The notes beneath the pieces are model-generated. The model was not told the DNA's origin and did no database searches. It worked only from the letters and a program-made list of their open reading frames with translations. From Flavobacterium granuli (GTDB taxonomy: Bacteria; Bacteroidota; Bacteroidia; Flavobacteriales; Flavobacteriaceae): DNA of 64,000 bases. Positions 1 to 64,000 of the stretch are shown in pieces (the first letter of the stretch is position 1; every line of letters starts with the position of its first letter). The stretch lies in contig NZ_FQWO01000001.1 in the NCBI RefSeq assembly GCF_900129705.1, positions 1 to 64,000 on the forward strand, read 5' to 3'. The position numbers and the translations under genes are program-made.

Positions 1-1925
1 GAATCTAAATGGTTAGCCCCTGAATAACTTGCTGATGCCGTATAGGTTCCTGCGGCCGTTGGTGCCGTAGCTGATAAAGCATAAACCGTTGGAGACACTC
101 CTGCATACATCACTGTGCGTGCTTCATTCAATCCGCCTGCACCGGTTACATTCGCTGTTCCTCCATGGGAAACTCCATCGTAAGTAGCATCGCTCACTGT
201 TACAACCGTGGCTGAAGCTGCCTTGCTGATTGTCACAGTGACAAGTGTTCTAGTAGCGCTTTTACAGCCCGTTGTAGTATTTTTAGCTTCCGCATAAGCA
301 GAATATGTACCTGCATTGGTTCCTGCAGGGGCAGTTGTTGTTGTCGTACCTGTAGCGGTAGTATACCAGTCTATGGTTTCTCCAGCAGCCACAGTTGCAG
401 AACCGGCATGAACAACCCCATCATAAGGACCAGTAAAATTCACTGCAATTGGAGCTGTTGGCAAAGCATAGACATTTACTGTTTTATTTGCAGATTTAAA
501 ACATCCAGAAGCTTCATCTGTAACAGTATAACTGATTGTAACGCTACCCGCTACAATACCACTCACAAGCCCTGTAGAATTTACTGTTGCGATTCCAGTA
601 TTTGAACTACTCCAAACGCCTCCTGGAGTTGCATTTGATAACTGCAAAGCAGAGCCAGCACAAACATTAGTACTACCGCCAGGCAATATGGAAGCCACTA
701 TTGGCAAAGGATTAACTTCGAAAGTTAAAATATTCGATTCGGCAGAACAACTAACACCATTAAGAGTTGAAGTAGCAATCCTTTTAAAAGAGGTGCTCAT
801 ATTCAAAACAGGTAGATTGTACTGACTCGATGTTTCGGTAATTGTTGTCCAGCTTATTCCTCCATCTGTGCTTTGTTGCCATATATAACTAAGAGTACCC
901 GAACCACTAGCAGCGGTTGTAACTGAAGTTATCCCCGGATCTAAACTATCACAACCTGGTCCGGGTTGAGTTGCTCCTTTGCCAATTACTCCAGCGGTAA
1001 TTCCATTAATAACAACATCAATTTTTGCTCTTGGGCTTTCACAACCTACCGTTTGACTTACATAATAAGTTGTTGTTCCTGTGGAAACGGTAGACGGTGT
1101 AGGTGCCGTAGCACTCCCTGTTCCCCCGGTCGCATTTGTGTACCACAATAAATTAGCACCATTGGCTGTCAAAGCAATTGCCGATGCGCCTTGGCAGTAG
1201 GTTACCGTACTATTTACTACAGGAGCTGTAGGTGCTGTACAAGTTATGACGTAATTTCCAGTAAATGTTTTTGCACTTGCATTAGGCATTAAATAACGTA
1301 AGGTTGGACCAGTAACACTTGTACCATCAGCAGTTATTGTTGTGCTCTCATAAGTAGTACTTCCAATTACAACTGTTGGGAAAATAAAATCAATATATTC
1401 CCTATTATTTTGTACAAATGTCTGTGGTGAAGCAGGAGGAGTAAAAGTTGCCGTAGTTAAATAAGAACCTGAAGGAACACTACCGCCAGTACCTAATCGG
1501 TAAGACACCTGTAAAGAAGTTCCGGTAGGCAGTCCTGTAGCCGCTACAGTTATATTTGCATCCGTAAAATTGCGCGTTGCAATTAATCCAGATGTTTGTC
1601 CAGTAGCCGTTAATAAAAAAGAAACTCCCAGATGGTTATCTTTAATTAAAAACAGATTATTGAAAATAGCACCATTAGAATCAGCCACAGCAGTCATGTC
1701 GTGTGGAAGAAGGCAAGTTGCCGGCTTTGGGGTTTCATCAAAATGTAAAGTCACGGTTTCCCCAGGCAACCATCCTGTACCGCTAATAATTACATACTCA
1801 CCGGGAGCATAATCCTCTTTATCAGTAGTAACCGTTGCCTGCCCAAAAGCTGCACCAGCAAAAAATAAATTGGCAATAAAAAAAACAATCGTTAAAAATG
1901 CGGACTTAGGTAGAAATGTTTTCAT
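1..1925 (-). CDS. Large secreted Ig-like repeat adhesin, 5' part only (continues beyond window start)
   Basis: An open minus-strand frame runs from an ATG at 1925 off the left edge, about 641 codons without a stop. It opens with a signal peptide (MKTFLPKSAFLTIVFF..., probable cleavage after AFG at about residue 29). Next comes a segment around TTDKEDYAPGEYVIISGTG, typical of bacterial surface-protein beta domains. Later parts include an Ig/PKD-like unit near residue 240 (TYCQGASAIALTANG), a Big_2-like unit near 410-465 (SSNTGIATVNSTGLVSG), and MBG-like repeats from about 485 on (ATYDGVSHGG). It is rich in Thr, Ser, Ala, Val and Gly with few Cys, as in Flavobacterium cell-surface adhesins that carry a C-terminal type IX secretion sorting domain. 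That end lies outside the window, so type IX export is inference. Short plus-strand frames here are antisense shadows. Confidence 0.85.
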   Translation of the reverse strand, partial: MKTFLPKSAFLTIVFFIANLFFAGAAFGQATVTTDKEDYAPGEYVIISGTGWLPGETVTLHFDETPKPATCLLPHDMTAVADSNGAIFNNLFLIKDNHLGVSFLLTATGQTSGLIATRNFTDANITVAATGLPTGTSLQVSYRLGTGGSVPSGSYLTTATFTPPASPQTFVQNNREYIDFIFPTVVIGSTTYESTTITADGTSVTGPTLRYLMPNASAKTFTGNYVITCTAPTAPVVNSTVTYCQGASAIALTANGANLLWYTNATGGTGSATAPTPSTVSTGTTTYYVSQTVGCESPRAKIDVVINGITAGVIGKGATQPGPGCDSLDPGITSVTTAASGSGTLSYIWQQSTDGGISWTTITETSSQYNLPVLNMSTSFKRIATSTLNGVSCSAESNILTFEVNPLPIVASILPGGSTNVCAGSALQLSNATPGGVWSSSNTGIATVNSTGLVSGIVAGSVTISYTVTDEASGCFKSANKTVNVYALPTAPIAVNFTGPYDGVVHAGSATVAAGETIDWYTTATGTTTTTAPAGTNAGTYSAYAEAKNTTTGCKSATRTLVTVTISKAASATVVTVSDATYDGVSHGGTANVTGAGGLNEARTVMYAGVSPTVYALSATAPTAAGTYTASASYSGANHLD

Positions 1926-2316
1926 ATTTATCGAATTAGAAATAATAAAATAACGAATATGGAATGCCTAACTATAATAATGTAAAATCAGTCGAATGAA
2001 GTTTCTCTCTTTTTTGATTTTACCGCAACAAACTCTTTATATTAACAACAAAAGCATAAGTATAAATCATTAAATGACAAATACTTAACACTAATTTATA
2101 TAATTAAGAATACATTAGTCCACTTTTTAATACATTTTCGATTAAAGGAATGAAAAGCTCTTTCAATTGCATCTTTTAGTTTTTTGAAAGACTGAAAGAA
2201 TAAAAAAATTAGAATAAATTCAATTTTCGAACTCATTTTCAACGCATAAAAAAACCTGTCCAAAATAATTGAACAGGTTTTTTATTTATAATTAAAAAAG
2301 AATCTTTTTCCAGATT
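1926..2316. other. Intergenic region, adhesin start to dsbD end
   Basis: About 390 AT-rich bases between two minus-strand genes. It should hold the adhesin promoter and leader, but I could not pick out a convincing TTG/TAnnTTTG pair. The only clear element is the dsbD terminator at 2249-2285. No small ORF is supported. Confidence 0.5.
2249..2285 (-). terminator. Rho-independent terminator after dsbD
   Basis: Inverted repeat AACCTGT (2253-2259) / ACAGGTT (2273-2279) with a 13-base loop, flanked by A-run and T-run so it works on the minus strand 30-60 bases after the dsbD stop. Confidence 0.75.
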
Positions 2317-4362
2317 TTACTTTTTAAAATTTGAAATTCCGGCTTTCAACCAAGTTTCATATTCGTTTACGCCTACATAACTTATCGTTGGTTTTTCAGC
2401 GTTCAAATTATTTCCTTCTAAATCTGTAATCACATATAAGGGTTGGGTATTGGTTTTGTATTTTGTGATCATAAAATCTGTCCATTTATCGCCCACTGTT
2501 TCAATTTCTGAGCCTGTTGTTTTAGAAACAAACTGTTCATTTTTAGGCAATTCTCTCTTATCATCCACATATAAAGAGATAAGAACCACTTCATTGTTTA
2601 GAATAGGCAACACCTTTGCGTCAGACCAAACGTTGTTTTCCATTTTTCTGCAATTCACACAAGCATAACCCGTAAAATCGAGCATAATAGGTTTATTTAC
2701 CGTTTTAGCATAGGCCAATCCTTTTTCATAATCATCAAAGACCATAATTCCATGTGGACCACTTTTGGCTCCATCAGGCAAAACTGCATCAGCTGACACA
2801 CTTCCTCTGGAACCACCTACTCCAAACGGACTTTCACTGTATTCCATTGGAGGAGGGAAAGCACTTATCATTTTTAAAGGCGCTCCCCAAAGTCCGGGTA
2901 TCATATAAACTGTAAATGTTAATACCAATAATCCCATCATTAGTCTTCCTACCGAAATATGTGTGATTGGGCTGTCATGCGGTAAACTGATTTTTCCGAA
3001 TAGATAAAAAGCCAATGAACCAAAAATGGCAATCCAAATGGCTAAGAACACTTCTCTTTCCAATAGATGCAATTGTAATACAAGATCAGCATTTGATAAG
3101 AATTTGAAAGCCAAGGCCAATTCCAAAAATCCTAAAACCACTTTCACTGTGTTCAACCAACCCCCTGATTTAGGCAAAGAGTTTAACCATCCCGGAAACA
3201 TCGCAAAGAGCATAAAAGGTAAGGCTAAAGCCAATGAAAAACCAAGCATCCCAATTATTGGAGCAATACCACCTTTGGAAGCCGCTTCGACTAAAAGTGT
3301 TCCTACAATAGGTCCTGTACAAGAGAAGGAAACGATTGCCAAGGCCAAGGCCATAAACAAAATTCCCACAATACCGCCTCTATCCGCCTGACTGTCTACC
3401 TTATTTGCCCATGAATTAGGCAACATAATTTCGAATGCACCCAAAAATGAAGCAGCAAAAACAACCAATAAAAGAAAGAAAATAATATTAAACCACACAT
3501 TAGTAGACAAGGCGTTCAACGCATCAGCGCCAAAAACAGCTGTAACTAGCGAACCCAATAAAACGTAAATTAAGATAATCGAAACTCCATAAATAATGGC
3601 ATTTCTCACACCTTTAGCTTTAGTTTTGCTTTGTTTGGTAAAAAAACTCACCGTCATAGGGATCATCGGAAAAACACATGGTGTCAATAAGGCTGCAAAA
3701 CCGGATAGGAATGCTATAAAAAATATAGACCAAAGTCCTCTTTTCGAATCGGATGTTGTTTCGTCAACGGTATCTTTTACCGGAGCAGTAGTCGCTTCCA
3801 TATAATTACTGGCCCCTAAACTAGGTGCAGCAAGTGTATCTGTTTTTGTTGAATCTGTCGCAACAGGAACAACAGCTTCTTCCGTTTTTGAAGTCGCCGC
3901 TTCGGGACTAAAGGCCGGAAGAGCAAAACTAAATTTCTTTTCTACATTGATACAAACCTCTTTACAAACTTGGTAATTTAATTCCACGTCAATTTTAGCA
4001 AGTTTTGGATTGGTTACCTTAACTTCTTGTCGTATTTGGGCCTTAGTCTCAAAAAAGGTTTCATCAACTTCAAAAATATCATTATAAGCCGTTCTTGTTT
4101 TACTTTCTTTGGCTTTACCAATAAGAGTAAAGTTGTCTTTTTGATTTTTAAAAACAACTTCTAACGGCAGTGGACCGCCATCTTTGGTAAACTGGGAATA
4201 CAGATGCCAGTCTTTTTCGATAACGGCATCAAAGATTAATATATAAGTGTTATCGGATTTTTTTTCAATTTTAGTAGTCCATTTTGCCGGATCCAGTATC
4301 TGCGAATTTACATTGGCAAAAGCTAAAAAAGCAAGCAGTAAAAAAACAACTTTTTTCTTCAT
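2317..4362 (-). CDS. dsbD: Thiol:disulfide interchange protein DsbD-like
   Basis: 681 aa membrane protein that carries reducing equivalents from cytoplasmic thioredoxin to the periplasm. Signal peptide at 1-20. N-terminal DsbD-alpha domain at about 25-150 with Cys133 and Cys137 (VCKEVC). Central CcdA-type membrane domain at about 210-480, with the conserved Cys229 (LLTPCVFPMIP) and Cys348 (SFSCTGPIVG). C-terminal thioredoxin fold with a CVNC active site at 568-571. All three redox modules and their cysteine pairs are present, as in full-length DsbD. The gene lies 31 bases downstream of tilS on the same strand and ends in a hairpin, so it is probably last in the pabB-tilS-dsbD run. Confidence 0.92.
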   Translation of the reverse strand: MKKKVVFLLLAFLAFANVNSQILDPAKWTTKIEKKSDNTYILIFDAVIEKDWHLYSQFTKDGGPLPLEVVFKNQKDNFTLIGKAKESKTRTAYNDIFEVDETFFETKAQIRQEVKVTNPKLAKIDVELNYQVCKEVCINVEKKFSFALPAFSPEAATSKTEEAVVPVATDSTKTDTLAAPSLGASNYMEATTAPVKDTVDETTSDSKRGLWSIFFIAFLSGFAALLTPCVFPMIPMTVSFFTKQSKTKAKGVRNAIIYGVSIILIYVLLGSLVTAVFGADALNALSTNVWFNIIFFLLLVVFAASFLGAFEIMLPNSWANKVDSQADRGGIVGILFMALALAIVSFSCTGPIVGTLLVEAASKGGIAPIIGMLGFSLALALPFMLFAMFPGWLNSLPKSGGWLNTVKVVLGFLELALAFKFLSNADLVLQLHLLEREVFLAIWIAIFGSLAFYLFGKISLPHDSPITHISVGRLMMGLLVLTFTVYMIPGLWGAPLKMISAFPPPMEYSESPFGVGGSRGSVSADAVLPDGAKSGPHGIMVFDDYEKGLAYAKTVNKPIMLDFTGYACVNCRKMENNVWSDAKVLPILNNEVVLISLYVDDKRELPKNEQFVSKTTGSEIETVGDKWTDFMITKYKTNTQPLYVITDLEGNNLNAEKPTISYVGVNEYETWLKAGISNFKK

Positions 4363-4393
4363 AAGTATTTATTTAAACATTTAGTGGTATTTT

Positions 4394-5722
4394 TTAGAAT
4401 CCTTGGCTTCCATCTTCTAACTCTATTTTTAATATATTTTTTGTTGAATTAATAATTCTAAATCGTTCGTCTTGTCGAAGCCCTACAATCCAAACAATTC
4501 TATTGCCGGACCATAAAATCCAGCTATTTTCCTTTTGTATTAAGGATAATTTTTCATCTTTAAAAAATTTACTCACTTTCTTAGACTTCCCTTCCATCCC
4601 GAAAGGTTGAAAAGAATCTCCTTGTTTCCATCTTTTTAAAACCAATGGAAATTCTAATTGATCTTCGTCGACAAATATAGCGGTATTTGTAGGAAGGCTA
4701 AGATCGGATACTTTGCAAAACGAAAGATTTAAGGGTAAATTAACTTCTGTACTATTTTTATTGACAAAATATTCTGATTTTTCCTTTTCAGCATGTATTG
4801 GGCTCAGAATTAAAGAATCTCTGTCTTTCAACAATCGAAAATCGGCCGAGAAAACTTGCTTGCCAGATTGGCTTTCAACTAAATCATACACATCATTCCA
4901 GCTCGAAAATCCAAACTCGTGCAACCATTGGTACAAATACGATTTGTAATTGGGTAATCTTTTCAATTGTTTTAAATCAAAATAAATTTCGTCCTCTTCC
5001 TTTTTAGCCAGCTGCTGGTACACTATAATAGAAGCATCTTCAAGCATGGTTTGGGCATCCTGTAAATAAGATTGTGTTTTTTGAAAAGAAGCAATAAACT
5101 GCGGATTCAACTCCTTAAACAGCGGAACCAAATCATGTCTGATTTTATTTCGCAAATACTTATCCGAAGCATTGCTGCTGTCTTCCCTCCATTGAATGGT
5201 ATTCTCGGCCGCATAATTAGCGATCTCTTCGCGAGAAAACAACAAAAGCGGTCGGATTATCTTGTCATTTTGTTCTGGAATCCCAACCAAACCCTCCAAA
5301 CCCGTTCCCCGACTTAGGTTTATCAAAAAAGTTTCCAAATTATCATCGGCATGATGGGCCGTGAGTACATAGTCATAATTTTCTGTCTCCAAAAGCTCAT
5401 AAAACCAGTTGTAACGCAAATCTCTCGCGGCTAGCTGCGTAGAAAGCTTATAGTCTTTGGCAAAAGCCTCAGTATCAAATTGGGTCACAAAAAGTGGAAT
5501 TTCATTCGTAGCGGCATATTCCTGAACAAAAGTCTGATCTCCGAAACTCTCCAGTCCTCGAAGCTGAAAATTGCAATGGGCAAGCGCTATATCAAAATTC
5601 AATTGCTGAAACAAATGACTCATCACCATGCTGTCTAAACCACCGCTGGTTGCCAAAAGGAGTTTTTTGTTTTCAAGAAACTGAAAATTTTCAACGATAT
5701 GTTTTTTAAATCTGGCTAGCAT
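4394..5722 (-). CDS. tilS: tRNA(Ile)-lysidine synthase
   Basis: 442 aa. TilS adds lysine to C34 of the CAU-anticodon isoleucine tRNA, changing codon reading from AUG to AUA. The PP-loop SGGLDS lies at 26-31, and a second conserved stretch, LTAHHADDNLETFL, near 120 is typical of the N-terminal ATP-pyrophosphatase domain. The C-terminal part (WKQGDSFQPFGMEGKSKKVSKFF) matches the TilS substrate-binding domain. Length is normal. It sits 49 bases after pabB and 31 before dsbD on the same strand. Confidence 0.95.
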   Translation of the reverse strand: MLARFKKHIVENFQFLENKKLLLATSGGLDSMVMSHLFQQLNFDIALAHCNFQLRGLESFGDQTFVQEYAATNEIPLFVTQFDTEAFAKDYKLSTQLAARDLRYNWFYELLETENYDYVLTAHHADDNLETFLINLSRGTGLEGLVGIPEQNDKIIRPLLLFSREEIANYAAENTIQWREDSSNASDKYLRNKIRHDLVPLFKELNPQFIASFQKTQSYLQDAQTMLEDASIIVYQQLAKKEEDEIYFDLKQLKRLPNYKSYLYQWLHEFGFSSWNDVYDLVESQSGKQVFSADFRLLKDRDSLILSPIHAEKEKSEYFVNKNSTEVNLPLNLSFCKVSDLSLPTNTAIFVDEDQLEFPLVLKRWKQGDSFQPFGMEGKSKKVSKFFKDEKLSLIQKENSWILWSGNRIVWIVGLRQDERFRIINSTKNILKIELEDGSQGF

Positions 5723-5771
5723 CTTTCAAAAATTAAAAATTAAACTCTACTATCGAATAATAAAAGGGCAA

Positions 5772-7058
5772 CTATTGTAAAACTTCCTGCATGGCTTTTG
5801 CTTTAAGCAAACACTCTTCATATTCCCTCTCGGCTATGGATTGCGAGGTGATCGCACTTCCTACAGAAAAAGAAACGTATTGCTTCTCTTGATTGTATAA
5901 AATACTGCGAATGACCACATTGAAATCAAAATCGCCATTTGGCGCAAAATAGCCCACTGTTCCACTATACAAACCTCGTTTTGTTTCTTCCAATTCTTCG
6001 ATAATTTTCATTGCCGAAATTTTTGGCGCTCCCGTCATGCTTCCCATAGGAAAAGTAGCTTTAATAGCGTCAATGACATTGAATTGCGGATCTAGTTTTG
6101 CGGTGATGGTCGATATCATTTGGTGCACCTGCATAAAGGAATAAATCCCACATAATTCGTCCACGGCAACTGATCCTTTTTGGGCTATTCGGGATAAATC
6201 ATTCCGAACCAAATCAGTAATCATAATATTTTCGGCGCGTTCTTTTGGGTCTAACGCTAACTGATTTTTAGCATTTTCATCTTCGATTGGATCGGAAAAA
6301 CGTTTAGAAGTTCCCTTAATAGGCTGTGAAATCAACTTTTCTCCTTCTTTTTTAAGATACCTTTCCGGTGTAGCCGAAAGTAAAAAATGTTTGTTATTTT
6401 TAAAAAAAACGGCAAAAGGAGGTTTGGAAATTTCGTTTAATTTTTTGAATTTATCGAATGGATCAATACGAGCATTTTCGGCATAAAATTCCATGCAAAA
6501 ATTAGCTTCATACATATCTCCCTGATGTATATGAGCGAGCATTTTGGAAACTTTTTGGAGATAGCTTTCTTTGGAAATCCGTTGTTGAATTAACAAACTT
6601 TCTGCTGTTTCCAGTTGCTGCATTTGACTGTTTTCTATTTCTTCAAAATCTTGTTCCAATTCTTCATCGCACATGGTGAGATAAGAGATTTCGAGCTGAT
6701 TCCCTTTCAGCAAAAATATTTTTTTAGGTTGAAAGAAAAAGAGATCCGGAAAATCCAGCCCGTCAAAGTTATTGGATTCTAATGCTTCGATGTCATTTTT
6801 TAAATCGTAAGCCAGATAACCAAAAAGCCAGTCTTTAGTTGTTTGCTGGTACTGTTTTAAATCTTCAAAAGCATTATAATAATCTGTTTTTAAAGACGTA
6901 AAAGCATCCACTGCCAGAATACAATCGTAACTGGAATATTCTTGCGGATAATCATTACTATCCATAAAGATAACTTCCCGAAATTGTTGTGCCCAAAATA
7001 AAAGTTGTTGTTTAAACAATTTTGCATCGGGAATAGGCTTATAAACTGAAGTTCTCAA
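5772..7058 (-). CDS. pabB: Aminodeoxychorismate synthase component I
   Basis: 428 aa chorismate-binding enzyme for the 4-aminobenzoate branch of folate synthesis. The PIKGT motif at 246-250 carries the Lys (K248) characteristic of PabB; anthranilate synthase TrpE has PIAGT. The C-terminal chorismate-binding signatures are present: MITDLVRNDLSRIA, FPMGSMTGAPKISAM and YSGTVGYFAPNGDFDFNVVIRS. No glutaminase subunit gene (pabA) is adjacent. It is first of a minus-strand run with tilS and dsbD. Confidence 0.92.
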   Translation of the reverse strand: MRTSVYKPIPDAKLFKQQLLFWAQQFREVIFMDSNDYPQEYSSYDCILAVDAFTSLKTDYYNAFEDLKQYQQTTKDWLFGYLAYDLKNDIEALESNNFDGLDFPDLFFFQPKKIFLLKGNQLEISYLTMCDEELEQDFEEIENSQMQQLETAESLLIQQRISKESYLQKVSKMLAHIHQGDMYEANFCMEFYAENARIDPFDKFKKLNEISKPPFAVFFKNNKHFLLSATPERYLKKEGEKLISQPIKGTSKRFSDPIEDENAKNQLALDPKERAENIMITDLVRNDLSRIAQKGSVAVDELCGIYSFMQVHQMISTITAKLDPQFNVIDAIKATFPMGSMTGAPKISAMKIIEELEETKRGLYSGTVGYFAPNGDFDFNVVIRSILYNQEKQYVSFSVGSAITSQSIAEREYEECLLKAKAMQEVLQ

Positions 7059-7323
7059 AAAATATGTTCTTTAAAATTCAAAATTACGATAAAAAATATC
7101 CATAAATAATCGATTATCAGAAAATTAGTCCCTTTTTTTCGTAAATTTACATTAATCTATTGAGTTTAAAACTCTTAATTCCATTCATCAGGATTTCTAA
7201 AAAATCGTGAGTTTGGCTTTTAAAAAGCTCTCGAAAGTCGGCAAACGAATTATACGGTTCCGCAAAATTATAGTTGGACATGTGGAACTCTTTTTAGTCT
7301 TTAAACCACTAAACCTAAATACT

Positions 7324-7704
7324 ATGAAAATCGCAACTCTTATTATTCGAACTATGCTTGGGTTATTGTTTCTCTATACCTCCATCAGTTACTTTTTTCA
7401 CCTAACACCTGAGCCTGCATCCACGGGAGAATTCAAAGCATTTCAAGTAGGCTTGGTAGCATCTACCTACTTAATCCCTTTGGCAAAAACACTCGAACTA
7501 TTATGTGGATTATCCTTCGTTACTGGTAAATATATGACATTGGCCAACCTTGTTATTTTTCCGGTAACCATAAACATTTTACTGATCAATTACTTTTTGA
7601 CTCCAGAGAACTTGCCTATTGCTCTTTTTGTTTTCGTCGGCAACATCTTTCTAATTTTTACCCATTGGAAAAACTATAAAGGTCTTTTCATTGCTGACAA
7701 TTAA
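7324..7704 (+). CDS. DoxX-family membrane protein
   Basis: Small integral membrane protein of about 126 aa when started at the ATG at 7324 (MKIATLIIRTMLGLLFLY). This start puts a hydrophobic helix at the N-terminus, as in the family. The same frame is open upstream to a GTG at 7207, but the extra 39 residues are basic and not membrane-like, so I do not include them. Four hydrophobic segments can be seen. DoxX-like proteins are often linked to redox or quinone functions, but this member's role is unknown. It converges on lpdA and shares a hairpin with it. Confidence 0.75.
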   Translation: MKIATLIIRTMLGLLFLYTSISYFFHLTPEPASTGEFKAFQVGLVASTYLIPLAKTLELLCGLSFVTGKYMTLANLVIFPVTINILLINYFLTPENLPIALFVFVGNIFLIFTHWKNYKGLFIADN

Positions 7705-7740
7705 ATAGCTAACCCATTATAATTTGACCCTATTTACAAT

Positions 7741-7774
7741 AAAAAAACCGTTCAAATTGAACGGTTTTCTTGTT
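7741..7774. terminator. Bidirectional terminator between DoxX gene and lpdA
   Basis: Near-perfect palindrome AAACCGTTCAA / TTGAACGGTTT with A-run to its left and T-run to its right, placed between two convergent stops. Confidence 0.8.
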
Positions 7775-7789
7775 TGATCTTTTAAGAAA

Positions 7790-9193
7790 CTATACGTGTA
7801 GAGCTCTATTGTCAGTAGCGGCCAAGGCTGCTTCTTTTATTGCTTCTGCAAATGTAGGATGCGCATGAGACATTCTTGAAATATCTTCAGCAGAAGCTTT
7901 GAATTCCATTGCAGTAACTGCTTCAGCGATCAAATCGACTGTTCTGGCTCCAATCATATGAACTCCCAGGACTTCATCCGTTTTTGCATCGGCAAGGATT
8001 TTCACAAAACCATCCAAATCTCCACTCGCTCTGGCACGACCTAGCGCTTTGAAAGGAAAACTTCCTACTTTGTATTCAACACCAGAAGCTTTCAATTGCT
8101 CTTCTGTTTGTCCTACTGCAGCCACCTCTGGCCAAGTGTACACAACACCTGGAATTAAGTTGTAATCGATATGTGGTTTTTGACCGGCAATTATTTCAGC
8201 AACCATAGTTCCTTCTTCTTCTGCTTTGTGTGCCAACATCGCTCCGCGAACCACGTCACCAATAGCATAAATATTAGAAGCTGAAGTTTGCAAATGATCG
8301 TTTACTTCTACTTGTCCTCTATCGGAAATTTTTACTCCCGCTTTGTCCGCATTCAATCCGTCAGTGTAAGGACGACGCCCTACAGAAACCAAAGCGTAAT
8401 CCCCTTCAAGAGTGATTGTTTCTCCTTTTGCATTTTCGGCCTGAACTGTCACTGCATCTCCGTTTCTTTCTACTGATTGTACTTTGTGTGAAACGTAGAA
8501 CTTCATTCCTTGTTTCTTCAAGACTTTAGTCAATTCTTTAGACAATGAGCTGTCCATTCCGGGAATGATTCGGTCCATAAATTCCACTACGGATACTTGT
8601 GCGCCTAATCTTAAATATACCTGACCTAATTCGATACCAATTACTCCACCACCAATGATTACAAGATGTTTTGGAACTTCTTTAAGTGCCAAAGCTTCGG
8701 TTGAAGTAATGATTCTTTCTTTGTCAATTTTGATAAATGGCAAAGAAGATGGCTTAGAACCTGTTGCAATGATGATATTTTTACCTTCAATTGTTTCGGT
8801 TGTTCCGTCTTCTTTAGCGATAGCCACATGAGTTGCATCTACAAAAGAGCCCAAACCATTAAAAACAGTTATTTTATTCTTATCCATTAAGTAATTAATC
8901 CCGCCAGAAGTTTGGTCTACCACTGCTTTTTTACGGGCAATCATTTTCTCCAAGTTTACTTTCACTTCACCAGAAACTTCAATTCCATGATCTGCAAAAT
9001 GCTTAATTTCTGCATAATGATGAGAAGATGATAATAATGCCTTAGACGGAATACAGCCTACATTAAGACAAGTTCCTCCAAGATTGGAATATTTTTCAAT
9101 AATTGCTGTTTTGAAACCTAGCTGTGCACAACGAATCGCTGATACATATCCTCCTGGGCCAGAACCTATAATGACTACGTCAAATGAACTCAT
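7790..9193 (-). CDS. lpdA: Dihydrolipoyl dehydrogenase (E3)
   Basis: 467 aa flavoprotein that reoxidises dihydrolipoamide in 2-oxoacid dehydrogenase complexes or the glycine cleavage system. FAD-binding GSGPGG is at 11-16; redox disulfide Cys42/Cys47 lies in GGTCLNVGCIPSK; a second NAD-binding glycine motif is IIGGGVIGIELG; the C-terminal HAHPTFAEAIKE carries the His-Glu catalytic pair. I chose the ATG at 9193 (MSSFDVVIIG) because it begins directly before the FAD strand; an upstream in-frame ATG at 9232 would add 13 unlikely residues. No E1 or E2 genes are nearby. Confidence 0.95.
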   Translation of the reverse strand: MSSFDVVIIGSGPGGYVSAIRCAQLGFKTAIIEKYSNLGGTCLNVGCIPSKALLSSSHHYAEIKHFADHGIEVSGEVKVNLEKMIARKKAVVDQTSGGINYLMDKNKITVFNGLGSFVDATHVAIAKEDGTTETIEGKNIIIATGSKPSSLPFIKIDKERIITSTEALALKEVPKHLVIIGGGVIGIELGQVYLRLGAQVSVVEFMDRIIPGMDSSLSKELTKVLKKQGMKFYVSHKVQSVERNGDAVTVQAENAKGETITLEGDYALVSVGRRPYTDGLNADKAGVKISDRGQVEVNDHLQTSASNIYAIGDVVRGAMLAHKAEEEGTMVAEIIAGQKPHIDYNLIPGVVYTWPEVAAVGQTEEQLKASGVEYKVGSFPFKALGRARASGDLDGFVKILADAKTDEVLGVHMIGARTVDLIAEAVTAMEFKASAEDISRMSHAHPTFAEAIKEAALAATDNRALHV

Positions 9194-9262
9194 AGTATAT
9201 TTATTTTTAATGTGTTTTATAAATGGTTGCACAAAATTAAGGAATTAAGTTTTGTTTAAAGT

Positions 9263-9558
9263 TTAAAGTTTGAGTTTTTTCTCAGGATTTCTAGAAGTAT
9301 GAAAAATGAAATGTATGATAACATCATTTTCTATAATTTCAAAAATTATTACAAAAGAAATTTTGACAAAATCAATTCGCGAAAACCGGGTGCTTTCTTA
9401 ATTCCGAACAGCTTAGGATTTGTTTTTAAAATCTTAAAATAACCTTTTAAATAAATCAAAAAATGCTTACCTAAACCTTTACTTTTACTTTCATAAAATT
9501 TAATAGATTCATCAATTTCAATTTCTGCCAAATCTAAAATTATAATATTAAAAACCAT
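9263..9558 (-). pseudogene. RelE/ParE-family toxin, disrupted by a one-base frameshift
   Basis: From the ATG at 9558 the frame encodes a ParE/RelE-like N-terminus (FNIIILDLAEIEIDESIKFY) and a typical middle (PGFRELILSKF), then stops at 9349 after 69 residues. The missing C-terminal strand lies in the next frame, from 9352 to a TAA ending at 9263: VIIFEIIENDVIIHFIFHTS, followed by RNPEKKLKL. Adding one C at about 9355-9357, so that TTTCTTTTG becomes TTTCCTTTTG, joins the frames as KFPFVIIFE and gives a normal 98-residue toxin. The start overlaps the antitoxin gene by 11 bases. As read, the toxin lacks its last beta-strand and the conserved terminal basic region and is probably inactive. A sequencing error in the short homopolymer is the main alternative. 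Confidence 0.85.
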
Positions 9559-9793
9559 ATTTTATGTTCAACTGCTTTTCAACTTCTTCCCAAGAACTGC
9601 CTTTGTTTATGCCTGAAAGATATTTTTCTCGTTCTTCGGAAACACGATGATAATGTTCATCTGGCACTACTGAACTGATTTCTTCCTGATTTATTGCATC
9701 AAAAACGCCTTCTAAAACTTCCAATTTTGAATCATCCTTTATAAATTTTCCAAAATCAAGTATTAGTTTATGTCTTAATTCTTTCGTTTCCAT
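9548..9793 (-). CDS. Antitoxin of a ParE/RelE-type addiction module
   Basis: 81 aa, lying just upstream of and overlapping the toxin frame by 11 bases, the normal antitoxin-toxin order. The C-terminal part (YHRVSEEREKYLSGINKGSS, then WEEVEKQL) resembles the short addiction-module components found beside ParE toxins in Bacteroidota. The frame is intact although the toxin is broken. Family assignment rests on context and size more than on a strong motif. Confidence 0.7.
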   Translation of the reverse strand: METKELRHKLILDFGKFIKDDSKLEVLEGVFDAINQEEISSVVPDEHYHRVSEEREKYLSGINKGSSWEEVEKQLNIKYGF

Positions 9794-9923
9794 ATTTTCA
9801 TTATTTACTTCAAATTTAAGGTTTTTATTTCATCCCAAGTACGCTGAATTTATTTTAACACAGTATTAAAACCTAGAAATCTTACTCTTTTTCGCTCTTT
9901 ACTCCTTTGTAAATTAACACTTA

Positions 9924-10382
9924 TTAAACATCAACCACCGAAGTACTTTTTACTTCGCTTATCATAAAAGTACTGTGCGTACTGCCTATATGCTGTAAGG
10001 TTGTGAGCTTTGTTACCAAAAACTCCCTGTAAGCTTCCATGTCCTTTACCACAATTTTTAAGATATAATCATAATCACCGCTCACATGATAACATTCCAG
10101 AACTTCTTTGAGTTTTACCACCTCACTTTCAAATTTGGTAAGAAACTCTTTGGTATGTTGGATGAGTTTCAGGTGGCAAAAAACCACAAATCCTTTGTCG
10201 ACTTTAGAGCGATTGATTAAAACCACATATTTATCAATAATTCCTTCTCTTTCGAGTTTTTTAATTCGTTCATAAACCGCAGTCACTGAGAGATTAAGCT
10301 CCAAAGACAGTTCTTTGGTAGTCTTCTTACTGTTGGTTTGCAGTAGTTTGAGTAGTTTCTTATCTATTAAATCCAAAGTCAT
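9924..10382 (-). CDS. Lrp/AsnC-family transcriptional regulator
   Basis: 152 aa. The N-terminal winged helix-turn-helix (LDLIDKKLLKLLQTNSKKTT to about residue 55) is followed by an Lrp-type ligand-binding (RAM) domain (ECYHVSGDYDYILKIVVKDM). Lrp proteins sense amino acids. The gene is divergent from the Cys/Met PLP lyase at 10545, with 162 bases between. This arrangement resembles local control of a methionine-degrading lyase by its own Lrp regulator, as known for MdeR/MdeA in Pseudomonas putida; the link here is inference. Confidence 0.9.
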   Translation of the reverse strand: MTLDLIDKKLLKLLQTNSKKTTKELSLELNLSVTAVYERIKKLEREGIIDKYVVLINRSKVDKGFVVFCHLKLIQHTKEFLTKFESEVVKLKEVLECYHVSGDYDYILKIVVKDMEAYREFLVTKLTTLQHIGSTHSTFMISEVKSTSVVDV

Positions 10383-10486
10383 GCTGTACTTTTTTTGGTA
10401 AAAGGTTTATAATTCGAATAAATATAGAAAATAAATCTAACTAATTAAACATTTACAGATTAAAAATCTGAGTTTAGGTTATTGTA

Positions 10487-10518
10487 TTGATAATAAAAAC
10501 TAGATAATCGTACTTTAC
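10487..10518 (+). promoter_or_regulatory. Probable promoter of the Cys/Met lyase gene
   Basis: TTG at 10487-10489, 21-base spacer, then TACTTTAC at 10511-10518, close to the Bacteroidota TTG/TAnnTTTG pattern, 27 bases before the ATG at 10545. Confidence 0.5.
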
Positions 10519-10544
10519 ATTAAAACTAATTAAAACAAACCCCT

Positions 10545-11744
10545 ATGAAATTCAATCCCGCAGACAACATTCAGGATTTACAGTATTTCGGAGAATTTGG
10601 CGGTGTTAATCCGTCGATTTCTGATTCCTCCACTTATACTTTCCTTTCGGCAAAAACCATGTTTGACACCTTTGAGGGCAATATGGAAGGCTGCTATCTC
10701 TACTCTCGCCATTCTTCACCCAGTAATCTATATTTAGACAAAGCCTTGGCTGCCATGGAAGGAACAGAAACGGCCAATGTATCTGCCTCAGGAATGGGAG
10801 CTATTACCCCTACTTTGTTACAACTGTGCGAAGCTGGTGATCATATTGTTTCGAGCCGAACAATTTACGGCGGAACCTATGCTTTTCTTAAGAATTTTGC
10901 CCCAAGATTAGGTATAAAAACAACTTTTGTAGACATTACAAAACTGGAAGTCGTTGAGGCTGCTATCACGCCAGAGACCAAAGTTTTATACTGCGAAACC
11001 GTAAGCAACCCCTTGCTTGAAGTGGCTGATATTGCCGGTTTATCAAAAATCGCCAAGAAACACAATTTAAAACTGGTTGTTGACAATACTTTTTCTCCTT
11101 TGTCAGTCACTCCAATTAAATTAGGTGCCGACATTGTCATTCACAGTTTGACCAAATACATCAACGGAAGCAGCGATACCGTTGGCGGTGTCACCTGCGC
11201 TTCGCAGGAATTCATCAATTCCCTAAAAAATGTAAACAGCGGTGCCAGCATGCTTCTTGGACCTACAATGGACAGCATGCGCTCTGCCAGCGTGATGAAA
11301 AATTTGCGCACCTTACATCTGAGGATAAAACAACACAGTCATAACGCCGCTTATCTTGCCGAACGCTTTGAAAAAGACGGCTTAAAAACGGTCTATCCAG
11401 GATTGAAAAGTCATCCCAGCCATCAGCTTTATAAATCAATGATCAACCCTGAATATGGTTTTGGCGGAATGATGACACTAGACGTAGGGACTTTGGCCAA
11501 AGCCAATGAGCTAATGGAATTGATGCAAGCTCGAAATTTGGGTTATCTTGCGGTAAGCCTAGGTTTTTATAAAACCCTCTTTAGTGCTCCCGGCACTTCA
11601 ACTTCAAGCGAAATCCCACTGGATGAGCAAGCCGAAATGGGACTCACCGATGGATTAATTCGTTTTTCGATAGGCCTAGACAACGATATCGAAAGAACCT
11701 ATAAAATGATGAAAAACTGCATGATTGAACTTGGAATACTATAG
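10545..11744 (+). CDS. Cys/Met metabolism PLP-dependent lyase (methionine gamma-lyase or cystathionine lyase type)
   Basis: 399 aa. The PLP Schiff-base lysine is K204 in HSLTKYINGSSD; the cofactor aspartate lies in VVDNTF near 180; YSRHSSPS near 53-60 and Y108 of TIYGGTY fit the trans-sulfuration enzyme fold. Candidate reactions are alpha,gamma-elimination of methionine or cleavage/synthesis of cystathionine. The divergent Lrp-type regulator favours an amino-acid degradation role. However, classical methionine gamma-lyases have a Cys two residues after the active-site Tyr (YGCTF); here that position is Gly110, as in cystathionine enzymes, so substrate specificity stays open. Confidence 0.8.
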   Translation: MKFNPADNIQDLQYFGEFGGVNPSISDSSTYTFLSAKTMFDTFEGNMEGCYLYSRHSSPSNLYLDKALAAMEGTETANVSASGMGAITPTLLQLCEAGDHIVSSRTIYGGTYAFLKNFAPRLGIKTTFVDITKLEVVEAAITPETKVLYCETVSNPLLEVADIAGLSKIAKKHNLKLVVDNTFSPLSVTPIKLGADIVIHSLTKYINGSSDTVGGVTCASQEFINSLKNVNSGASMLLGPTMDSMRSASVMKNLRTLHLRIKQHSHNAAYLAERFEKDGLKTVYPGLKSHPSHQLYKSMINPEYGFGGMMTLDVGTLAKANELMELMQARNLGYLAVSLGFYKTLFSAPGTSTSSEIPLDEQAEMGLTDGLIRFSIGLDNDIERTYKMMKNCMIELGIL

Positions 11745-11751
11745 GAGATAA

Positions 11752-11797
11752 AACAACTAATCCAGCTCAAAAAAATACTGAGCCGGATTAGTTGTTT
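11752..11797. terminator. Bidirectional terminator
   Basis: Long inverted repeat, AACAACTAATCCAGCTC against GAGCCGGATTAGTTGTT with one mismatch, between convergent genes ending at 11744 and 11799. Confidence 0.75.
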
Positions 11798-11798
11798 A

Positions 11799-12227
11799 TT
11801 ACTTAATGATAATTTCTTTTTTCGAATTAATTTTTACCACGCAAAAAGGATAAGTGATACTTTGGGAAACCATCGCATCAGGTTCTGGACTCGTTTCTTT
11901 TACGGTTATTATTATATTCTTGTCTGTTTCTACTACACTTTCTACTCCTACCGTATATCCTCCAGTCACTTTTTCGCCTAAATTCAAAATAACAAAATTT
12001 GATTGCTGAACATCTTCGGCACTGATTTTATTCTTTAAATGAGCATCGTTTTGCAACATTTTGATCTCATTCGGTTCTGTAAGAATTTCAAAAAAAAGAA
12101 TGCCGGCACCTCCTTGCTGCTGCTGAGTCAAGACTTCATACAAAGGCTGTTTTCCAGAATTTTTTGTAGCTACAGCCCCGCAGGAAACTAAAATTAAAAC
12201 GACTAAAATTGCTGTTATTTTTCTCAT
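11799..12227 (-). CDS. Lipoprotein with PrcB C-terminal-like domain
   Basis: 142 aa. Lipoprotein signal with lipobox LVSCG, lipidation at Cys16, so it is predicted to be membrane-anchored in the cell envelope. The C-terminal half (GGYTVGVESVVETDKNIIIT, then SITYPFCVVKI) matches the PrcB C-terminal domain, first named from a spirochaete dentilisin protease complex but common as stand-alone proteins in Flavobacteriia. Function here is unknown. It lies 31 bases after bshA on the same strand. Confidence 0.7.
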   Translation of the reverse strand: MRKITAILVVLILVSCGAVATKNSGKQPLYEVLTQQQQGGAGILFFEILTEPNEIKMLQNDAHLKNKISAEDVQQSNFVILNLGEKVTGGYTVGVESVVETDKNIIITVKETSPEPDAMVSQSITYPFCVVKINSKKEIIIK

Positions 12228-12258
12228 TTGTTATTCTTCATACATTCAAAAAATCTGT

Positions 12259-13422
12259 TTATTTTGGTTTGTTCAATGATTTTGCTTTTTTTGAATACTT
12301 TTTGATCGCTTTTTGATATAATTCTACATATTGAGGCAGAATATTTTTAATATCAAATTTCTTAGCGACAGATAAAGCGTTCTCTTTAAATTTACAAAGA
12401 ACGGCGTCATCACTCAAAATTTTCAAAGCATTCTCGGCCATTTCATCAATATTCCCAACATCACTCAAAAATCCTGAAACCCCTTCAAAATTCACTTCTG
12501 GCAAACCACCCGAATTACTCGAAATTACCGGCACTCCCCAAGCCATTGCTTCCAGGGCTGCCAGTCCAAAACTCTCTGTCGCTGATGGCAACAAGAACAA
12601 ATCAGTGTAACTTAATATCTTATCAATCTCGTTACTGTTTCCAAAAAAGATTACCTTATCCAGAATACCCAATTCCTGACATAAAATTTCGGCTTTTTCT
12701 TTTTCGGGTCCATCCCCTACCATCATTAATTTGGCAGGAATCTGTTGTTGGATTTTATAGAAAATTTTAATTACATCCGGAATTCGTTTTACCGCTCTAA
12801 AATTACTGATATGCGTTATAATTTTTTCATTTTCTTTGGCCATTACCGATCTGCGGCAGGGTATATTAGGATCCAAAATATTCTTATCCAATTCAATAAA
12901 ATTTGGGATGACATGAATGTCTCTTTTTATGTTGAATAATTTATAAGTATCCTCTTTTAAACTTTGGGAAACCGAAGTCACCACATCCGATTTATTGATA
13001 CTAAAACTCACCGCAGGCTTATAGAATGGGTGATTCCCTACCAAAGTAATATCGGTTCCGTGAAGTGTGGTCACCATGGGAATTTCAATTCCTTCATCTT
13101 TCAGCATTTGTTTGGCCATATAACCCGCATAGGCATGAGGAATGGCATAATGTACGTGAAGTATTTCTATTTTATATAATTTCACCATATCGACCAGCTT
13201 GCTGGACAAAGCCAGTTCGTAAGGTTGATAATGAAACAAAGGATATTCAGGAACATTTACTTCGTGATAATAAACATTAGGGCTTAAAAGTGCCAAGCGC
13301 ACCGGTTGGCTATAGGTAATAAAATGAATTTCATGCCCGAGTCGGGCCAATTCAAGCCCTAATTCCGTAGCGACAACACCACTTCCACCAAATGTAGGAT
13401 AACAAACTATTGCAATTTTCAT
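12259..13422 (-). CDS. bshA: N-acetyl-alpha-D-glucosaminyl L-malate synthase BshA
   Basis: 387 aa GT4-family glycosyltransferase that joins UDP-GlcNAc and L-malate, the first step of bacillithiol synthesis. Hallmarks are the N-terminal GGSGVVATELG, HEIHFITYSQPVRL, the HVHYAIPHAYAGYMAKQML stretch, TLHGTDITLVG, and the C-terminal nucleotide-sugar motif ESFGLAALEAMAWGVPVISS. Its presence suggests the organism makes bacillithiol as its low-molecular-weight thiol; bshB and bshC are not in the window. Confidence 0.95.
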   Translation of the reverse strand: MKIAIVCYPTFGGSGVVATELGLELARLGHEIHFITYSQPVRLALLSPNVYYHEVNVPEYPLFHYQPYELALSSKLVDMVKLYKIEILHVHYAIPHAYAGYMAKQMLKDEGIEIPMVTTLHGTDITLVGNHPFYKPAVSFSINKSDVVTSVSQSLKEDTYKLFNIKRDIHVIPNFIELDKNILDPNIPCRRSVMAKENEKIITHISNFRAVKRIPDVIKIFYKIQQQIPAKLMMVGDGPEKEKAEILCQELGILDKVIFFGNSNEIDKILSYTDLFLLPSATESFGLAALEAMAWGVPVISSNSGGLPEVNFEGVSGFLSDVGNIDEMAENALKILSDDAVLCKFKENALSVAKKFDIKNILPQYVELYQKAIKKYSKKAKSLNKPK

Positions 13423-13526
13423 GTACTTATTTTAGAGGTACGAATTTAAGGATTCTGTAATTATTTCTACTGCTTTTTAAAACTTATATTTTTAAATCAA
13501 CTGAAACAGCCAAATTATTTTAGAAT

Positions 13527-13567
13527 AAAAAAAAGCATAAGAATACGATTCCTATGCCTTTTTTTAA
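13527..13567 (-). terminator. Terminator after the 160-aa protein gene
   Basis: GCATAAGAAT / ATTCCTATGC inverted repeat with one mismatch and a 3-base loop, A-run on the left and T-run on the right, 20 bases after the stop at 13587. Confidence 0.7.
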
Positions 13568-13586
13568 TATTTAAAATGTTTGAATA

Positions 13587-14069
13587 TTAGAAAAAACGAC
13601 TGTGCCAGCTATCCATAGCCGGAACTTCCCAAGATTCGTTATATTCCTGAATGTTATTGATCAGATTATTAAAAACAATAGTGTTTTCAGTAACGGCCTT
13701 ATCTTTTACCATTTTCTTAAAATCAATCAATGGCTTATGAGCAATATGCTCCCCTAACTTGAAGGTCACATTCATTTTGTCTAACAAATCCACTCCGTAT
13801 TTTTGTTCCAGACTTTGGATAAACTCCACTGAAGAATCAATAGAACAACCTGTAGCAGCTTGAACTTCTTGATTTACGGCTATAATGATAAAACGATTGT
13901 ACTTTAACTGGAAAGAGGACTCCAGACTTGTACCGTGGGCTGCCCAACCTTCAAGAAAGGTTTTCAAATCGGTTTCAATCTCAGAAAATTCGGCATCCGA
14001 AAATTTTCTATTCGATTGATAAATCCATATCCTGGATTCTTCGGGTAAATTTTCAAATGGAACGTACAT
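13587..14069 (-). CDS. Conserved Bacteroidota protein of unknown function (no ATPase motifs)
   Basis: 160 aa, soluble, no signal peptide. Starts MYVPFENLPEESRIWIYQSN. Relatives in Flavobacteriia are, as I recall, often labelled 'ABC transporter ATPase', but I see no Walker A, signature (LSGGQ) or Walker B motif, and 160 residues is too short for an ABC domain. The gene follows the Fe-S protein gene by 55 bases and ends at a terminator, so it may be the last gene of the electron-transfer operon. No function can be assigned from sequence. Confidence 0.75.
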   Translation of the reverse strand: MYVPFENLPEESRIWIYQSNRKFSDAEFSEIETDLKTFLEGWAAHGTSLESSFQLKYNRFIIIAVNQEVQAATGCSIDSSVEFIQSLEQKYGVDLLDKMNVTFKLGEHIAHKPLIDFKKMVKDKAVTENTIVFNNLINNIQEYNESWEVPAMDSWHSRFF

Positions 14070-14124
14070 ATTGTAAAATTATGAATTGTTAAATATAAAT
14101 TTTGAAAGAAAGAATTAAAATTCT

Positions 14125-14916
14125 TTACAAATCCTGTGCATTGGCAATCAATTCGGCAATATCCATTACCTTTACTTCTTGCTCTTTTTCTTTATTTTTA
14201 ATTCCGTCAGTCATCATCGTATTACAAAAAGGACAGGCTGCGGCAATTATTTCCGGTTTGGTTTCTAAGGCATCTTCGGTTCTTAAAACATTGACTTCCT
14301 TGTTTCCTGGCTCAGCGTCTTTAAACATTTGGGCACCACCGGCACCACAGCAAAGACCATTGGCTTTGGAACGTTTCATCTCTAACAATTCGGCATCCAG
14401 TTTAAGAATTAAATCTCTTGGTGCTTCGTAAACATTATTGGCTCTTCCCAGATAACAAGGGTCGTGAAAAGTAATGCGTTTTCCTTTGAATTGTCCTCCT
14501 TCAATGGTCAATCTTCCATCGTCTAAAAGTGATTTCAAAAATTCAGTATGATGAATTACTTCATATTTACCGCCCAATTCAGGATATTCGTTTTTCAAGG
14601 TATTGAAACAGTGTGGGCAAGCAGTAACAATTTTTTTTGCTTCATAAGCATTCAGAACTTCAATGTTCATCATGGCTTGCATTTGAAACAAAAACTCGTT
14701 TCCGGCTCTTTTAGCAGGATCACCCGTACAGCTTTCCTCAGCCCCTAATACCGCAAAAGAAACATTGGAACGATTTAGAATTCGAACAAATGCCTTTGTT
14801 ATTTTTTTGGCTCTATCATCAAAACTTCCAGCACAACCTACCCAAAATAATACTTCAGGTTGTTTTCCTTGAGCTAGCATTTCTGCCATTGTTGGCACTA
14901 TTAAATTTTCTGACAT
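14125..14916 (-). CDS. CCG-domain Fe-S protein (HdrB / glycolate-oxidase GlcF type)
   Basis: 263 aa with two cysteine-rich CCG domains. The first has VGCAGSFDD and CPHCFNTLKNEYP, the second CYLGR, CCGAGGAQ and CPFCNTMM; these bind Fe-S clusters in heterodisulfide reductase subunit B and related oxidoreductases. It is soluble. The upstream same-strand gene encodes a membrane ferredoxin protein, so the two probably form one membrane electron-transfer complex. The donor and acceptor are unknown; a role with quinone is inference. Confidence 0.85.
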   Translation of the reverse strand: MSENLIVPTMAEMLAQGKQPEVLFWVGCAGSFDDRAKKITKAFVRILNRSNVSFAVLGAEESCTGDPAKRAGNEFLFQMQAMMNIEVLNAYEAKKIVTACPHCFNTLKNEYPELGGKYEVIHHTEFLKSLLDDGRLTIEGGQFKGKRITFHDPCYLGRANNVYEAPRDLILKLDAELLEMKRSKANGLCCGAGGAQMFKDAEPGNKEVNVLRTEDALETKPEIIAAACPFCNTMMTDGIKNKEKEQEVKVMDIAELIANAQDL

Positions 14917-14922
14917 ATTATT

Positions 14923-14962
14923 TTGTTGATTCGGTTAATCGATTATTTGTTGATCCGGTTAA
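14923..14962. repeat. Direct repeat in the gap of the Fe-S gene pair
   Basis: TTGTTGATTCGGTTAA at 14923-14938 and TTGTTGATCCGGTTAA at 14947-14962, 15 of 16 identical with a 24-base period. It lies in the 80-base gap between two co-directional genes. It could be a protein-binding site pair or chance. Confidence 0.4.
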
Positions 14963-14996
14963 ATGTTTAAACGAGTAACCACTAAACTGTAAAATA

Positions 14997-16331
14997 TTAA
15001 TTTTCGTTTTTCCAATTCAATCGGTCCTGTTGGCTGTATTGCCAAGGCGCACCATTATTCTCTATATTGGTCATCATGGCGTTTAAAGGCATTGGCGCAG
15101 CACTTTGTTCCATTACCAAGTATCGACGCATGTCCATAATAATAGATAGCGGACTGATATTTACCGGACATTCCTCAACGCAGGCGTTACAAGAAGTACA
15201 GGCCCATAATTCCTCGGGTGTAATATAATCATTCAACAAGGTCTTATTGTCCGGAATAAATACCCCTTTATTGGCATCAATATTCTTTCCTACTTCTTCC
15301 AGTCTGTCTCTGGTATCCATCATAATCTTACGCGGTGATAATTTCTTTCCGGTAAGATTAGCAGGACAGGAAGAAGTACATCTTCCACATTCTGTACACG
15401 TATAGGCGTTTAAAAGTTGTACCCAATTTAGGTCCTGAACGTCGCTGGCTCCAAATTTAGCCGGAACTTCTCCTTCAGATGCCGGAGCTGCCGCAAATGG
15501 ATCAGCATTAGGATCCATCATGGTTTTAACTTCCTTGGTAACCGCTTCTAAGTTGTCAAATTGTCCCAAAGGATTCAAATTAGCAAAATAAGTATTTGGG
15601 AAAGCCAACAAGATGTGTAGGTGTTTTGAAAAGTACAAATAATTCATAAAAACAAAAATCCCCACAATATGCAACCACCAAAACAGTTCTGAAAACAACA
15701 TCACCGATTCATTTGACATTCCATTGAACAAAGGCGCAATGAATTGACTTACCGGAAACGAACCCGCTTTGACAAAATGAGAGAAACCTCCAGGAACATT
15801 TTGCAAATGCAAATCGGAAGCATTCATCAATAAGAACAAAGTCATTAAGACCATTTCAAAATAAAGAATGTAATTTGCATCGCTTTTAGGAAAACCCTGT
15901 AAATCCGGATTGATGAAACGTTTTAATCGAATTAGATTTCGTCTGATCCAAAAAACAGAAACCGCAATTAAAACTAATAACGCTAATATTTCGAAAGAAC
16001 CAATCAAGACATCATAGGCCGAACCTAAAAAAGAAAATACGCGATGTGTACCGAACAAACCATCAATGATGATTTCCAATAATTCGATATTTATAATAAT
16101 AAAACCTAAATAGACTATTATGTGCAAAACACCGGCAACGGGTCTTTTGACCATTTTTGATTGTCCAAGCGCTATCATAGCCATATTTTTCCATCTCAAG
16201 CCGGGATTGTCTTTTCGGTCAACAGCGATCCCAAGGTTGATGTTTCGGTGTATTTTTTTTATGTTGTTAAAAAAATAACCAAATCCTATTACTAATAAAA
16301 TGGCAAATAATATATTGTCTAAATAGCTCAT
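14997..16331 (-). CDS. Membrane-bound 4Fe-4S ferredoxin oxidoreductase subunit
   Basis: 444 aa. The N-terminal half holds about five hydrophobic helices of the NarI/HdrE-like respiratory type. The C-terminal half has two 4Fe-4S motifs, CTECGRCTSSCP and CTSCNACVEECP. This domain order (membrane part, then dicluster ferredoxin) with a neighbouring CCG protein is a known build for membrane electron-transfer modules. It starts 5 bases after the MCE gene stop, indicating one transcript with that gene. Confidence 0.85.
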   Translation of the reverse strand: MSYLDNILFAILLVIGFGYFFNNIKKIHRNINLGIAVDRKDNPGLRWKNMAMIALGQSKMVKRPVAGVLHIIVYLGFIIINIELLEIIIDGLFGTHRVFSFLGSAYDVLIGSFEILALLVLIAVSVFWIRRNLIRLKRFINPDLQGFPKSDANYILYFEMVLMTLFLLMNASDLHLQNVPGGFSHFVKAGSFPVSQFIAPLFNGMSNESVMLFSELFWWLHIVGIFVFMNYLYFSKHLHILLAFPNTYFANLNPLGQFDNLEAVTKEVKTMMDPNADPFAAAPASEGEVPAKFGASDVQDLNWVQLLNAYTCTECGRCTSSCPANLTGKKLSPRKIMMDTRDRLEEVGKNIDANKGVFIPDNKTLLNDYITPEELWACTSCNACVEECPVNISPLSIIMDMRRYLVMEQSAAPMPLNAMMTNIENNGAPWQYSQQDRLNWKNEN

Positions 16332-16336
16332 GGAAC

Positions 16337-17302
16337 TTAGTTTTTTTCGTTAGGAATCGTATCGTTTACAGGGGCTTTATACGGTTTGTTCTTTTTTCCA
16401 AAAAGAGACACATTTACATATCTAGTAGGATAAAGCCTTACATCTTGAAGTAGCAATTCTAATTCTTTTGAAGTTTTGGATAAATTAGCATATAATGCAT
16501 CATCGTTCAACAATTTACCCATTGTTCCTTTTCCGGATTCCAAACCGTTCATAATGCCATTGACTTTGGCTAAGGTTTTATTCAAATCTTTAACTGTTTT
16601 ACCTAAATCGGCTTTGTTTAAAGAATCTGAAATTTTAGAAAAATCGCCCGAAATTTTATTGAAGTTAGAAACAACACCTTTAATTTGACCCTTATTATCA
16701 TCCAAAACAGTGTTCATACTTACTGAAGCTTTGTGAAACTGCTCCATAGTTTTGCTCAATTCGGCCAAGCTGATTTTTAAATCTTCCTGCGCTTTTTTAT
16801 CCAAAACATTATTAATTCCGGTAATCAGATTATCCGCATTAACCATTATTTTTTCCAATTTCTCTTGAACAGGAGCCAGTTTATCCCCTACCGTTTGAGT
16901 AAGTCCTAACTTCACATTGCCTTTTAGCTGATCGCCATTCTCAGCAACCGATTTGTCTTCAAAATTAGGTTCAATCGCAATTTGCTTCCCCCCTATAAAA
17001 CCAGGCTCATAAATAGAAGCTAAACTGGATTTTGAAATAGGAAAATCACTTTTAATTTGTAATTCAACTAATAATTTTCCGGTATTTTGATTTATAGTAA
17101 TGCTATTCACTTTACCAATGACCAAGCCGTTTAGAGTAACGGGAGCTGATGTAGCCAATCCTTCAACGCTGGCGTATTCTACATATAATGTTCTATAACT
17201 ACTAAAAAGGTCTTTTCCTTTTAAGAAACTGTATCCCCAAATAAATAATAGTATCGATGCAATCACTAAAATTGCTGTCTTAATCTCTCTTGTTAATTTC
17301 AA
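16337..17302 (-). CDS. MCE (MlaD-type) lipid-transport protein
   Basis: 321 aa. One N-terminal transmembrane anchor (TAILVIASILLFIWGYSF) precedes a single MCE/MlaD domain at about 38-115 (VEYASVEGLATSAPVTLNGL). A long helical C-terminal part (about 130-290) looks like the needle- or barrel-forming helix of MCE proteins. The family moves phospholipids or other hydrophobic molecules between the membranes. No MlaE permease or MlaF ATPase gene is nearby. It lies between the amidase genes and the Fe-S module on the same strand. Confidence 0.85.
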   Translation of the reverse strand: MKLTREIKTAILVIASILLFIWGYSFLKGKDLFSSYRTLYVEYASVEGLATSAPVTLNGLVIGKVNSITINQNTGKLLVELQIKSDFPISKSSLASIYEPGFIGGKQIAIEPNFEDKSVAENGDQLKGNVKLGLTQTVGDKLAPVQEKLEKIMVNADNLITGINNVLDKKAQEDLKISLAELSKTMEQFHKASVSMNTVLDDNKGQIKGVVSNFNKISGDFSKISDSLNKADLGKTVKDLNKTLAKVNGIMNGLESGKGTMGKLLNDDALYANLSKTSKELELLLQDVRLYPTRYVNVSLFGKKNKPYKAPVNDTIPNEKN

Positions 17303-17347
17303 AATCTAAAGTATTTTGGACAAATTTAATATAATAATTTGAACTTG

Positions 17348-18508
17348 TTATAATTTAATCGCTTCTTGAACACTGATTTTTAATCCGTCTTTAAAGGCTA
17401 ACAAATAGGCCGATGCATAGCCCTTGGATTTTGCTATCTCTAAATTGCGCTTGGCTTCCCCATAGTCTGAAGTAGCGCCATACATATATTTATAAAAATC
17501 ACCACTTTCTGTCACGCATGAAACATCTGACAATCCTTTAAAATTTACAGGTTTCAATTCAATCTTTCTTTTTCCGGCAGCAAGTTGCACCTTGAAAACC
17601 ACCTCAGAGCTTGATGCCTTGGCAACTTCTTTTCCAATTATTTTGTTTTTAGCAACAGCCTCTCCTTTCTTAAGAATAGCGGAATCCTTAGATTCATTTA
17701 CACTTATTTTTTTAGATGTGGCATTATTCGATTGGGAGCCAAAATACTCGTTTTTGTAACTAATGATAGCCTCTGCGATAGCTTCGGCCATTTTTTCCTG
17801 ACCAAATTCGGAATTCAAATAAAGTCCCTCGTTTTTATTAGATAAAAAACCCAATTCGATTAGCACGCTAGGCCTATAAGAAGCGTCTAAGACCCATAAA
17901 GGTATTTGCTTAATCCCTCTTGATTTTCGATGTAATTTGTTGGAGAAATTATGTTCTATTTTTGAAGCTAAACGAATACTTCTTTCCAAATATTCTTCTT
18001 GCATAATTTTGAGGCCTATCAAAGTTTCAGGCTTATTGGGATCAAAACCTTTATAGGTTTCTTTATAATCTTTTTCCAATAAAATTACAGAGTTTTCTCT
18101 TTTGGCAATTTCAAAATTAGTACTGCTGCGCGCTAAACCCATCACATAAGTTTCGGTACCATAAGGAACGGGGTTATTAACCGAATTGCAATGTATAGAT
18201 ACAAATAAATCAGCATTACTATCATTTCCTGTTTTAGGTCTCTCTGCTAAACTTACAAAAACATCTTTTTTCCTGGTATAAATCACTTTTATTTGGGTAT
18301 CTTTTTCAAGATAACGTTCCACTTTCAAGGTTGTTTTTAGCGCTATTTCTTTTTCTACAAAACCGTGATAAGAATTCCCGGGATCTTTCCCTCCGTGGCC
18401 TGCATCTAAAATAACAATAAATTTATTATGGGATTGAGAAAAAACATTTAAAGAAAAAATCAACAACATAGCTGTCAATCCTGTTTTTACTCCTGTACGT
18501 ATTTTCAA
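17348..18508 (-). CDS. N-acetylmuramoyl-L-alanine amidase (Amidase_3), copy 1
   Basis: 386 aa secreted cell-wall hydrolase. Signal peptide at about 1-24. Zinc-site residues appear in VILDAGHGGKDPG (His38), in the following Glu of GFVEKEIAL, and in SIHCNS (His); the catalytic Glu lies in VLIELGFLSNKNE. After the catalytic domain (to about 250) comes a low-complexity Ser/Lys linker and a C-terminal domain of about 80 residues (EVVFKVQLAAG, then YMYGATSDYGEAKRN) resembling a SPOR-like peptidoglycan-binding fold. It amidates nothing; it cuts the peptide from glycan strands. The adjacent gene is a paralogue of the same build. Confidence 0.92.
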   Translation of the reverse strand: MKIRTGVKTGLTAMLLIFSLNVFSQSHNKFIVILDAGHGGKDPGNSYHGFVEKEIALKTTLKVERYLEKDTQIKVIYTRKKDVFVSLAERPKTGNDSNADLFVSIHCNSVNNPVPYGTETYVMGLARSSTNFEIAKRENSVILLEKDYKETYKGFDPNKPETLIGLKIMQEEYLERSIRLASKIEHNFSNKLHRKSRGIKQIPLWVLDASYRPSVLIELGFLSNKNEGLYLNSEFGQEKMAEAIAEAIISYKNEYFGSQSNNATSKKISVNESKDSAILKKGEAVAKNKIIGKEVAKASSSEVVFKVQLAAGKRKIELKPVNFKGLSDVSCVTESGDFYKYMYGATSDYGEAKRNLEIAKSKGYASAYLLAFKDGLKISVQEAIKL

Positions 18509-18557
18509 AATTTTAGTTTTTTTATTACAAATCTAATATAAAGATTTTACTTTCATA

Positions 18558-19730
18558 TTAATTTTTAATGGCTTCTTGAATACTGATTTTATCCCCATTT
18601 TTAAACGCAACTAAAAAAGCTGAATTATATCCTTTGGCTTTTGCTTCTTCTAACAGTTTTTTTGACTCGTTATAATCCGGGGTTTCACCATACATGTATT
18701 TATACATTTTATCATCATACTGCATTGTTACGTTCCTCAAGCCATTAAAATTTCGAGGCAGTAAATCCATTTTTCTGGAGCTTACTGCAATCTGTACTTT
18801 AAAAAGAGTATTAGAATCAGCTGCCTTTCCTGATGTTTTTTTATCTACAATCACCGCTTGAGTGTTTTTGGTTTTAACAAAGGCAGCACTGTCTTTGACA
18901 GCGGTTCCACTCACTTTCTGAGATGGTTTGACTTCAATAAAATCAGTCATTTCGTTACCAAAGAACTCATTTTTATAACTCACAATCGCTTCGGCTATCG
19001 CTTCTGCAATTTCATTTTGTCCACTTTCAGAATCCAATAAGTTTCCTTCGGCATAATTAGATATAAAACCTGTTTCCACCAAAACTCTTGGCATATATGC
19101 CTTATGAAGCACCATAAAAGGCGCTTGTTTGACCCCGCCTTGTCTTAACTTTTTTCCCAATCGGCCAAAACCCTCTTCAATTTTACTTGCCAAAGAAATA
19201 CTGTAATCTAAATATTCTTCTTGCATCAAAGTCATCCCAATCATCGTCTCAGGAGAATTTGGATCAAAACCTTCATATTTGGTTTTATAGTCTTTCTCCA
19301 ATGTAATAACGGAGTTCTCTTTTTTGGCAGCCTCTAAATTTGAAGCAATCTTATTCATCCCCATTACATAAGTTTCAGTTCCATCGGCAGCAGTATTTTT
19401 ATTGGCGTTGCAATGAATCGAAACAAAAATATTGGCATCGGCTCTATTGGCAATATTGGCTCTTTCGATCAAATCAATAAAAACGTCCGTTTTTCTAGTA
19501 TAGATTACATGAAAATTAGGTTTTTCTTCCAATATTTTCCCCACTTTTAACACAATAGCCAAAGCAATATTTTTCTCGATATGGCCATTATAAACCGCAC
19601 CAAAATCATGCGCTCCATGACCGGCATCTAAGGCAACTTTAAAAATATGGGATTGACTGTAGGAATTATAAGAGCCTATAATTATCAGAAAAATAAACAG
19701 TCCTTTAATTTTATGTAATAAACGCATCAA
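18558..19730 (-). CDS. N-acetylmuramoyl-L-alanine amidase (Amidase_3), copy 2
   Basis: 390 aa. Same architecture as the gene 50 bases downstream: signal peptide, VALDAGHGAHDFGAVYNGHI with the zinc His, SIHCNANKN, catalytic Glu in VLVETGFISNYAEG, linker, and a SPOR-like C-terminal domain (FKVQIAVSSRKMDLLPRNF, MYKYMYGETPDYNESKK). Both copies keep their active-site residues, so this is a tandem duplication with two apparently working enzymes rather than a decayed copy. It is divergent from the lptD-like gene. Confidence 0.92.
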   Translation of the reverse strand: MMRLLHKIKGLFIFLIIIGSYNSYSQSHIFKVALDAGHGAHDFGAVYNGHIEKNIALAIVLKVGKILEEKPNFHVIYTRKTDVFIDLIERANIANRADANIFVSIHCNANKNTAADGTETYVMGMNKIASNLEAAKKENSVITLEKDYKTKYEGFDPNSPETMIGMTLMQEEYLDYSISLASKIEEGFGRLGKKLRQGGVKQAPFMVLHKAYMPRVLVETGFISNYAEGNLLDSESGQNEIAEAIAEAIVSYKNEFFGNEMTDFIEVKPSQKVSGTAVKDSAAFVKTKNTQAVIVDKKTSGKAADSNTLFKVQIAVSSRKMDLLPRNFNGLRNVTMQYDDKMYKYMYGETPDYNESKKLLEEAKAKGYNSAFLVAFKNGDKISIQEAIKN

Positions 19731-19806
19731 AAAATAAATTTAATTAAAACACTATGGCTATATATCTTCGTATTTGATTATTTTTGACAAAAAATAATCT
19801 GTAAGT

Positions 19807-22560
19807 TTGACACTTCAAAAAACAAGCCATAATTTTACAAAAATAGCATTTAAACCTTTGCAGACAAACTTATTTAATATCGTTTTGATATCCTTTTTCC
19901 TAACAATTGGATACGGTAAGACCTACGCACAAGATATCTCCAAAAAAAAGACAGCAATTTCTGCTAAAAAACAAGCAAACACTCCTAATTTAGAAGTGAC
20001 AACAGCTAATAAAACTATATTAGAACAAAAAAAACAACTCGATACTGTCCCAAAAAAAGACAGCATCAAGCCCAAAAAAGCTTTTCTTGACGGCAAGGTA
20101 AAATATAAAGCGAATCAATTTGTAAAAATTGACCAAAAGAAAAAACTGATTACCTTATACGACAAAGCCGAACTTTATTACCAGGATGTTGAATTAAAGT
20201 CGGGAATAATTGTCATGGATTATGAAAAAAATGAAGTTTATGCCGGCCGAATTAAAGATTCTACAGGCAAGTTTACCCAATATCCCAATTTCAAACAAGG
20301 CGCTAACGAAGTAGAACCAGATTCTATTCGGTTTAATTTTAAAACCAAAAAAGCCATAATTTGGAATTCCAGATCAGATCAAGGCGAATTTAAAGTAAAA
20401 GCCGCAATTACTAAAAAAGAAAATGATTCCGTTTACTTTTTAAAAGGCGCTCGTTTTACGACTTCTAAAGATGTTGACAATCCTGAATATTATTTCCAAA
20501 CCAGTAAGGTAAAATTCATCCCCGGAAAAAAAGTAATAACCGGCTTAACCAACATGGTTATTGCCAATGTACCTACCCCTATAGCCCTGCCGTTTGCCTA
20601 TTTCCCAATGAGCAAAGAAACCAGTATTTCCGGACTTATTTTGCCTAGTTATAACGACTCAAACGATCGAGGTTTTTCGTTGCAAAATGGTGGTTATTAT
20701 TTTGCCCTAAATGAACATTATGATTTGACCGTTTTAGGAGACTATTATACCAATGGCAGTTATGGTATGCGATTTGAGTCCTCTTATGCCAAACGATACA
20801 AATTTCGTGGAAATGTCAATATCAGGTTTGAAAATCTAATCAGTAGCGAAAGAGGCTATCCTGATTATTCAAAACAACGCATTTACAACATTCAATGGTC
20901 GCATTCCAGAGATGCAAAAGCAAACCCAAATTCGAGTTTCTCCGCTTCGGTGAATCTTGGAAGTAGTAAATATTTTAAACAATCGATAAATCTGGCAAAT
21001 GTTGGTTCTAATCTAAACAATACCTTAAGTTCGTCTGTATCTTATTCTAAAACGTTCAATTCTGTTCCACAGGTCAGAATGTCCTTATCAGCAACACATT
21101 CCCAAAATACCCAATCTGAAGTAATCAACATGACCTTGCCTACACTACAACTTAGTGTGGATCGTATCTATCCTTTTGTTGGAAAAGATGCCGTTAAAAA
21201 AGGTTTTTTCAAAAACATCAATTTACAATACAATTTAAACGGAAGAAACAGTATCACGACAACTGACTCGCTTTTCTTCAAGCCTCAGATGTTTAGAGAT
21301 GCAAAAGTAGGTTTACAACACAGTATCCCTTTGAGTACCAATTTTAAATTATTCAAATACTTCAGCGCTTCCACTTCAGTAAATTATGAAGAAATCTGGT
21401 ACGCCAAAACCATAGAAAGAAGCTACGACACAGATCAAAGCAAAGTGGTCGATAAAGTAGTAAGCGGTTTTGACGCTTTTAGAACCTACTCTTTTTCATC
21501 AAGCATAGGAACTACCATTTATGGAACTTTCAACTTTGGTGAAGACAAAAAAATAAAATCCATCAGGCACGTCATGCGTCCGTCTGCCTCTTATGGCTAT
21601 ACGCCAAGCTTTGAAAAATACTATGATACCTATGATACGGATGCCTCTGGAACCATGACAAAGCAGTATTCCCGTTTTGAAGGTGGAATTTTTGGCGCTC
21701 CCGGTTTAAATCGCTCTAACAATGTAGGTTTTAGTTTGAGTAACACTTTTGAAGCTAAGGTAACCGATAAGGATAGTACTAAAGTGGAACCTAAAAAAAT
21801 CATGTTACTGAACAACTTAAACTTATCCACCAGTTATAATCTGGACGCTGACGGTAAGACTTCGCTTGCCTGGTCACCAGTACGAGTTAGTGGAGGAACA
21901 CAATTATTTCAGAACAAAATGAATGTCAATTTTGGAGCTACCTTAGATCCGTATGCGATTGACAATTCCGGCAACCGAATGAATCTCTACAACATCAATA
22001 ACGGTGGTAGTTTATTTAGAATGACCAGTGCCAATATGACCTTAAATTATTCTCTTTCGAGCAAAGATAAAGACAACAAGAAAGACAAAAACAAGGACAG
22101 TCAGACCCAAAGAAACGGAGGCCGTGAAGATGATCTTTTTGGAAGCAATACCGTTCTAAATGACAGAAGGAGCCAATTTGACGGAGAAGAAGAAGAAGGT
22201 GAAGATCAAATTTCGGAATTTTTCAGATCTAAATTGCCTTGGGACATGACATTTGCCTATTCATTGACTTATGGAAACAACAATAGGGAGAAAAAAATCA
22301 TAGGGAATTCTATCATGATTTCTGCAAATGCCGATTTAACACCTAAATGGAAAGCCGGAATTTCAACAGGTTACGACTTTGTTCAAAACGGAGTTACCTT
22401 TACACAGTTGCGTTTTGAGAGAGATTTATTGAGCTGGAGAATGGATTTCAATTGGACTCCATTTGGCGATAATGCAAACTGGGGTTTCTTTATAGGAATA
22501 AAATCAGGTGTGTTGAGCGATATCAAATGGGACAAAAGAAGCCGAAACGTTTCCCGCTAA
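19807..22560 (+). CDS. lptD: LPS-assembly outer-membrane protein, LptD-like
   Basis: About 917 aa. The N-terminal OstA/LptA-like region (about 85-230: KYKANQFVKIDQKKKLITLY, VYAGRIKDSTGKF) precedes a long beta-barrel region with alternating hydrophobic residues and the conserved IALPFAYFPMSKETSISGLI. It ends in an outer-membrane-type strand. This is the Bacteroidota form of LptD, which places lipopolysaccharide in the outer leaflet. The start is uncertain: there is no ATG near the front. A TTG at 19807 gives MTLQKTSHNF; a second TTG at 19858 would give a compact signal peptide (MQTNLFNIVLISFFLTIGYG). Confidence 0.82.
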   Translation: MTLQKTSHNFTKIAFKPLQTNLFNIVLISFFLTIGYGKTYAQDISKKKTAISAKKQANTPNLEVTTANKTILEQKKQLDTVPKKDSIKPKKAFLDGKVKYKANQFVKIDQKKKLITLYDKAELYYQDVELKSGIIVMDYEKNEVYAGRIKDSTGKFTQYPNFKQGANEVEPDSIRFNFKTKKAIIWNSRSDQGEFKVKAAITKKENDSVYFLKGARFTTSKDVDNPEYYFQTSKVKFIPGKKVITGLTNMVIANVPTPIALPFAYFPMSKETSISGLILPSYNDSNDRGFSLQNGGYYFALNEHYDLTVLGDYYTNGSYGMRFESSYAKRYKFRGNVNIRFENLISSERGYPDYSKQRIYNIQWSHSRDAKANPNSSFSASVNLGSSKYFKQSINLANVGSNLNNTLSSSVSYSKTFNSVPQVRMSLSATHSQNTQSEVINMTLPTLQLSVDRIYPFVGKDAVKKGFFKNINLQYNLNGRNSITTTDSLFFKPQMFRDAKVGLQHSIPLSTNFKLFKYFSASTSVNYEEIWYAKTIERSYDTDQSKVVDKVVSGFDAFRTYSFSSSIGTTIYGTFNFGEDKKIKSIRHVMRPSASYGYTPSFEKYYDTYDTDASGTMTKQYSRFEGGIFGAPGLNRSNNVGFSLSNTFEAKVTDKDSTKVEPKKIMLLNNLNLSTSYNLDADGKTSLAWSPVRVSGGTQLFQNKMNVNFGATLDPYAIDNSGNRMNLYNINNGGSLFRMTSANMTLNYSLSSKDKDNKKDKNKDSQTQRNGGREDDLFGSNTVLNDRRSQFDGEEEEGEDQISEFFRSKLPWDMTFAYSLTYGNNNREKKIIGNSIMISANADLTPKWKAGISTGYDFVQNGVTFTQLRFERDLLSWRMDFNWTPFGDNANWGFFIGIKSGVLSDIKWDKRSRNVSR

Positions 22561-22630
22561 TTCTATAATTGTATAAGCTAATTTCGAATTATAACAAATT
22601 CATTTTCTAAACCAATTAATCTACTTTATC

Positions 22631-23011
22631 ATGAAAAAAATAATTTTTACCGAGAAAGCCCCTGCTCCTATTGGCCCATACAACCAAGCCGTAATTAAAG
22701 GAAATACACTTTATACCTCTGGCCAGATTGCTATTAATCCGGAAACTGGCGAGCTGAATGTAGCCAATATAGAAGCCGAAACTGCGCAAGTAATGGAAAA
22801 CATGAAAGCTGTACTAGAAGCAGCCGGAATGAGCTTTGAAAACGTTGTGAAAACGACTATATTCATTATGGACATGAATGATTTTGCAAGTATCAACACG
22901 GTTTATGGATCTTATTTTAACGAAACCACCGCTCCGGCCCGTGAAACTGTTCAAGTAGCCGGCCTGCCAAAGAATGTCAACGTAGAGATCTCTATGATTG
23001 CTATTCTATAA
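22631..23011 (+). CDS. ridA: RidA-family enamine/imine deaminase
   Basis: 126 aa. RidA hydrolyses reactive 2-aminoacrylate and related enamines released by PLP enzymes. The typical N-terminus (APAPIGPYNQAV), TSGQIAINPETGEL, and the key Arg104 in APARETVQVAGLPK are all present, with normal length. It lies 70 bases after the lptD-like gene and is followed by a strong terminator. Confidence 0.93.
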   Translation: MKKIIFTEKAPAPIGPYNQAVIKGNTLYTSGQIAINPETGELNVANIEAETAQVMENMKAVLEAAGMSFENVVKTTIFIMDMNDFASINTVYGSYFNETTAPARETVQVAGLPKNVNVEISMIAIL

Positions 23012-23045
23012 TACTGCTGGCAAACTTCATAAATACAATCTAAAG

Positions 23046-23080
23046 AAAATGTCCCTGCTAAAAACGGGACATTTTTTTTT
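23046..23080 (+). terminator. Terminator after ridA
   Basis: AAAATGTCCC / GGGACATTTT stem with a 10-base loop followed by nine or more T. Confidence 0.85.
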
Positions 23081-23100
23081 GCTAAGCACTTCTTTAAAAC

Positions 23101-23136
23101 AAAAAAACCGTTTCATCTACAGAAACGGTTTTTAGT
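23101..23136 (-). terminator. Terminator after mgsA
   Basis: AAACCGTTTC / GAAACGGTTT stem, 7-base loop, A-run to the left giving a T-tract on the minus strand, 20 bases beyond the mgsA stop. Confidence 0.8.
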
Positions 23137-23156
23137 TTTATAAAAATATAAATAGG

Positions 23157-23534
23157 CTATAATTTCGATAGTATTGCGTTCAATACCAACTGAGCAGTAG
23201 CTTCATTAGTCGCTATTGGCACATTGTGAACATCACATACCCGAAGCAACATATTGATATCCACTTCGTGGGCATGACTTGCCAGTGGATCTTTGAAAAA
23301 CAAAACCAATTTGGTTTTCCCTTCGGCGACTCTTGCTGCTATTTGAGCATCTCCACCCATGGGTCCAGAAAGCATTTTTTTTACTTTAAATCCAGCTTTC
23401 TCGGCTTTGCTTCCCGTTGTCCCGGTAGCTATGAGTTTAATCTTTACATTCTGTAATAGTTCATTGTTTTTATTTAAAAACTGAACCATATCCACTTTTT
23501 TGCCATCGTGCGCAATAATCGCGATCTCCATCAT
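23157..23534 (-). CDS. mgsA: Methylglyoxal synthase
   Basis: 125 aa. Converts dihydroxyacetone phosphate to methylglyoxal and phosphate, a bypass of lower glycolysis. Motifs are IAHDGKK near the start, TGTTG, the catalytic Asp62 in SGPMGGDAQ, and the FFKDPLASHAHEVDI phosphate and active-site segment. I start it at 23534 (MMEIAIIAHDGKK), 8 bases after the upstream stop; a frame open further upstream overlaps the kinase gene and adds non-family residues. It is probably last in the pfkA-gapA-kinase cluster. Confidence 0.93.
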   Translation of the reverse strand: MMEIAIIAHDGKKVDMVQFLNKNNELLQNVKIKLIATGTTGSKAEKAGFKVKKMLSGPMGGDAQIAARVAEGKTKLVLFFKDPLASHAHEVDINMLLRVCDVHNVPIATNEATAQLVLNAILSKL

Positions 23535-23541
23535 TGAATCT

Positions 23542-24396
23542 CTATTGTTTATTAGCAATATGGTAAGCAATCAGTCCATCTATAGGTCTTCTTAGTACAT
23601 TACCTAGCTGCAACTCATATTTATCAAATGTTTGTTGCAATTCATCTTTCAAATAGAAAGCAATAGAACCTACAAAATGCACGGGAACTTCTTTGCAATT
23701 ATCAAATTGTCGGATATAATTTTTTACGAAAGACTTCATTCCTTTGAGAATAATTTTCTTGCAGAATTCAGAATCTTTATGTTGAATTAAAAACTTGGCA
23801 AAGGTTGCCAAATAAGCATTTGGATTAGGCTCTTTGTACAATTTATTCTTAATAAAATCAGGATCTAAATCGTATTCTTTTTCAAACTGCTGTGCCAATT
23901 CTTTTGGCATTTTATTGAAATAGTATTTTCTTATCAATTCTTTTCCAAAAACATTACCGCTACAATCATCCATAACAATATAGCCTAAGGATTGTACTTT
24001 TTGATGCAATTCTTTTCCATCAAAATAACTACAGTTAGAACCCGTACCTAAAATACTGACAATCGCTTCTTGTCCTTTAGGAGTTGTTGCATATACCGCT
24101 GCATAGGTATCTTCTTCTACAGATATAATTGCATTAGGGAAATAAGCTTGAAAAATTTGCGATAGCGCAATTTTCATTCTATCAGTTCCGCAACCTGCGC
24201 CATAAAAAAATAAATGAGTCGCCTCATTTTTATTTTGTAAAATATCAAAACGATCATTCAATCGCTTAACAATTTCACTACTATCAAGAGTTTCCGGATT
24301 CAACCCCAATGTTTGGGTGGTAAACAATACTTTCCCCTCATCATCTATTGCGATCCAATCGGCTTTGGTTGAACCACTATCAACTATTAATCTCAT
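23542..24396 (-). CDS. BadF/BadG-type ATPase, N-acetylglucosamine-kinase-like
   Basis: 284 aa of the ASKHA (actin/hexokinase) fold. Phosphate-1 loop DSGSTKADWIAID is at 5-17, the second phosphate motif is SILGTGSNCSYFDG, and MDDCSGNVFGKELI follows. In this family it may phosphorylate N-acetylglucosamine or another amino sugar. Neighbouring gapA, pfkA and mgsA suggest sugar catabolism, but the substrate is not known. Confidence 0.8.
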   Translation of the reverse strand: MRLIVDSGSTKADWIAIDDEGKVLFTTQTLGLNPETLDSSEIVKRLNDRFDILQNKNEATHLFFYGAGCGTDRMKIALSQIFQAYFPNAIISVEEDTYAAVYATTPKGQEAIVSILGTGSNCSYFDGKELHQKVQSLGYIVMDDCSGNVFGKELIRKYYFNKMPKELAQQFEKEYDLDPDFIKNKLYKEPNPNAYLATFAKFLIQHKDSEFCKKIILKGMKSFVKNYIRQFDNCKEVPVHFVGSIAFYLKDELQQTFDKYELQLGNVLRRPIDGLIAYHIANKQ

Positions 24397-24460
24397 TTTT
24401 TTGGTTTTTAGGTTTCGTTTTTTCTATTCCAAATAATTGATATTCAGGAAAGTAAAAAAT

Positions 24461-24497
24461 AAAATCCCGTTAATCACCAAAGATAACGGGATTTTGT
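24461..24497 (-). terminator. Terminator after gapA
   Basis: AAAATCCCGTTA / TAACGGGATTTT stem, 12 bp, on the minus strand 14 bases after the gapA stop. The kinase and mgsA therefore may be read through or have their own promoter. Confidence 0.8.
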
Positions 24498-24509
24498 AAA
24501 TATAGATAA

Positions 24510-25520
<1,011 letters not shown>

Positions 25521-25595
25521 TTAATTTTTGTTTATTTTCCTTTTCTATTAACTCCTTTAAAGTCTAATTTCCTCACAATAAACTTCAATATATTC

Positions 25596-26582
25596 TTATG
25601 TTGACATGATATCCGAAACTCGCAATAATTCTCTATCAATTTCAGATTTTCCTTTTATAGCTTGCTCCAATGGCGTAAGATTTACTTTGTCATTTTGTAA
25701 ACCCACCATGTAATTTGATTTTCCTTCTAATAAAGATTCGACTGCTTTCACACCTAATCTACTGGCTAAAACTCTGTCGAAACAAGAAGGCGAACCTCCG
25801 CGCTGCATATGACCCAAAACTGAAACTCTTACATCATATTCAGGCAAATTGGCCTCTACGTAATCTTTTAATTCAAATACGTTTTTACCTATTTTATCGC
25901 CTTCGGCGATTACGACAATACTGGATGACTTTCCGGAAGCTTTACTTTTTTGTAAAGATTCCAACAGTCGATCTAATCCTAAATTCTCCTCTGGTATAAG
26001 AATTTCTTCGGCTCCTGCTCCAATACCGGCATTCAAAGCAATGTGACCTGCATCTCTTCCCATAACTTCTACAAAAAATAGTCGGTTATGTGAACTTGCC
26101 GTATCTCTAATTTTATCGATTACTTCAACAACTGTATTCAATGCGGTATCGTAACCCAAAGTATGACTCGTACCGAAGATGTCATTATCAATGGTACCCG
26201 GAATTCCCATTATTGGAAAATCAAATTCAGAATTAAAAAGCAATCCTCCGGTAAATGTTCCGTCTCCACCAATAACCACTAAGGCATCAATTCCGGCTTT
26301 CAAAAGATTCTCATGTGCTTTTGTTCTACCTTCCGGCGTTTTAAAATCAAGAGAACGAGCCGATTTTAAAACCGTCCCTCCTTTATTAACAATATTATTT
26401 ACGCTTCGAGGTCCCATTTCCTTGAAGTCACCTTCAATCATACCTTGATATCCTCTATAAATCCCGATGCATTCTATATTATGATAAGCGCAAGTTCGAA
26501 CAACTGATCGAATAGCAGCATTCATCCCAGGAGAATCTCCTCCGGATGTAAGAACACCTATTTTTTTTATTGTTTTTTGCAT
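25596..26582 (-). CDS. pfkA: ATP-dependent 6-phosphofructokinase
   Basis: 328 aa. Phosphorylates fructose 6-phosphate, the committed step of glycolysis. Motifs: LTSGGDSPGMNAAIR at 11-25, ATP-binding GGDGTF at 105-110, catalytic GIPGTIDND at 126-134 with Asp132, EVMGRDAGHIAL, and LGHMQRGGSPSCFDR. GGDGT, with Gly after Asp, indicates ATP rather than pyrophosphate as phosphoryl donor. First gene of the glycolysis cluster, with a promoter-like site just upstream. Confidence 0.97.
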   Translation of the reverse strand: MQKTIKKIGVLTSGGDSPGMNAAIRSVVRTCAYHNIECIGIYRGYQGMIEGDFKEMGPRSVNNIVNKGGTVLKSARSLDFKTPEGRTKAHENLLKAGIDALVVIGGDGTFTGGLLFNSEFDFPIMGIPGTIDNDIFGTSHTLGYDTALNTVVEVIDKIRDTASSHNRLFFVEVMGRDAGHIALNAGIGAGAEEILIPEENLGLDRLLESLQKSKASGKSSSIVVIAEGDKIGKNVFELKDYVEANLPEYDVRVSVLGHMQRGGSPSCFDRVLASRLGVKAVESLLEGKSNYMVGLQNDKVNLTPLEQAIKGKSEIDRELLRVSDIMST

Positions 26583-26609
26583 TATTTAAGTATTAAAGTG
26601 TAAAACTAG

Positions 26610-26617
26610 CAAACATA
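26610..26617 (-). promoter_or_regulatory. -7 element of the pfkA promoter
   Basis: On the minus strand the site reads TATGTTTG, an exact TAnnTTTG, 28 bases before the pfkA ATG. The upstream element is weaker (CTG, 23-base spacer). Confidence 0.5.
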
Positions 26618-26698
26618 ATACAGTTATAATGCTATGTTTTCAGTAAATTAAAAAGCTCTCTCAAATTCAAACGTTTTCGTTGATAAGTTTATTCCAAA

Positions 26699-26729
26699 TT
26701 AAAAAAACGAACTAAGCTTCAGTTCGTTA
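26699..26729 (-). terminator. Terminator-like hairpin, distal to tamB-like gene
   Basis: AACGAACT / AGTTCGTT stem with a 7-base loop; on the minus strand it is followed by a run of seven T. It lies about 290 bases past the tamB-like stop and before the pfkA promoter. Confidence 0.65.
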
Positions 26730-27017
26730 ATTCAATAAATTAGCTGATGCTAAAACTGTCCACATTTTAGATTATTCAACATTTGAAGACCACTTTTGCT
26801 TAACAGCTACACGCTATTGAAAAAAGAATTATTGGGAATCGAAGAAAGAAAAACTGCGTTTTTTTTAACGAACGATTTTCTTTTCAGTAAAAAAAACATT
26901 TAAAGTTACTGATAAAATCATTCCAAAAACACTTTTTCACAGCGAAAAGACTAACTATTTAGCTCAATTACTGCAGAATGCAGAAACTACATTACATTAA
27001 CAATAAAATAGCTATTA

Positions 27018-30000
27018 TCAATCCTCTTTCCTAATCACAGCCTCTTTATTCTCAGGTACTTTTTCTTTCTTAGGGCTTTTTGGTTTTGAAAAATTGATGT
27101 ATTCAGGAGCCAGATTAGAATCTTGAAATTGATCCGTAATGATGTTTTCTTTGCCTAGCTGATGCTTTTTGAAAATTTTATTAATCAATTCTTTAAAAGT
27201 ATCAAAATCGACCTCATAAGAGACTCCTAACCCTTGCGTATAGCCGATACCCTGGCCGACATAATTAATATCATTCTCCCTGTTAAACAAGCGCAGATTC
27301 ATTGTTCCATCCTCATTAACTCTATACAGTACTTCTAAATCTCCAACAATAGCAGATTCATTGATTCCTCCAAATGGAACCCCCACTTTTCCGTTTATGG
27401 TAATTCTTTCATTCACTTTTGAAGAAATGGTAGCTACAAATCGGCCGTCAGTTTCTTTTCCAATTCTTCTATCAGCAGAAATATAATTCAATCCCACCTT
27501 GAATTTTTCATCCTCGGATTTTATGATCCCTCCCAACAAACTGGATGCTGTTTCGAACAAACTTCCTGAAATATCAGATTGACTTACCCCTTCAGGACTC
27601 AAGAAACCGCCTGACGACAAGAGATACAAAGCCTGAGTTTGTCTCACGTCCTTATCATTCAATTTATATTGAATTTCAGATTTCAATACATTACTCACCG
27701 TTGGGAATTCAATGTTAAAATCGGGTTCTGGACTCGCTAAATCCCCTCGAATACCAATCACTACATCAACTGGAACTTTTCTTTTAAAAGAAGAGTTTTC
27801 CAACAATACAGATGGATTTGCAATCGTTTTATATACCGCTTTAAGATTCAAAACCGCTTTCATAGGATCTCCAAACCATTCAATAGAGCCTCCTTTTTCT
27901 ACCAAGAACTTCTTGTCAATTAATCCACCATATTTAAAATTATAAGAACCCTCATACGCTTGAAAATTTCCCCACATGTTAAATCTTCCCAAGGTGTTGA
28001 TCTTGAACAATAAAGTACCATATCCTTTACCTTTCAACCCATGTCCTGAACTTCGGTCAAAAATCACTTCCACTTCGGCATCAGGAGTAATATCCAAATC
28101 AAATTCCAGCTCAAGACCTTTGTATTTTCGGGAATTTTCAACAATTCCTTTTTCAATATTATACTTTTCTTTTGCAGTCAAAAAATGAATAAAACTATTC
28201 TCACTCACACTTTCGGCGTCATTTATAGGAATTTTGAGTGTAGTCCCTTTTTCTGATTGCGCTTCAACTTTAATAAACAAACCATTGGTTGGCCCTTTTA
28301 TAGATGCCTCTCCATTTATAAATGCGGTACCATAATAGGCCGCATCTTCATGATCTTGTGTATTCAAAGCAAGTAGTTTCTTTGAATTTATGGTTAAATC
28401 CAACTTCCAGTCCGAAAAAACATCATGTTCAATACTTCCTTCCAAAGAACCTTTGGTATTGAACTTAGTATCTGTCAGAACATTGTTTCTAAATAAAAAC
28501 TTCTGCTCGGTCAAATCGACCACCGATCGATCATTTAATTCATAATCCACATTCAAATACGGAATGGTCATTCCTGTTTTTTCCAAATAAAGCCGTCCGT
28601 TAATTTTAGGTTTTTTTACATTTCCGCCTACGCTGGCATTTCCTGAAACATAGCCTCTAATATTAGAAAGCACATCTCCTCCTAAAGAACCCAAAACTCC
28701 CAAATTGAACTTATCAAACTTTAAATTCATGTCGAGAACCGCTTCCCTATTGACGATTTCAAAGTTCCCGTCGGCTTTGAAGGATTCCAGATTTCCATTT
28801 TCTAAGAAAGAGTTAATGGTGAATTTTTCAAGATTCTGATCCCCTTCAATACCGAATTTCAGCACGCCTAAATCGGTTTTATTAATGTTCAATTGATCAA
28901 TTGTCAATGAAGCCGTTGGTTTATAAACCGCATTATTTTGTTTAAAATTGACTTCTCCATTTATGTTTCCCCTAAACACAAATTGATCGTCAGCCGGTGT
29001 GATTTTAAACAGATCCACATCTTTAAAACTCAATTTCAAATCCTTATTAGAAACATCTTTTATATCTCCTTTAAGGGTTATCGCCTGATTTTCATGCGAT
29101 AATATTATATCATCAATTTTAAAATTTTTAAATGATTTATCAAAAACAATTTGGTTGTCAGGCGTATCTTTTTCATTCAAAAACCACAAATAATCTTTGA
29201 ATTTCATCTCAGATTTACTAATTCCCACAACATTATTATTATCCTTATTAATGGTGTGGTATAAATTCAGATTGAAATAATCTTGCCCTTTAGAACCGCC
29301 TTTAAATTCAGATCTAAAAAACAAGGTATCCTTCATTGTCACGTTTATCAAACTAAAATCCCGAACCTTATAATATTTAGTTTTAATGCTGTCCAACTCT
29401 ACATAAGCATTGTAAAGTGGGTTTTTATTGTCTATCGCAACCCTTATATTATCAAAAATATTTTTGGAAGCTACGATTTGTGGAGAGTTAAAATTAAGTT
29501 TAAACTCCTGGATATCCGATTTGATATTCCCCTTGACAACGGTATTAGAACCAATGGAAATTTCAGGATAAAAAAGCTCAATTATTTTACTGTAAATTGT
29601 AAAATTGAATTTCAAAAACTGCCCTTTATTTACCTTTTCCGGTTTAAAATTGGTGTATAAACTTCCTAAAGAGTTTTTCGCTAATTTGCCCAACTGATTG
29701 AACTGATATTTCCCCACTATTTCGCCTTCAATAATATCAGGAGAATTTATCGTAATGGTACGTACTTTCTCTTTATCAAAACTAGAATTGATATTGAAAT
29801 CATCAAAACTATAGGTATCTTTCTCATTTTGATAGGAAGTTTTTTGAATGTAAATATTCCCTTGAAGATCTTCAATTGTTTTTCCGGCAACCTGCACGAT
29901 AATATCTCCTTTAAAAAGGGAAACACTATCTTTAATAAAATTCAGCTTATGCAAATCGGCATTCTCAACATTGATATGAAAATCATACTTATTATCTTTC

Positions 30001-31451
30001 CTATTCAAATCTACCAAACCGTCAAAATTCATCTTAAGATTAGGATCGTTTACTGAAATTTGTCCTTTATAGTTTGGCGCTTTAAAATTACCGTCGACCG
30101 CTATATTGTTATAAGTATAATTGTTATAATCTATTTTAGAAACCGCTCCTTTCAGAGCAGTATTAAGATACTTTTCTGTAAACCCTTTTCCATCTACATC
30201 AACATTCAGACTTATTTTACCCAAATCCTTACGGTCCAATAAAGTTCCAAGGTCAAAATCCTCCAATACCACATTCCCCACATAAGAAGCTTTATCAATA
30301 AAATCAATATTTCTCATGCTCAAAATTGATTGCGCATTACCCAAATCAGTTAAGATAGAGAAATCAGCATCTAGCGAAGTGGCACTCACCTGAGAGTTCC
30401 CTACAATCGTAAACACGCCTAATTTTTTGAGCTCAGCGGGCAATTTTTTCCCTAAAACATTAGGAAGTATTGAAGCGAGATTATCATAACTGGACACTAT
30501 TTTATTAAAATTTCCGTCCATGAAAAAATATTGATCTTTTTTCCCAAAAAGATTTTTGAATTTTATCGTACCATTAATTTGGGAATTATTAGAATCAACT
30601 AATTTTAAATCGGATAATTTTAAATCGTTTAGCGTCCCTTTTATATTTGATTTGATATCAAAATGCAAGTTCCTTCCTAAATCCTTATAAAAATATCTGA
30701 TATCATTAGAAGCCAGTGAAGCCGATTGCAGTTTTACATCAAACTGGACTTTATTATTAAAATCTGAAAAATCCTCTATTTTATAATTTAGAAAAACATC
30801 CCCTTTTAATTTTGATTCTTTGGTTTCTAAATCAAGATTTTCCAGTTTTATACTCTTTTTTGTATAACTGAAATTAGAGCTCAACTTGGCAACATATACA
30901 CCACGATGGTCTAAAAAAGACATCTTGTCAATTTTGGTAGACACATCGGGGCCGTAAAGCTTAAACTCACTCAAAGTTACGTTAAGCTTAGTAAAGTCGA
31001 CATCCTTGGGGATTTCACGATTTTCATCGACCAAAATAAAATGGCCGTTTTTTATAAATGCTTTATTTGCAGTCAGTAAAAAACGTTTACCCGAGGAAGG
31101 CTTACCACTATCGAAAGCATTAATAAACACATCAATATTGGTCAATTTTTCATTCTTATACGTTTTGATACTAAACAGCAATCCATTTAGTTCTATATCG
31201 CTAAAAATCAAGTCTCCATCCAATACCTTTTTAGTATCTAAAACATTGGTATTTATTATATTCGAATAAATTAAGGTATCTTTATGATGGTCTAATATCA
31301 GTACTTTTTTTAATTTGACACCACCAAAAATAGAAACCCTGGCGCCTTCAACAGTAATATTCACTCCAAAATCCTTATTGAGGCTATTGGTAAAATACTG
31401 CGCTACTTTTGTTTGGACAAAAGGCAAAGATAAAATAATACCGAGCATCAA
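27018..31451 (-). CDS. tamB: TamB/AsmA-like translocation and assembly protein (DUF490)
   Basis: At least 1477 aa. An N-terminal membrane anchor is followed by a very long beta-rich periplasmic region. The C-terminal DUF490 part (from about 1100) carries EGSYNFKYGGLIDKKFLVEK, GIRGDLASPEPDFNIEFPT and GIGYTQGLGVSYEVDFDTF. TamB-like proteins bridge the inner and outer membranes, linked to phospholipid transport and outer-membrane assembly. The start is uncertain: the frame stays open upstream to a stop at 31572-31574, encoding a basic stretch and helix (NKTRIGIKNIKKIVFRSVIG) expected of the anchor, but it holds no ATG, GTG or TTG before 31451. The true N-terminus is probably near 31540. Confidence 0.88.
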   Translation of the reverse strand: MMLGIILSLPFVQTKVAQYFTNSLNKDFGVNITVEGARVSIFGGVKLKKVLILDHHKDTLIYSNIINTNVLDTKKVLDGDLIFSDIELNGLLFSIKTYKNEKLTNIDVFINAFDSGKPSSGKRFLLTANKAFIKNGHFILVDENREIPKDVDFTKLNVTLSEFKLYGPDVSTKIDKMSFLDHRGVYVAKLSSNFSYTKKSIKLENLDLETKESKLKGDVFLNYKIEDFSDFNNKVQFDVKLQSASLASNDIRYFYKDLGRNLHFDIKSNIKGTLNDLKLSDLKLVDSNNSQINGTIKFKNLFGKKDQYFFMDGNFNKIVSSYDNLASILPNVLGKKLPAELKKLGVFTIVGNSQVSATSLDADFSILTDLGNAQSILSMRNIDFIDKASYVGNVVLEDFDLGTLLDRKDLGKISLNVDVDGKGFTEKYLNTALKGAVSKIDYNNYTYNNIAVDGNFKAPNYKGQISVNDPNLKMNFDGLVDLNRKDNKYDFHINVENADLHKLNFIKDSVSLFKGDIIVQVAGKTIEDLQGNIYIQKTSYQNEKDTYSFDDFNINSSFDKEKVRTITINSPDIIEGEIVGKYQFNQLGKLAKNSLGSLYTNFKPEKVNKGQFLKFNFTIYSKIIELFYPEISIGSNTVVKGNIKSDIQEFKLNFNSPQIVASKNIFDNIRVAIDNKNPLYNAYVELDSIKTKYYKVRDFSLINVTMKDTLFFRSEFKGGSKGQDYFNLNLYHTINKDNNNVVGISKSEMKFKDYLWFLNEKDTPDNQIVFDKSFKNFKIDDIILSHENQAITLKGDIKDVSNKDLKLSFKDVDLFKITPADDQFVFRGNINGEVNFKQNNAVYKPTASLTIDQLNINKTDLGVLKFGIEGDQNLEKFTINSFLENGNLESFKADGNFEIVNREAVLDMNLKFDKFNLGVLGSLGGDVLSNIRGYVSGNASVGGNVKKPKINGRLYLEKTGMTIPYLNVDYELNDRSVVDLTEQKFLFRNNVLTDTKFNTKGSLEGSIEHDVFSDWKLDLTINSKKLLALNTQDHEDAAYYGTAFINGEASIKGPTNGLFIKVEAQSEKGTTLKIPINDAESVSENSFIHFLTAKEKYNIEKGIVENSRKYKGLELEFDLDITPDAEVEVIFDRSSGHGLKGKGYGTLLFKINTLGRFNMWGNFQAYEGSYNFKYGGLIDKKFLVEKGGSIEWFGDPMKAVLNLKAVYKTIANPSVLLENSSFKRKVPVDVVIGIRGDLASPEPDFNIEFPTVSNVLKSEIQYKLNDKDVRQTQALYLLSSGGFLSPEGVSQSDISGSLFETASSLLGGIIKSEDEKFKVGLNYISADRRIGKETDGRFVATISSKVNERITINGKVGVPFGGINESAIVGDLEVLYRVNEDGTMNLRLFNRENDINYVGQGIGYTQGLGVSYEVDFDTFKELINKIFKKHQLGKENIITDQFQDSNLAPEYINFSKPKSPKKEKVPENKEAVIRKED

Positions 31452-31600
31452 TAAAAAGAGGATTATCCCGATTACTGAACGAAAAACTATTTTTTTGATA
31501 TTTTTGATACCTATTCTTGTTTTATTTTTTCCTAAAATACTATTTTGCCCAAGGAAAGAGCGGCAGCTTTGCTAAAAATTCTTTAATTTTGGCTGCACCG

Positions 31601-31634
31601 CAAATTTAAACAAATTAAAATTTCGGTCTGTCAA
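31601..31634 (-). promoter_or_regulatory. Probable promoter of the tamB-like gene
   Basis: On the minus strand TTG (31634-31632), 23-base spacer, TAAATTTG (31608-31601). A transcript would begin near 31595, about 140 bases before the first ordinary start codon but close to where the open frame begins. Confidence 0.5.
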
Positions 31635-31660
31635 ATATAATTCAAAATTAGTGCCTTTTT

Positions 31661-32683
31661 ATGCAAAATCCAGAGGTTTTTATTCTTGCAATCGAAAGTT
31701 CTTGCGATGATACGGCAGCAGCCGTTTTACATAATGACAAAGTGCTGTCAAATGTTGTTGCAAATCAGCTGATTCACACGCAATATGGAGGCGTTGTACC
31801 CGAACTGGCTTCGCGCGCCCATCAGCAAAACATAGTGCCGGTTATAGACGCCGCTCTTCGCAAAGCAAATATCAACAAAGAGCAGTTAACCGCAATCGCA
31901 TTTACCCAGGGTCCCGGACTGATGGGATCGCTACTTGTAGGCAGTTCTTTTGCCAAGTCAATGGCATTGGCGCTGGGAATTCCATTAATTGCTGTCAACC
32001 ACATGCATGCTCATATTTTGGCCCATTTTATAGATGAAGAAGGTTTTGAAAAGCCCGATTTCCCTTTTTTGGCCTTAACCATAAGTGGCGGACATACTCA
32101 AATTGTAAAAGTAAATGACTTTTTTGATATGACCATCATTGGAGAAACGACCGATGATGCCGTAGGCGAAGCCTTTGATAAAAGTGCTAAAATCCTTGGA
32201 CTTCCCTATCCCGGCGGACCTTTAGTGGATAAAAATGCTCAACTAGGAAATCCTAAGGCTTTTGTTTTTACCAAACCAAAAGTACCCGGATTGGATTTTA
32301 GTTTTTCGGGTTTGAAAACGGCTATTTTATATTTTATCCAAAAGAAAAAAATAGAAAACCCTAATTTTATTGACGAAAACATCAATGATATTTGTGCTTC
32401 TATTCAATATACGATTATCGAAATCTTAATGGATAAGCTAAAGCTGGCGGTAAAAGAAACGGGCATAAAACAAATCGCCATTGGCGGAGGCGTTTCGGCC
32501 AATTCCGGAATCAGAAAAACCCTAAAAGAAGCCGAACAAAAATACGGTTGGAAAACTTTTGTCCCAAAATTTGAATACACAACCGATAATGCTGCAATGA
32601 TAGGAATTGTAGGTTATCAAAAATATTTATCCCAAAATTTCGAAACCGCAGCTGTGGTTTCAAAAGCACGAATCCAATTTTAA
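31661..32683 (+). CDS. tsaD: tRNA N6-adenosine threonylcarbamoyltransferase
   Basis: 340 aa. Transfers the threonylcarbamoyl group to A37 of ANN-reading tRNAs. Motifs: LAIESSCDDTAAAV at 9-22, VVPELASRAHQQNI, the metal-binding NHMHAH with His114 and His118, SGGHTQIV, and GGGVSANSGIR. Length is normal. It is followed 3 bases later by rsmE, so they are cotranscribed. Confidence 0.97.
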   Translation: MQNPEVFILAIESSCDDTAAAVLHNDKVLSNVVANQLIHTQYGGVVPELASRAHQQNIVPVIDAALRKANINKEQLTAIAFTQGPGLMGSLLVGSSFAKSMALALGIPLIAVNHMHAHILAHFIDEEGFEKPDFPFLALTISGGHTQIVKVNDFFDMTIIGETTDDAVGEAFDKSAKILGLPYPGGPLVDKNAQLGNPKAFVFTKPKVPGLDFSFSGLKTAILYFIQKKKIENPNFIDENINDICASIQYTIIEILMDKLKLAVKETGIKQIAIGGGVSANSGIRKTLKEAEQKYGWKTFVPKFEYTTDNAAMIGIVGYQKYLSQNFETAAVVSKARIQF

Positions 32684-32686
32684 ACT

Positions 32687-33394
32687 ATGCAATTATTTTA
32701 CAACCCCGACATAAACGAAACCACGGAAAGCTTTTCTTTTGACAAAGAAGAAAGCAGACACATCATAAAAGTACTGCGCAAAAAAGATTCCGATATTTTG
32801 TTTGTCACCAATGGCCTTGGCTATTTATTCAAAACCGAAATCACCTTAGCTTCAGACAATAAGTGTACGGTTCAAATTATTTCTTTCGAAAAAAAGGATT
32901 CTTCTAATTATCATTTGCATCTTGCCGTCGCACCCACAAAAATGAACGACCGTTATGAATGGTTTTTAGAAAAAGCTACGGAAATTGGGATTCATGAAAT
33001 AACGCCCATTATTTGTGACCATTCTGAACGAAAAGTCATCAACAAAGACCGTTTTGAAAAAATCATTTTATCAGCCATGAAGCAATCTAATGAGTTGTTT
33101 CTTCCTAAATTGAATGAAGCCATTACCTATAAAGAGTTTGTAAAACTGGAAACAGAGGGATTAAAATTAATTGCCCATTGTGAAGAGACCGACAAAAAAA
33201 CACTGAAGTCCGTTTTAAAACCAAAGGAAAACATCACTCTATTAATCGGTCCAGAAGGGGATTTTTCTGAAAATGAAATCGCATTGGCAATTGAAAATCA
33301 ATTTATTCCCGTTTCTTTGGGAAATACAAGATTACGAACTGAAACTGCTGCTGTGGTTGCTTGTCATAGTGTTGTTTTTGTCAATGAAGACTAA
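32687..33394 (+). CDS. rsmE: 16S rRNA (uracil-1498-N3)-methyltransferase
   Basis: 235 aa SPOUT-family methyltransferase. Motifs: ESRHIIKVLRKKDSD near the N-terminus, KMNDRYEWFLEKATEIGIHE, the knot motif LLIGPEGDFSENEI, and SLGNTRLRTETAAVVA at the C-terminus. Normal length. It starts 3 bases after tsaD. Confidence 0.95.
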   Translation: MQLFYNPDINETTESFSFDKEESRHIIKVLRKKDSDILFVTNGLGYLFKTEITLASDNKCTVQIISFEKKDSSNYHLHLAVAPTKMNDRYEWFLEKATEIGIHEITPIICDHSERKVINKDRFEKIILSAMKQSNELFLPKLNEAITYKEFVKLETEGLKLIAHCEETDKKTLKSVLKPKENITLLIGPEGDFSENEIALAIENQFIPVSLGNTRLRTETAAVVACHSVVFVNED

Positions 33395-33494
33395 TTAGAA
33401 ATATAAAATCTTCACTTAAAATAGGGCTATCCGAACACAAAAAACTTATATCAAAAGCGATAAAAACACAGTGCCTCTAAAAAAAACTAGCTGT

Positions 33495-34133
33495 ATGAAA
33501 AAAATCTATTTGGCTTTACTCCTATTTTCAGTTGGTTCATACGCACAAGAAATCGCCTTGGTTAAATACAGCGGAGGTGGTGATTGGTACGCTAATCCTA
33601 CCGCTTTGCCCAATTTAATCAAATATTGTAATACCAATATCAATACCCGAATAAACACAAAAGCCGCCACGGTAGAACCTAGCAGTCCTGATTTGTTCTC
33701 CTACCCTTTTATACACATGACTGGACATGGTAATGTAGTCTTTAGTGATACTGATGTCAACAATCTGAAAAACTACCTCAATTCAGGAGGTTTTTTACAT
33801 ATTGATGACAATTATGGTATGGATCAGTACATCCGAAAAGAAATAAAAAAAATATTCCCCAATACTAATTTAATCGAAATTCCCGCCAATCATCCCCTTT
33901 TTCAAAAACCCTTTCTCTTCTCCAATGGATTACCCAAAATTCATGAACATGATGGAAAGCGACCACAGGCATTCGGAATTTTTGTAGAAAACCGACTTGT
34001 TTTACTATATACATTCGAATGTGATTTGGGTGATGGTTGGGAAGATCCAGAAGTACATAATGATCCAATTAGTGTTCGCGAAAAAGCGTTAAAAATGGGA
34101 GCTAATATTTTAAATTACGTGTTCAATAACTAA
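33495..34133 (+). CDS. DUF4159-domain secreted protein
   Basis: 212 aa from the ATG at 33495, which begins a clean signal peptide (MKKIYLALLLFSVGSYAQEI). Upstream in-frame codons add non-signal residues and are left out. The mature part has FIHMTGHGNVVFSD and GGFLHIDDNYGMDQYIR, matching DUF4159, a domain of glutamine-amidotransferase-like fold of unknown role seen beside tsaD-rsmE in Flavobacteriia. Exported to the periplasm. Confidence 0.85.
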   Translation: MKKIYLALLLFSVGSYAQEIALVKYSGGGDWYANPTALPNLIKYCNTNINTRINTKAATVEPSSPDLFSYPFIHMTGHGNVVFSDTDVNNLKNYLNSGGFLHIDDNYGMDQYIRKEIKKIFPNTNLIEIPANHPLFQKPFLFSNGLPKIHEHDGKRPQAFGIFVENRLVLLYTFECDLGDGWEDPEVHNDPISVREKALKMGANILNYVFNN

Positions 34134-34532
34134 TACATGTTCTCGTAATCTATAAATAGTAATCTTATTATTTTACCAGAACCACTTTTACTAGAACCAC
34201 TTTTACTTTCAACAAAAGATATCCTACCTAAAAAACCTAGCAACTTGATTGAAAGAGAACGTATTTTTATATCTAACCAGCAAAATACTTTAACACATAG
34301 CTGAAAAGTGTGTGGCAATAAGCTACCCAAGATATAATCAAACGTAAGAATTAATTTTCAAATAAAATAATTATCTTTTTCGCAAACAGCTCGAAAAGCC
34401 AGTAAAATAGGCCTTCATAATTTTTTGTTAAAATTTTTTTCTGATTTTTTTTTTCATATCTTATAATTTTGTTATAAAATTGCGCCATTAACAACCAAAT
34501 CGTATTTTTTTTAACAAAACCAATTATTAATT
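34134..34532. other. Intergenic region with a short tandem repeat
   Basis: About 400 AT-rich bases. It contains a perfect 2 x 15-bp tandem repeat at 34178-34207 and a TAnnTTTG-like box (TAATTTTG, 34464-34471) upstream of the M43 protease gene. No gene is supported; a minus-strand frame crossing the repeat looks accidental. Confidence 0.5.
34178..34207. repeat. Tandem 15-bp repeat, two perfect copies
   Basis: AGAACCACTTTTACT occurs twice head to tail. Two copies only; origin by slippage is likely. Confidence 0.85.
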
Positions 34533-35483
34533 ATGAAAAAATTAATTTTATCGGCAGTAGCTTGTATGCTACTTTTCTCTTGTCAAAATGACCCAAAAGA
34601 GACCACTGATGCACAAACAAATGCAATTGCACACAGAGGTTGCGCATCTCAAGAAGTACTGGAAGCCCAGTTAGCCGCCGATCCTACACTGGCCATTAGA
34701 ATGAACCAAATTGAAGCCTTCACACAAAAAGCAATCTTAAGTGGCCGTTTAGTCAATGGGAAAATTGAAATTCCTGTCGTAGTCAATGTACTATACAAGA
34801 CTGCTGCCGAAAACATCTCAGATTCACAAATCCAATCTCAAATTGATGTTTTGAACCAAGATTTCAATGCAACAAACTCTGATTTCAATGATGTCCCAAC
34901 TTTATTTTCAGGAGTAAAAGCAAATGTAGGTATTACATTTGTGTTAGAAACCATCAACAGAAAAGCTACAACCAAAACCTCTTGGGGAACCAGAGATGCG
35001 ATGAAAAAAACCAAACAAGGAGGATTAGACCCAACTTCACCAACAACAAAATTAAACATTTGGGCTTGTACTATTGGTGGCGGAATTTTAGGTTACGCCC
35101 AATTTCCTGGTGGAAGCAGCGCTACAGATGGAGTGGTAATTGATTCAAAATATTTTGGATTAGCCGGCTCCGGAAGCTATCCGTATAATTTAGGAAGAAC
35201 CGCTACACATGAAGTAGGTCATTGGATGAACTTACGTCACATCTGGGGTGATGCCACTTGTGGAAGCGATCAAGTTGCTGACACTCCTACTCATAACACG
35301 GCTAACTATGGTGTTCCGGCTTATCCACACTATAGCACTTGTACAGGAACTCCTGTAGAGATGACCATGAATTATATGGATTATACAGACGATAGAGGAA
35401 TGTACATGTTCTCTAACGGACAAAAATCAAGAATGGAAGCGATATTTGTTGCTGGTGGAGCAAGAGCTGCCTTCGGGATATAA
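34533..35483 (+). CDS. M43-family (pappalysin/cytophagalysin-type) zinc metalloprotease lipoprotein
   Basis: 316 aa. Lipoprotein signal peptide with lipid Cys17 (LLFSCQND). The zinc motif HEVGHWMNLRH is at 226-236 (HExxHxxxxxH), and the Met-turn lies in MTMNYMDYTDD, as in metzincins of family M43. The domain starts with VVVNVLYKTAAENISDSQI, usual for the family. It is predicted to be anchored in the cell envelope and to degrade proteins outside the cytoplasm. It is monocistronic: own upstream region and own terminator. Confidence 0.9.
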   Translation: MKKLILSAVACMLLFSCQNDPKETTDAQTNAIAHRGCASQEVLEAQLAADPTLAIRMNQIEAFTQKAILSGRLVNGKIEIPVVVNVLYKTAAENISDSQIQSQIDVLNQDFNATNSDFNDVPTLFSGVKANVGITFVLETINRKATTKTSWGTRDAMKKTKQGGLDPTSPTTKLNIWACTIGGGILGYAQFPGGSSATDGVVIDSKYFGLAGSGSYPYNLGRTATHEVGHWMNLRHIWGDATCGSDQVADTPTHNTANYGVPAYPHYSTCTGTPVEMTMNYMDYTDDRGMYMFSNGQKSRMEAIFVAGGARAAFGI

Positions 35484-35506
35484 AAATTTTAAGATTTAAG
35501 ATTTTA

Positions 35507-35539
35507 AAAACTCGCTACTTGTTAGCGAGTTTTTTTTTA
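35507..35539 (+). terminator. Terminator after the M43 protease gene
   Basis: AACTCGCTA / TAGCGAGTT stem, 5-base loop, then nine T. Confidence 0.9.
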
Positions 35540-35565
35540 TCTTTAGATCCTAAAAAGAAAAATAA

Positions 35566-36657
35566 ATGATTACATCCAGAATTATAGCAAATGGGATTTT
35601 AAAGGCAATAGTGGCAATAGTTTTAGCAACTTTATTACTTTATTTTTTATATCAAATTCAATCTGTACTCATTTATCTAATTGTAGCCTTAATACTGACT
35701 CTTATAGGAAACCCTATTCTAGATTTTTTTAAGAAACGAATGAAATTCAATCATCTTTTTGCTACTATTGGAACATTATTTATCTTTATTCTTATCATTT
35801 CTGGATTCATAATGATGTTCATCCCTTTGGTTTCATCCCAAAGCCAAAATTTATCGCTTTTAAATACGGCTGAAATTGAAAAAAACACCATTCAATTATT
35901 TGATCAGTTTAATCTATTTCTAGAAGGCCATCACATCGATTCCTTAAAAATTTTAAAAGAAGCCAATATCACTTCAAAAATTAACTTCAACCTTATTCCC
36001 AATTTTTTAAACGCCGTACTTGGAACCATCAGTAGTTTCGGAATGGGATTAGCTTCAGTTTTGTTTATTGCTTTTTTCTTCCTTAAAGACAGATCCCTAT
36101 TTATTAAAAGCGCTAAAAAATTGATTCCCGATAGTCACGAAGACCAAATTTTAAACTCTTTGGAGAAAATCAATTTTCTGTTATCACGTTACTTCATTGG
36201 CTTATTGATCCAATTGTTTATTGTCTTTCTTTTATATCTTATTGTTTTACTCCTATTTGGAGTTCCAAATCCCATTGTTATTGCTTTTTTATGTGCCGTA
36301 TTGAATATCGTTCCCTACATTGGCCCGTTAATCGCCTCTGTTTTAGCAGCAATTCTAACGATGATTAGCCATTTAGGAAGTGACTTTCAAACAGAAACAC
36401 TACCTACAACCATTTATGTTCTAATTGGTTTTTGGATTGTTCAAATTATCGATAATAACTTATCCCAACCCATCATTTTTTCAAAAAGTGTTAGTTCTCA
36501 TCCATTAGAAATATTTCTAGTCATTTTAATTGCTGGTTTTCTTTTTGGAATCCTGGGAATGATTGTTGCCGTTCCAATGTATACCATCATAAAGGTAATT
36601 GGCAAGGAATTTTTTCCAGAGAACATCGTAGTCCAACTTTTAACTAAAAACCTATAA
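35566..36657 (+). CDS. AI-2E-family transporter (PerM/YhhT/TqsA type)
   Basis: 363 aa, about seven or eight hydrophobic helices. The C-terminal family signature (VLNIVPYIGPLIASVLAAIL, then IDNNLSQPIIFSKSVSSHPL and GILGMIVAVPMYTIIKV) is clear. Family members export autoinducer-2 or other small solutes, some are Na+/H+ antiporters; the substrate cannot be read from sequence. The methyltransferase gene starts 2 bases after its stop. Confidence 0.88.
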   Translation: MITSRIIANGILKAIVAIVLATLLLYFLYQIQSVLIYLIVALILTLIGNPILDFFKKRMKFNHLFATIGTLFIFILIISGFIMMFIPLVSSQSQNLSLLNTAEIEKNTIQLFDQFNLFLEGHHIDSLKILKEANITSKINFNLIPNFLNAVLGTISSFGMGLASVLFIAFFFLKDRSLFIKSAKKLIPDSHEDQILNSLEKINFLLSRYFIGLLIQLFIVFLLYLIVLLLFGVPNPIVIAFLCAVLNIVPYIGPLIASVLAAILTMISHLGSDFQTETLPTTIYVLIGFWIVQIIDNNLSQPIIFSKSVSSHPLEIFLVILIAGFLFGILGMIVAVPMYTIIKVIGKEFFPENIVVQLLTKNL

Positions 36658-36659
36658 TC

Positions 36660-37841
36660 TTGGATTTACAAATACTAAATCCCAAAATTCAGGGATTTAT
36701 AAACACCAATATCGGCACATCAATTTCAAAACTGGCTTTACAAAAAAATCCTTTCCCAGAAGTGGCTTGGATTACTATTTTGAACCAAATTGAAGCCAAA
36801 ACAAAGGCCAAGGACAAGCTGCCCACTTGGTATGCTACCAAAGACATCATCTATCCTGCTAAAATTTCGGTAGAACAAACTTCTTCGGAGAAGACCGCTC
36901 TTTACAAATCTACTATCGTTTCCGGCGACAGTTTGATCGATTTAACAGGCGGTTTTGGCGTAGACGATTATTATTTTGCAAAAAAAATCAGCACGGTTGT
37001 CCATTGTGAAATCAATTCTGAATTATCGAATCTTGTACAACATAATTTCGAACAATTAGCCGTAAAAAACATCAGTTGTTATTCAGGGGACAGTATAGCT
37101 ACTTTGGCCTCATTAAATAAAAAATGGGATTGGATTTATATTGATCCATCAAGGCGAAATGATGCCAAAGGAAAAGTATTCCTGCTCCAAGATTGCTTGC
37201 CTAATGTGCCTGACAATCTTGATTTTTACTTTAAACATTCGAATAAAATTCTGACAAAAACGGCTCCTTTATTGGATTTATCCGCTGGTTTATCAGAACT
37301 CCAAAACGTAAAAGCGATTCATATTGTTGCTTTGGAAAATGAAGTCAAAGAATTATTATGGGAAATACATAAAGACTATGCGGGCGAGGTAGAAATCAAA
37401 ACAGTCAACCTTTTAAAAGATGAAACAGAAAGTTTTGACTTTGTCTTGGATCAACAATCCGAAACTGCCCATTACAGCCTCCCTCAAAAATACTTATACG
37501 AGCCCAATAGTGCCATAATGAAATCGGGCGGTTTTGATCAAGTTGGATTATCGTTTAAACTCAACAAGCTACATAAACACTCTCATTTGTACACTTCAGT
37601 AGATTTAATACCATTTCCCGGAAGAGTTTTTGCAATTGAAAAATGCATTTCCTACCAGAAAAACGAAATAAAAACCTATCTAGAACAAAAGAAAGCAAAT
37701 GTCACCACTCGAAATTTTCCTGAGTCAGTAGAAACTATTCGCAAAAAATGGAAAATAAAAGAGGGAGGAAATGTTTATTGTTTTTTTACAACTGACGAAG
37801 AAAACAATAAAATAGTTTTAATTTGCAACAAAATAAAATAA
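36660..37841 (+). CDS. Class I SAM-dependent methyltransferase with THUMP-like C-terminal part
   Basis: 393 aa, TTG start 2 bases after the preceding stop. The SAM-binding motif I is SLIDLTGGFGVDDYYFA near 95, followed by an acidic turn (VHCEINSEL) and motif IV-like DWIYIDPSRRND, which resembles RNA or ribosomal methyltransferases. The C-terminal region (FPGRVFAIEK and on) resembles the THUMP-like domain of this Bacteroidota family. Substrate unknown. Confidence 0.82.
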   Translation: MDLQILNPKIQGFINTNIGTSISKLALQKNPFPEVAWITILNQIEAKTKAKDKLPTWYATKDIIYPAKISVEQTSSEKTALYKSTIVSGDSLIDLTGGFGVDDYYFAKKISTVVHCEINSELSNLVQHNFEQLAVKNISCYSGDSIATLASLNKKWDWIYIDPSRRNDAKGKVFLLQDCLPNVPDNLDFYFKHSNKILTKTAPLLDLSAGLSELQNVKAIHIVALENEVKELLWEIHKDYAGEVEIKTVNLLKDETESFDFVLDQQSETAHYSLPQKYLYEPNSAIMKSGGFDQVGLSFKLNKLHKHSHLYTSVDLIPFPGRVFAIEKCISYQKNEIKTYLEQKKANVTTRNFPESVETIRKKWKIKEGGNVYCFFTTDEENNKIVLICNKIK

Positions 37842-37902
37842 ACATAAAATCGCCATTAACAACCAATTTGCTAAGCAAAAACCGACAAATCAATTCACTT
37901 AT

Positions 37903-38469
37903 ATGAAACAGATAATTACAATAGTAGCATTCTTTATAACAGCAAACCTATTAGCCCAAAAGCCTTGTGAGTACAGCGTAGATGTCAATGATTCCATTGG
38001 CAGTTACAAATCAACCAGAGAATACATTGTGCATGAGAAAATTTTTGGCGGAAATTCAAATTATATTTTTTATTCCTTAGCCTCTACAGACGGCATGCCT
38101 ACTTTAAACGTGCAGCTTCTTCAAAAAAGTAAAGGTTTTTTGAAGGCAAACTGTTTTGACAAAAACTCTAAATTAATTTTACAATTAAATAACGGAACCA
38201 TCATTACGATGCTGCATATCGATCAGGAAAATTGCGGGACAATGATTCGAGACGACAAAGGTTTTGACAATCGTGTCAATACCGGTAATTTTATGTTTAT
38301 GAAAGGGAGTATCGAAGAATTAAAAAAATCTCCGGTATCAATGATGCGCATCCAATATTTAACCGGAACCGAAGATTATATCCTTAGAAGAGAATTAAAA
38401 TCAGAATTAGACAATAAGACCTATCAGCCAGAAAATTATTTTATTGATCATTTACGTTGTATTGAATAG
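37903..38469 (+). CDS. Secreted protein of unknown function
   Basis: 188 aa. Signal peptide MKQIITIVAFFITANLLAQ, then a mature domain with three or four Cys (PCEYSV, ANCFDKNS, ENCGTM, LRCIE). No recognised family; similar small periplasmic proteins are common in Flavobacterium. It sits 61 bases after the methyltransferase gene and ends at a terminator. Confidence 0.75.
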   Translation: MKQIITIVAFFITANLLAQKPCEYSVDVNDSIGSYKSTREYIVHEKIFGGNSNYIFYSLASTDGMPTLNVQLLQKSKGFLKANCFDKNSKLILQLNNGTIITMLHIDQENCGTMIRDDKGFDNRVNTGNFMFMKGSIEELKKSPVSMMRIQYLTGTEDYILRRELKSELDNKTYQPENYFIDHLRCIE

Positions 38470-38499
38470 CTACACAATCTTTAACTAGGTAGTAAAATA

Positions 38500-38541
38500 T
38501 AAAAGCCCTGAGTATTTCATAAAATCCTCAGGGCTTTTTGC
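38500..38541 (+). terminator. Terminator after the secreted unknown protein gene
   Basis: AAAAGCCCTGAG / CTCAGGGCTTTT stem, 12 bp, with a 14-base loop and T-tail. Confidence 0.85.
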
Positions 38542-38651
38542 TTTCTATTCCAGAATCTAATTTGCTTTTTTTTTTGCGTTTTCGTTGTAAAAAGTAGCAT
38601 TTTGTTACTACAAATGTAGGAAAATAAAAAACGCAAAAAGTATAAAACGCA

Positions 38652-38680
38652 AAAAACCCACTGAAAACAGTGGGTTTTGA
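38652..38680 (-). terminator. Terminator of the tRNA operon
   Basis: AAAACCCACT / AGTGGGTTTT stem on the minus strand directly beyond the 3' end of tRNA-Arg, with a T-tail. Confidence 0.8.
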
Positions 38681-38682
38681 AG

Positions 38683-38756
<74 letters not shown>

Positions 38757-38795
38757 ATTTTTCTTTTAAAACTTAAATGGAAAAAGTTTATTTTG

Positions 38796-38870
38796 TCGGG
38801 GTGGCAGGATTCGAACCTGCGGCCTCCTGCTCCCAAAGCAGGCGCGATAACCGAGCTACGCTACACCCCG
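38796..38870 (-). tRNA. tRNA-Pro (anticodon TGG)
   Basis: Minus-strand 75-nt cloverleaf: acceptor CGGGGTG / CACCCCG, anticodon loop TTTGGGA flanked by CCTGC / GCAGG, T-loop GTTCGAATC. Reads CCN proline codons. Confidence 0.95.
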
Positions 38871-38886
38871 AGTAAAAATCATTATG

Positions 38887-38970
38887 CGGAGAGACAGGGA
38901 CTCGAACCCTGGCACCGATCACTCGATGACAGTTTAGCAAACTGCTCCATTACCACTCTGGCACCTCTCC
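38887..38970 (-). tRNA. tRNA-Ser (anticodon GCT)
   Basis: Minus-strand class II tRNA of about 84 nt with a long variable arm. Acceptor GGAGAGG / TCTCTCC, anticodon loop TTGCTAA between GCAGT and ACTGT, T-loop GTTCGAGTC. Reads AGC and AGU. First tRNA after the promoter. Confidence 0.95.
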
Positions 38971-39016
38971 AAAATTCTCCAAAACTCTTTAGGAAACGTG
39001 TCCTGTTTTGCGGTTG

Positions 39017-39047
39017 CAAATCTAACACTTCATTAGGTTTCTCACAA
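39017..39047 (-). promoter_or_regulatory. Promoter of the tRNA-Ser/Pro/Arg operon
   Basis: On the minus strand TTG (39047-39045), 20-base spacer, TAGATTTG (39024-39017), an exact match to the Bacteroidota consensus, about 46 bases before tRNA-Ser. Confidence 0.75.
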
Positions 39048-39225
39048 CTATTTTGACGACTTTTTTCAATATTTTTTCATTTTTTCACAAAATCAATTCA
39101 CAATCAAACACATAGGCCACAATAAAAATTGCATTTATTTTTGACAAAAATATAATACCCAAATCAAAATCAGATTTTATCTAAAAATGATTAAATTTGC
39201 TTGATAAACTAACATAATATAAATC

Positions 39226-40404
39226 ATGAACAAAAGAGTTGTTATCGTTTCTGCCGTTAGGACACCCATAGGAAGTTTTATGGGAGGATTATCCACTGTT
39301 TCTGCCCCAAAACTAGGTGCAGCAGCTATTAAAGGTGCTATAGACAAAATAAAATTAGATCCGAATTTAGTTGACGAAGTATATATGGGTAATGTTGTTC
39401 AGGCAGGCGTAGGACAAGCTCCCGCTCGTCAAGCAGCTTTGTTTGCCGGTTTGCCAAATTCTGTTAGTTGTACTACAATAAATAAAGTTTGCGCCTCAGG
39501 GATGAAATCTGTGATGATGGGCGCACAAGCCATCCAATGCGGAGATGCCGAAATTGTTATTGCCGGAGGGATGGAAAACATGAGTTTGATTCCGCATTAC
39601 CTAAACTTGAGAAACGGAACCAAATTTGGCCCTGCCACCATGGTTGACGGCATGCAAAAAGACGGCCTTACGGATGCTTATGATAATAATGCAATGGGTG
39701 TATGCGCCGATTTGTGCGCCGCCGAATATAATTTCACCAGAAAAGATCAGGATAATTATGCCATCCAATCCTATGAGCGTTCTGCAAAAGCATGGGAAAA
39801 CGGAAAATTTGACAACGAAATTGTCCCTGTAGCTGTACCTCAAAGGAAAGGAGATCCGATAATAGTATCTAAAGACGAAGAGTACACTAACGTAAAAATA
39901 GACCGAATTCCGACATTAAGTGCCGTTTTTACCAAGGACGGAACCGTAACTGCAGCCAATGCTTCAACAATCAATGATGGCGCTGCAGCAATAGTTTTAA
40001 TGAGTGAAGACAAAGCACTATCCCTAGGACTAAAACCTTTAGCTTACATCAGCAGTTATGCCGATGCCGCACAGGAACCAAAATGGTTTACTACCAGTCC
40101 CGCAAAAGCACTTCCTAAAGCTTTAGACAAAGCCGGAATAAACATTGGTGATGTAGACTATTTTGAATTTAATGAAGCCTTTGCCGTGGTAGGATTAGCC
40201 AATTCTAAAATTTTAGGTTTAGACAATGATAAAGTTAACGTTAATGGAGGTGCCGTTTCATTAGGACATCCTCTTGGTTGTTCTGGAGCAAGAATAATCG
40301 TCACTCTGTTAAACGTTTTAGAACAAAATAATGGAAAAATCGGAGCTGCTGCTATATGCAATGGCGGCGGTGGAGCTTCGGCAATTGTTATCGAAAGAAT
40401 TTAA
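39226..40404 (+). CDS. Acetyl-CoA C-acetyltransferase (thiolase)
   Basis: 392 aa thiolase. The acyl-accepting Cys89 is in TINKVCASGMKS, the His in NEAFAV-region and GHPLGCSGARI (near 345-355) and the C-terminal CNGGGGASAIVIERI complete the active site. It condenses or cleaves acetyl-CoA/acetoacetyl-CoA; both degradative (FadA) and biosynthetic (AtoB/PhaA) roles fit. No beta-oxidation or hydroxybutyrate genes are adjacent, so the role cannot be set. TAAATTTG at 39192-39199 may be its -7 box. Confidence 0.93.
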   Translation: MNKRVVIVSAVRTPIGSFMGGLSTVSAPKLGAAAIKGAIDKIKLDPNLVDEVYMGNVVQAGVGQAPARQAALFAGLPNSVSCTTINKVCASGMKSVMMGAQAIQCGDAEIVIAGGMENMSLIPHYLNLRNGTKFGPATMVDGMQKDGLTDAYDNNAMGVCADLCAAEYNFTRKDQDNYAIQSYERSAKAWENGKFDNEIVPVAVPQRKGDPIIVSKDEEYTNVKIDRIPTLSAVFTKDGTVTAANASTINDGAAAIVLMSEDKALSLGLKPLAYISSYADAAQEPKWFTTSPAKALPKALDKAGINIGDVDYFEFNEAFAVVGLANSKILGLDNDKVNVNGGAVSLGHPLGCSGARIIVTLLNVLEQNNGKIGAAAICNGGGGASAIVIERI

Positions 40405-40415
40405 AAACAAATACT

Positions 40416-40471
40416 ATGGTCTTTGACTTTGTTCCTACCAACGGAAACAAAAACAAAGACCATTTTTTTTC
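40416..40471 (+). terminator. Terminator after the thiolase gene
   Basis: ATGGTCTTTG / CAAAGACCAT outer stem enclosing a second stem TTTGTTCC / GGAAACAAA, followed by eight T. Confidence 0.85.
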
Positions 40472-40488
40472 AATATAAAAAAATCTAA

Positions 40489-41250
40489 ATGTTCGGAATT
40501 TGTAATCTGGCTATAATCCCGCTTCGGTTTGAACCTAGCGACAGAAGTGAAATCGTTTCCCAAGTCCTGTTTGGCGAACATTTTGAAATTTTGGAAAAGT
40601 CAAAACAATGGTCTCGCATTAAAACACAATACGATAGTTATGAGGGCTGGGTAGATTCTAAACAATACCAATTAATTTCTGAAGAAAACTACAATCAGTT
40701 ATCTGATGACGTGATTGTTTTGAATTCGGATTTAATAGAATACATCACTGCGCCGTCTAATTTATTGTTGCCCATTCCATTAGGTTCGTCCTTATCTTTT
40801 TTAAAAAACAAGGAAATAAATACCGCTCAATTTTATTTTGAAGGCACAACAACCCAAGGCATTAAAGACAAAAAAGAACTGATAAAAACCGCTTTTTTAT
40901 ACCTTAACGCTCCATATCTATGGGGAGGAAAAACTCCTTTTGGCATAGACTGTTCCGGTTTTACACAGATGGTTTACAAACTCAATGGATATAAATTATT
41001 CCGAGACGCATCGCAACAAGCCCTCCAAGGTGAAGCTCTAAGTTTTATAGAAGAAAGCGAGCCCGGAGATCTGGCTTTTTTTGATAACGAAGAAGGAAAC
41101 ATTACCCATGTGGGCATCATAATGGAAAACAATTACATCATTCATGCCAGCGGAAAAATAAGAATCGACAGATTAGATCACTTAGGGATTTACAATGCGG
41201 AAATCAATAAGCACACACACAAACTTAGGGTTATTAAAAAAATAATCTAA
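40489..41250 (+). CDS. SH3-domain NlpC/P60 (C40) cysteine peptidase
   Basis: 253 aa. N-terminal bacterial SH3-like region (about 1-62: CNLAIIPLRFEPSDRSEIVS), a second SH3-like linker, then the NlpC/P60 domain with Cys155 in FGIDCSGFTQ, His207 in THVGIIM and His219 in IIHASG. Cuts peptide stems of murein, commonly gamma-D-Glu to diamino-acid bonds. No signal peptide is visible; such homologues in Bacteroidota are thought to act on recycled muropeptides in the cytoplasm, which is inference. Confidence 0.9.
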   Translation: MFGICNLAIIPLRFEPSDRSEIVSQVLFGEHFEILEKSKQWSRIKTQYDSYEGWVDSKQYQLISEENYNQLSDDVIVLNSDLIEYITAPSNLLLPIPLGSSLSFLKNKEINTAQFYFEGTTTQGIKDKKELIKTAFLYLNAPYLWGGKTPFGIDCSGFTQMVYKLNGYKLFRDASQQALQGEALSFIEESEPGDLAFFDNEEGNITHVGIIMENNYIIHASGKIRIDRLDHLGIYNAEINKHTHKLRVIKKII

Positions 41251-41251
41251 A

Positions 41252-41291
41252 AAAAAACCTGTTTGAAAATAATTTCAAACAGGTTTTTTTA
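41252..41291. terminator. Bidirectional terminator
   Basis: AACCTGTTTGAAA / TTTCAAACAGGTT stem with A-run and T-run on either side, between the convergent C40 peptidase and TPR genes. Confidence 0.9.
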
Positions 41292-41308
41292 TCAATATCA
41301 ATCCGATT

Positions 41309-42577
41309 TTACATTTTAGCTTTCAATGCTTTATATTCTGTAGTCATCTCCAAAGCACTGTAAACGTTCAAAAGAGTTTTAGCCACATCTTCGTTTTTAG
41401 GATCTAATTCGTATCCTTTTTTAAGGAATGGAATTACGCTCTTAAATACATTTTCTCTCTTTAACTTCAACTCATCATAGCGCTTCATGTCTTTTGTAGA
41501 AGTACCTAATTTATTCATTTCATCAATAATAGGTCTTTCAGCTTCCAGTTTCAAAGCCGCTAAGTTGATATAAGCATTGATATAATCCGGCTTAATCTCA
41601 ATTGCACGCAAGTAATATTTCTCAGCCTCAGCCTTGTTATTTGCATTACCGCTGATTACTCCTAAATTAAAAACCAAATCAGCATCATTAGGGCTCTTCT
41701 CCAAAACCTCTCCAATTAACTTTTTGTAAGTTTCAAAGTCTTTAGTTTCCAGATACAAATTAGCTTCCGTTAATACTAATGAAGAATCTTCCGGGTTTAA
41801 TTTTCTAGCTTCAGAAACTGCTTTTTTAGCTTCTTCAATCTTTCCATTTTGAACCAAAATCAAAGCTATATTCTTGTATATCTCTCCTCTTTTTGAAGGA
41901 ACAACCTCAGTTTTTGGTTTTTCATGCGTTCCCAATTTCACCATTTTATCTCTTTCTTGCGCAGTAGCAAAAAGATCTTCCTGACCACTTACTTTATTAA
42001 CTGCTAAATAATTTGTAGCCTTTCCTGAATAATTCAGTTTTTTCAAAACATCATACAATTCCAATGCTTTATCATACTCTTTAGAATTAACATAAGTAGA
42101 TGCGGCATAATACAAATTGATGGTGTCTTTTTTGTCTAACAAATAAGCATCATATAATTTTTTGGCGCTTTCAGAATGTTTTTCAACCTTAGAATCAGCA
42201 ATAGCACCATTGATCAGCTTATTTTTTATATCTGTTATAGAGGTTGCAGCCTGAGTAGAATACTTTACTTTACCAGACTCTTTTTCTACAGCAATCAACT
42301 CCTGATAAGCCGCAGCAGCGGTACTTAAATTTTTATCCGTATCAATATTTTTATTAGCCAATTCCAAAAACGTATTTCCTTTTATAAAGAAAAACAATGC
42401 TTTCTCTGCCTCAGCAGCATTGGTAACTAAATATTCTGCACCTTGCAAAATTGTTGCTGCTTCTTGAGCCTCCCCTTTTTTTAGCGCTTTTTCAGCTGCT
42501 TTAATTTGATCCTTTTGAGCAAAAGTAGCTACCGATATCAATAAAGCTGATGCTAGTATTACATATTTACTTTTCAT
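41309..42577 (-). CDS. Tetratricopeptide-repeat secreted protein
   Basis: 422 aa from the ATG at 42577 (MKSKYVILASALLISVATFA), which opens a signal peptide; a TTG 9 bases upstream is less likely. Helical repeats, including AEKYYLRAIEIKPDYINAYI and EAKKAVSEARKLNPEDSSLV, are TPRs. TPR proteins act as scaffolds in complexes. It follows gyrA by 53 bases on the same strand; this gyrA-TPR order is seen in other Flavobacteriia, but no functional link is known to me. Confidence 0.85.
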   Translation of the reverse strand: MKSKYVILASALLISVATFAQKDQIKAAEKALKKGEAQEAATILQGAEYLVTNAAEAEKALFFFIKGNTFLELANKNIDTDKNLSTAAAAYQELIAVEKESGKVKYSTQAATSITDIKNKLINGAIADSKVEKHSESAKKLYDAYLLDKKDTINLYYAASTYVNSKEYDKALELYDVLKKLNYSGKATNYLAVNKVSGQEDLFATAQERDKMVKLGTHEKPKTEVVPSKRGEIYKNIALILVQNGKIEEAKKAVSEARKLNPEDSSLVLTEANLYLETKDFETYKKLIGEVLEKSPNDADLVFNLGVISGNANNKAEAEKYYLRAIEIKPDYINAYINLAALKLEAERPIIDEMNKLGTSTKDMKRYDELKLKRENVFKSVIPFLKKGYELDPKNEDVAKTLLNVYSALEMTTEYKALKAKM

Positions 42578-42630
42578 AAAATTCAATTTTTGTATTTAAT
42601 AATTATTCTTGTTTATTCAATATTTACAGC

Positions 42631-45279
42631 TTAAGCTTCATCATCAGAATCCTCTTCTTCAGCTTCCTCATCCAGTTCTTCCTCTTCATCATCTTCGTCT
42701 TCATCATCTTCTAAAACTCCGTCATCTTCTAAAACTTCCAATACCGGTTTTACTCTTTCGATTGCTTCAGTTTCTACAACATTACCATCTTCATCAACCA
42801 CCACTTCAGCAACATCATCTTTCATTACTTTTGTAACAGCAGCGATAGAGTCCTTACCTTTAAGATTAATTAATTTAACCCCTTGAGTGGCACGTCCCAT
42901 AACCCTTAAATCTTCAATAGCCATTCTGATAGTCAAGCCTGATTTGTTGATAATCATTAAATCATCGGCATCCGTAACGGCACTGATAGAGATTAATTTT
43001 CCTGTTTTTTCAGTAATATTCAAGGTTTTGACACCTTTCCCACCACGGTTTGTAATTCTATAAACATCCTCACCATCTTCGTCAACTAATTTGGTACGTT
43101 TACCGTATCCGTTTTCGGTTACCACTAAAATTTGTGAATCATTTATATCGTCTTTATCAACAGTAACCATACCAATTACTTCATCAGTATCATCTTTAAG
43201 AGTAATTCCGCGAACTCCCGATGCTGTTCTTCCCATCGGACGGGTTTTAGTTTCCTCAAAACGAACTAATTTACCCGATTTTACCGCTAAAATAATTTGA
43301 CTTTCACCATTGGTCAATTTTGCCTCTAATAATTCATCGCCTTCTTTAATGGTAATTGCAGCGACACCATTTACTCTAGGTTTAGAATATTTCTCTAAAG
43401 ATGTTTTCTTAACCTGACCTTTTTTAGTGACCATAACTAAGTTATGACTCTTAATATACTCCTGATCTTTCAAGTCTTGAGTACAAATAAATGCTTTTAC
43501 TTTATCGTCACTTTCTATATTGATCAAATTCTGGATTGCTCTACCTTTGGCTGTTTTACTTCCTTCAGGGATTTCATACACACGCATCCAGAAACATTTT
43601 CCTTTTTGAGTAAAGAACATCATATATTGGTGGTTAGTAGCCACAAACATGTGCTCTAAGAAATCTTGATCTCTTGTTCCGGCACTTTTTTGACCAACCC
43701 CACCTCTATTTTGGGTTTTGTATTCAGACAAATTAGTACGCTTGATGTAACCTGCATGAGATATTGTGATCACCACATTCTCATCAGCAATTAAATCTTC
43801 AATACTTACATCGCCTCCTGAATATTCAATTATAGAACGACGCTCATCTCCATATTTTTCACGAATTTCAACTAGCTCTTCTTTAATCAAATTGGTTCTT
43901 AAATCAACATCGGCTAATAAAGCTTTCAAATGCTCGATTAACTTCATCAATTCCTCATACTCTGCTCTTAATTTATCTTGTTCCAGACCTGTTAACTGGC
44001 GCAAACGCATCTCAACAATAGCACGTGCCTGAATATCAGACAATTTAAATCTTTCGATTAATTTTTCACGAGCTTCTTCTGTATTCTTAGAGCCTCTGAT
44101 CAGGGCAATTACTTCGTCAATATTATCTGAAGCAATAATTAAACCTTCAAGAATATGCGCTCTCTCTTCTGCTTTACGCAATTCGAATTGTGTTCTACGA
44201 ACTACAACATCGTGACGGTGCTCAATAAAATAATGAATCATATCTTTTAGATTCAACATTTGTGGGCGCCCTTTTACTAATGCAATATTATTAACACTAA
44301 ATGAAGATTGTAGCTGTGTGTACTTATAAAGCGTGTTTAAAACAACATTTGGAGTTGCATCTCGTTTCAAAATATAAACGATACGCATACCGTTTCTATC
44401 TGATTCGTCGCGAATGTTAGCAATTCCTTCAATTTTCTTTTCATTAACCAAGTCAGCTGTACGCTTAATCATATCGGCTTTATTCACCTGATATGGAATT
44501 TCAGTAACGATGATTGATTCTCTTCCGTCAACTTCTTCAAAACCAACCTTGGCACGCATTACAACACGACCTCTTCCTGTTTTGAAAGCTTCACGCACGC
44601 CTTCATAACCATATATAACACCTCCAGTTGGAAAATCTGGTGCTTTAATATGATTCATCAATTCGTCAATTTCAATATCATTATTATCTAAATACGCCAA
44701 GGTACCATTGATAACTTCCGTTAAATTGTGTGGAGGCATATTAGTTGCCATACCTACCGCAATTCCAGTCGCTCCATTTACTAACAAAGTTGGAACTCTA
44801 GTTGGCATTACTTTTGGCTCATACAAAGTATCATCAAAGTTTAGTTGAAAATCAACCGTTTCTTTTTCGATATCTGCCATGATTTCTTCCGAAATCTTTT
44901 TCATTCTGGCCTCAGTATAACGCATGGCTGCCGGGCTATCCCCATCAACAGAACCAAAGTTACCTTGACCATCCACTAATAAATAACGCATGCTCCATTC
45001 TTGAGCCATACGAACCATAGCGTCATAAACGGATGTATCTCCATGTGGGTGATACTTTCCTAAAACTTCTCCGACAATTCTAGCGGATTTTTTATGGGCT
45101 TTATTTGAAAAAACTCCTAAATCATACATTCCATAAAGAACTCTTCGATGCACTGGTTTCAAACCATCTCTAACATCTGGAAGCGCCCTTGATACAATTA
45201 CTGACATTGAGTAATCAATGTAAGCTGATTTCATTTCATCTTCTATGTTAATAGGAATTAACTTTTCTCCTTCAGACAT
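42631..45279 (-). CDS. gyrA: DNA gyrase subunit A
   Basis: 882 aa. The catalytic Tyr121 is in [10 protein letters not shown]; the quinolone-determining region reads [18 protein letters not shown] at 76-93; the GyrA box variant [12 protein letters not shown] lies in the C-terminal beta-pinwheel, which separates gyrase from topoisomerase IV. The pinwheel is complete. The last 35 residues are almost all Asp and Glu, an acidic tail like those known to modulate DNA wrapping. At the site equivalent to E. coli Ser83 there is Thr82. Confidence 0.97.
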
Positions 45280-45484
45280 AAGTTGTTATATTAAAAAATT
45301 ATATTAGTTTCAAAACGTGCCAATATACGTCTTTTAGAAATTCTTAAAGGTATATTTACTCATTAATTTCAATGATTTATTAACAAATAAACATTGTTTT
45401 TGTTTACTAAATTAAGGCTGATTTCATGTTATTCTATCGTTTTTTTTGTCTCTTAGCTGACATGATTTCATAAAGGAATGATTT

Positions 45485-45515
45485 TTGTTTTTAATTACTG
45501 AAATCACTAAATTTA
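45485..45515 (+). promoter_or_regulatory. Promoter of clpC
   Basis: TTG at 45485-45487, 20-base spacer, TAAATTTA at 45508-45515. Transcription would begin near 45521, which rules out any clpC start upstream of the ATG at 45533. Confidence 0.65.
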
Positions 45516-45532
45516 CATATACCAAATATATT

Positions 45533-48082
45533 ATGGATGATAATTTTTCACCTAGAGTAAAAGACGTTATTACCTATAGCAAAGAAGAAGCTTTGCGATT
45601 GGGACATGACTTTATAGGAACCGAGCATTTAATGCTGGGCATCCTTAGAGATGGTAATGGTAAGGCAATTCAAATATTAAACAACCTTTCAGTTGATCTA
45701 GACCATTTACGCAAGAAAGTAGAAATCCTAAGCCCAGCAAGCCCTAGCATAGATACTAATATAGAAAAGAAAAACCTGCACCTGACACGCCAAGCTGAGC
45801 GTGCTTTAAAAACCACTTTCTTAGAAGCAAAAGTTTTCCAAAGCTCCTCTATCAGCACGGCACATTTATTATTGTGCATTTTAAGAAACGAAAACGATCC
45901 AACAACCAAGCTACTCAATAAATTAAAGATTGATTACGACGTAGCTAAAGAACAATATCTAAATATGACTCCAAACGAAGACGATTTTTTAGAGAACTTG
46001 CCCAAAGCGAGCGACTCTTATAATGACGATTTAGGACAAGATGACAGTCTGAAAGAAGGGAATTTCAATAATCCGGCTAACAAATCAAACAAGAAATCCA
46101 AAACACCTGTTTTAGATAATTTTGGAAGAGATTTGACCGAAATGGCCGAAGAAGGAAAACTAGACCCTGTTGTAGGACGCGAGAAAGAAATTGAACGCGT
46201 TTGTCAAATTTTGAGCCGTCGTAAAAAGAACAACCCACTTCTTATTGGAGAACCTGGAGTTGGAAAATCAGCCATTGCCGAAGGCCTAGCCTTACGCATC
46301 ATTCAAAAGAAAGTTTCCCGCATCTTATTCAATAAACGCGTCGTAACCTTAGATTTAGCCAGCCTTGTCGCCGGAACTAAATACCGCGGACAATTTGAAG
46401 AGCGCATGAAAGCAGTGATGAATGAATTGGAAAAAAATGACGATATCATTCTTTTTATTGACGAAATTCATACCATTGTTGGTGCTGGTGGAGCTACAGG
46501 TTCATTGGATGCTTCAAACATGTTTAAACCGGCTTTAGCCAGAGGAGAAATCCAATGTATTGGCGCAACAACACTAGATGAATACAGACAATACATTGAA
46601 AAAGACGGCGCTTTAGAAAGACGTTTTCAAAAAATAATTGTTGAACCAACATCTGTAGAAGAAACGATTACCATTTTGAACAATGTAAAAAACAAATACG
46701 AAGACCACCACAATGTCACTTATTCGGCAGAAGCGATTGAAGCTTGCGTAAAGCTAACGGATCGCTATATGTCTGAACGATTCTTACCAGACAAGGCTAT
46801 TGATGCTTTGGACGAGGCGGGTTCGCGTGTGCATATCACCAATATTGAAGTTCCTAAAAAGATTCTGGATCTAGAACGTCAATTAGAAGATATTAGAGAG
46901 TTGAAAAATGTAGTTGTTAAAAAGCAAAAATACGAAGAAGCAGCGAAACTTCGCGATGACGAGAAACGCATTGAAAAAGACCTCGCTATTGCCCAAGAAC
47001 AATGGGAAGAAGATGCTAAGAACAATCGTATTGAAGTTACAGAAGACAATGTGGCCGATGTAGTTTCTATGATGACCGGAATACCGGTAAATCGTATTGC
47101 CCAAACCGAAAGCAACAAACTGGCCAAATTACCGGAGTTAATTGAAAGCAAAGTAATAGGTCAAAAAGAAGCCGTTTTAAAAATTGCTCGTGCCATACAA
47201 AGAAATCGCGCAGGTCTAAAAGATCCAAACCGACCAATTGGTTCATTTATTTTCCTGGGACAAACAGGAGTTGGAAAAACACAACTAGCCAAAGTACTCG
47301 CCAAAGAATTATTTGATTCTGAGGATGCACTGATACGAATTGACATGAGCGAATACATGGAAAAATTCGCCATCTCCCGTTTGGTTGGAGCACCTCCAGG
47401 CTATGTAGGCTATGAAGAAGGTGGGCAATTAACCGAAAAAGTTCGCAGAAAACCTTATTGTGTAGTCTTATTGGATGAGATTGAAAAAGCACATCCAGAC
47501 GTCTTCAATATGTTGTTACAAGTATTAGACGACGGTTTTTTAACCGATAGCTTAGGTCGAAAAATTGATTTCAAGAACACTATAATTATCATGACTTCTA
47601 ATGTAGGAGCCAGACAATTAAAAGATTTCGGTCAAGGAGTTGGTTTTGGAACTGCTGCAAGAACTGCAAATGCCGAGGATAACTCGAAAAGCATCATTGA
47701 AAATGCGTTAAAGAAAACCTTTGCTCCTGAATTTTTAAATCGAATTGATGACGTAATTGTATTCAACACGCTAGAAAAACATGACATTGATTTGATTATC
47801 GAAATTGAATTGAAAAAATTATATGCCAGAATAGCCGACTTAGGATACCACTTGAGTCTTTCCGATAAAGCCAAAGCGTTTATTGCCGAAAAAGGATTTG
47901 ACAAGCAATTTGGAGCAAGACCGCTAAAAAGAGCTATTCAAAAATATGTAGAAGATACACTTGCCGAAGAGATTATCACTTCTAAAATTGCTTCTGGCGA
48001 CGAAATCTTCATGGATATCGAAGAAGGCGCTCAAGAATTGACGGTAAAAATAAAAAAAGCAATTGAGCCAACTAATCTGTAG
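45533..48082 (+). CDS. clpC: ATP-dependent Clp protease ATP-binding subunit ClpC
   Basis: 849 aa AAA+ unfoldase. Clp N-domain at about 1-145 ([20 protein letters not shown]), first AAA+ domain with Walker A GEPGVGKS and Walker B LFIDEIHT, a UVR-containing middle domain ([20 protein letters not shown]), and a second AAA+ domain with GQTGVGKT and [13 protein letters not shown]. The short UVR-type middle domain places it in ClpC rather than ClpB. The ATG at 45533 is the start; a TTG at 45485 in the same frame lies inside the promoter. Confidence 0.95.
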
Positions 48083-48104
48083 CTAATTCTATCTGCAGCA
48101 ACCC

Positions 48105-48145
48105 AATAAGCCCGTTACGTTTTTATAACATAACGGGCTTATTCT
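48105..48145 (+). terminator. Terminator after clpC
   Basis: AATAAGCCCGTTA / TAACGGGCTTATT stem, 13 bp, with a T-rich tail. Confidence 0.85.
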
Positions 48146-48221
48146 TTATAGAAATTAAACCTTTTTTAAAAACAAATATTTACATTTGGTTTTTATAAAA
48201 CAGTCTAAACAAAATTGATAT

Positions 48222-49592
48222 ATGTCTCAAAACAAAGTTATACTTGGCAGCGAAGAATGGTGTTCATTTCCTGAATTAGGAATTCCTACAATCAAAGCCC
48301 GTGTAGATTCAGGAGCTAAGACCTCTGCTTTACATGCCATAAACATAGCTCCGTTCATTAAAAACGACACTAATTGGGTTAAATTTGACATCAACCCTAT
48401 CCAAAACAACTTAAAGACCGTAATCCATTGTGAAGCGCCGCTAATTGACAAAAGAATCGTAAAAAGCTCTAGTGGATTTAGAGAACAACGTTACGTTATT
48501 CAGACTTCCTTGAAGATTGGTGATTCAAATTGGCCTATAGAAATGACATTAACCAATAGAGATTCTATGGGTTTCAGAATGCTTTTGGGCAGGGAAGCCA
48601 TGAGCGGAAGGGTTCTTGTTGATCCGGAACAAAAATATCTTTTAGGACAACCCACATCAGACAGCCTCAAAGAATTATATAAAAATTCCGAGAAAGCCAG
48701 TTCAGGTCTTCGCATTGGTGTTTTGGCCAGCAATCCTGAACTGTACAGTAACAAACGAATCATGGAAGCTGGCGAAATGCGCGGACACGAAATGCATTTT
48801 TTGAACATCAAGGAATGCTACATGAAACTAGATGCAAAAACACCTGAAATTCATTACAGAGGAGGAATAATTTTAAATCAATTTGATGCTATTATCCCAA
48901 GAATAAGGCCTAGTATCACTTTTTATGGTTGTGCTTTAACAAGACAGTTTGAAGCATTAAAAGTCTTCTGTTTGAATTCAGCATCAGCAATCACCCAATC
49001 GCGTGATAAATTATTCTCTTTACAACTACTGCTCAATAGCGGAATAGGAATACCAACAACCGGTTTTGCTAATTCTCCTTTAGATACCAACGATTTGATA
49101 AAAATGGTTGGAGGCCCACCTTTAATCGTAAAATTACTCGAAGGAACTCAGGGAAAAGGAGTTGTATTAGCCGAAACTAAAAAAGCGGCCGAAAGTGTAA
49201 TTAATGCTTTCAAAAGTCTAAATGCCAACATATTAGTCCAAGAATTCATCAAAGAAGCTAACGGAAAAGACATTCGTTGTTTTGTAATAGACGGCAAAGT
49301 AGTAGCCTCCATTCAGCGTGAGGCCATGCCTGGAGAATTCAGAGCCAATATCCATCTTGGAGGAACCGCATCAGTAATAAAAGCAACCAGCGAAGAAAAG
49401 CGCATCGCCATAAAAGCAGCCAAAGCAATGGACTTAAAAGTGGCAGGTGTTGATATCATTCGCTCTTCCAAAGGTCCTTTATTATTGGAAGTGAATTCTT
49501 CCCCGGGGTTAGAAGGAATAGAAGGAGCTACAAACAAAGACATTGCAGGTGAAATGATTAGAGCCATAGAGAAAAATTTCAAACTAAAATAG
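48222..49592 (+). CDS. Fusion of retropepsin-like RimB/DUF785 domain and RimK-type ATP-grasp ligase
   Basis: 456 aa. Residues about 1-145 form an aspartic-peptidase-like domain of the RimB/DUF785 (ATP-dependent zinc protease) family, with [15 protein letters not shown] and [13 protein letters not shown]. Residues about 165-456 are a RimK-like ATP-grasp ligase ([48 protein letters not shown]). RimK adds glutamates to the C-terminus of ribosomal protein S6 or to other acceptors; RimB-type peptidases trim them. Having both in one chain couples the opposed activities. The acceptor in this organism is not known. Confidence 0.88.
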
Positions 49593-49667
49593 TTTTAAAT
49601 TGTTCATTCTCTGCTGCAGAGTACAATCTGCTATGGATTTGAACACCGAGACTGAACATTTAAAAAT

Positions 49668-50183
49668 ATGAACCCCTATCTTGACATCATTATCCGAAGT
49701 ACAAGCGTATACCTATTTATGCTGATTGCGTTGCGCTTATTTGGCAAAAAAGAATTATCGCAGCTTAATACAGCCGATGTTATTCTGATTTTACTGATAA
49801 GCAATGCCGTTCAAAATGCCATGGTAGGAAACAACAGTAGTCTTTGGGGCGGTTTAGCAGCTGCAATAGTGCTTTTTACAATCAATTATATTTTTAAAAA
49901 ATTGATGTATCGCTATCCAAAAATAAGTGATTTGATGCAAGACAAACCCGAAATCCTCATTCACAACGGAAATCTGGATTTTAAGACCTTAAGCAAATTA
50001 AATATCACATCCGAAGAATTAAAAGAAGCCATGAGGGAACATGGAGTCGAACATTTTACAGATGTAAAGCTGGCTATGCTTGAAATTGACGGAAATATCA
50101 GTATTATTTCCGGAGAAAAGCAACTTCGTCAAACCCACTTTAAAAGAAGACGCATTCATAAAAATTTAAGCGGAATCAATTAA
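49668..50183 (+). CDS. DUF421 (YetF/YcaP-type) membrane protein
   Basis: 171 aa. Two or three N-terminal transmembrane helices (to about residue 82) precede the small DUF421 domain (PEILIHNGNLDFKTLSKLNI, VKLAMLEIDGNISIIS). Function is unknown in general; Bacillus relatives are expressed in spores or under stress. It lies 75 bases after the RimK fusion. Confidence 0.85.
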   Translation: MNPYLDIIIRSTSVYLFMLIALRLFGKKELSQLNTADVILILLISNAVQNAMVGNNSSLWGGLAAAIVLFTINYIFKKLMYRYPKISDLMQDKPEILIHNGNLDFKTLSKLNITSEELKEAMREHGVEHFTDVKLAMLEIDGNISIISGEKQLRQTHFKRRRIHKNLSGIN

Positions 50184-50309
50184 AAAAGAGCTTTCCATCC
50201 AAAGCAAATCTAACGGATGAACGATAACTTTAATTTTAAGCTCTGAACCTAGAGAAAAAACATGATTAACGCCTGAACTTTTTATCAAGGCTACTTGGCC
50301 TAAAATCAT
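50166..50309 (-). CDS. Small minus-strand ORF, unknown, doubtful
   Basis: 47 codons from an ATG at 50309 to a TAA ending at 50166, overlapping the end of the DUF421 gene by 18 bases. The frame stays open a further 14 codons upstream. The peptide (MILGQVALIKSSGVNHVFSL, then GSELKIKVIVHPLDLLWMES) has protein-like composition and could be a remnant or a small gene, but I see no family or ribosome-binding site. Confidence 0.2.
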   Translation of the reverse strand: MILGQVALIKSSGVNHVFSLGSELKIKVIVHPLDLLWMESSFLIDSA

Positions 50310-50393
50310 CTTACTATTCGATAATCTACTTATGGAAAAATTAAATTTATTAGAAGATTAATTTATTAAATTTATAGATCAAAAAACGCCAAA

Positions 50394-51284
50394 ATGTCAA
50401 ATATAAAACTGATAATAGAAGAACGCCCAAGTAACATTGGCAATTTTATGGTAGGACGATTGCTTCCCTTTCGAGAAAAAAGAATGGTAGGGCCATTTGC
50501 ATTCATCGACCATATGGGACCCACTTGTATGAGCAATTACGAAAATCTCGATGTTCCACCGCATCCTCATATTGGACTTTCCACTTTGACTTACTTGTTT
50601 GAAGGCAGTATTATGCACAAAGACAGCCTGGGAACCGAAATGGAAATCAAACCCGGACAAATCAACTGGATGACTGCAGGAAAAGGAATTGTCCATTCAG
50701 AGCGAACACCTGAATATTTACGTAATTCCGATAAAATGCTACACGGACTTCAAATTTGGGTAGCTTTGCCAAAGGAATTGGAAGAAATAGAAGCTTCCTT
50801 TTTTCATGTCCCTGAGAATGAAATTCCAGAATGGCAACTGGGAGATGTTGCATTTAAACTCATAGCCGGCGAGGTTCTAGGCAAAAAATCACCAGTTCCG
50901 GTTTACAGCCCGCTTTATCTTTTAGAATTAAAAAGCCGCAGTCGTCAAACGGTGACTATTGGAGACTATTTATTTGGCGAAAGCGGCTTATATATTTTAG
51001 AAGGCAGCATTGAAAGTGAGGGCAATATTTTTGAACCCAAACAGCTTTTGGTAGCCAAAGACAGCAAACTTTGCTCTTTCGAAATGGCAGAAAACACAAC
51101 TATCTATATTTTTGGAGGAGAAGCTTTTCCCGAAGAAAGAATTATCTATTGGAATTTTGTAGCTTCAACCAAAGAACTGATTGAAAAAGCTAAAGACAAA
51201 TGGCTGGCACAAACTTTTGATAAAGTTCCCGGCGAAAATGAATTTGTCCCGCTTCCTGAGCAAAATAAACACTATCGGCTATGA
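50394..51284 (+). CDS. Pirin-family cupin protein
   Basis: 296 aa bicupin. The iron ligands of pirins are present: His57 and His59 in PPHPHIGLSTLTYLFEG, His101 and Glu103 in GIVHSERTPE. Some pirins oxidise quercetin, others regulate metabolism; the substrate here is unknown. It overlaps the OsmC gene by 4 bases (ATGA), so both are translated from one mRNA. Confidence 0.93.
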   Translation: MSNIKLIIEERPSNIGNFMVGRLLPFREKRMVGPFAFIDHMGPTCMSNYENLDVPPHPHIGLSTLTYLFEGSIMHKDSLGTEMEIKPGQINWMTAGKGIVHSERTPEYLRNSDKMLHGLQIWVALPKELEEIEASFFHVPENEIPEWQLGDVAFKLIAGEVLGKKSPVPVYSPLYLLELKSRSRQTVTIGDYLFGESGLYILEGSIESEGNIFEPKQLLVAKDSKLCSFEMAENTTIYIFGGEAFPEERIIYWNFVASTKELIEKAKDKWLAQTFDKVPGENEFVPLPEQNKHYRL

Positions 51285-51679
51285 CTAAAATAACAGCACA
51301 CATTGGTACACAACTGTACAGAACAGAAATAAAATCGCCAAATCATATCCTAATCGCTGATGAACCCGAAAGCAACGGCGGAAGCGATTTAGGATTTGAC
51401 TCTAAGGAGTTACTAGCCTCTTCTTTAGCGGCCTGTAGCTGCATTACCTTGCGCATGTATGCCAACAGAAAAGAATGGAATTTAACTGATGTAAAAGTCG
51501 AAGTCACAGTCGATAGAGATCCATCAGAAAATAAAACCAAAATTGAGCGTATAATTCAACTGTTTGGAGATCTGGACGCGGATCAAAGAGCAAGATTATT
51601 AGCCATTGCAAATAAGTGTCCAATACATCTTATTTTAAGTAATTCAATCGAAATTAACACCGAATTACATCAGGAATAA
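51281..51679 (+). CDS. OsmC/Ohr-family peroxiredoxin-like protein
   Basis: 132 aa. OsmC fold with the first Cys in SSLAACSCITLRMYANRK near 49-51 and the second in ANKCPIHLILSN near 111; two cysteines reduce organic hydroperoxides in this family. Start overlaps the pirin stop, suggesting a joint oxidative-stress role (inference). Confidence 0.88.
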   Translation: MTKITAHIGTQLYRTEIKSPNHILIADEPESNGGSDLGFDSKELLASSLAACSCITLRMYANRKEWNLTDVKVEVTVDRDPSENKTKIERIIQLFGDLDADQRARLLAIANKCPIHLILSNSIEINTELHQE

Positions 51680-51804
51680 TTAGAAATACAACAACTAAAT
51701 CCCCGAGTTTCAGTATTGGATATAAATAAAATGGTTTCACTGTTACAAACTGCTTTCACGAAAACAATCTCTAAATCATACCCAATCCTATTTTGGACAA
51801 AAAC

Positions 51805-51837
51805 AAAAAACCATTAACAATGTTAATGGTTTTTTAT
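51805..51837. terminator. Bidirectional terminator between osmC and pit
   Basis: AAAACCATTAACA / TGTTAATGGTTTT near-perfect palindrome with T-run, between convergent genes. Confidence 0.85.
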
Positions 51838-51855
51838 ATGATTTTAGGATCTCTT

Positions 51856-53202
51856 CTAGAAGAACAAACTAAGGAAATAATAAATCAATGCTGCTAAAAT
51901 TGCAGAAATTGGAATGGTTAGAACCCAAGCCCATAAAAGACTTACCGTAACTCCCCAACGTACAGCAGAAACTCTTTTCGTCAAACCTACACCGATAATA
52001 GAACCAGTAATAGTATGCGTAGTACTCACAGGCACTTTGAAATGCTCAGTAAAATATAAAGTTAATGCTCCGGCAGTTTCTGCAGCAACCCCTTCAAAAG
52101 AACTCACTTTTGTAATTTTTGAACCCATTGTTTTTACAATCTTCCATCCACCACTTAAAGTTCCTGCAGCAATAGCAGAATAACAAGCTAATGGAATCCA
52201 TTCTGGCATTCTGAAATCACCAGCTTCATTTGGAAGCACAACATCCAACCAATGAGGAAGACTTTCTTGAGCAATTCCGCTAGTATGGATGTAAACCGTA
52301 ACGGCTGCCGCTATAATCCCCATTACTTTTTGAGAATCATTTCCACCGTGACCTAAGCTAAAGGCCGCAGAAGACAACAGCTGCATCTTTTTTAACCAAG
52401 ATGCCGATTGGTGTAAGTTCAAACTACTAAACAGCAAACAAAAACTACTGATCGACAAAATAATGAAAGCAACTAAAAACCATTTAATATTATGTGATTC
52501 GAAAACAACACTCCAAAAATGGGAATCAAAACGTGGTTTTTTAATTTGATCGTAATAAATCATCTGACTTTCAACAAACCAGATCGTTAACAACATCAAA
52601 GCTGCTGTAAATATCTTAGGATAAATACTTTTTTTAGAAGCACTAAGAAGCCAGATTGAAATAAAGTAAGACATTAAAGCACCTAATAAAGGAGCCAAAA
52701 CGATAAAAGCAACGATGACCATAACCCCCGAAGGAAAACCACCGTCTTTTCCGGCAGTGTACCAGTTCACCGTATCGTACCAATAGGCTTTGTGTATTTC
52801 TGCACCTTCAACAATTGTATATTCAAAAAAACCGTGGACAGCAATGGCATGCGCAATGGCCGCACCAGCAAAACCACCAATTAAAGTATGAGAAGAACTC
52901 GAAGGGATCCCCTGCCACCAGGTAAATAAATTCCAAATAATGGCTGCTATAACACCGGCGAGAATCACCACCAGATTGATCTCAAGCGTATTGGCCGTTT
53001 TAGCAACCGTATCTGCCACCCCAAAACCAAAAACCCAATAGGCAAGGAAATTAAAGAAGGCTGCCCAAACTACCGCCTGAAAAGGAGACAGCACTTTTGT
53101 GGCAACAACGGTAGCTATCGCATTGGCTGCATCATGAAAACCATTGATGTAATCAAACACAAGAGCCAGAAAAATAATAACTATAAGTAAAGTAAATTCC
53201 AT
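51856..53202 (-). CDS. pit: Inorganic phosphate transporter, PiT family
   Basis: 448 aa with about ten hydrophobic helices and the two PHO4 signatures: FDYINGFHDAANAIATVV (with the GFHDAANAIAT core near 20-32) and PVSTTHTITGSIIGVG near 400. PiT proteins bring in metal-phosphate by proton or sodium symport. The gene directly follows a DUF47 gene, its usual partner. Confidence 0.95.
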   Translation of the reverse strand: MEFTLLIVIIFLALVFDYINGFHDAANAIATVVATKVLSPFQAVVWAAFFNFLAYWVFGFGVADTVAKTANTLEINLVVILAGVIAAIIWNLFTWWQGIPSSSSHTLIGGFAGAAIAHAIAVHGFFEYTIVEGAEIHKAYWYDTVNWYTAGKDGGFPSGVMVIVAFIVLAPLLGALMSYFISIWLLSASKKSIYPKIFTAALMLLTIWFVESQMIYYDQIKKPRFDSHFWSVVFESHNIKWFLVAFIILSISSFCLLFSSLNLHQSASWLKKMQLLSSAAFSLGHGGNDSQKVMGIIAAAVTVYIHTSGIAQESLPHWLDVVLPNEAGDFRMPEWIPLACYSAIAAGTLSGGWKIVKTMGSKITKVSSFEGVAAETAGALTLYFTEHFKVPVSTTHTITGSIIGVGLTKRVSAVRWGVTVSLLWAWVLTIPISAILAALIYYFLSLFF

Positions 53203-53232
53203 AAATGTAATTTCAGAAAGTAACTGATTAAA

Positions 53233-53877
53233 TTAAGAATGCTTTACAGCAATTGATTCTAAAACACCTGCCACACTTTTACACTTATCTGTTGCCGTTT
53301 CTAAAACAGACAATACTTCCTTGTATTTAATTATATTTTTTGCGTCAGTTTCATTTTCAAAAATTTCAAACACTGCTTTATTATAAACATTATCTGACTT
53401 GTTCTCTAACTTACTAATTCTAGCACAAGCTTCAGTAATATTCTTGATGTTTTTGAAGTTTTTCAATTCTTTCACTGCAGCATCAATATTCTGACAAGCC
53501 TCAAGATTAATTTCGGTCAATTTTCTGATCGACTTCGTAATCTTATCCACTTGATACAATCTCATTCTGCTTGCAGCACCTTGAAGGTTATCAGCCACAT
53601 TGTCAATTGATGTAATCAAAGAGTGTATGTCTTCTCTATCAAATGGAGTGATAAAGTTTCTACTTAACTCTAAATTAGTCTGACGCGTAATATCCTCACC
53701 TCTTTGTTCTAATTTGTCTATTTTTTGAAAAAGAACTTCTCTTTCTTTTAAAGGCAAATTAACCGCTTCGTGCAAGTTTGAAGCTAATTCAATCAAGTTA
53801 GTGGATGCTTCCTCGAAAAGCGGGAAAAACTTCTTGTCCTTTGGAACTAAAAATTGGAAAATACTATTTAATGACAT
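53233..53877 (-). CDS. DUF47 PhoU-like protein, partner of PiT
   Basis: 214 aa, all helical. The pattern FFPLFEEASTNLIELASNLH, DITRQTNLELSRNFITPFDR and DIHSLITSIDNVAD is typical of DUF47/PhoU-like proteins, which regulate the adjacent phosphate transporter. It lies 30 bases upstream of pit on the same strand. Confidence 0.92.
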   Translation of the reverse strand: MSLNSIFQFLVPKDKKFFPLFEEASTNLIELASNLHEAVNLPLKEREVLFQKIDKLEQRGEDITRQTNLELSRNFITPFDREDIHSLITSIDNVADNLQGAASRMRLYQVDKITKSIRKLTEINLEACQNIDAAVKELKNFKNIKNITEACARISKLENKSDNVYNKAVFEIFENETDAKNIIKYKEVLSVLETATDKCKSVAGVLESIAVKHS

Positions 53878-53926
53878 TTTTATTTATTTTTTGGGGACAA
53901 ATTTAATTCTTTATTTTAAGATAATG

Positions 53927-55441
53927 TTAAGCCATTGTTAACAAATCTTCTTCAATCTGAAAACTATTTAAAAAAGAAACCGTTTTTTCGATGTCATAAT
54001 GTAAAATTCTATCCTCTGTAACCAACGGAACTTCCTCACGATAAGAGCTCAAAAACATCTCGATAAAATCACTCGATTGCAATGGTCTTCGGTATTGAAT
54101 CGCTTGGGAAGCATTCATCAGCTCGATCGCTAATATACGCTCCAGATTATCCATGATACGCAATGCTTTTGTCGCGCCATTAGCGCCCATACTCACATGA
54201 TCCTCCTGTCCGTTACTGGAAACAATACTATCTATACTTGAGGGCGTGGCCAATTGCTTATTCTGACTGGCAATACTCGCCGCGGTATATTGTGGAATCA
54301 TAAAACCCGAATTCAGTCCCGGATTATCCACTAAAAATGCAGGTAGATTTCGCAATCCCGATATCAATTGATAGGTTCTGCGCTCAGAAATACTTCCTAA
54401 TTCTGCCAAGGCGATTGCCATAAAATCTAATGCCAATGCTAAAGGTTGCCCATGAAAATTCCCCCCCGAAATGATCTCGTCACTCTCAATAAAAATATTT
54501 GGATTATCGGTAACCGAGTTAATTTCTGTTTTAAAAACTTTTCTTACATAATCAATAGCATCTTTAGAAGCGCCATGAACTTGCGGCACACAACGGAAAG
54601 AATAGGGATCCTGAACGTGCGTTTTTTCCTGTTCAATAATTTCACTTCCTTCTAAGAATCCTTTAATGCGATTCGCTGTTACGATTTGTCCTTTATGAGG
54701 ACGAATAAAATGGATCAATTCGTGAAAAGGCTCAATACGACCATCAAAGCCTTCCAATGATATCGATGCGATCAAATCGGCGAGATATGAAAATTTATTG
54801 GCTTTCATCAAAATATGAACTCCATAAGCACTCATGAACTGCGTGCCGTTCAATAGGGCCAAACCTTCTTTGGACTGTAATACAATTGGTTCCCATTCAA
54901 AATGCTTCAATACTTCTGAAGAATGTACTTTTTTGCCTTCAAAATAAACTTCCCCTTCACCCAACAAAGGCAAAGATAAATGAGCCAGTGGGGCCAAATC
55001 GCCCGAAGCTCCCAGCGATCCCTGAGTATAAATTACCGGCAGAATATCATTATTGTAAAAAGCGATCAAACGCTCGACTGTTTGCAATTGAATCCCAGAA
55101 TGCCCATAACTCAAAGATTGAATTTTGAGCAACAACATCAGTTTTACAATTTCAGCAGGAACCTCTTCACCTGTCCCGCAAGAATGCGATTTAACTAAGT
55201 TTTCCTGCAATTTTGATAAGTTCTCATTGGATATTTTGACATTACAAAGTGAGCCAAAACCGGTATTTATTCCATAAATAGGTTCAGAATGTGAAGCCAT
55301 CTTTTTATCCAAAAAATCCCTGCATTTTTGAATATTTACCCTGGCTTCTTCAGACAATTCCAATAATTTATGTTGTGAAATAATCTCTTGAACTATTTCT
55401 AAGGAAAGTACAGCAGTACTTATATAATGTTTATTATCCAT
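53927..55441 (-). CDS. hutH: Histidine ammonia-lyase
   Basis: 504 aa MIO-type lyase that converts histidine to urocanate. The self-forming cofactor triad is Ala145-Ser146-Gly147 in GSLGASGDLAPLAHLSL; YGINTGFGSL and NLVKSHSCGTG are also present. The flanking GASGDLAPLAHL agrees with histidine rather than tyrosine lyases. No hutU, hutI or hutG lies within the window. Family members with other substrates exist in Flavobacterium, so substrate is probable, not proven. Confidence 0.9.
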   Translation of the reverse strand: MDNKHYISTAVLSLEIVQEIISQHKLLELSEEARVNIQKCRDFLDKKMASHSEPIYGINTGFGSLCNVKISNENLSKLQENLVKSHSCGTGEEVPAEIVKLMLLLKIQSLSYGHSGIQLQTVERLIAFYNNDILPVIYTQGSLGASGDLAPLAHLSLPLLGEGEVYFEGKKVHSSEVLKHFEWEPIVLQSKEGLALLNGTQFMSAYGVHILMKANKFSYLADLIASISLEGFDGRIEPFHELIHFIRPHKGQIVTANRIKGFLEGSEIIEQEKTHVQDPYSFRCVPQVHGASKDAIDYVRKVFKTEINSVTDNPNIFIESDEIISGGNFHGQPLALALDFMAIALAELGSISERRTYQLISGLRNLPAFLVDNPGLNSGFMIPQYTAASIASQNKQLATPSSIDSIVSSNGQEDHVSMGANGATKALRIMDNLERILAIELMNASQAIQYRRPLQSSDFIEMFLSSYREEVPLVTEDRILHYDIEKTVSFLNSFQIEEDLLTMA

Positions 55442-55860
55442 CGGGTATCGAATTTAAGAAGCCAAAATTCAATAAATCAATATTAAAAAGCAACATATAT
55501 TAATAATAATTTAAAAATCTCATCAATATACATCCATTTAACAAATCTTAGCTAATTAATACGTTACTATCATATTCTTTATGATTATATAAATTATGTT
55601 TTTAACAGCCAATAATTTGGAATAGCTCTTTTTTAAAAACTTCTCTCGTTATTAAAACAATAGACAAACAATTGCTGATTGGCCTTAAAGTGGACTAATT
55701 TATCGAATTAAAATTCCAAAAAAGCCTTCAAGCAAATCTCTTATTTTGGCAAAAAAAAAAATGATTGTATCAACAAAAGGCGCCTAAATTAAGAAATAGT
55801 CAGCGAGAGCCAAATTCCCTATTCCTTTTTAAAATATTCGCAAAAAGACTGTTACAGCTT
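55442..55860. other. Intergenic region between hutH and the thr operon promoter
   Basis: About 420 very AT-rich bases between divergent genes. It must contain the hutH promoter, but no convincing element stands out. No ORF or RNA is supported. Confidence 0.5.
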
Positions 55861-55888
55861 TTGAGTTTGTAAAAAAACCGTACATTTG
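55861..55888 (+). promoter_or_regulatory. Promoter of the threonine operon
   Basis: TTG at 55861-55863, 17-base spacer, TACATTTG at 55881-55888 (exact TAnnTTTG). Transcription would begin within about ten bases of the leader-peptide ATG at 55899. Confidence 0.65.
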
Positions 55889-55898
55889 AAAAACCATA

Positions 55899-56003
55899 AT
55901 GTCAAGTAACAGAACAACATATCATTCTTCACTAACAACTCCAATTAGAGTTGCGGCTTCTGCTACTTCTACAATTACTACAACAACTACCACTACCCCT
56001 TAG
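55899..56003 (+). CDS. thrL: Threonine-rich leader peptide of the thr operon
   Basis: 34 codons plus TAG, starting about ten bases after the -7 box. It encodes 13 threonines and two isoleucines; codons 27-33 are seven Thr in a row, preceded by Ile and followed by Pro and stop. Such runs just upstream of thrABC are the hallmark of ribosome-mediated attenuation, as in E. coli thrL, though the sequences are not homologous. It ends 111 bases before the thrA ATG. When charged threonyl-tRNA is scarce, a ribosome would stall in the run and change folding of the RNA beyond it. Too short for automatic gene calling. Confidence 0.85.
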   Translation: MSSNRTTYHSSLTTPIRVAASATSTITTTTTTTP

Positions 56004-56052
56004 GGGTATACATTTTACATATAAACCTATATTTATATTTTTCTTTTTTTTT
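55994..56052 (+). promoter_or_regulatory. Putative attenuator hairpins and T-tract of the thr operon
   Basis: A perfect hairpin TACCCC (55994-55999) / GGGGTA (56003-56008) with a 3-base loop sits over the last Thr codons and the stop of the leader. An alternative pairing TAGG (56001-56004) with CCTA (56026-56029) would break it and leads straight into a T-rich tract (about 56036-56052). The two are mutually exclusive, as expected for an attenuator, but the second stem is weak. Which form terminates is inference. Confidence 0.5.
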
Positions 56053-56114
56053 AGAAAGAGAAGAATCACACACATAAATAGCTCAATCCTTTTTTCAAAA
56101 TAAAAACAATTAGA

Positions 56115-58562
56115 ATGAAAGCATTAAAATTTGGCGGAACTTCCGTTGCCAATGCCCAAAATATAAAATTAGTCCTCAACATAGTTCTCCATCAGGCAAA
56201 ACAAGATAAACTAGTCGTAGTGGTATCGGCACTGAGTAAAGTAACTGATTTGCTTCAGTTGGCCGCCACAAAAGCCGCCGCTAAAGACGAAAGTTACAAA
56301 GAAATTGTAGCCGAAATCGAGAAAAAACATTTAGATACACTAAAAGAACTTATTCCTGTAAGTCAACAAAGCAGCTTGCTGAGTCATATCAAACGAATCA
56401 TCAATCATCTGGAGACCTTATTGGATGGCTGTTTCCTTTTAGGGGAATTGTCCCGCAGAACATCAGATACGATTTTGAGCTTTGGCGAATTATTATCTTC
56501 GTATATTATTGCCGAAGCATTAAAACAGAATTTAAAAAACTCCAGTTATAAAGACAGCCGCGAGCTGATCAAAACTAACAGCAATTTTGGCAAAGCCGCT
56601 GTCAATTTTGAACTTACAAACCAAAACATCACTGAGTTTTTTGCTTCCGATGACAGCCAAGTTGTGGTGATGCCCGGATTTATTGCTTCTACTCTTGACG
56701 GAATTACGACTACTTTAGGCCGCGGTGGTTCCGATTATACTGCTGCCATAATCGCCGGAGCGCTGCATGCAAGCGATTTGGAAATCTGGACTGATGTAAA
56801 CGGTATGTATACCGCCAATCCGAAAATAGTAAAACAAGCCCGACCTATCGCCTCAATTTCTTATCAGGAAGCGATGGAGTTGTCTCATTTTGGTGCCAAA
56901 GTGTTGTTTCCTCCAACAATCCAACCTGTTTTGAGGAAAAACATTCCCATCCATATTAAAAACACTTTTGAACCGGAAGCTATCGGCACTTGCATTTCAA
57001 ATAACGTATTTCACCACACTAATCCTGTAAAAGGAATCAGCCATATCGACAATATTACATTGATAACCTTAGAAGGTTCCGGTATGATTGGAGTTTCGGG
57101 TTCATCCAAAAGGTTATTTGAGGTATTGTCACAAGAAAACATTAATGTCATTTTCATTACCCAAGCCTCTTCTGAGCATTCCATCTGCATCGGAATTCTG
57201 AATACTGATGCTGATCTTGCCGAAAATGCGATCAACAAAGCTTTTGAAATTGAGATTTTACAAAACAAAATAGATTCTTGTATCGTCGAAAAAAACCTTT
57301 GCATTGCGGCTCTGGTGGGAGAAAACATGAAAAATCATCAGGGTTTGAGCGGCAAAATGTTCAGTACTTTAGGAAAAAACAATGTCAACATTCGAGCCAT
57401 TGCCCAAGGCGCATCCGAAAGAAACATATCAGTGGTAATCAACGAAAGAGACGTAAAAAAAGCGCTGAACAGCCTTCACGAACGTTTTTTTGAAGACAAT
57501 ACCAAACAGCTGAACCTGTTTGTGATGGGAGTTGGGAACGTGGGCGAAAAATTTATCGAACAAATCAATCAGCAAAAAAAATTCCTCAAAGACAACTTAA
57601 AAATAAACCTCAGAGTTATCGCTTTGTCCAATTCCAGAAAAATGCATTTTGACGAAGACGGAATTGATCTAAAATCGTGGCAGTCCGCTTTAGAAAATAG
57701 CGAGGAAGCCAACAAAGAGTTATTTATCGAAAAAGTAAAAAAATTGAATTTACGCAACAGTATTTTTGTGGACATCACCGCCAATGAAACTGTTTCCAGA
57801 ACATACGAACACTATTTAAGGGAAAATGTGGCCGTGGTAACTTGCAACAAAATTGCCTGTTCCTCCGCTTATGACAATTATAAAAACCTCAAAAATTTAT
57901 CCAGAAAGTTCAATGCCCCTTTTCTTTTTGAAACCAATGTTGGCGCGGGATTACCTATTATAGATACTGTAAAAAATCTAGTCGCTTCTGGTGATAAAGT
58001 CAATAAAATACAAGCTGTTTTGTCTGGAAGTCTGAATTTTATTTTTAATAATTTTGATGAAAGGAGCTCTTTTCACGACGTGGTAAAAGAAGCCGGTGTA
58101 CAAGGATTTACAGAGCCCGATCCAAAGATTGATTTGAGCGGAATTGACGTTGCCCGAAAGATTTTAATTTTGATTCGCGAGAGCGGTTACCAAATGGAAA
58201 TTGAAGAAATTGAAAATAAATCCTTCCTTCCCGCAGCATGCATGGACACATCAAATAACGAGGATTTTTTTAAATCCTTAATAGAACATAAAAGTCATTT
58301 CGAAGGAATTTTGGCGGAAGCCAAAGAAAAAGACAGCCGATTGAAATTTGTTGCTCAATTCGAAAATGGCAAAGCAAGCGTTGATTTGCAATTTATCCCA
58401 AAAGACCATCCTTTTTACAATTTGGAAGGAAAAGACAATATCGTATTGTTCTATACGGATCGTTACGTCGATCAGCCATTGTTGATAAAAGGCGCCGGTG
58501 CGGGAGCCGCCGTAACCGCTTCGGGGATTTTTGCCGATGTAATCAGAATAGGAAATGTATAA
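56115..58562 (+). CDS. thrA: Bifunctional aspartate kinase / homoserine dehydrogenase
   Basis: 815 aa. Aspartate kinase at about 1-290 (MKALKFGGTSVANAQNI, GRGGSDYTAAIIAGAL), two ACT regulatory domains at about 310-460 (KMFSTLGKNNVNIRAIAQGA), homoserine dehydrogenase at about 465-815 (FVMGVGNVGEKF, VGAGLPIIDTV, GSLNFIFN, EPDPKIDLSG). It performs the first and third steps from aspartate to threonine. First structural gene behind the leader peptide; feedback control by threonine through ACT domains is known for the family. Confidence 0.97.
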   Translation: MKALKFGGTSVANAQNIKLVLNIVLHQAKQDKLVVVVSALSKVTDLLQLAATKAAAKDESYKEIVAEIEKKHLDTLKELIPVSQQSSLLSHIKRIINHLETLLDGCFLLGELSRRTSDTILSFGELLSSYIIAEALKQNLKNSSYKDSRELIKTNSNFGKAAVNFELTNQNITEFFASDDSQVVVMPGFIASTLDGITTTLGRGGSDYTAAIIAGALHASDLEIWTDVNGMYTANPKIVKQARPIASISYQEAMELSHFGAKVLFPPTIQPVLRKNIPIHIKNTFEPEAIGTCISNNVFHHTNPVKGISHIDNITLITLEGSGMIGVSGSSKRLFEVLSQENINVIFITQASSEHSICIGILNTDADLAENAINKAFEIEILQNKIDSCIVEKNLCIAALVGENMKNHQGLSGKMFSTLGKNNVNIRAIAQGASERNISVVINERDVKKALNSLHERFFEDNTKQLNLFVMGVGNVGEKFIEQINQQKKFLKDNLKINLRVIALSNSRKMHFDEDGIDLKSWQSALENSEEANKELFIEKVKKLNLRNSIFVDITANETVSRTYEHYLRENVAVVTCNKIACSSAYDNYKNLKNLSRKFNAPFLFETNVGAGLPIIDTVKNLVASGDKVNKIQAVLSGSLNFIFNNFDERSSFHDVVKEAGVQGFTEPDPKIDLSGIDVARKILILIRESGYQMEIEEIENKSFLPAACMDTSNNEDFFKSLIEHKSHFEGILAEAKEKDSRLKFVAQFENGKASVDLQFIPKDHPFYNLEGKDNIVLFYTDRYVDQPLLIKGAGAGAAVTASGIFADVIRIGNV

Positions 58563-58569
58563 CTCAGTC

Positions 58570-58636
58570 GTAAAGTCGAATGCTATAAAGTTCGAAAATC
58601 ATTCACTTGATTTCGTGCCTATTTCTACGACTTTAC
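58570..58636. repeat. Separated inverted repeat between thrA and thrB
   Basis: GTAAAGTCG (58570-58578) and CGACTTTAC (58628-58636) are perfect complements 49 bases apart in the 92-base gap. They could pair in the mRNA and affect thrB translation or mRNA stability. Confidence 0.4.
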
Positions 58637-58654
58637 CACTTTAAGACTCATAAT

Positions 58655-59590
58655 ATGAACGAAATAAAAATATTCTGCCCGGCCACAATCGCTAATTTAT
58701 CCTGTGGTTTTGATGTCCTGGGTTTGTGTTTAGACAATGTGGGCGATGAAATGATTATCAAAAAATCGACCACCAAAGGAATTCGCATCACTAAAATTGT
58801 GGGTGCCGATTTGCCGCTGGAAACCGAACAAAATGTAGCCGGAGTAGCCGCTTTGGCACTGATTGAAGCTGTAGAAGCTAAATTGGGTCCAATAACCATC
58901 GGATTTGATATCGAAATTTACAAAAACATCAAAGCCGGAAGCGGTATTGGGAGCAGTGCTGCGAGTGCTGCGGGAGCCGTTTTTGGCATCAATGCTTTGC
59001 TGGAAAGTCCTTTTGAGATAAAAGATTTGGTACAATTTGCCATGCAAGGCGAAAAACTTGCCTGCGGAAACGCGCATGCCGATAATGTGGCTCCTGCTCT
59101 TTTGGGTGGCTTTACCTTGGTGAGAAGCTATACTCCATTGGACATCATAAAAATTGAAAGTCCTTCGGAATTATACGCTACGGTGGTACATCCGCAGATT
59201 GAATTGAAAACTTCGGATGCGCGTTCGGTATTAAAACAAAACGTTTCTCTAAAAAGTGCCATTATGCAATGGGGAAATGTGGGCGGATTGATTGCCGGTT
59301 TATACACTCAGGATTACGACTTGATAGGCCGTTCGTTACATGACGAAATTGTGGAGCCCATTCGCAGTGTCTTAATTCCGGGTTTTGATTTAATCAAACA
59401 GACCGCTTTAGAAAATGGCGCTTTGGGTTCAGGAATATCCGGTTCCGGGCCCTCTATTTTTGCTTTAAGCAAAGGGGCGGCAACCGCTCAAAAAATCGCA
59501 AAAGCCATGAGTGCCGTCTATGAAGAAATGAATCTCCCTTACGAAATTCATGTTTCTAAAGTGAATGACCAAGGAATGAAAATAATATAA
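58655..59590 (+). CDS. thrB: Homoserine kinase
   Basis: 311 aa GHMP kinase. Start at the ATG 58655 (MNEIKIFCPATIANLSCGFD); a longer frame exists but the family begins here. The ATP loop is GSGIGSSAASAAGAVFGIN near 90-108, and the third motif GSGISGSGPSIFAL lies near 275. Second gene of the operon. Confidence 0.96.
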   Translation: MNEIKIFCPATIANLSCGFDVLGLCLDNVGDEMIIKKSTTKGIRITKIVGADLPLETEQNVAGVAALALIEAVEAKLGPITIGFDIEIYKNIKAGSGIGSSAASAAGAVFGINALLESPFEIKDLVQFAMQGEKLACGNAHADNVAPALLGGFTLVRSYTPLDIIKIESPSELYATVVHPQIELKTSDARSVLKQNVSLKSAIMQWGNVGGLIAGLYTQDYDLIGRSLHDEIVEPIRSVLIPGFDLIKQTALENGALGSGISGSGPSIFALSKGAATAQKIAKAMSAVYEEMNLPYEIHVSKVNDQGMKII

Positions 59591-59677
59591 GAATTTTGAT
59601 TAACGCTTTTTGATTTCAGATGTAACTTAATGTTGCGAAAAAAATCACAAATCGTTAATCCTCAATCAAAAATCATA

Positions 59678-60967
59678 ATGAAATATTACAGTTTAAACCA
59701 TAATGCACCAAAAGTTTCTTTTAAAGAAGCCGTAATACAAGGATTAGCCAGCGATAAAGGATTGTATTTTCCCGAAACAATCACACCTTTGCCGCAAGCT
59801 TTTTTTGATAATATCGAAAATTTAAGTCACGAAGCAATTGCTTTTGAAGCCATCCAGCCATTTGTGGGAGATGAAATTCCAGCAGCTGCCTTAAAACAAA
59901 TCATTGCCGAAACCTTATGTTTTGATTTTCCTGTCGTTGCAGTCGAAAAAGGAATTTATTCCCTTGAATTGTTTCACGGACCTACGATGGCCTTCAAGGA
60001 CGTGGGAGCGCGTTTCATGTCGCGCTGTTTGGCGTATTTTAACAAAGATAAAAAAGACAGTAAAAATACCGTACTTGTCGCCACATCCGGAGATACTGGC
60101 GGTGCCGTTGCCAGCGGTTTCCTGGGCGTTGATGGCGTTGAAGTCGTGATTTTATATCCTTCGGGAAAGGTGAGTGACATTCAGGAAAAACAACTCACAA
60201 CTCTGGGACAAAACATAAAAGCGCTGGAAGTGGACGGCGTTTTTGATGATTGTCAGGATATGGTCAAGAAAGCGTTTCTAGACGAAAGTCTACAACATAA
60301 AAACCTGACATCGGCAAACTCGATCAATATTGCGCGCTGGTTGCCCCAAATGTTCTATTTTTTCTTTGCTTACAAAGCCTTGAAGAAGCAAAACAAAGAA
60401 CTGGTTTTTTCCTGCCCAAGCGGGAATTTTGGAAATATCTGTGCCGGGATTATGGCTAAAAAATTGGGGCTACCCCTACTTCATTTTGTCGCTTCGACGA
60501 ATGTGAATGATACGGTAGTCCGCTTTTTAGAAAAAGGCATTTACGACCCAAAACCTTCCAAGGCAACTATTTCGAATGCGATGGATGTGGGAAATCCAAG
60601 TAATTTCATTCGCATTCAGGAAATGTACCAAAATGATTTGGAACAATTCAGCAAAGATTTTTCGTCTTATTCATTTACGGATGAAGAAACAAAAAAAGCC
60701 ATGAAATCCATTTTTGAAACCGATGGTTATATAGCTGAACCGCATGGTGCCGTAGGCTATTTAGGGTTGAAAAAAGAATTAAAAAATTACCCCAATGCGA
60801 TTGGTGTTTTCTTAGAAACGGCACATCCTATCAAATTCTTGGATGTGGTGGAACCTTTACTAAAAATAAAACTGCCTATTCCTACACAAATAGAAAGTGT
60901 GATGAATAAAGAAAAAGTAAGCACTAAAATTAAAAGCTACGAAGAATTGAAAGCTTTTTTAGGTTAA
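59678..60967 (+). CDS. thrC: Threonine synthase
   Basis: 429 aa PLP enzyme. PLP lysine K107 in HGPTMAFKDVGARFM; glycine-rich cofactor loop SCPSGNFGNICAG; N-terminal KYYSLNHNAPKVSF is typical of the long bacterial form. The ATG at 59678 is chosen; 16 upstream in-frame codons do not match the family. Completes the aspartate-to-threonine steps begun by ThrA and ThrB. Confidence 0.96.
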   Translation: MKYYSLNHNAPKVSFKEAVIQGLASDKGLYFPETITPLPQAFFDNIENLSHEAIAFEAIQPFVGDEIPAAALKQIIAETLCFDFPVVAVEKGIYSLELFHGPTMAFKDVGARFMSRCLAYFNKDKKDSKNTVLVATSGDTGGAVASGFLGVDGVEVVILYPSGKVSDIQEKQLTTLGQNIKALEVDGVFDDCQDMVKKAFLDESLQHKNLTSANSINIARWLPQMFYFFFAYKALKKQNKELVFSCPSGNFGNICAGIMAKKLGLPLLHFVASTNVNDTVVRFLEKGIYDPKPSKATISNAMDVGNPSNFIRIQEMYQNDLEQFSKDFSSYSFTDEETKKAMKSIFETDGYIAEPHGAVGYLGLKKELKNYPNAIGVFLETAHPIKFLDVVEPLLKIKLPIPTQIESVMNKEKVSTKIKSYEELKAFLG

Positions 60968-60987
60968 AATAAGTTTCAAAAAACAAA

Positions 60988-61025
60988 TAAAAAACGACTA
61001 AAAATTTCTTTTAGTCGTTTTTTAT
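60988..61025 (+). terminator. Terminator of the thr operon
   Basis: AAAAAACGACTAAAA / TTTTAGTCGTTTTTT stem, 5-base loop, T-tail, 20 bases after thrC. Confidence 0.9.
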
Positions 61026-61220
61026 TATGTCCTAAAATTTCGATTACAAAACCAATTCACAACTGTAAAAATCACATTTTAGAAGAAAAAAGACAATCCA
61101 TTAGCCTTTTTGTTTTTATTTTTAATTCTATAAATATGAGTCATTTAGCCAATTACAGCAATAAAACAACGATAAATTTCACTGCCAAAAAAAATAAAAC
61201 TTGGCGCCTAAAAATATAAC

Positions 61221-61251
61221 TTGAATATCAGCTATTTTATACCTACTTTTG
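61221..61251 (+). promoter_or_regulatory. Promoter of the amidoligase-like gene
   Basis: TTG (61221-61223), 20-base spacer, TACTTTTG (61244-61251), an exact match to the Bacteroidota TAnnTTTG consensus. Confidence 0.7.
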
Positions 61252-61444
61252 CAGGAAAATTGAGTTGTCTATATTCAGGTCTTCGAAGAATAAAAAAAAA
61301 CAACCTGCCCCCACTAAAAAACACAACAATAAGTATCTAAGAAACTGTTCGAATCTTATTTAAAAAGAAACCCAACAGATTAAAAATACTTTAAAAAAAC
61401 TACCTGATAAAGTAGCTTCCCATATCAACATAATTTTTAAAAAG

Positions 61445-61450
61445 AAGGAG
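61445..61450 (+). promoter_or_regulatory. Strong Shine-Dalgarno site, unusual for this lineage
   Basis: AAGGAG lies 10 bases before the ATG at 61461. Bacteroidota genes rarely use such sites, and I noticed none as clear elsewhere in the window. It fixes the start. Confidence 0.7.
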
Positions 61451-61460
61451 AAAAAAATTT

Positions 61461-62870
61461 ATGACGGATCATAGCATGAATGATGTCAGTTTTGAAATTG
61501 AATTATTGGATAAACACAAAGATTACAGGAATCAATATCGATCAAACGATTTGTATTGGGGCGTAGGAATCGAAAATGAATGTTATTTAGAGTTTGAAAA
61601 TCATCGTGTGGTGGACAAACATTTCTTGTTAACTAAAGGACTTCATGAAAAATACAGTGTCAATCATTTCAAGAATTACAAAGAGAATATATACACGAAT
61701 TCATTGCAAAAAATATTATCCGACAAAGAGTATTATTTGCCCGTATTGATGAACTCCCATTCGTTTACAAAAACAGACATCAATAATCAGCATAAAACTT
61801 TTGATCCTATCGATAATGAGCCTAATCCTGAATATACGGGGGAAAGCATATTCGAAATATTACAAAAACACAATCCTTATTTTACAGACGAGCTTCAAAA
61901 AGAATTTATTTTTGACGGTGATACAGTTGAATTTGTTACCCAAAAATTTTACAAAACGGATGTTGATTCGGTGATTAGTGAACTGGCAACGATCAAAAAA
62001 GGTTTCATCAATAATTTGCAAAACGCCTTTGAGAAAGAGAAAATCTTTAGCGATTATGGCGCCATAAAAATATGTTCAGAGAATCATCCTTTTGCCATAT
62101 TTATTTCAAATAATGAAAACTATTCTGTTTTCAATAATATGACCTATCATTTTAATTTAACCATTCCTACAGAATTAAATAAAGATGGAGAAATTAAGGA
62201 CAAAATAGATTTTATAAAAAAACACCAGAGCGCCATTCGATTATTTCAATGGTTGAGTCCGTTGTTTATGATCAAATTCGGTTCTTCGGATTATCTGTCG
62301 CACCATGACTGCAGCGTCAATTTGACTAAAGCTTCACAACGATGCGCTATGTCAAGATACATTGGAGTGGGAACTTATGACACTAATGTGATGAAAACCG
62401 GAAAAATTGTTCAGATGAATTTTGACGAACACCCTATGCACGAAAATCCGTTGTGGTGGGTAAACCGTTATTCTGAAATTTCGGATTATGAGAAAATTGA
62501 CAAAATAGGACTTGACATCAATTTCCACAAGCACAAAAATCATGGAATTGAGTTTCGAATGTTTGATTATTTCGACGAAAAATACTTACAAGAAGTTTTG
62601 AATTTTCTTGTTTTTATCATGGATCATTCGCTTTTGACTCCAATCGAAAACCCTATTTGTGACTTGGAATGGAATAATTTTGTCTATGAATCGATTATAC
62701 AAGGCAAAGAAACCGTTGTTCCGTCAAACTTTATTGCGCTTTTAGAAAACATGTTGGGGATTAGAATAGAATCCAACGATCCTATCCTCATTTACAATCA
62801 AATATACAGCAGTTTACATGCTACTTATTATGAAAAAGGTTTTTGCAGTTCTTTGCTAATTAAAAATTAA
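61461..62870 (+). CDS. Putative amidoligase / glutamate-cysteine-ligase-fold enzyme, function unknown
   Basis: 469 aa, soluble, no signal peptide. The N-terminal LYWGVGIENECYLEF has the G-x-E-x-E pattern (Glu38, Glu40) of carboxylate-amine ligases of the glutamine-synthetase/GCS fold. A central strand YHFNLTIP (His230, Asn232) and the late HGIEFRMFDYFDE (Glu364, Arg366), followed by a helix, fit the order of metal- and nucleotide-binding residues in that fold. Such amidoligases join a carboxylate to an amine with ATP, making peptides or modified proteins. Substrates cannot be read. It faces an SH3/peptidase gene across a shared hairpin. The assignment rests on motif layout alone. Confidence 0.5.
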   Translation: MTDHSMNDVSFEIELLDKHKDYRNQYRSNDLYWGVGIENECYLEFENHRVVDKHFLLTKGLHEKYSVNHFKNYKENIYTNSLQKILSDKEYYLPVLMNSHSFTKTDINNQHKTFDPIDNEPNPEYTGESIFEILQKHNPYFTDELQKEFIFDGDTVEFVTQKFYKTDVDSVISELATIKKGFINNLQNAFEKEKIFSDYGAIKICSENHPFAIFISNNENYSVFNNMTYHFNLTIPTELNKDGEIKDKIDFIKKHQSAIRLFQWLSPLFMIKFGSSDYLSHHDCSVNLTKASQRCAMSRYIGVGTYDTNVMKTGKIVQMNFDEHPMHENPLWWVNRYSEISDYEKIDKIGLDINFHKHKNHGIEFRMFDYFDEKYLQEVLNFLVFIMDHSLLTPIENPICDLEWNNFVYESIIQGKETVVPSNFIALLENMLGIRIESNDPILIYNQIYSSLHATYYEKGFCSSLLIKN

Positions 62871-62903
62871 CAGCCAGCATTAGACTAGCCTTTCATGTCC
62901 ATC

Positions 62904-62946
62904 AATAATTACACTTTCACTAAAGTTAGAAAAAGTGTAATTATTG
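62904..62946. terminator. Hairpin between convergent genes
   Basis: AATAATTACACTTT / AAAGTGTAATTATT stem, 14 bp perfect, AT-rich, between stops at 62870 and 62957. The T-tail is short, so termination in either direction is probable rather than sure. Confidence 0.6.
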
Positions 62947-62956
62947 ACTGGAATTT

Positions 62957-63865
62957 TTACTCATGGTAATAAAATATTGCCGAGGAATAGCCTTTTTCCG
63001 GATCTTTATTGTCCCACCAATCTTTTCTGATTTCTGAAAAATAATTGTAATTATCAGCTCCTGCCTGAGATTGCAATGGATAAATGACTTTACCGTCTTT
63101 TCTATATGCTTTTTCGGTATCTGTTTCGGGAACCACCACAACAATATGTCCGGATTTATTCAAGATAAATCTTTTGGCACAGATGATTCCTACTCCGCCA
63201 TTGGCATTCACTTTGTTTTGAAGTTCGTCTACATTATCGATTCTTTGCCATCCAAATTCCTTTGCCGATTGTAAAAACCAATCGTAAATATAATTCGAAT
63301 AAAATGGTCTTACCGTATCGCCAAAAACAACAGCGACTTCATTGCCTTTTTCAAGTTCTTCGATCGCTTTATCAGTCCATCGCAATCTGGGAATATAAAC
63401 CTTGGCAAAAAAACAATAATCAAAGGTGTAAATATTGCAATACGTATCCGCTGCGTCTTTCTCATAACGAAAACTCCTTGACACATCCAGCGCATCGATT
63501 ATACCGCGAATTGAGCTTAATTTAGACTCAAGGCTCGTTAGATCCCTAAAAGGAATTGAAGGATCACTAATCGGCTTGTAGGTTTCTTCTTTACTGTCTA
63601 GTCTTGATTTTGAGCTTGGTTCAAAATTAGGCACTTCAATATCAGTACTTTTTATATTGCTTTCGTCAAGCGCTTCAATATCTTTTGAAAGAACAAAACC
63701 CTCTTTGTCCCCGTTTAAAAGTTTTACTTTCCACCAATCGGTTGTTGTTTTATCAATTAATTTAACGGTATGCCTAAAAGGAATTTGTGTTAAAATTTTG
63801 GAATTATGATCTGTTGCCGGAAAATCTCTGAGATTCAATGACGCAGTAGCGACTCTATATTTCAT
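62957..63865 (-). CDS. SH3-domain protein with CHAP/NlpC-like cysteine peptidase domain
   Basis: 302 aa without signal peptide. Residues 1-65 form a bacterial SH3 domain (TASLNLRDFPATDHNSKILT, WWKVKLLNGDKEGFV). After a low-complexity linker (about 66-105) comes a papain-like amidase domain with Cys143 in AADTYCNIYTFDYC and His240 in SGHIVVVVPETD, the order found in CHAP/NlpC-type enzymes. A peptidoglycan or peptide substrate is likely. Lack of a signal suggests cytoplasmic action or export by a dedicated machine. It is convergent with the amidoligase-like gene. Confidence 0.65.
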   Translation of the reverse strand: MKYRVATASLNLRDFPATDHNSKILTQIPFRHTVKLIDKTTTDWWKVKLLNGDKEGFVLSKDIEALDESNIKSTDIEVPNFEPSSKSRLDSKEETYKPISDPSIPFRDLTSLESKLSSIRGIIDALDVSRSFRYEKDAADTYCNIYTFDYCFFAKVYIPRLRWTDKAIEELEKGNEVAVVFGDTVRPFYSNYIYDWFLQSAKEFGWQRIDNVDELQNKVNANGGVGIICAKRFILNKSGHIVVVVPETDTEKAYRKDGKVIYPLQSQAGADNYNYFSEIRKDWWDNKDPEKGYSSAIFYYHE

Positions 63866-64000
63866 ACTAATCTGTTAGTTGTAATTGATTCTAGCGCCAA
63901 AATACTAAAAACAACCTACAAAGCACCAAGTTTATTCCTTTTTTTAGGACTTTTTTAGTATTCAATCGAAAAACAATCAGCCTGAAAAGTAATAATTAAA

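Follow-up and report, generated by a model that had tools for sequence, protein, structure and literature searches.

A conserved threonine-rich leader peptide upstream of thrABC in Flavobacterium granuli, a probable ribosome-mediated threonine sensor without a canonical terminator

Does the short threonine-rich reading frame in front of the threonine biosynthesis genes of Flavobacterium granuli serve as a leader peptide, and by which means could such a leader switch off the operon? The locus was analyzed in a window of 64,000 nt, i.e. the whole stretch of DNA under study, together with related loci from the genus, the family, and the class. The operon and its leader comprise the following features:

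55899–56003, + strand: ORF of the thr leader peptide (MSSNRTTYHSSLTTPIRVAASATSTITTTTTTTP), 34 codons, 13 Thr, stop codon TAG
55977–55997, + strand: sensor codons, seven consecutive Thr codons, followed by Pro and then TAG
56115–58562, + strand: thrA, bifunctional aspartate kinase/homoserine dehydrogenase I (NCBIfam NF006959, 1050 bits; cut-off 726)
58607–59590, + strand: thrB, homoserine kinase (NCBIfam NF002288, 405 bits; cut-off 194)
59630–60967, + strand: thrC, threonine synthase (NCBIfam TIGR00260, 299 bits; cut-off 167)

The three genes scored above their cut-offs and follow the leader in the order thrA-thrB-thrC, all on the + strand. The reading frame of 34 codons with 13 Thr, seven of them in a row, which the original prediction had placed before thrA, was confirmed. 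For thrB, the ATG at 58655 is more likely to be the start than 58607. The divergent gene upstream of the leader scored as histidine ammonia-lyase. The run of seven Thr codons had a single match in the window and was found in 0 of 100 shuffles.

For the analysis of conservation, thrA upstream regions were collected at three levels. Besides the window itself, the 90 genus loci comprise the 29 best further matches and 60 selected down the match list (thrA matches in 248 of 299 genomes, some to the paralogue only). For the rest of the family, 97 of 120 genomes had matches, of which the 29 best were taken and another 40 selected, giving 69 loci from genera other than Flavobacterium. The 26 class-level loci (L165 to L190; 50 of 197 genomes matched) include one, L165, from the same family as Flavobacterium. 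An ORF of 8–80 aa with at least 4 Thr among its last 12 residues and a stop codon 55–300 nt before thrA was counted as a leader. Such a leader was present in 85 of the 90 Flavobacterium regions (controls: reverse strand 0, shuffled 1), in 36 of 69 family loci (reverse strand 1, shuffled 0), and in 11 of 26 class-level loci (0 in both controls). In a second collection of loci from named genomes, which overlaps the 90 genus loci in many genomes and is therefore not independent, 80 of 80 loci carry the leader together with a TAnnTTTG box 4–14 nt before an ATG; the window ThrA is 82–88% identical to the ThrA of these loci, of which 74 are titled Flavobacterium. The thr counts exclude two paralogues, L002 and L003. 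L002, which encodes an aspartate kinase/homoserine dehydrogenase in this genome, is without a leader, its best upstream ORF having 18 aa and 3 Thr and thus fewer than the four Thr asked for.

Since slippage could yield ACN-rich DNA, the leader ORF might be regarded as a chance low-complexity stretch. We give this explanation next to no weight, because the Thr-rich frame before thrA is conserved far above the controls and because start box and stop position are kept in the genus; the leader conservation, the Thr run missing from all shuffles, and the complete set of named-genome loci refute it.

Thr makes up 60% of the last 12 leader residues in the genus. In the family and class leaders, Ile is the second most common residue at these positions (12–14%), which would fit isoleucine sensing, threonine being the precursor of isoleucine. 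In some family leaders (L152, for example with MSLNNTNITTTSTITMVVIAMTITTMTL, and L157), Met (and Ile) codons accompany the Thr codons, as though a single leader responded to more than one product of the aspartate family.

The start of transcription is predicted to lie very close to the leader ATG:

55860–55888, + strand: predicted promoter, TTTG + 17-nt spacer + TACATTTG, Bacteroidota −33/−7 type, from the sequence
55893–55894, + strand: predicted transcription start, from the −7-to-start spacing in F. johnsoniae (PMC6847099)

The 3′ end of the promoter lies 10 nt from the ATG, in agreement with the promoter that had been predicted almost directly before the leader. As a bare pattern, TTTG-N17-TACATTTG is not rare (3 in the window vs 0.8 expected; at least 3 in 8 of 100 shuffles). 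Start and stop geometry was evaluated for leaders with at least 3 Thr among the last 12 residues (86 of 90 genus and 50 of 69 family loci), and a TAnnTTTG box was located 6–14 nt 5′ of the ATG in 83 of the 86 genus loci, while outside the genus the box precedes the ATG in only 8 of the 50 family leaders. In probable promoters of F. johnsoniae, transcription starts 4–5 nt past the −7 element (PMC6847099), so that a 5′-untranslated region of about 5–6 nt is predicted for the thr leader. This would be unusual, since in 87% of the predicted F. johnsoniae transcripts the leader exceeds 10 nt (PMC6847099), and a share of 5.5% is given for leaderless mRNAs in PMC9723704. Bacteroidota mRNAs are described as being without Shine-Dalgarno sequences (PMC6847099). 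The near-leaderless start suggested earlier would agree with the predicted length of the 5′-untranslated region and with the box spacing conserved in the genus.

The original prediction had further proposed alignment over Flavobacterium species and RNA folding as checks. The segment 55893–56060 folds better than 200 of 200 shuffles (z −3.7). The Thr-rich leader is shared by 85 of 90 genus loci, and an alignment of 55 sequences yielded a covarying stem inside the ORF. Two hairpins belong to this part of the transcript:

55936–55953, + strand: P0, hairpin within the leader ORF, CAACTC-CAATTA-GAGTTG, from RNAalifold and covariation
55994–56008, + strand: P1, hairpin spanning the leader stop codon, TACCCC-TTA-GGGGTA, from folding and a consensus scan

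RNAalifold recovered 5 of the 6 P0 pairs from 55 aligned leaders; of the 90 genus loci, 34 did not match the P1 pattern and 1 had no box. Compensatory changes, with both sides altered, were found in 4 of 6 pairs, and 95.5% of cells are paired; with the pairing slid out of register, at most 66% of cells are paired vs 97% in place. The covariation score of the structure was reached by 0 of 500 shuffles, with the caveat that related sequences may exceed such shuffles without any structure. These data show P0 as an RNA hairpin, and we regard it as a candidate RNA polymerase pause hairpin, at which pausing is probable.

The constancy of P1 in the 55-locus alignment is built in, because these loci were chosen by their C-run/G-run pattern. 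Its relation to the stop codon was evaluated separately by searching distances from −6 to +14 nt: with the first G of P1 as reference, the stop codon falls between −3 and +10 nt in 85 of the 86 leaders from the genus and in 46 of the 50 from the family. Its position varies, being inside the P1 loop, directly after GGGG, or farther on, and a ribosome terminating within this range would cover the Gs. The hairpin that had been predicted over the stop codon is present, with a geometry kept in nearly all of the genus leaders sampled. In one class-level family, f16 (L180, L185, L187, L188, and L189), the leader ends with ACGGGGTAA, ACGGGGTGA, or ACGGGGTAG, and in most of them CCCGT or a similar C-rich stretch comes next, i.e. 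a mirror of P1 with the G arm first; no U-tract terminator was scored in these five loci.

From the stop codon towards thrA, the following elements were considered:

56003–56027, + strand: candidate alternative pairing of GGGGTATA (56003–56010) with TATAAACC (56020–56027), by eye
56017–56027, + strand: conserved element ACATAT[AC]A[T/A]CC between P1 and P2, beginning 14 nt past the stop codon
56037–56066, + strand: P2, downstream hairpin with 13 pairs and loop TTTA, no U-tract after it (p 0.01)
56019–56052, + strand: all-A/T hairpin ATATAAA/TTTATAT (56019–56038), then a T-rich tract (56039–56052), a species-level alternative

The alternative pairing that had been claimed exists, but in F. granuli it is weak, with 6 pairs and 2 mismatches as read from the sequence. 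To model the stalled state in silico, the RNA under a ribosome in the Thr run was deleted before folding, for 85 of the 90 loci from the genus and 48 of the 69 from the family. In these folds, the G run paired most often with AAUCC, in at least 31 of 85 genus loci; in the remaining 54 it was not a confident partner, and the partners were varied or uncertain, some of them near or inside thrA. Among the 48 family loci, no G-run partner recurred in more than two. P1 and the GGGG:AUCC pairing would compete, and from such models a GGGG:AUCC switch seems plausible in the genus and no more than conjectural beyond it. The combination of P1 with ACATAT[AC]A[T/A]CC was matched by 31 of the 61 genus genomes searched, and by none of the 61 when reversed as a control. 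The match lies in 27 cases directly upstream of thrA; for three of the others (G013, G025, and G060) no place of thrA was recorded, and in G030 the thrA match is incomplete at its start.

P2 was taken for each locus as the best hairpin in a 55-nt region, its exact place not being part of the test. Compared with shuffled sequence, it reached p ≤ 0.05 in 37 of the 82 genus loci tested out of 90 (about 4 expected) and in 30 of the 58 family loci tested out of 69 (about 3 expected). Several P2 are near-perfect palindromes, e.g. TTGTAATTTTAATAATTACAA, and would thus suit a DNA operator for a protein repressor, with the peptide only tuning expression. We consider such an operator very improbable: the loop-side stem comprises 43 distinct sequences in the 58 family loci with the pairing kept, which is closer to an RNA hairpin than to the site of one protein, and P2 lies about 140 nt into the predicted transcript. 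P2 is accordingly treated here as an RNA hairpin.

The T-rich tract of the original prediction is real (56039–56052), but it forms mostly the 5′ arm of P2, and no G+C-rich stem stands before it. A hairpin AUAUAA/UUAUAU followed by the T tract is clear in F. granuli and some relatives; as a conserved feature it is weak (p ≤ 0.05 in 2 and p ≤ 0.2 in 30 of 75 genus loci, the 75 being drawn from 90). A long stem closing P2, formed by the AUCC element and a downstream GGAU (GGATGTATA in near relatives), had looked convincing by eye in these relatives, but it is not supported, since shuffled versions of the downstream sequence scored equally well (mean z 0.02; rank 0.05 in 1 of 77 genus loci tested out of 90). 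Ahead of thrA (56060–56114 in the window), GGATGTATAAAA and a stretch resembling CATTTGCATTTTTAAAATAAAACAAACAAA recur among near relatives.

An attenuator with all parts in order, as originally claimed, would include an intrinsic terminator, and this part of the claim was not supported. At the locus itself, the only terminator-like site in a consensus terminator scan was P1. For a comparison with other leaders, U-tract terminators were scored after d'Aubenton Carafa over positions −10 to +130 relative to the leader stop, using only loci with a leader. In this even scan, 0 of 85 Flavobacterium thr leaders had such a terminator. In 16 genomes, F. granuli among them, the his leaders scored in 13 of 15 and the trp leaders in 16 of 16 cases, so that thr stands apart from his and trp in this respect. 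Outside the genus, thr terminators were found in 2 of 36 family loci (L140 and L159, each with a textbook thr leader and terminator) and in 3 of 11 class loci, the Thr criterion leaving out the class loci L181, L182, and L190. A less even scan covered the region after P1 for thr in genus and family, the last 200 nt for thr in the class, and the last 220 nt for his, trp, and ilv. It gave 0 of 90 genus, 4 of 69 family, and 6 of 26 class loci for thr, also catching a few hairpins unlinked to the leader (L148 and L161); of the loci for the other operons, 14 of 16 (his), 15 of 16 (trp), and 5 of 15 (ilv) scored. The class-level thr positives (L181 to L184, L186, and L190) all belong to one family, f39, in which a Thr/Ile leader is followed by a G+C-rich stem and a U-tract. 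In L182, L184, L186, and L190, the leader end shares sequence with the 3′ arm of the stem (by eye) and could therefore pair with its 5′ arm.

Canonical termination is in use in this genome, as several window genes end in strong hairpins with T-tracts. Convergent gene pairs in the window share two-way terminators composed of an A-tract, a strong stem, and a T-tract (7704–7790, 11744–11799, and 41250–41309). Textbook leaders with U-tract terminators precede trpE (L230, WWW), hisG (L209, HHHH), and ilvD (L191, Ile/Val-rich) in the same genome, so that the leader-peptide mechanism is at home in the lineage. Having no intrinsic terminator, the thr leader is not filed as a classical transcription attenuator. 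What stood of the leader/attenuator claim as a whole is the conserved Thr-rich leader before thrABC; canonical termination did not.

The sequence and regulation of the enterobacterial thr attenuator (thrL; Rfam RF00506, Thr_leader) serve as the reference for a comparison. Like thrL, the F. granuli leader is a Thr-rich peptide upstream of a thrA-type gene with a hairpin near its stop codon, and the leaders are Thr/Ile-rich in other genera studied here. Unlike thrL, the Flavobacterium leader is without a canonical terminator, its ATG lies about 5 nt from the predicted start, and P0 is situated inside the ORF. An Rfam scan of 55000–57000 (E up to 1) gave no match, including RF00506 (cut-off 55 bits) and RF01705 (Flavo-1). 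Among 20 related loci, the best scores for RF00506 came from class-level relatives with a faint likeness below this cut-off (L190, 36.5 bits; L184, 31.7 bits), and RF01705 had no match (E up to 0.5).

The thr leader also resembles the Bacteroid-trp (RF01692) and his leaders, in which a short peptide rich in the amino acid of the operon is followed by the biosynthetic genes. RF01692, listed for the Bacteroidota trp leader in PMC2864571, matches the F. granuli trp leader with 81 bits; this was the sole Rfam match among the trpE, hisG, and ilvD loci. From the regions in front of amino-acid biosynthesis operons in F. psychrophilum, strong indications of attenuation by leader peptides have been reported (PMC9723704), and short ORFs reminiscent of leader peptides are known from Bacteroides (PMC7366714). 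Leader-peptide attenuation in Bacteroidota has thus already been proposed, and the statement that it is little described in this phylum applies less than claimed. The words 'threonine' and 'thrA' are absent from the main text of PMC9723704, whose supplementary Table S7 may include thr. Among the literature matches listed, titles and abstract beginnings named no Bacteroidota thr leader; an earlier mention is possible, subscription papers falling mostly outside this scope.

Leader conservation, P0, P2, and a stop codon positioned at the G run make it very likely that the ribosome senses threonine through this leader, and the threonine-sensing leader peptide appears about as secure as comparative genomics allows. 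The full mechanism, a ribosome-mediated threonine-sensing leader controlling thrABC in cis, we hold to be probable; our confidence is slightly reduced by the fact that AAUCC is a confident partner of the G run in less than half of the genus folds. Transcription would start about 5 nt 5′ of the leader ATG, and RNA polymerase would pause at P0, giving a ribosome the opportunity to load on the near-leaderless message. With ample threonyl-tRNA, the ribosome would reach the stop codon and cover the GGGG of P1, the downstream RNA would fold into P2, and thrABC expression would end early. With scarce threonyl-tRNA, the ribosome would halt in the Thr run and cover the CCCC arm of P1, and the freed GGGG would pair with the conserved ...AUCC element, thereby blocking the off-state. 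Judged from its sequence features, the leader would work like a classical attenuator except for the last step. If premature transcription termination is the output, it would need to be non-canonical in Flavobacterium because no U-tract terminator was found, and it may be helped by NusA/NusG or Rho.

One form of this last step, whose likelihood overlaps with that of the mechanism just described, is Rho-dependent attenuation: once the ribosome has departed from the stop codon, Rho would load on the naked RNA downstream, which a stalled ribosome, together with GGGG:AUCC pairing, would prevent. The absent intrinsic terminator and the conservation of ACATATMATCC just past the stop codon, which is greater than pairing alone fully explains, would agree with this; however, the region is C-poor by eye, and a Rho loading site was not recognised in it. 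We therefore consider the Rho form unlikely, if deserving some weight. Less probable still is that the same sensor has another output, the leader governing translation or decay of the thrA message instead of transcription termination. P2 kept without a U-tract and no canonical terminator in Flavobacterium thr leaders would suit such an output. Masking of the thrA start site, however, is not supported, as the predicted accessibility of this region does not differ between the stalled and the terminated state (0.59 vs 0.60 in 85 genus loci; 0.53 vs 0.53 in 48 family loci). Also, among genus loci with a leader, between 63 and 267 nt separate the leader stop from thrA, and in the long gaps the added sequence sits between P2 and thrA (by eye), which speaks against this output as well.

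Returning to the ribosome-mediated mechanism with early termination, it is quite possible, and we propose it tentatively, that Flavobacterium and most of the sampled leader-bearing genera of the family have kept the ribosome sensor and replaced the U-tract terminator by another off-switch, with his and trp remaining classical. The sensor parts would then be the near-leaderless peptide, P0, P1, ACATATMATCC, and the palindromic P2, and the off-switch might for example be factor-dependent termination as the ribosome leaves the stop codon. By its conservation, the locus suggests close coupling of ribosome and RNA polymerase in amino-acid control in Bacteroidota, and it suggests that a peptide begun about 5 nt from the 5′ end is able to act as a sensor. 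The thr leader and the his and trp leaders provide an internal contrast within one genome with regard to premature termination without a U-tract.

A Flavobacterium-type thr locus with a ThrA 84–85% identical to that of the window was also present in two metagenome-assembled genomes labelled Lentimicrobium (L314) and Klebsiella pneumoniae (L315); judging from these sequences, both records are probably mislabelled or mis-binned.
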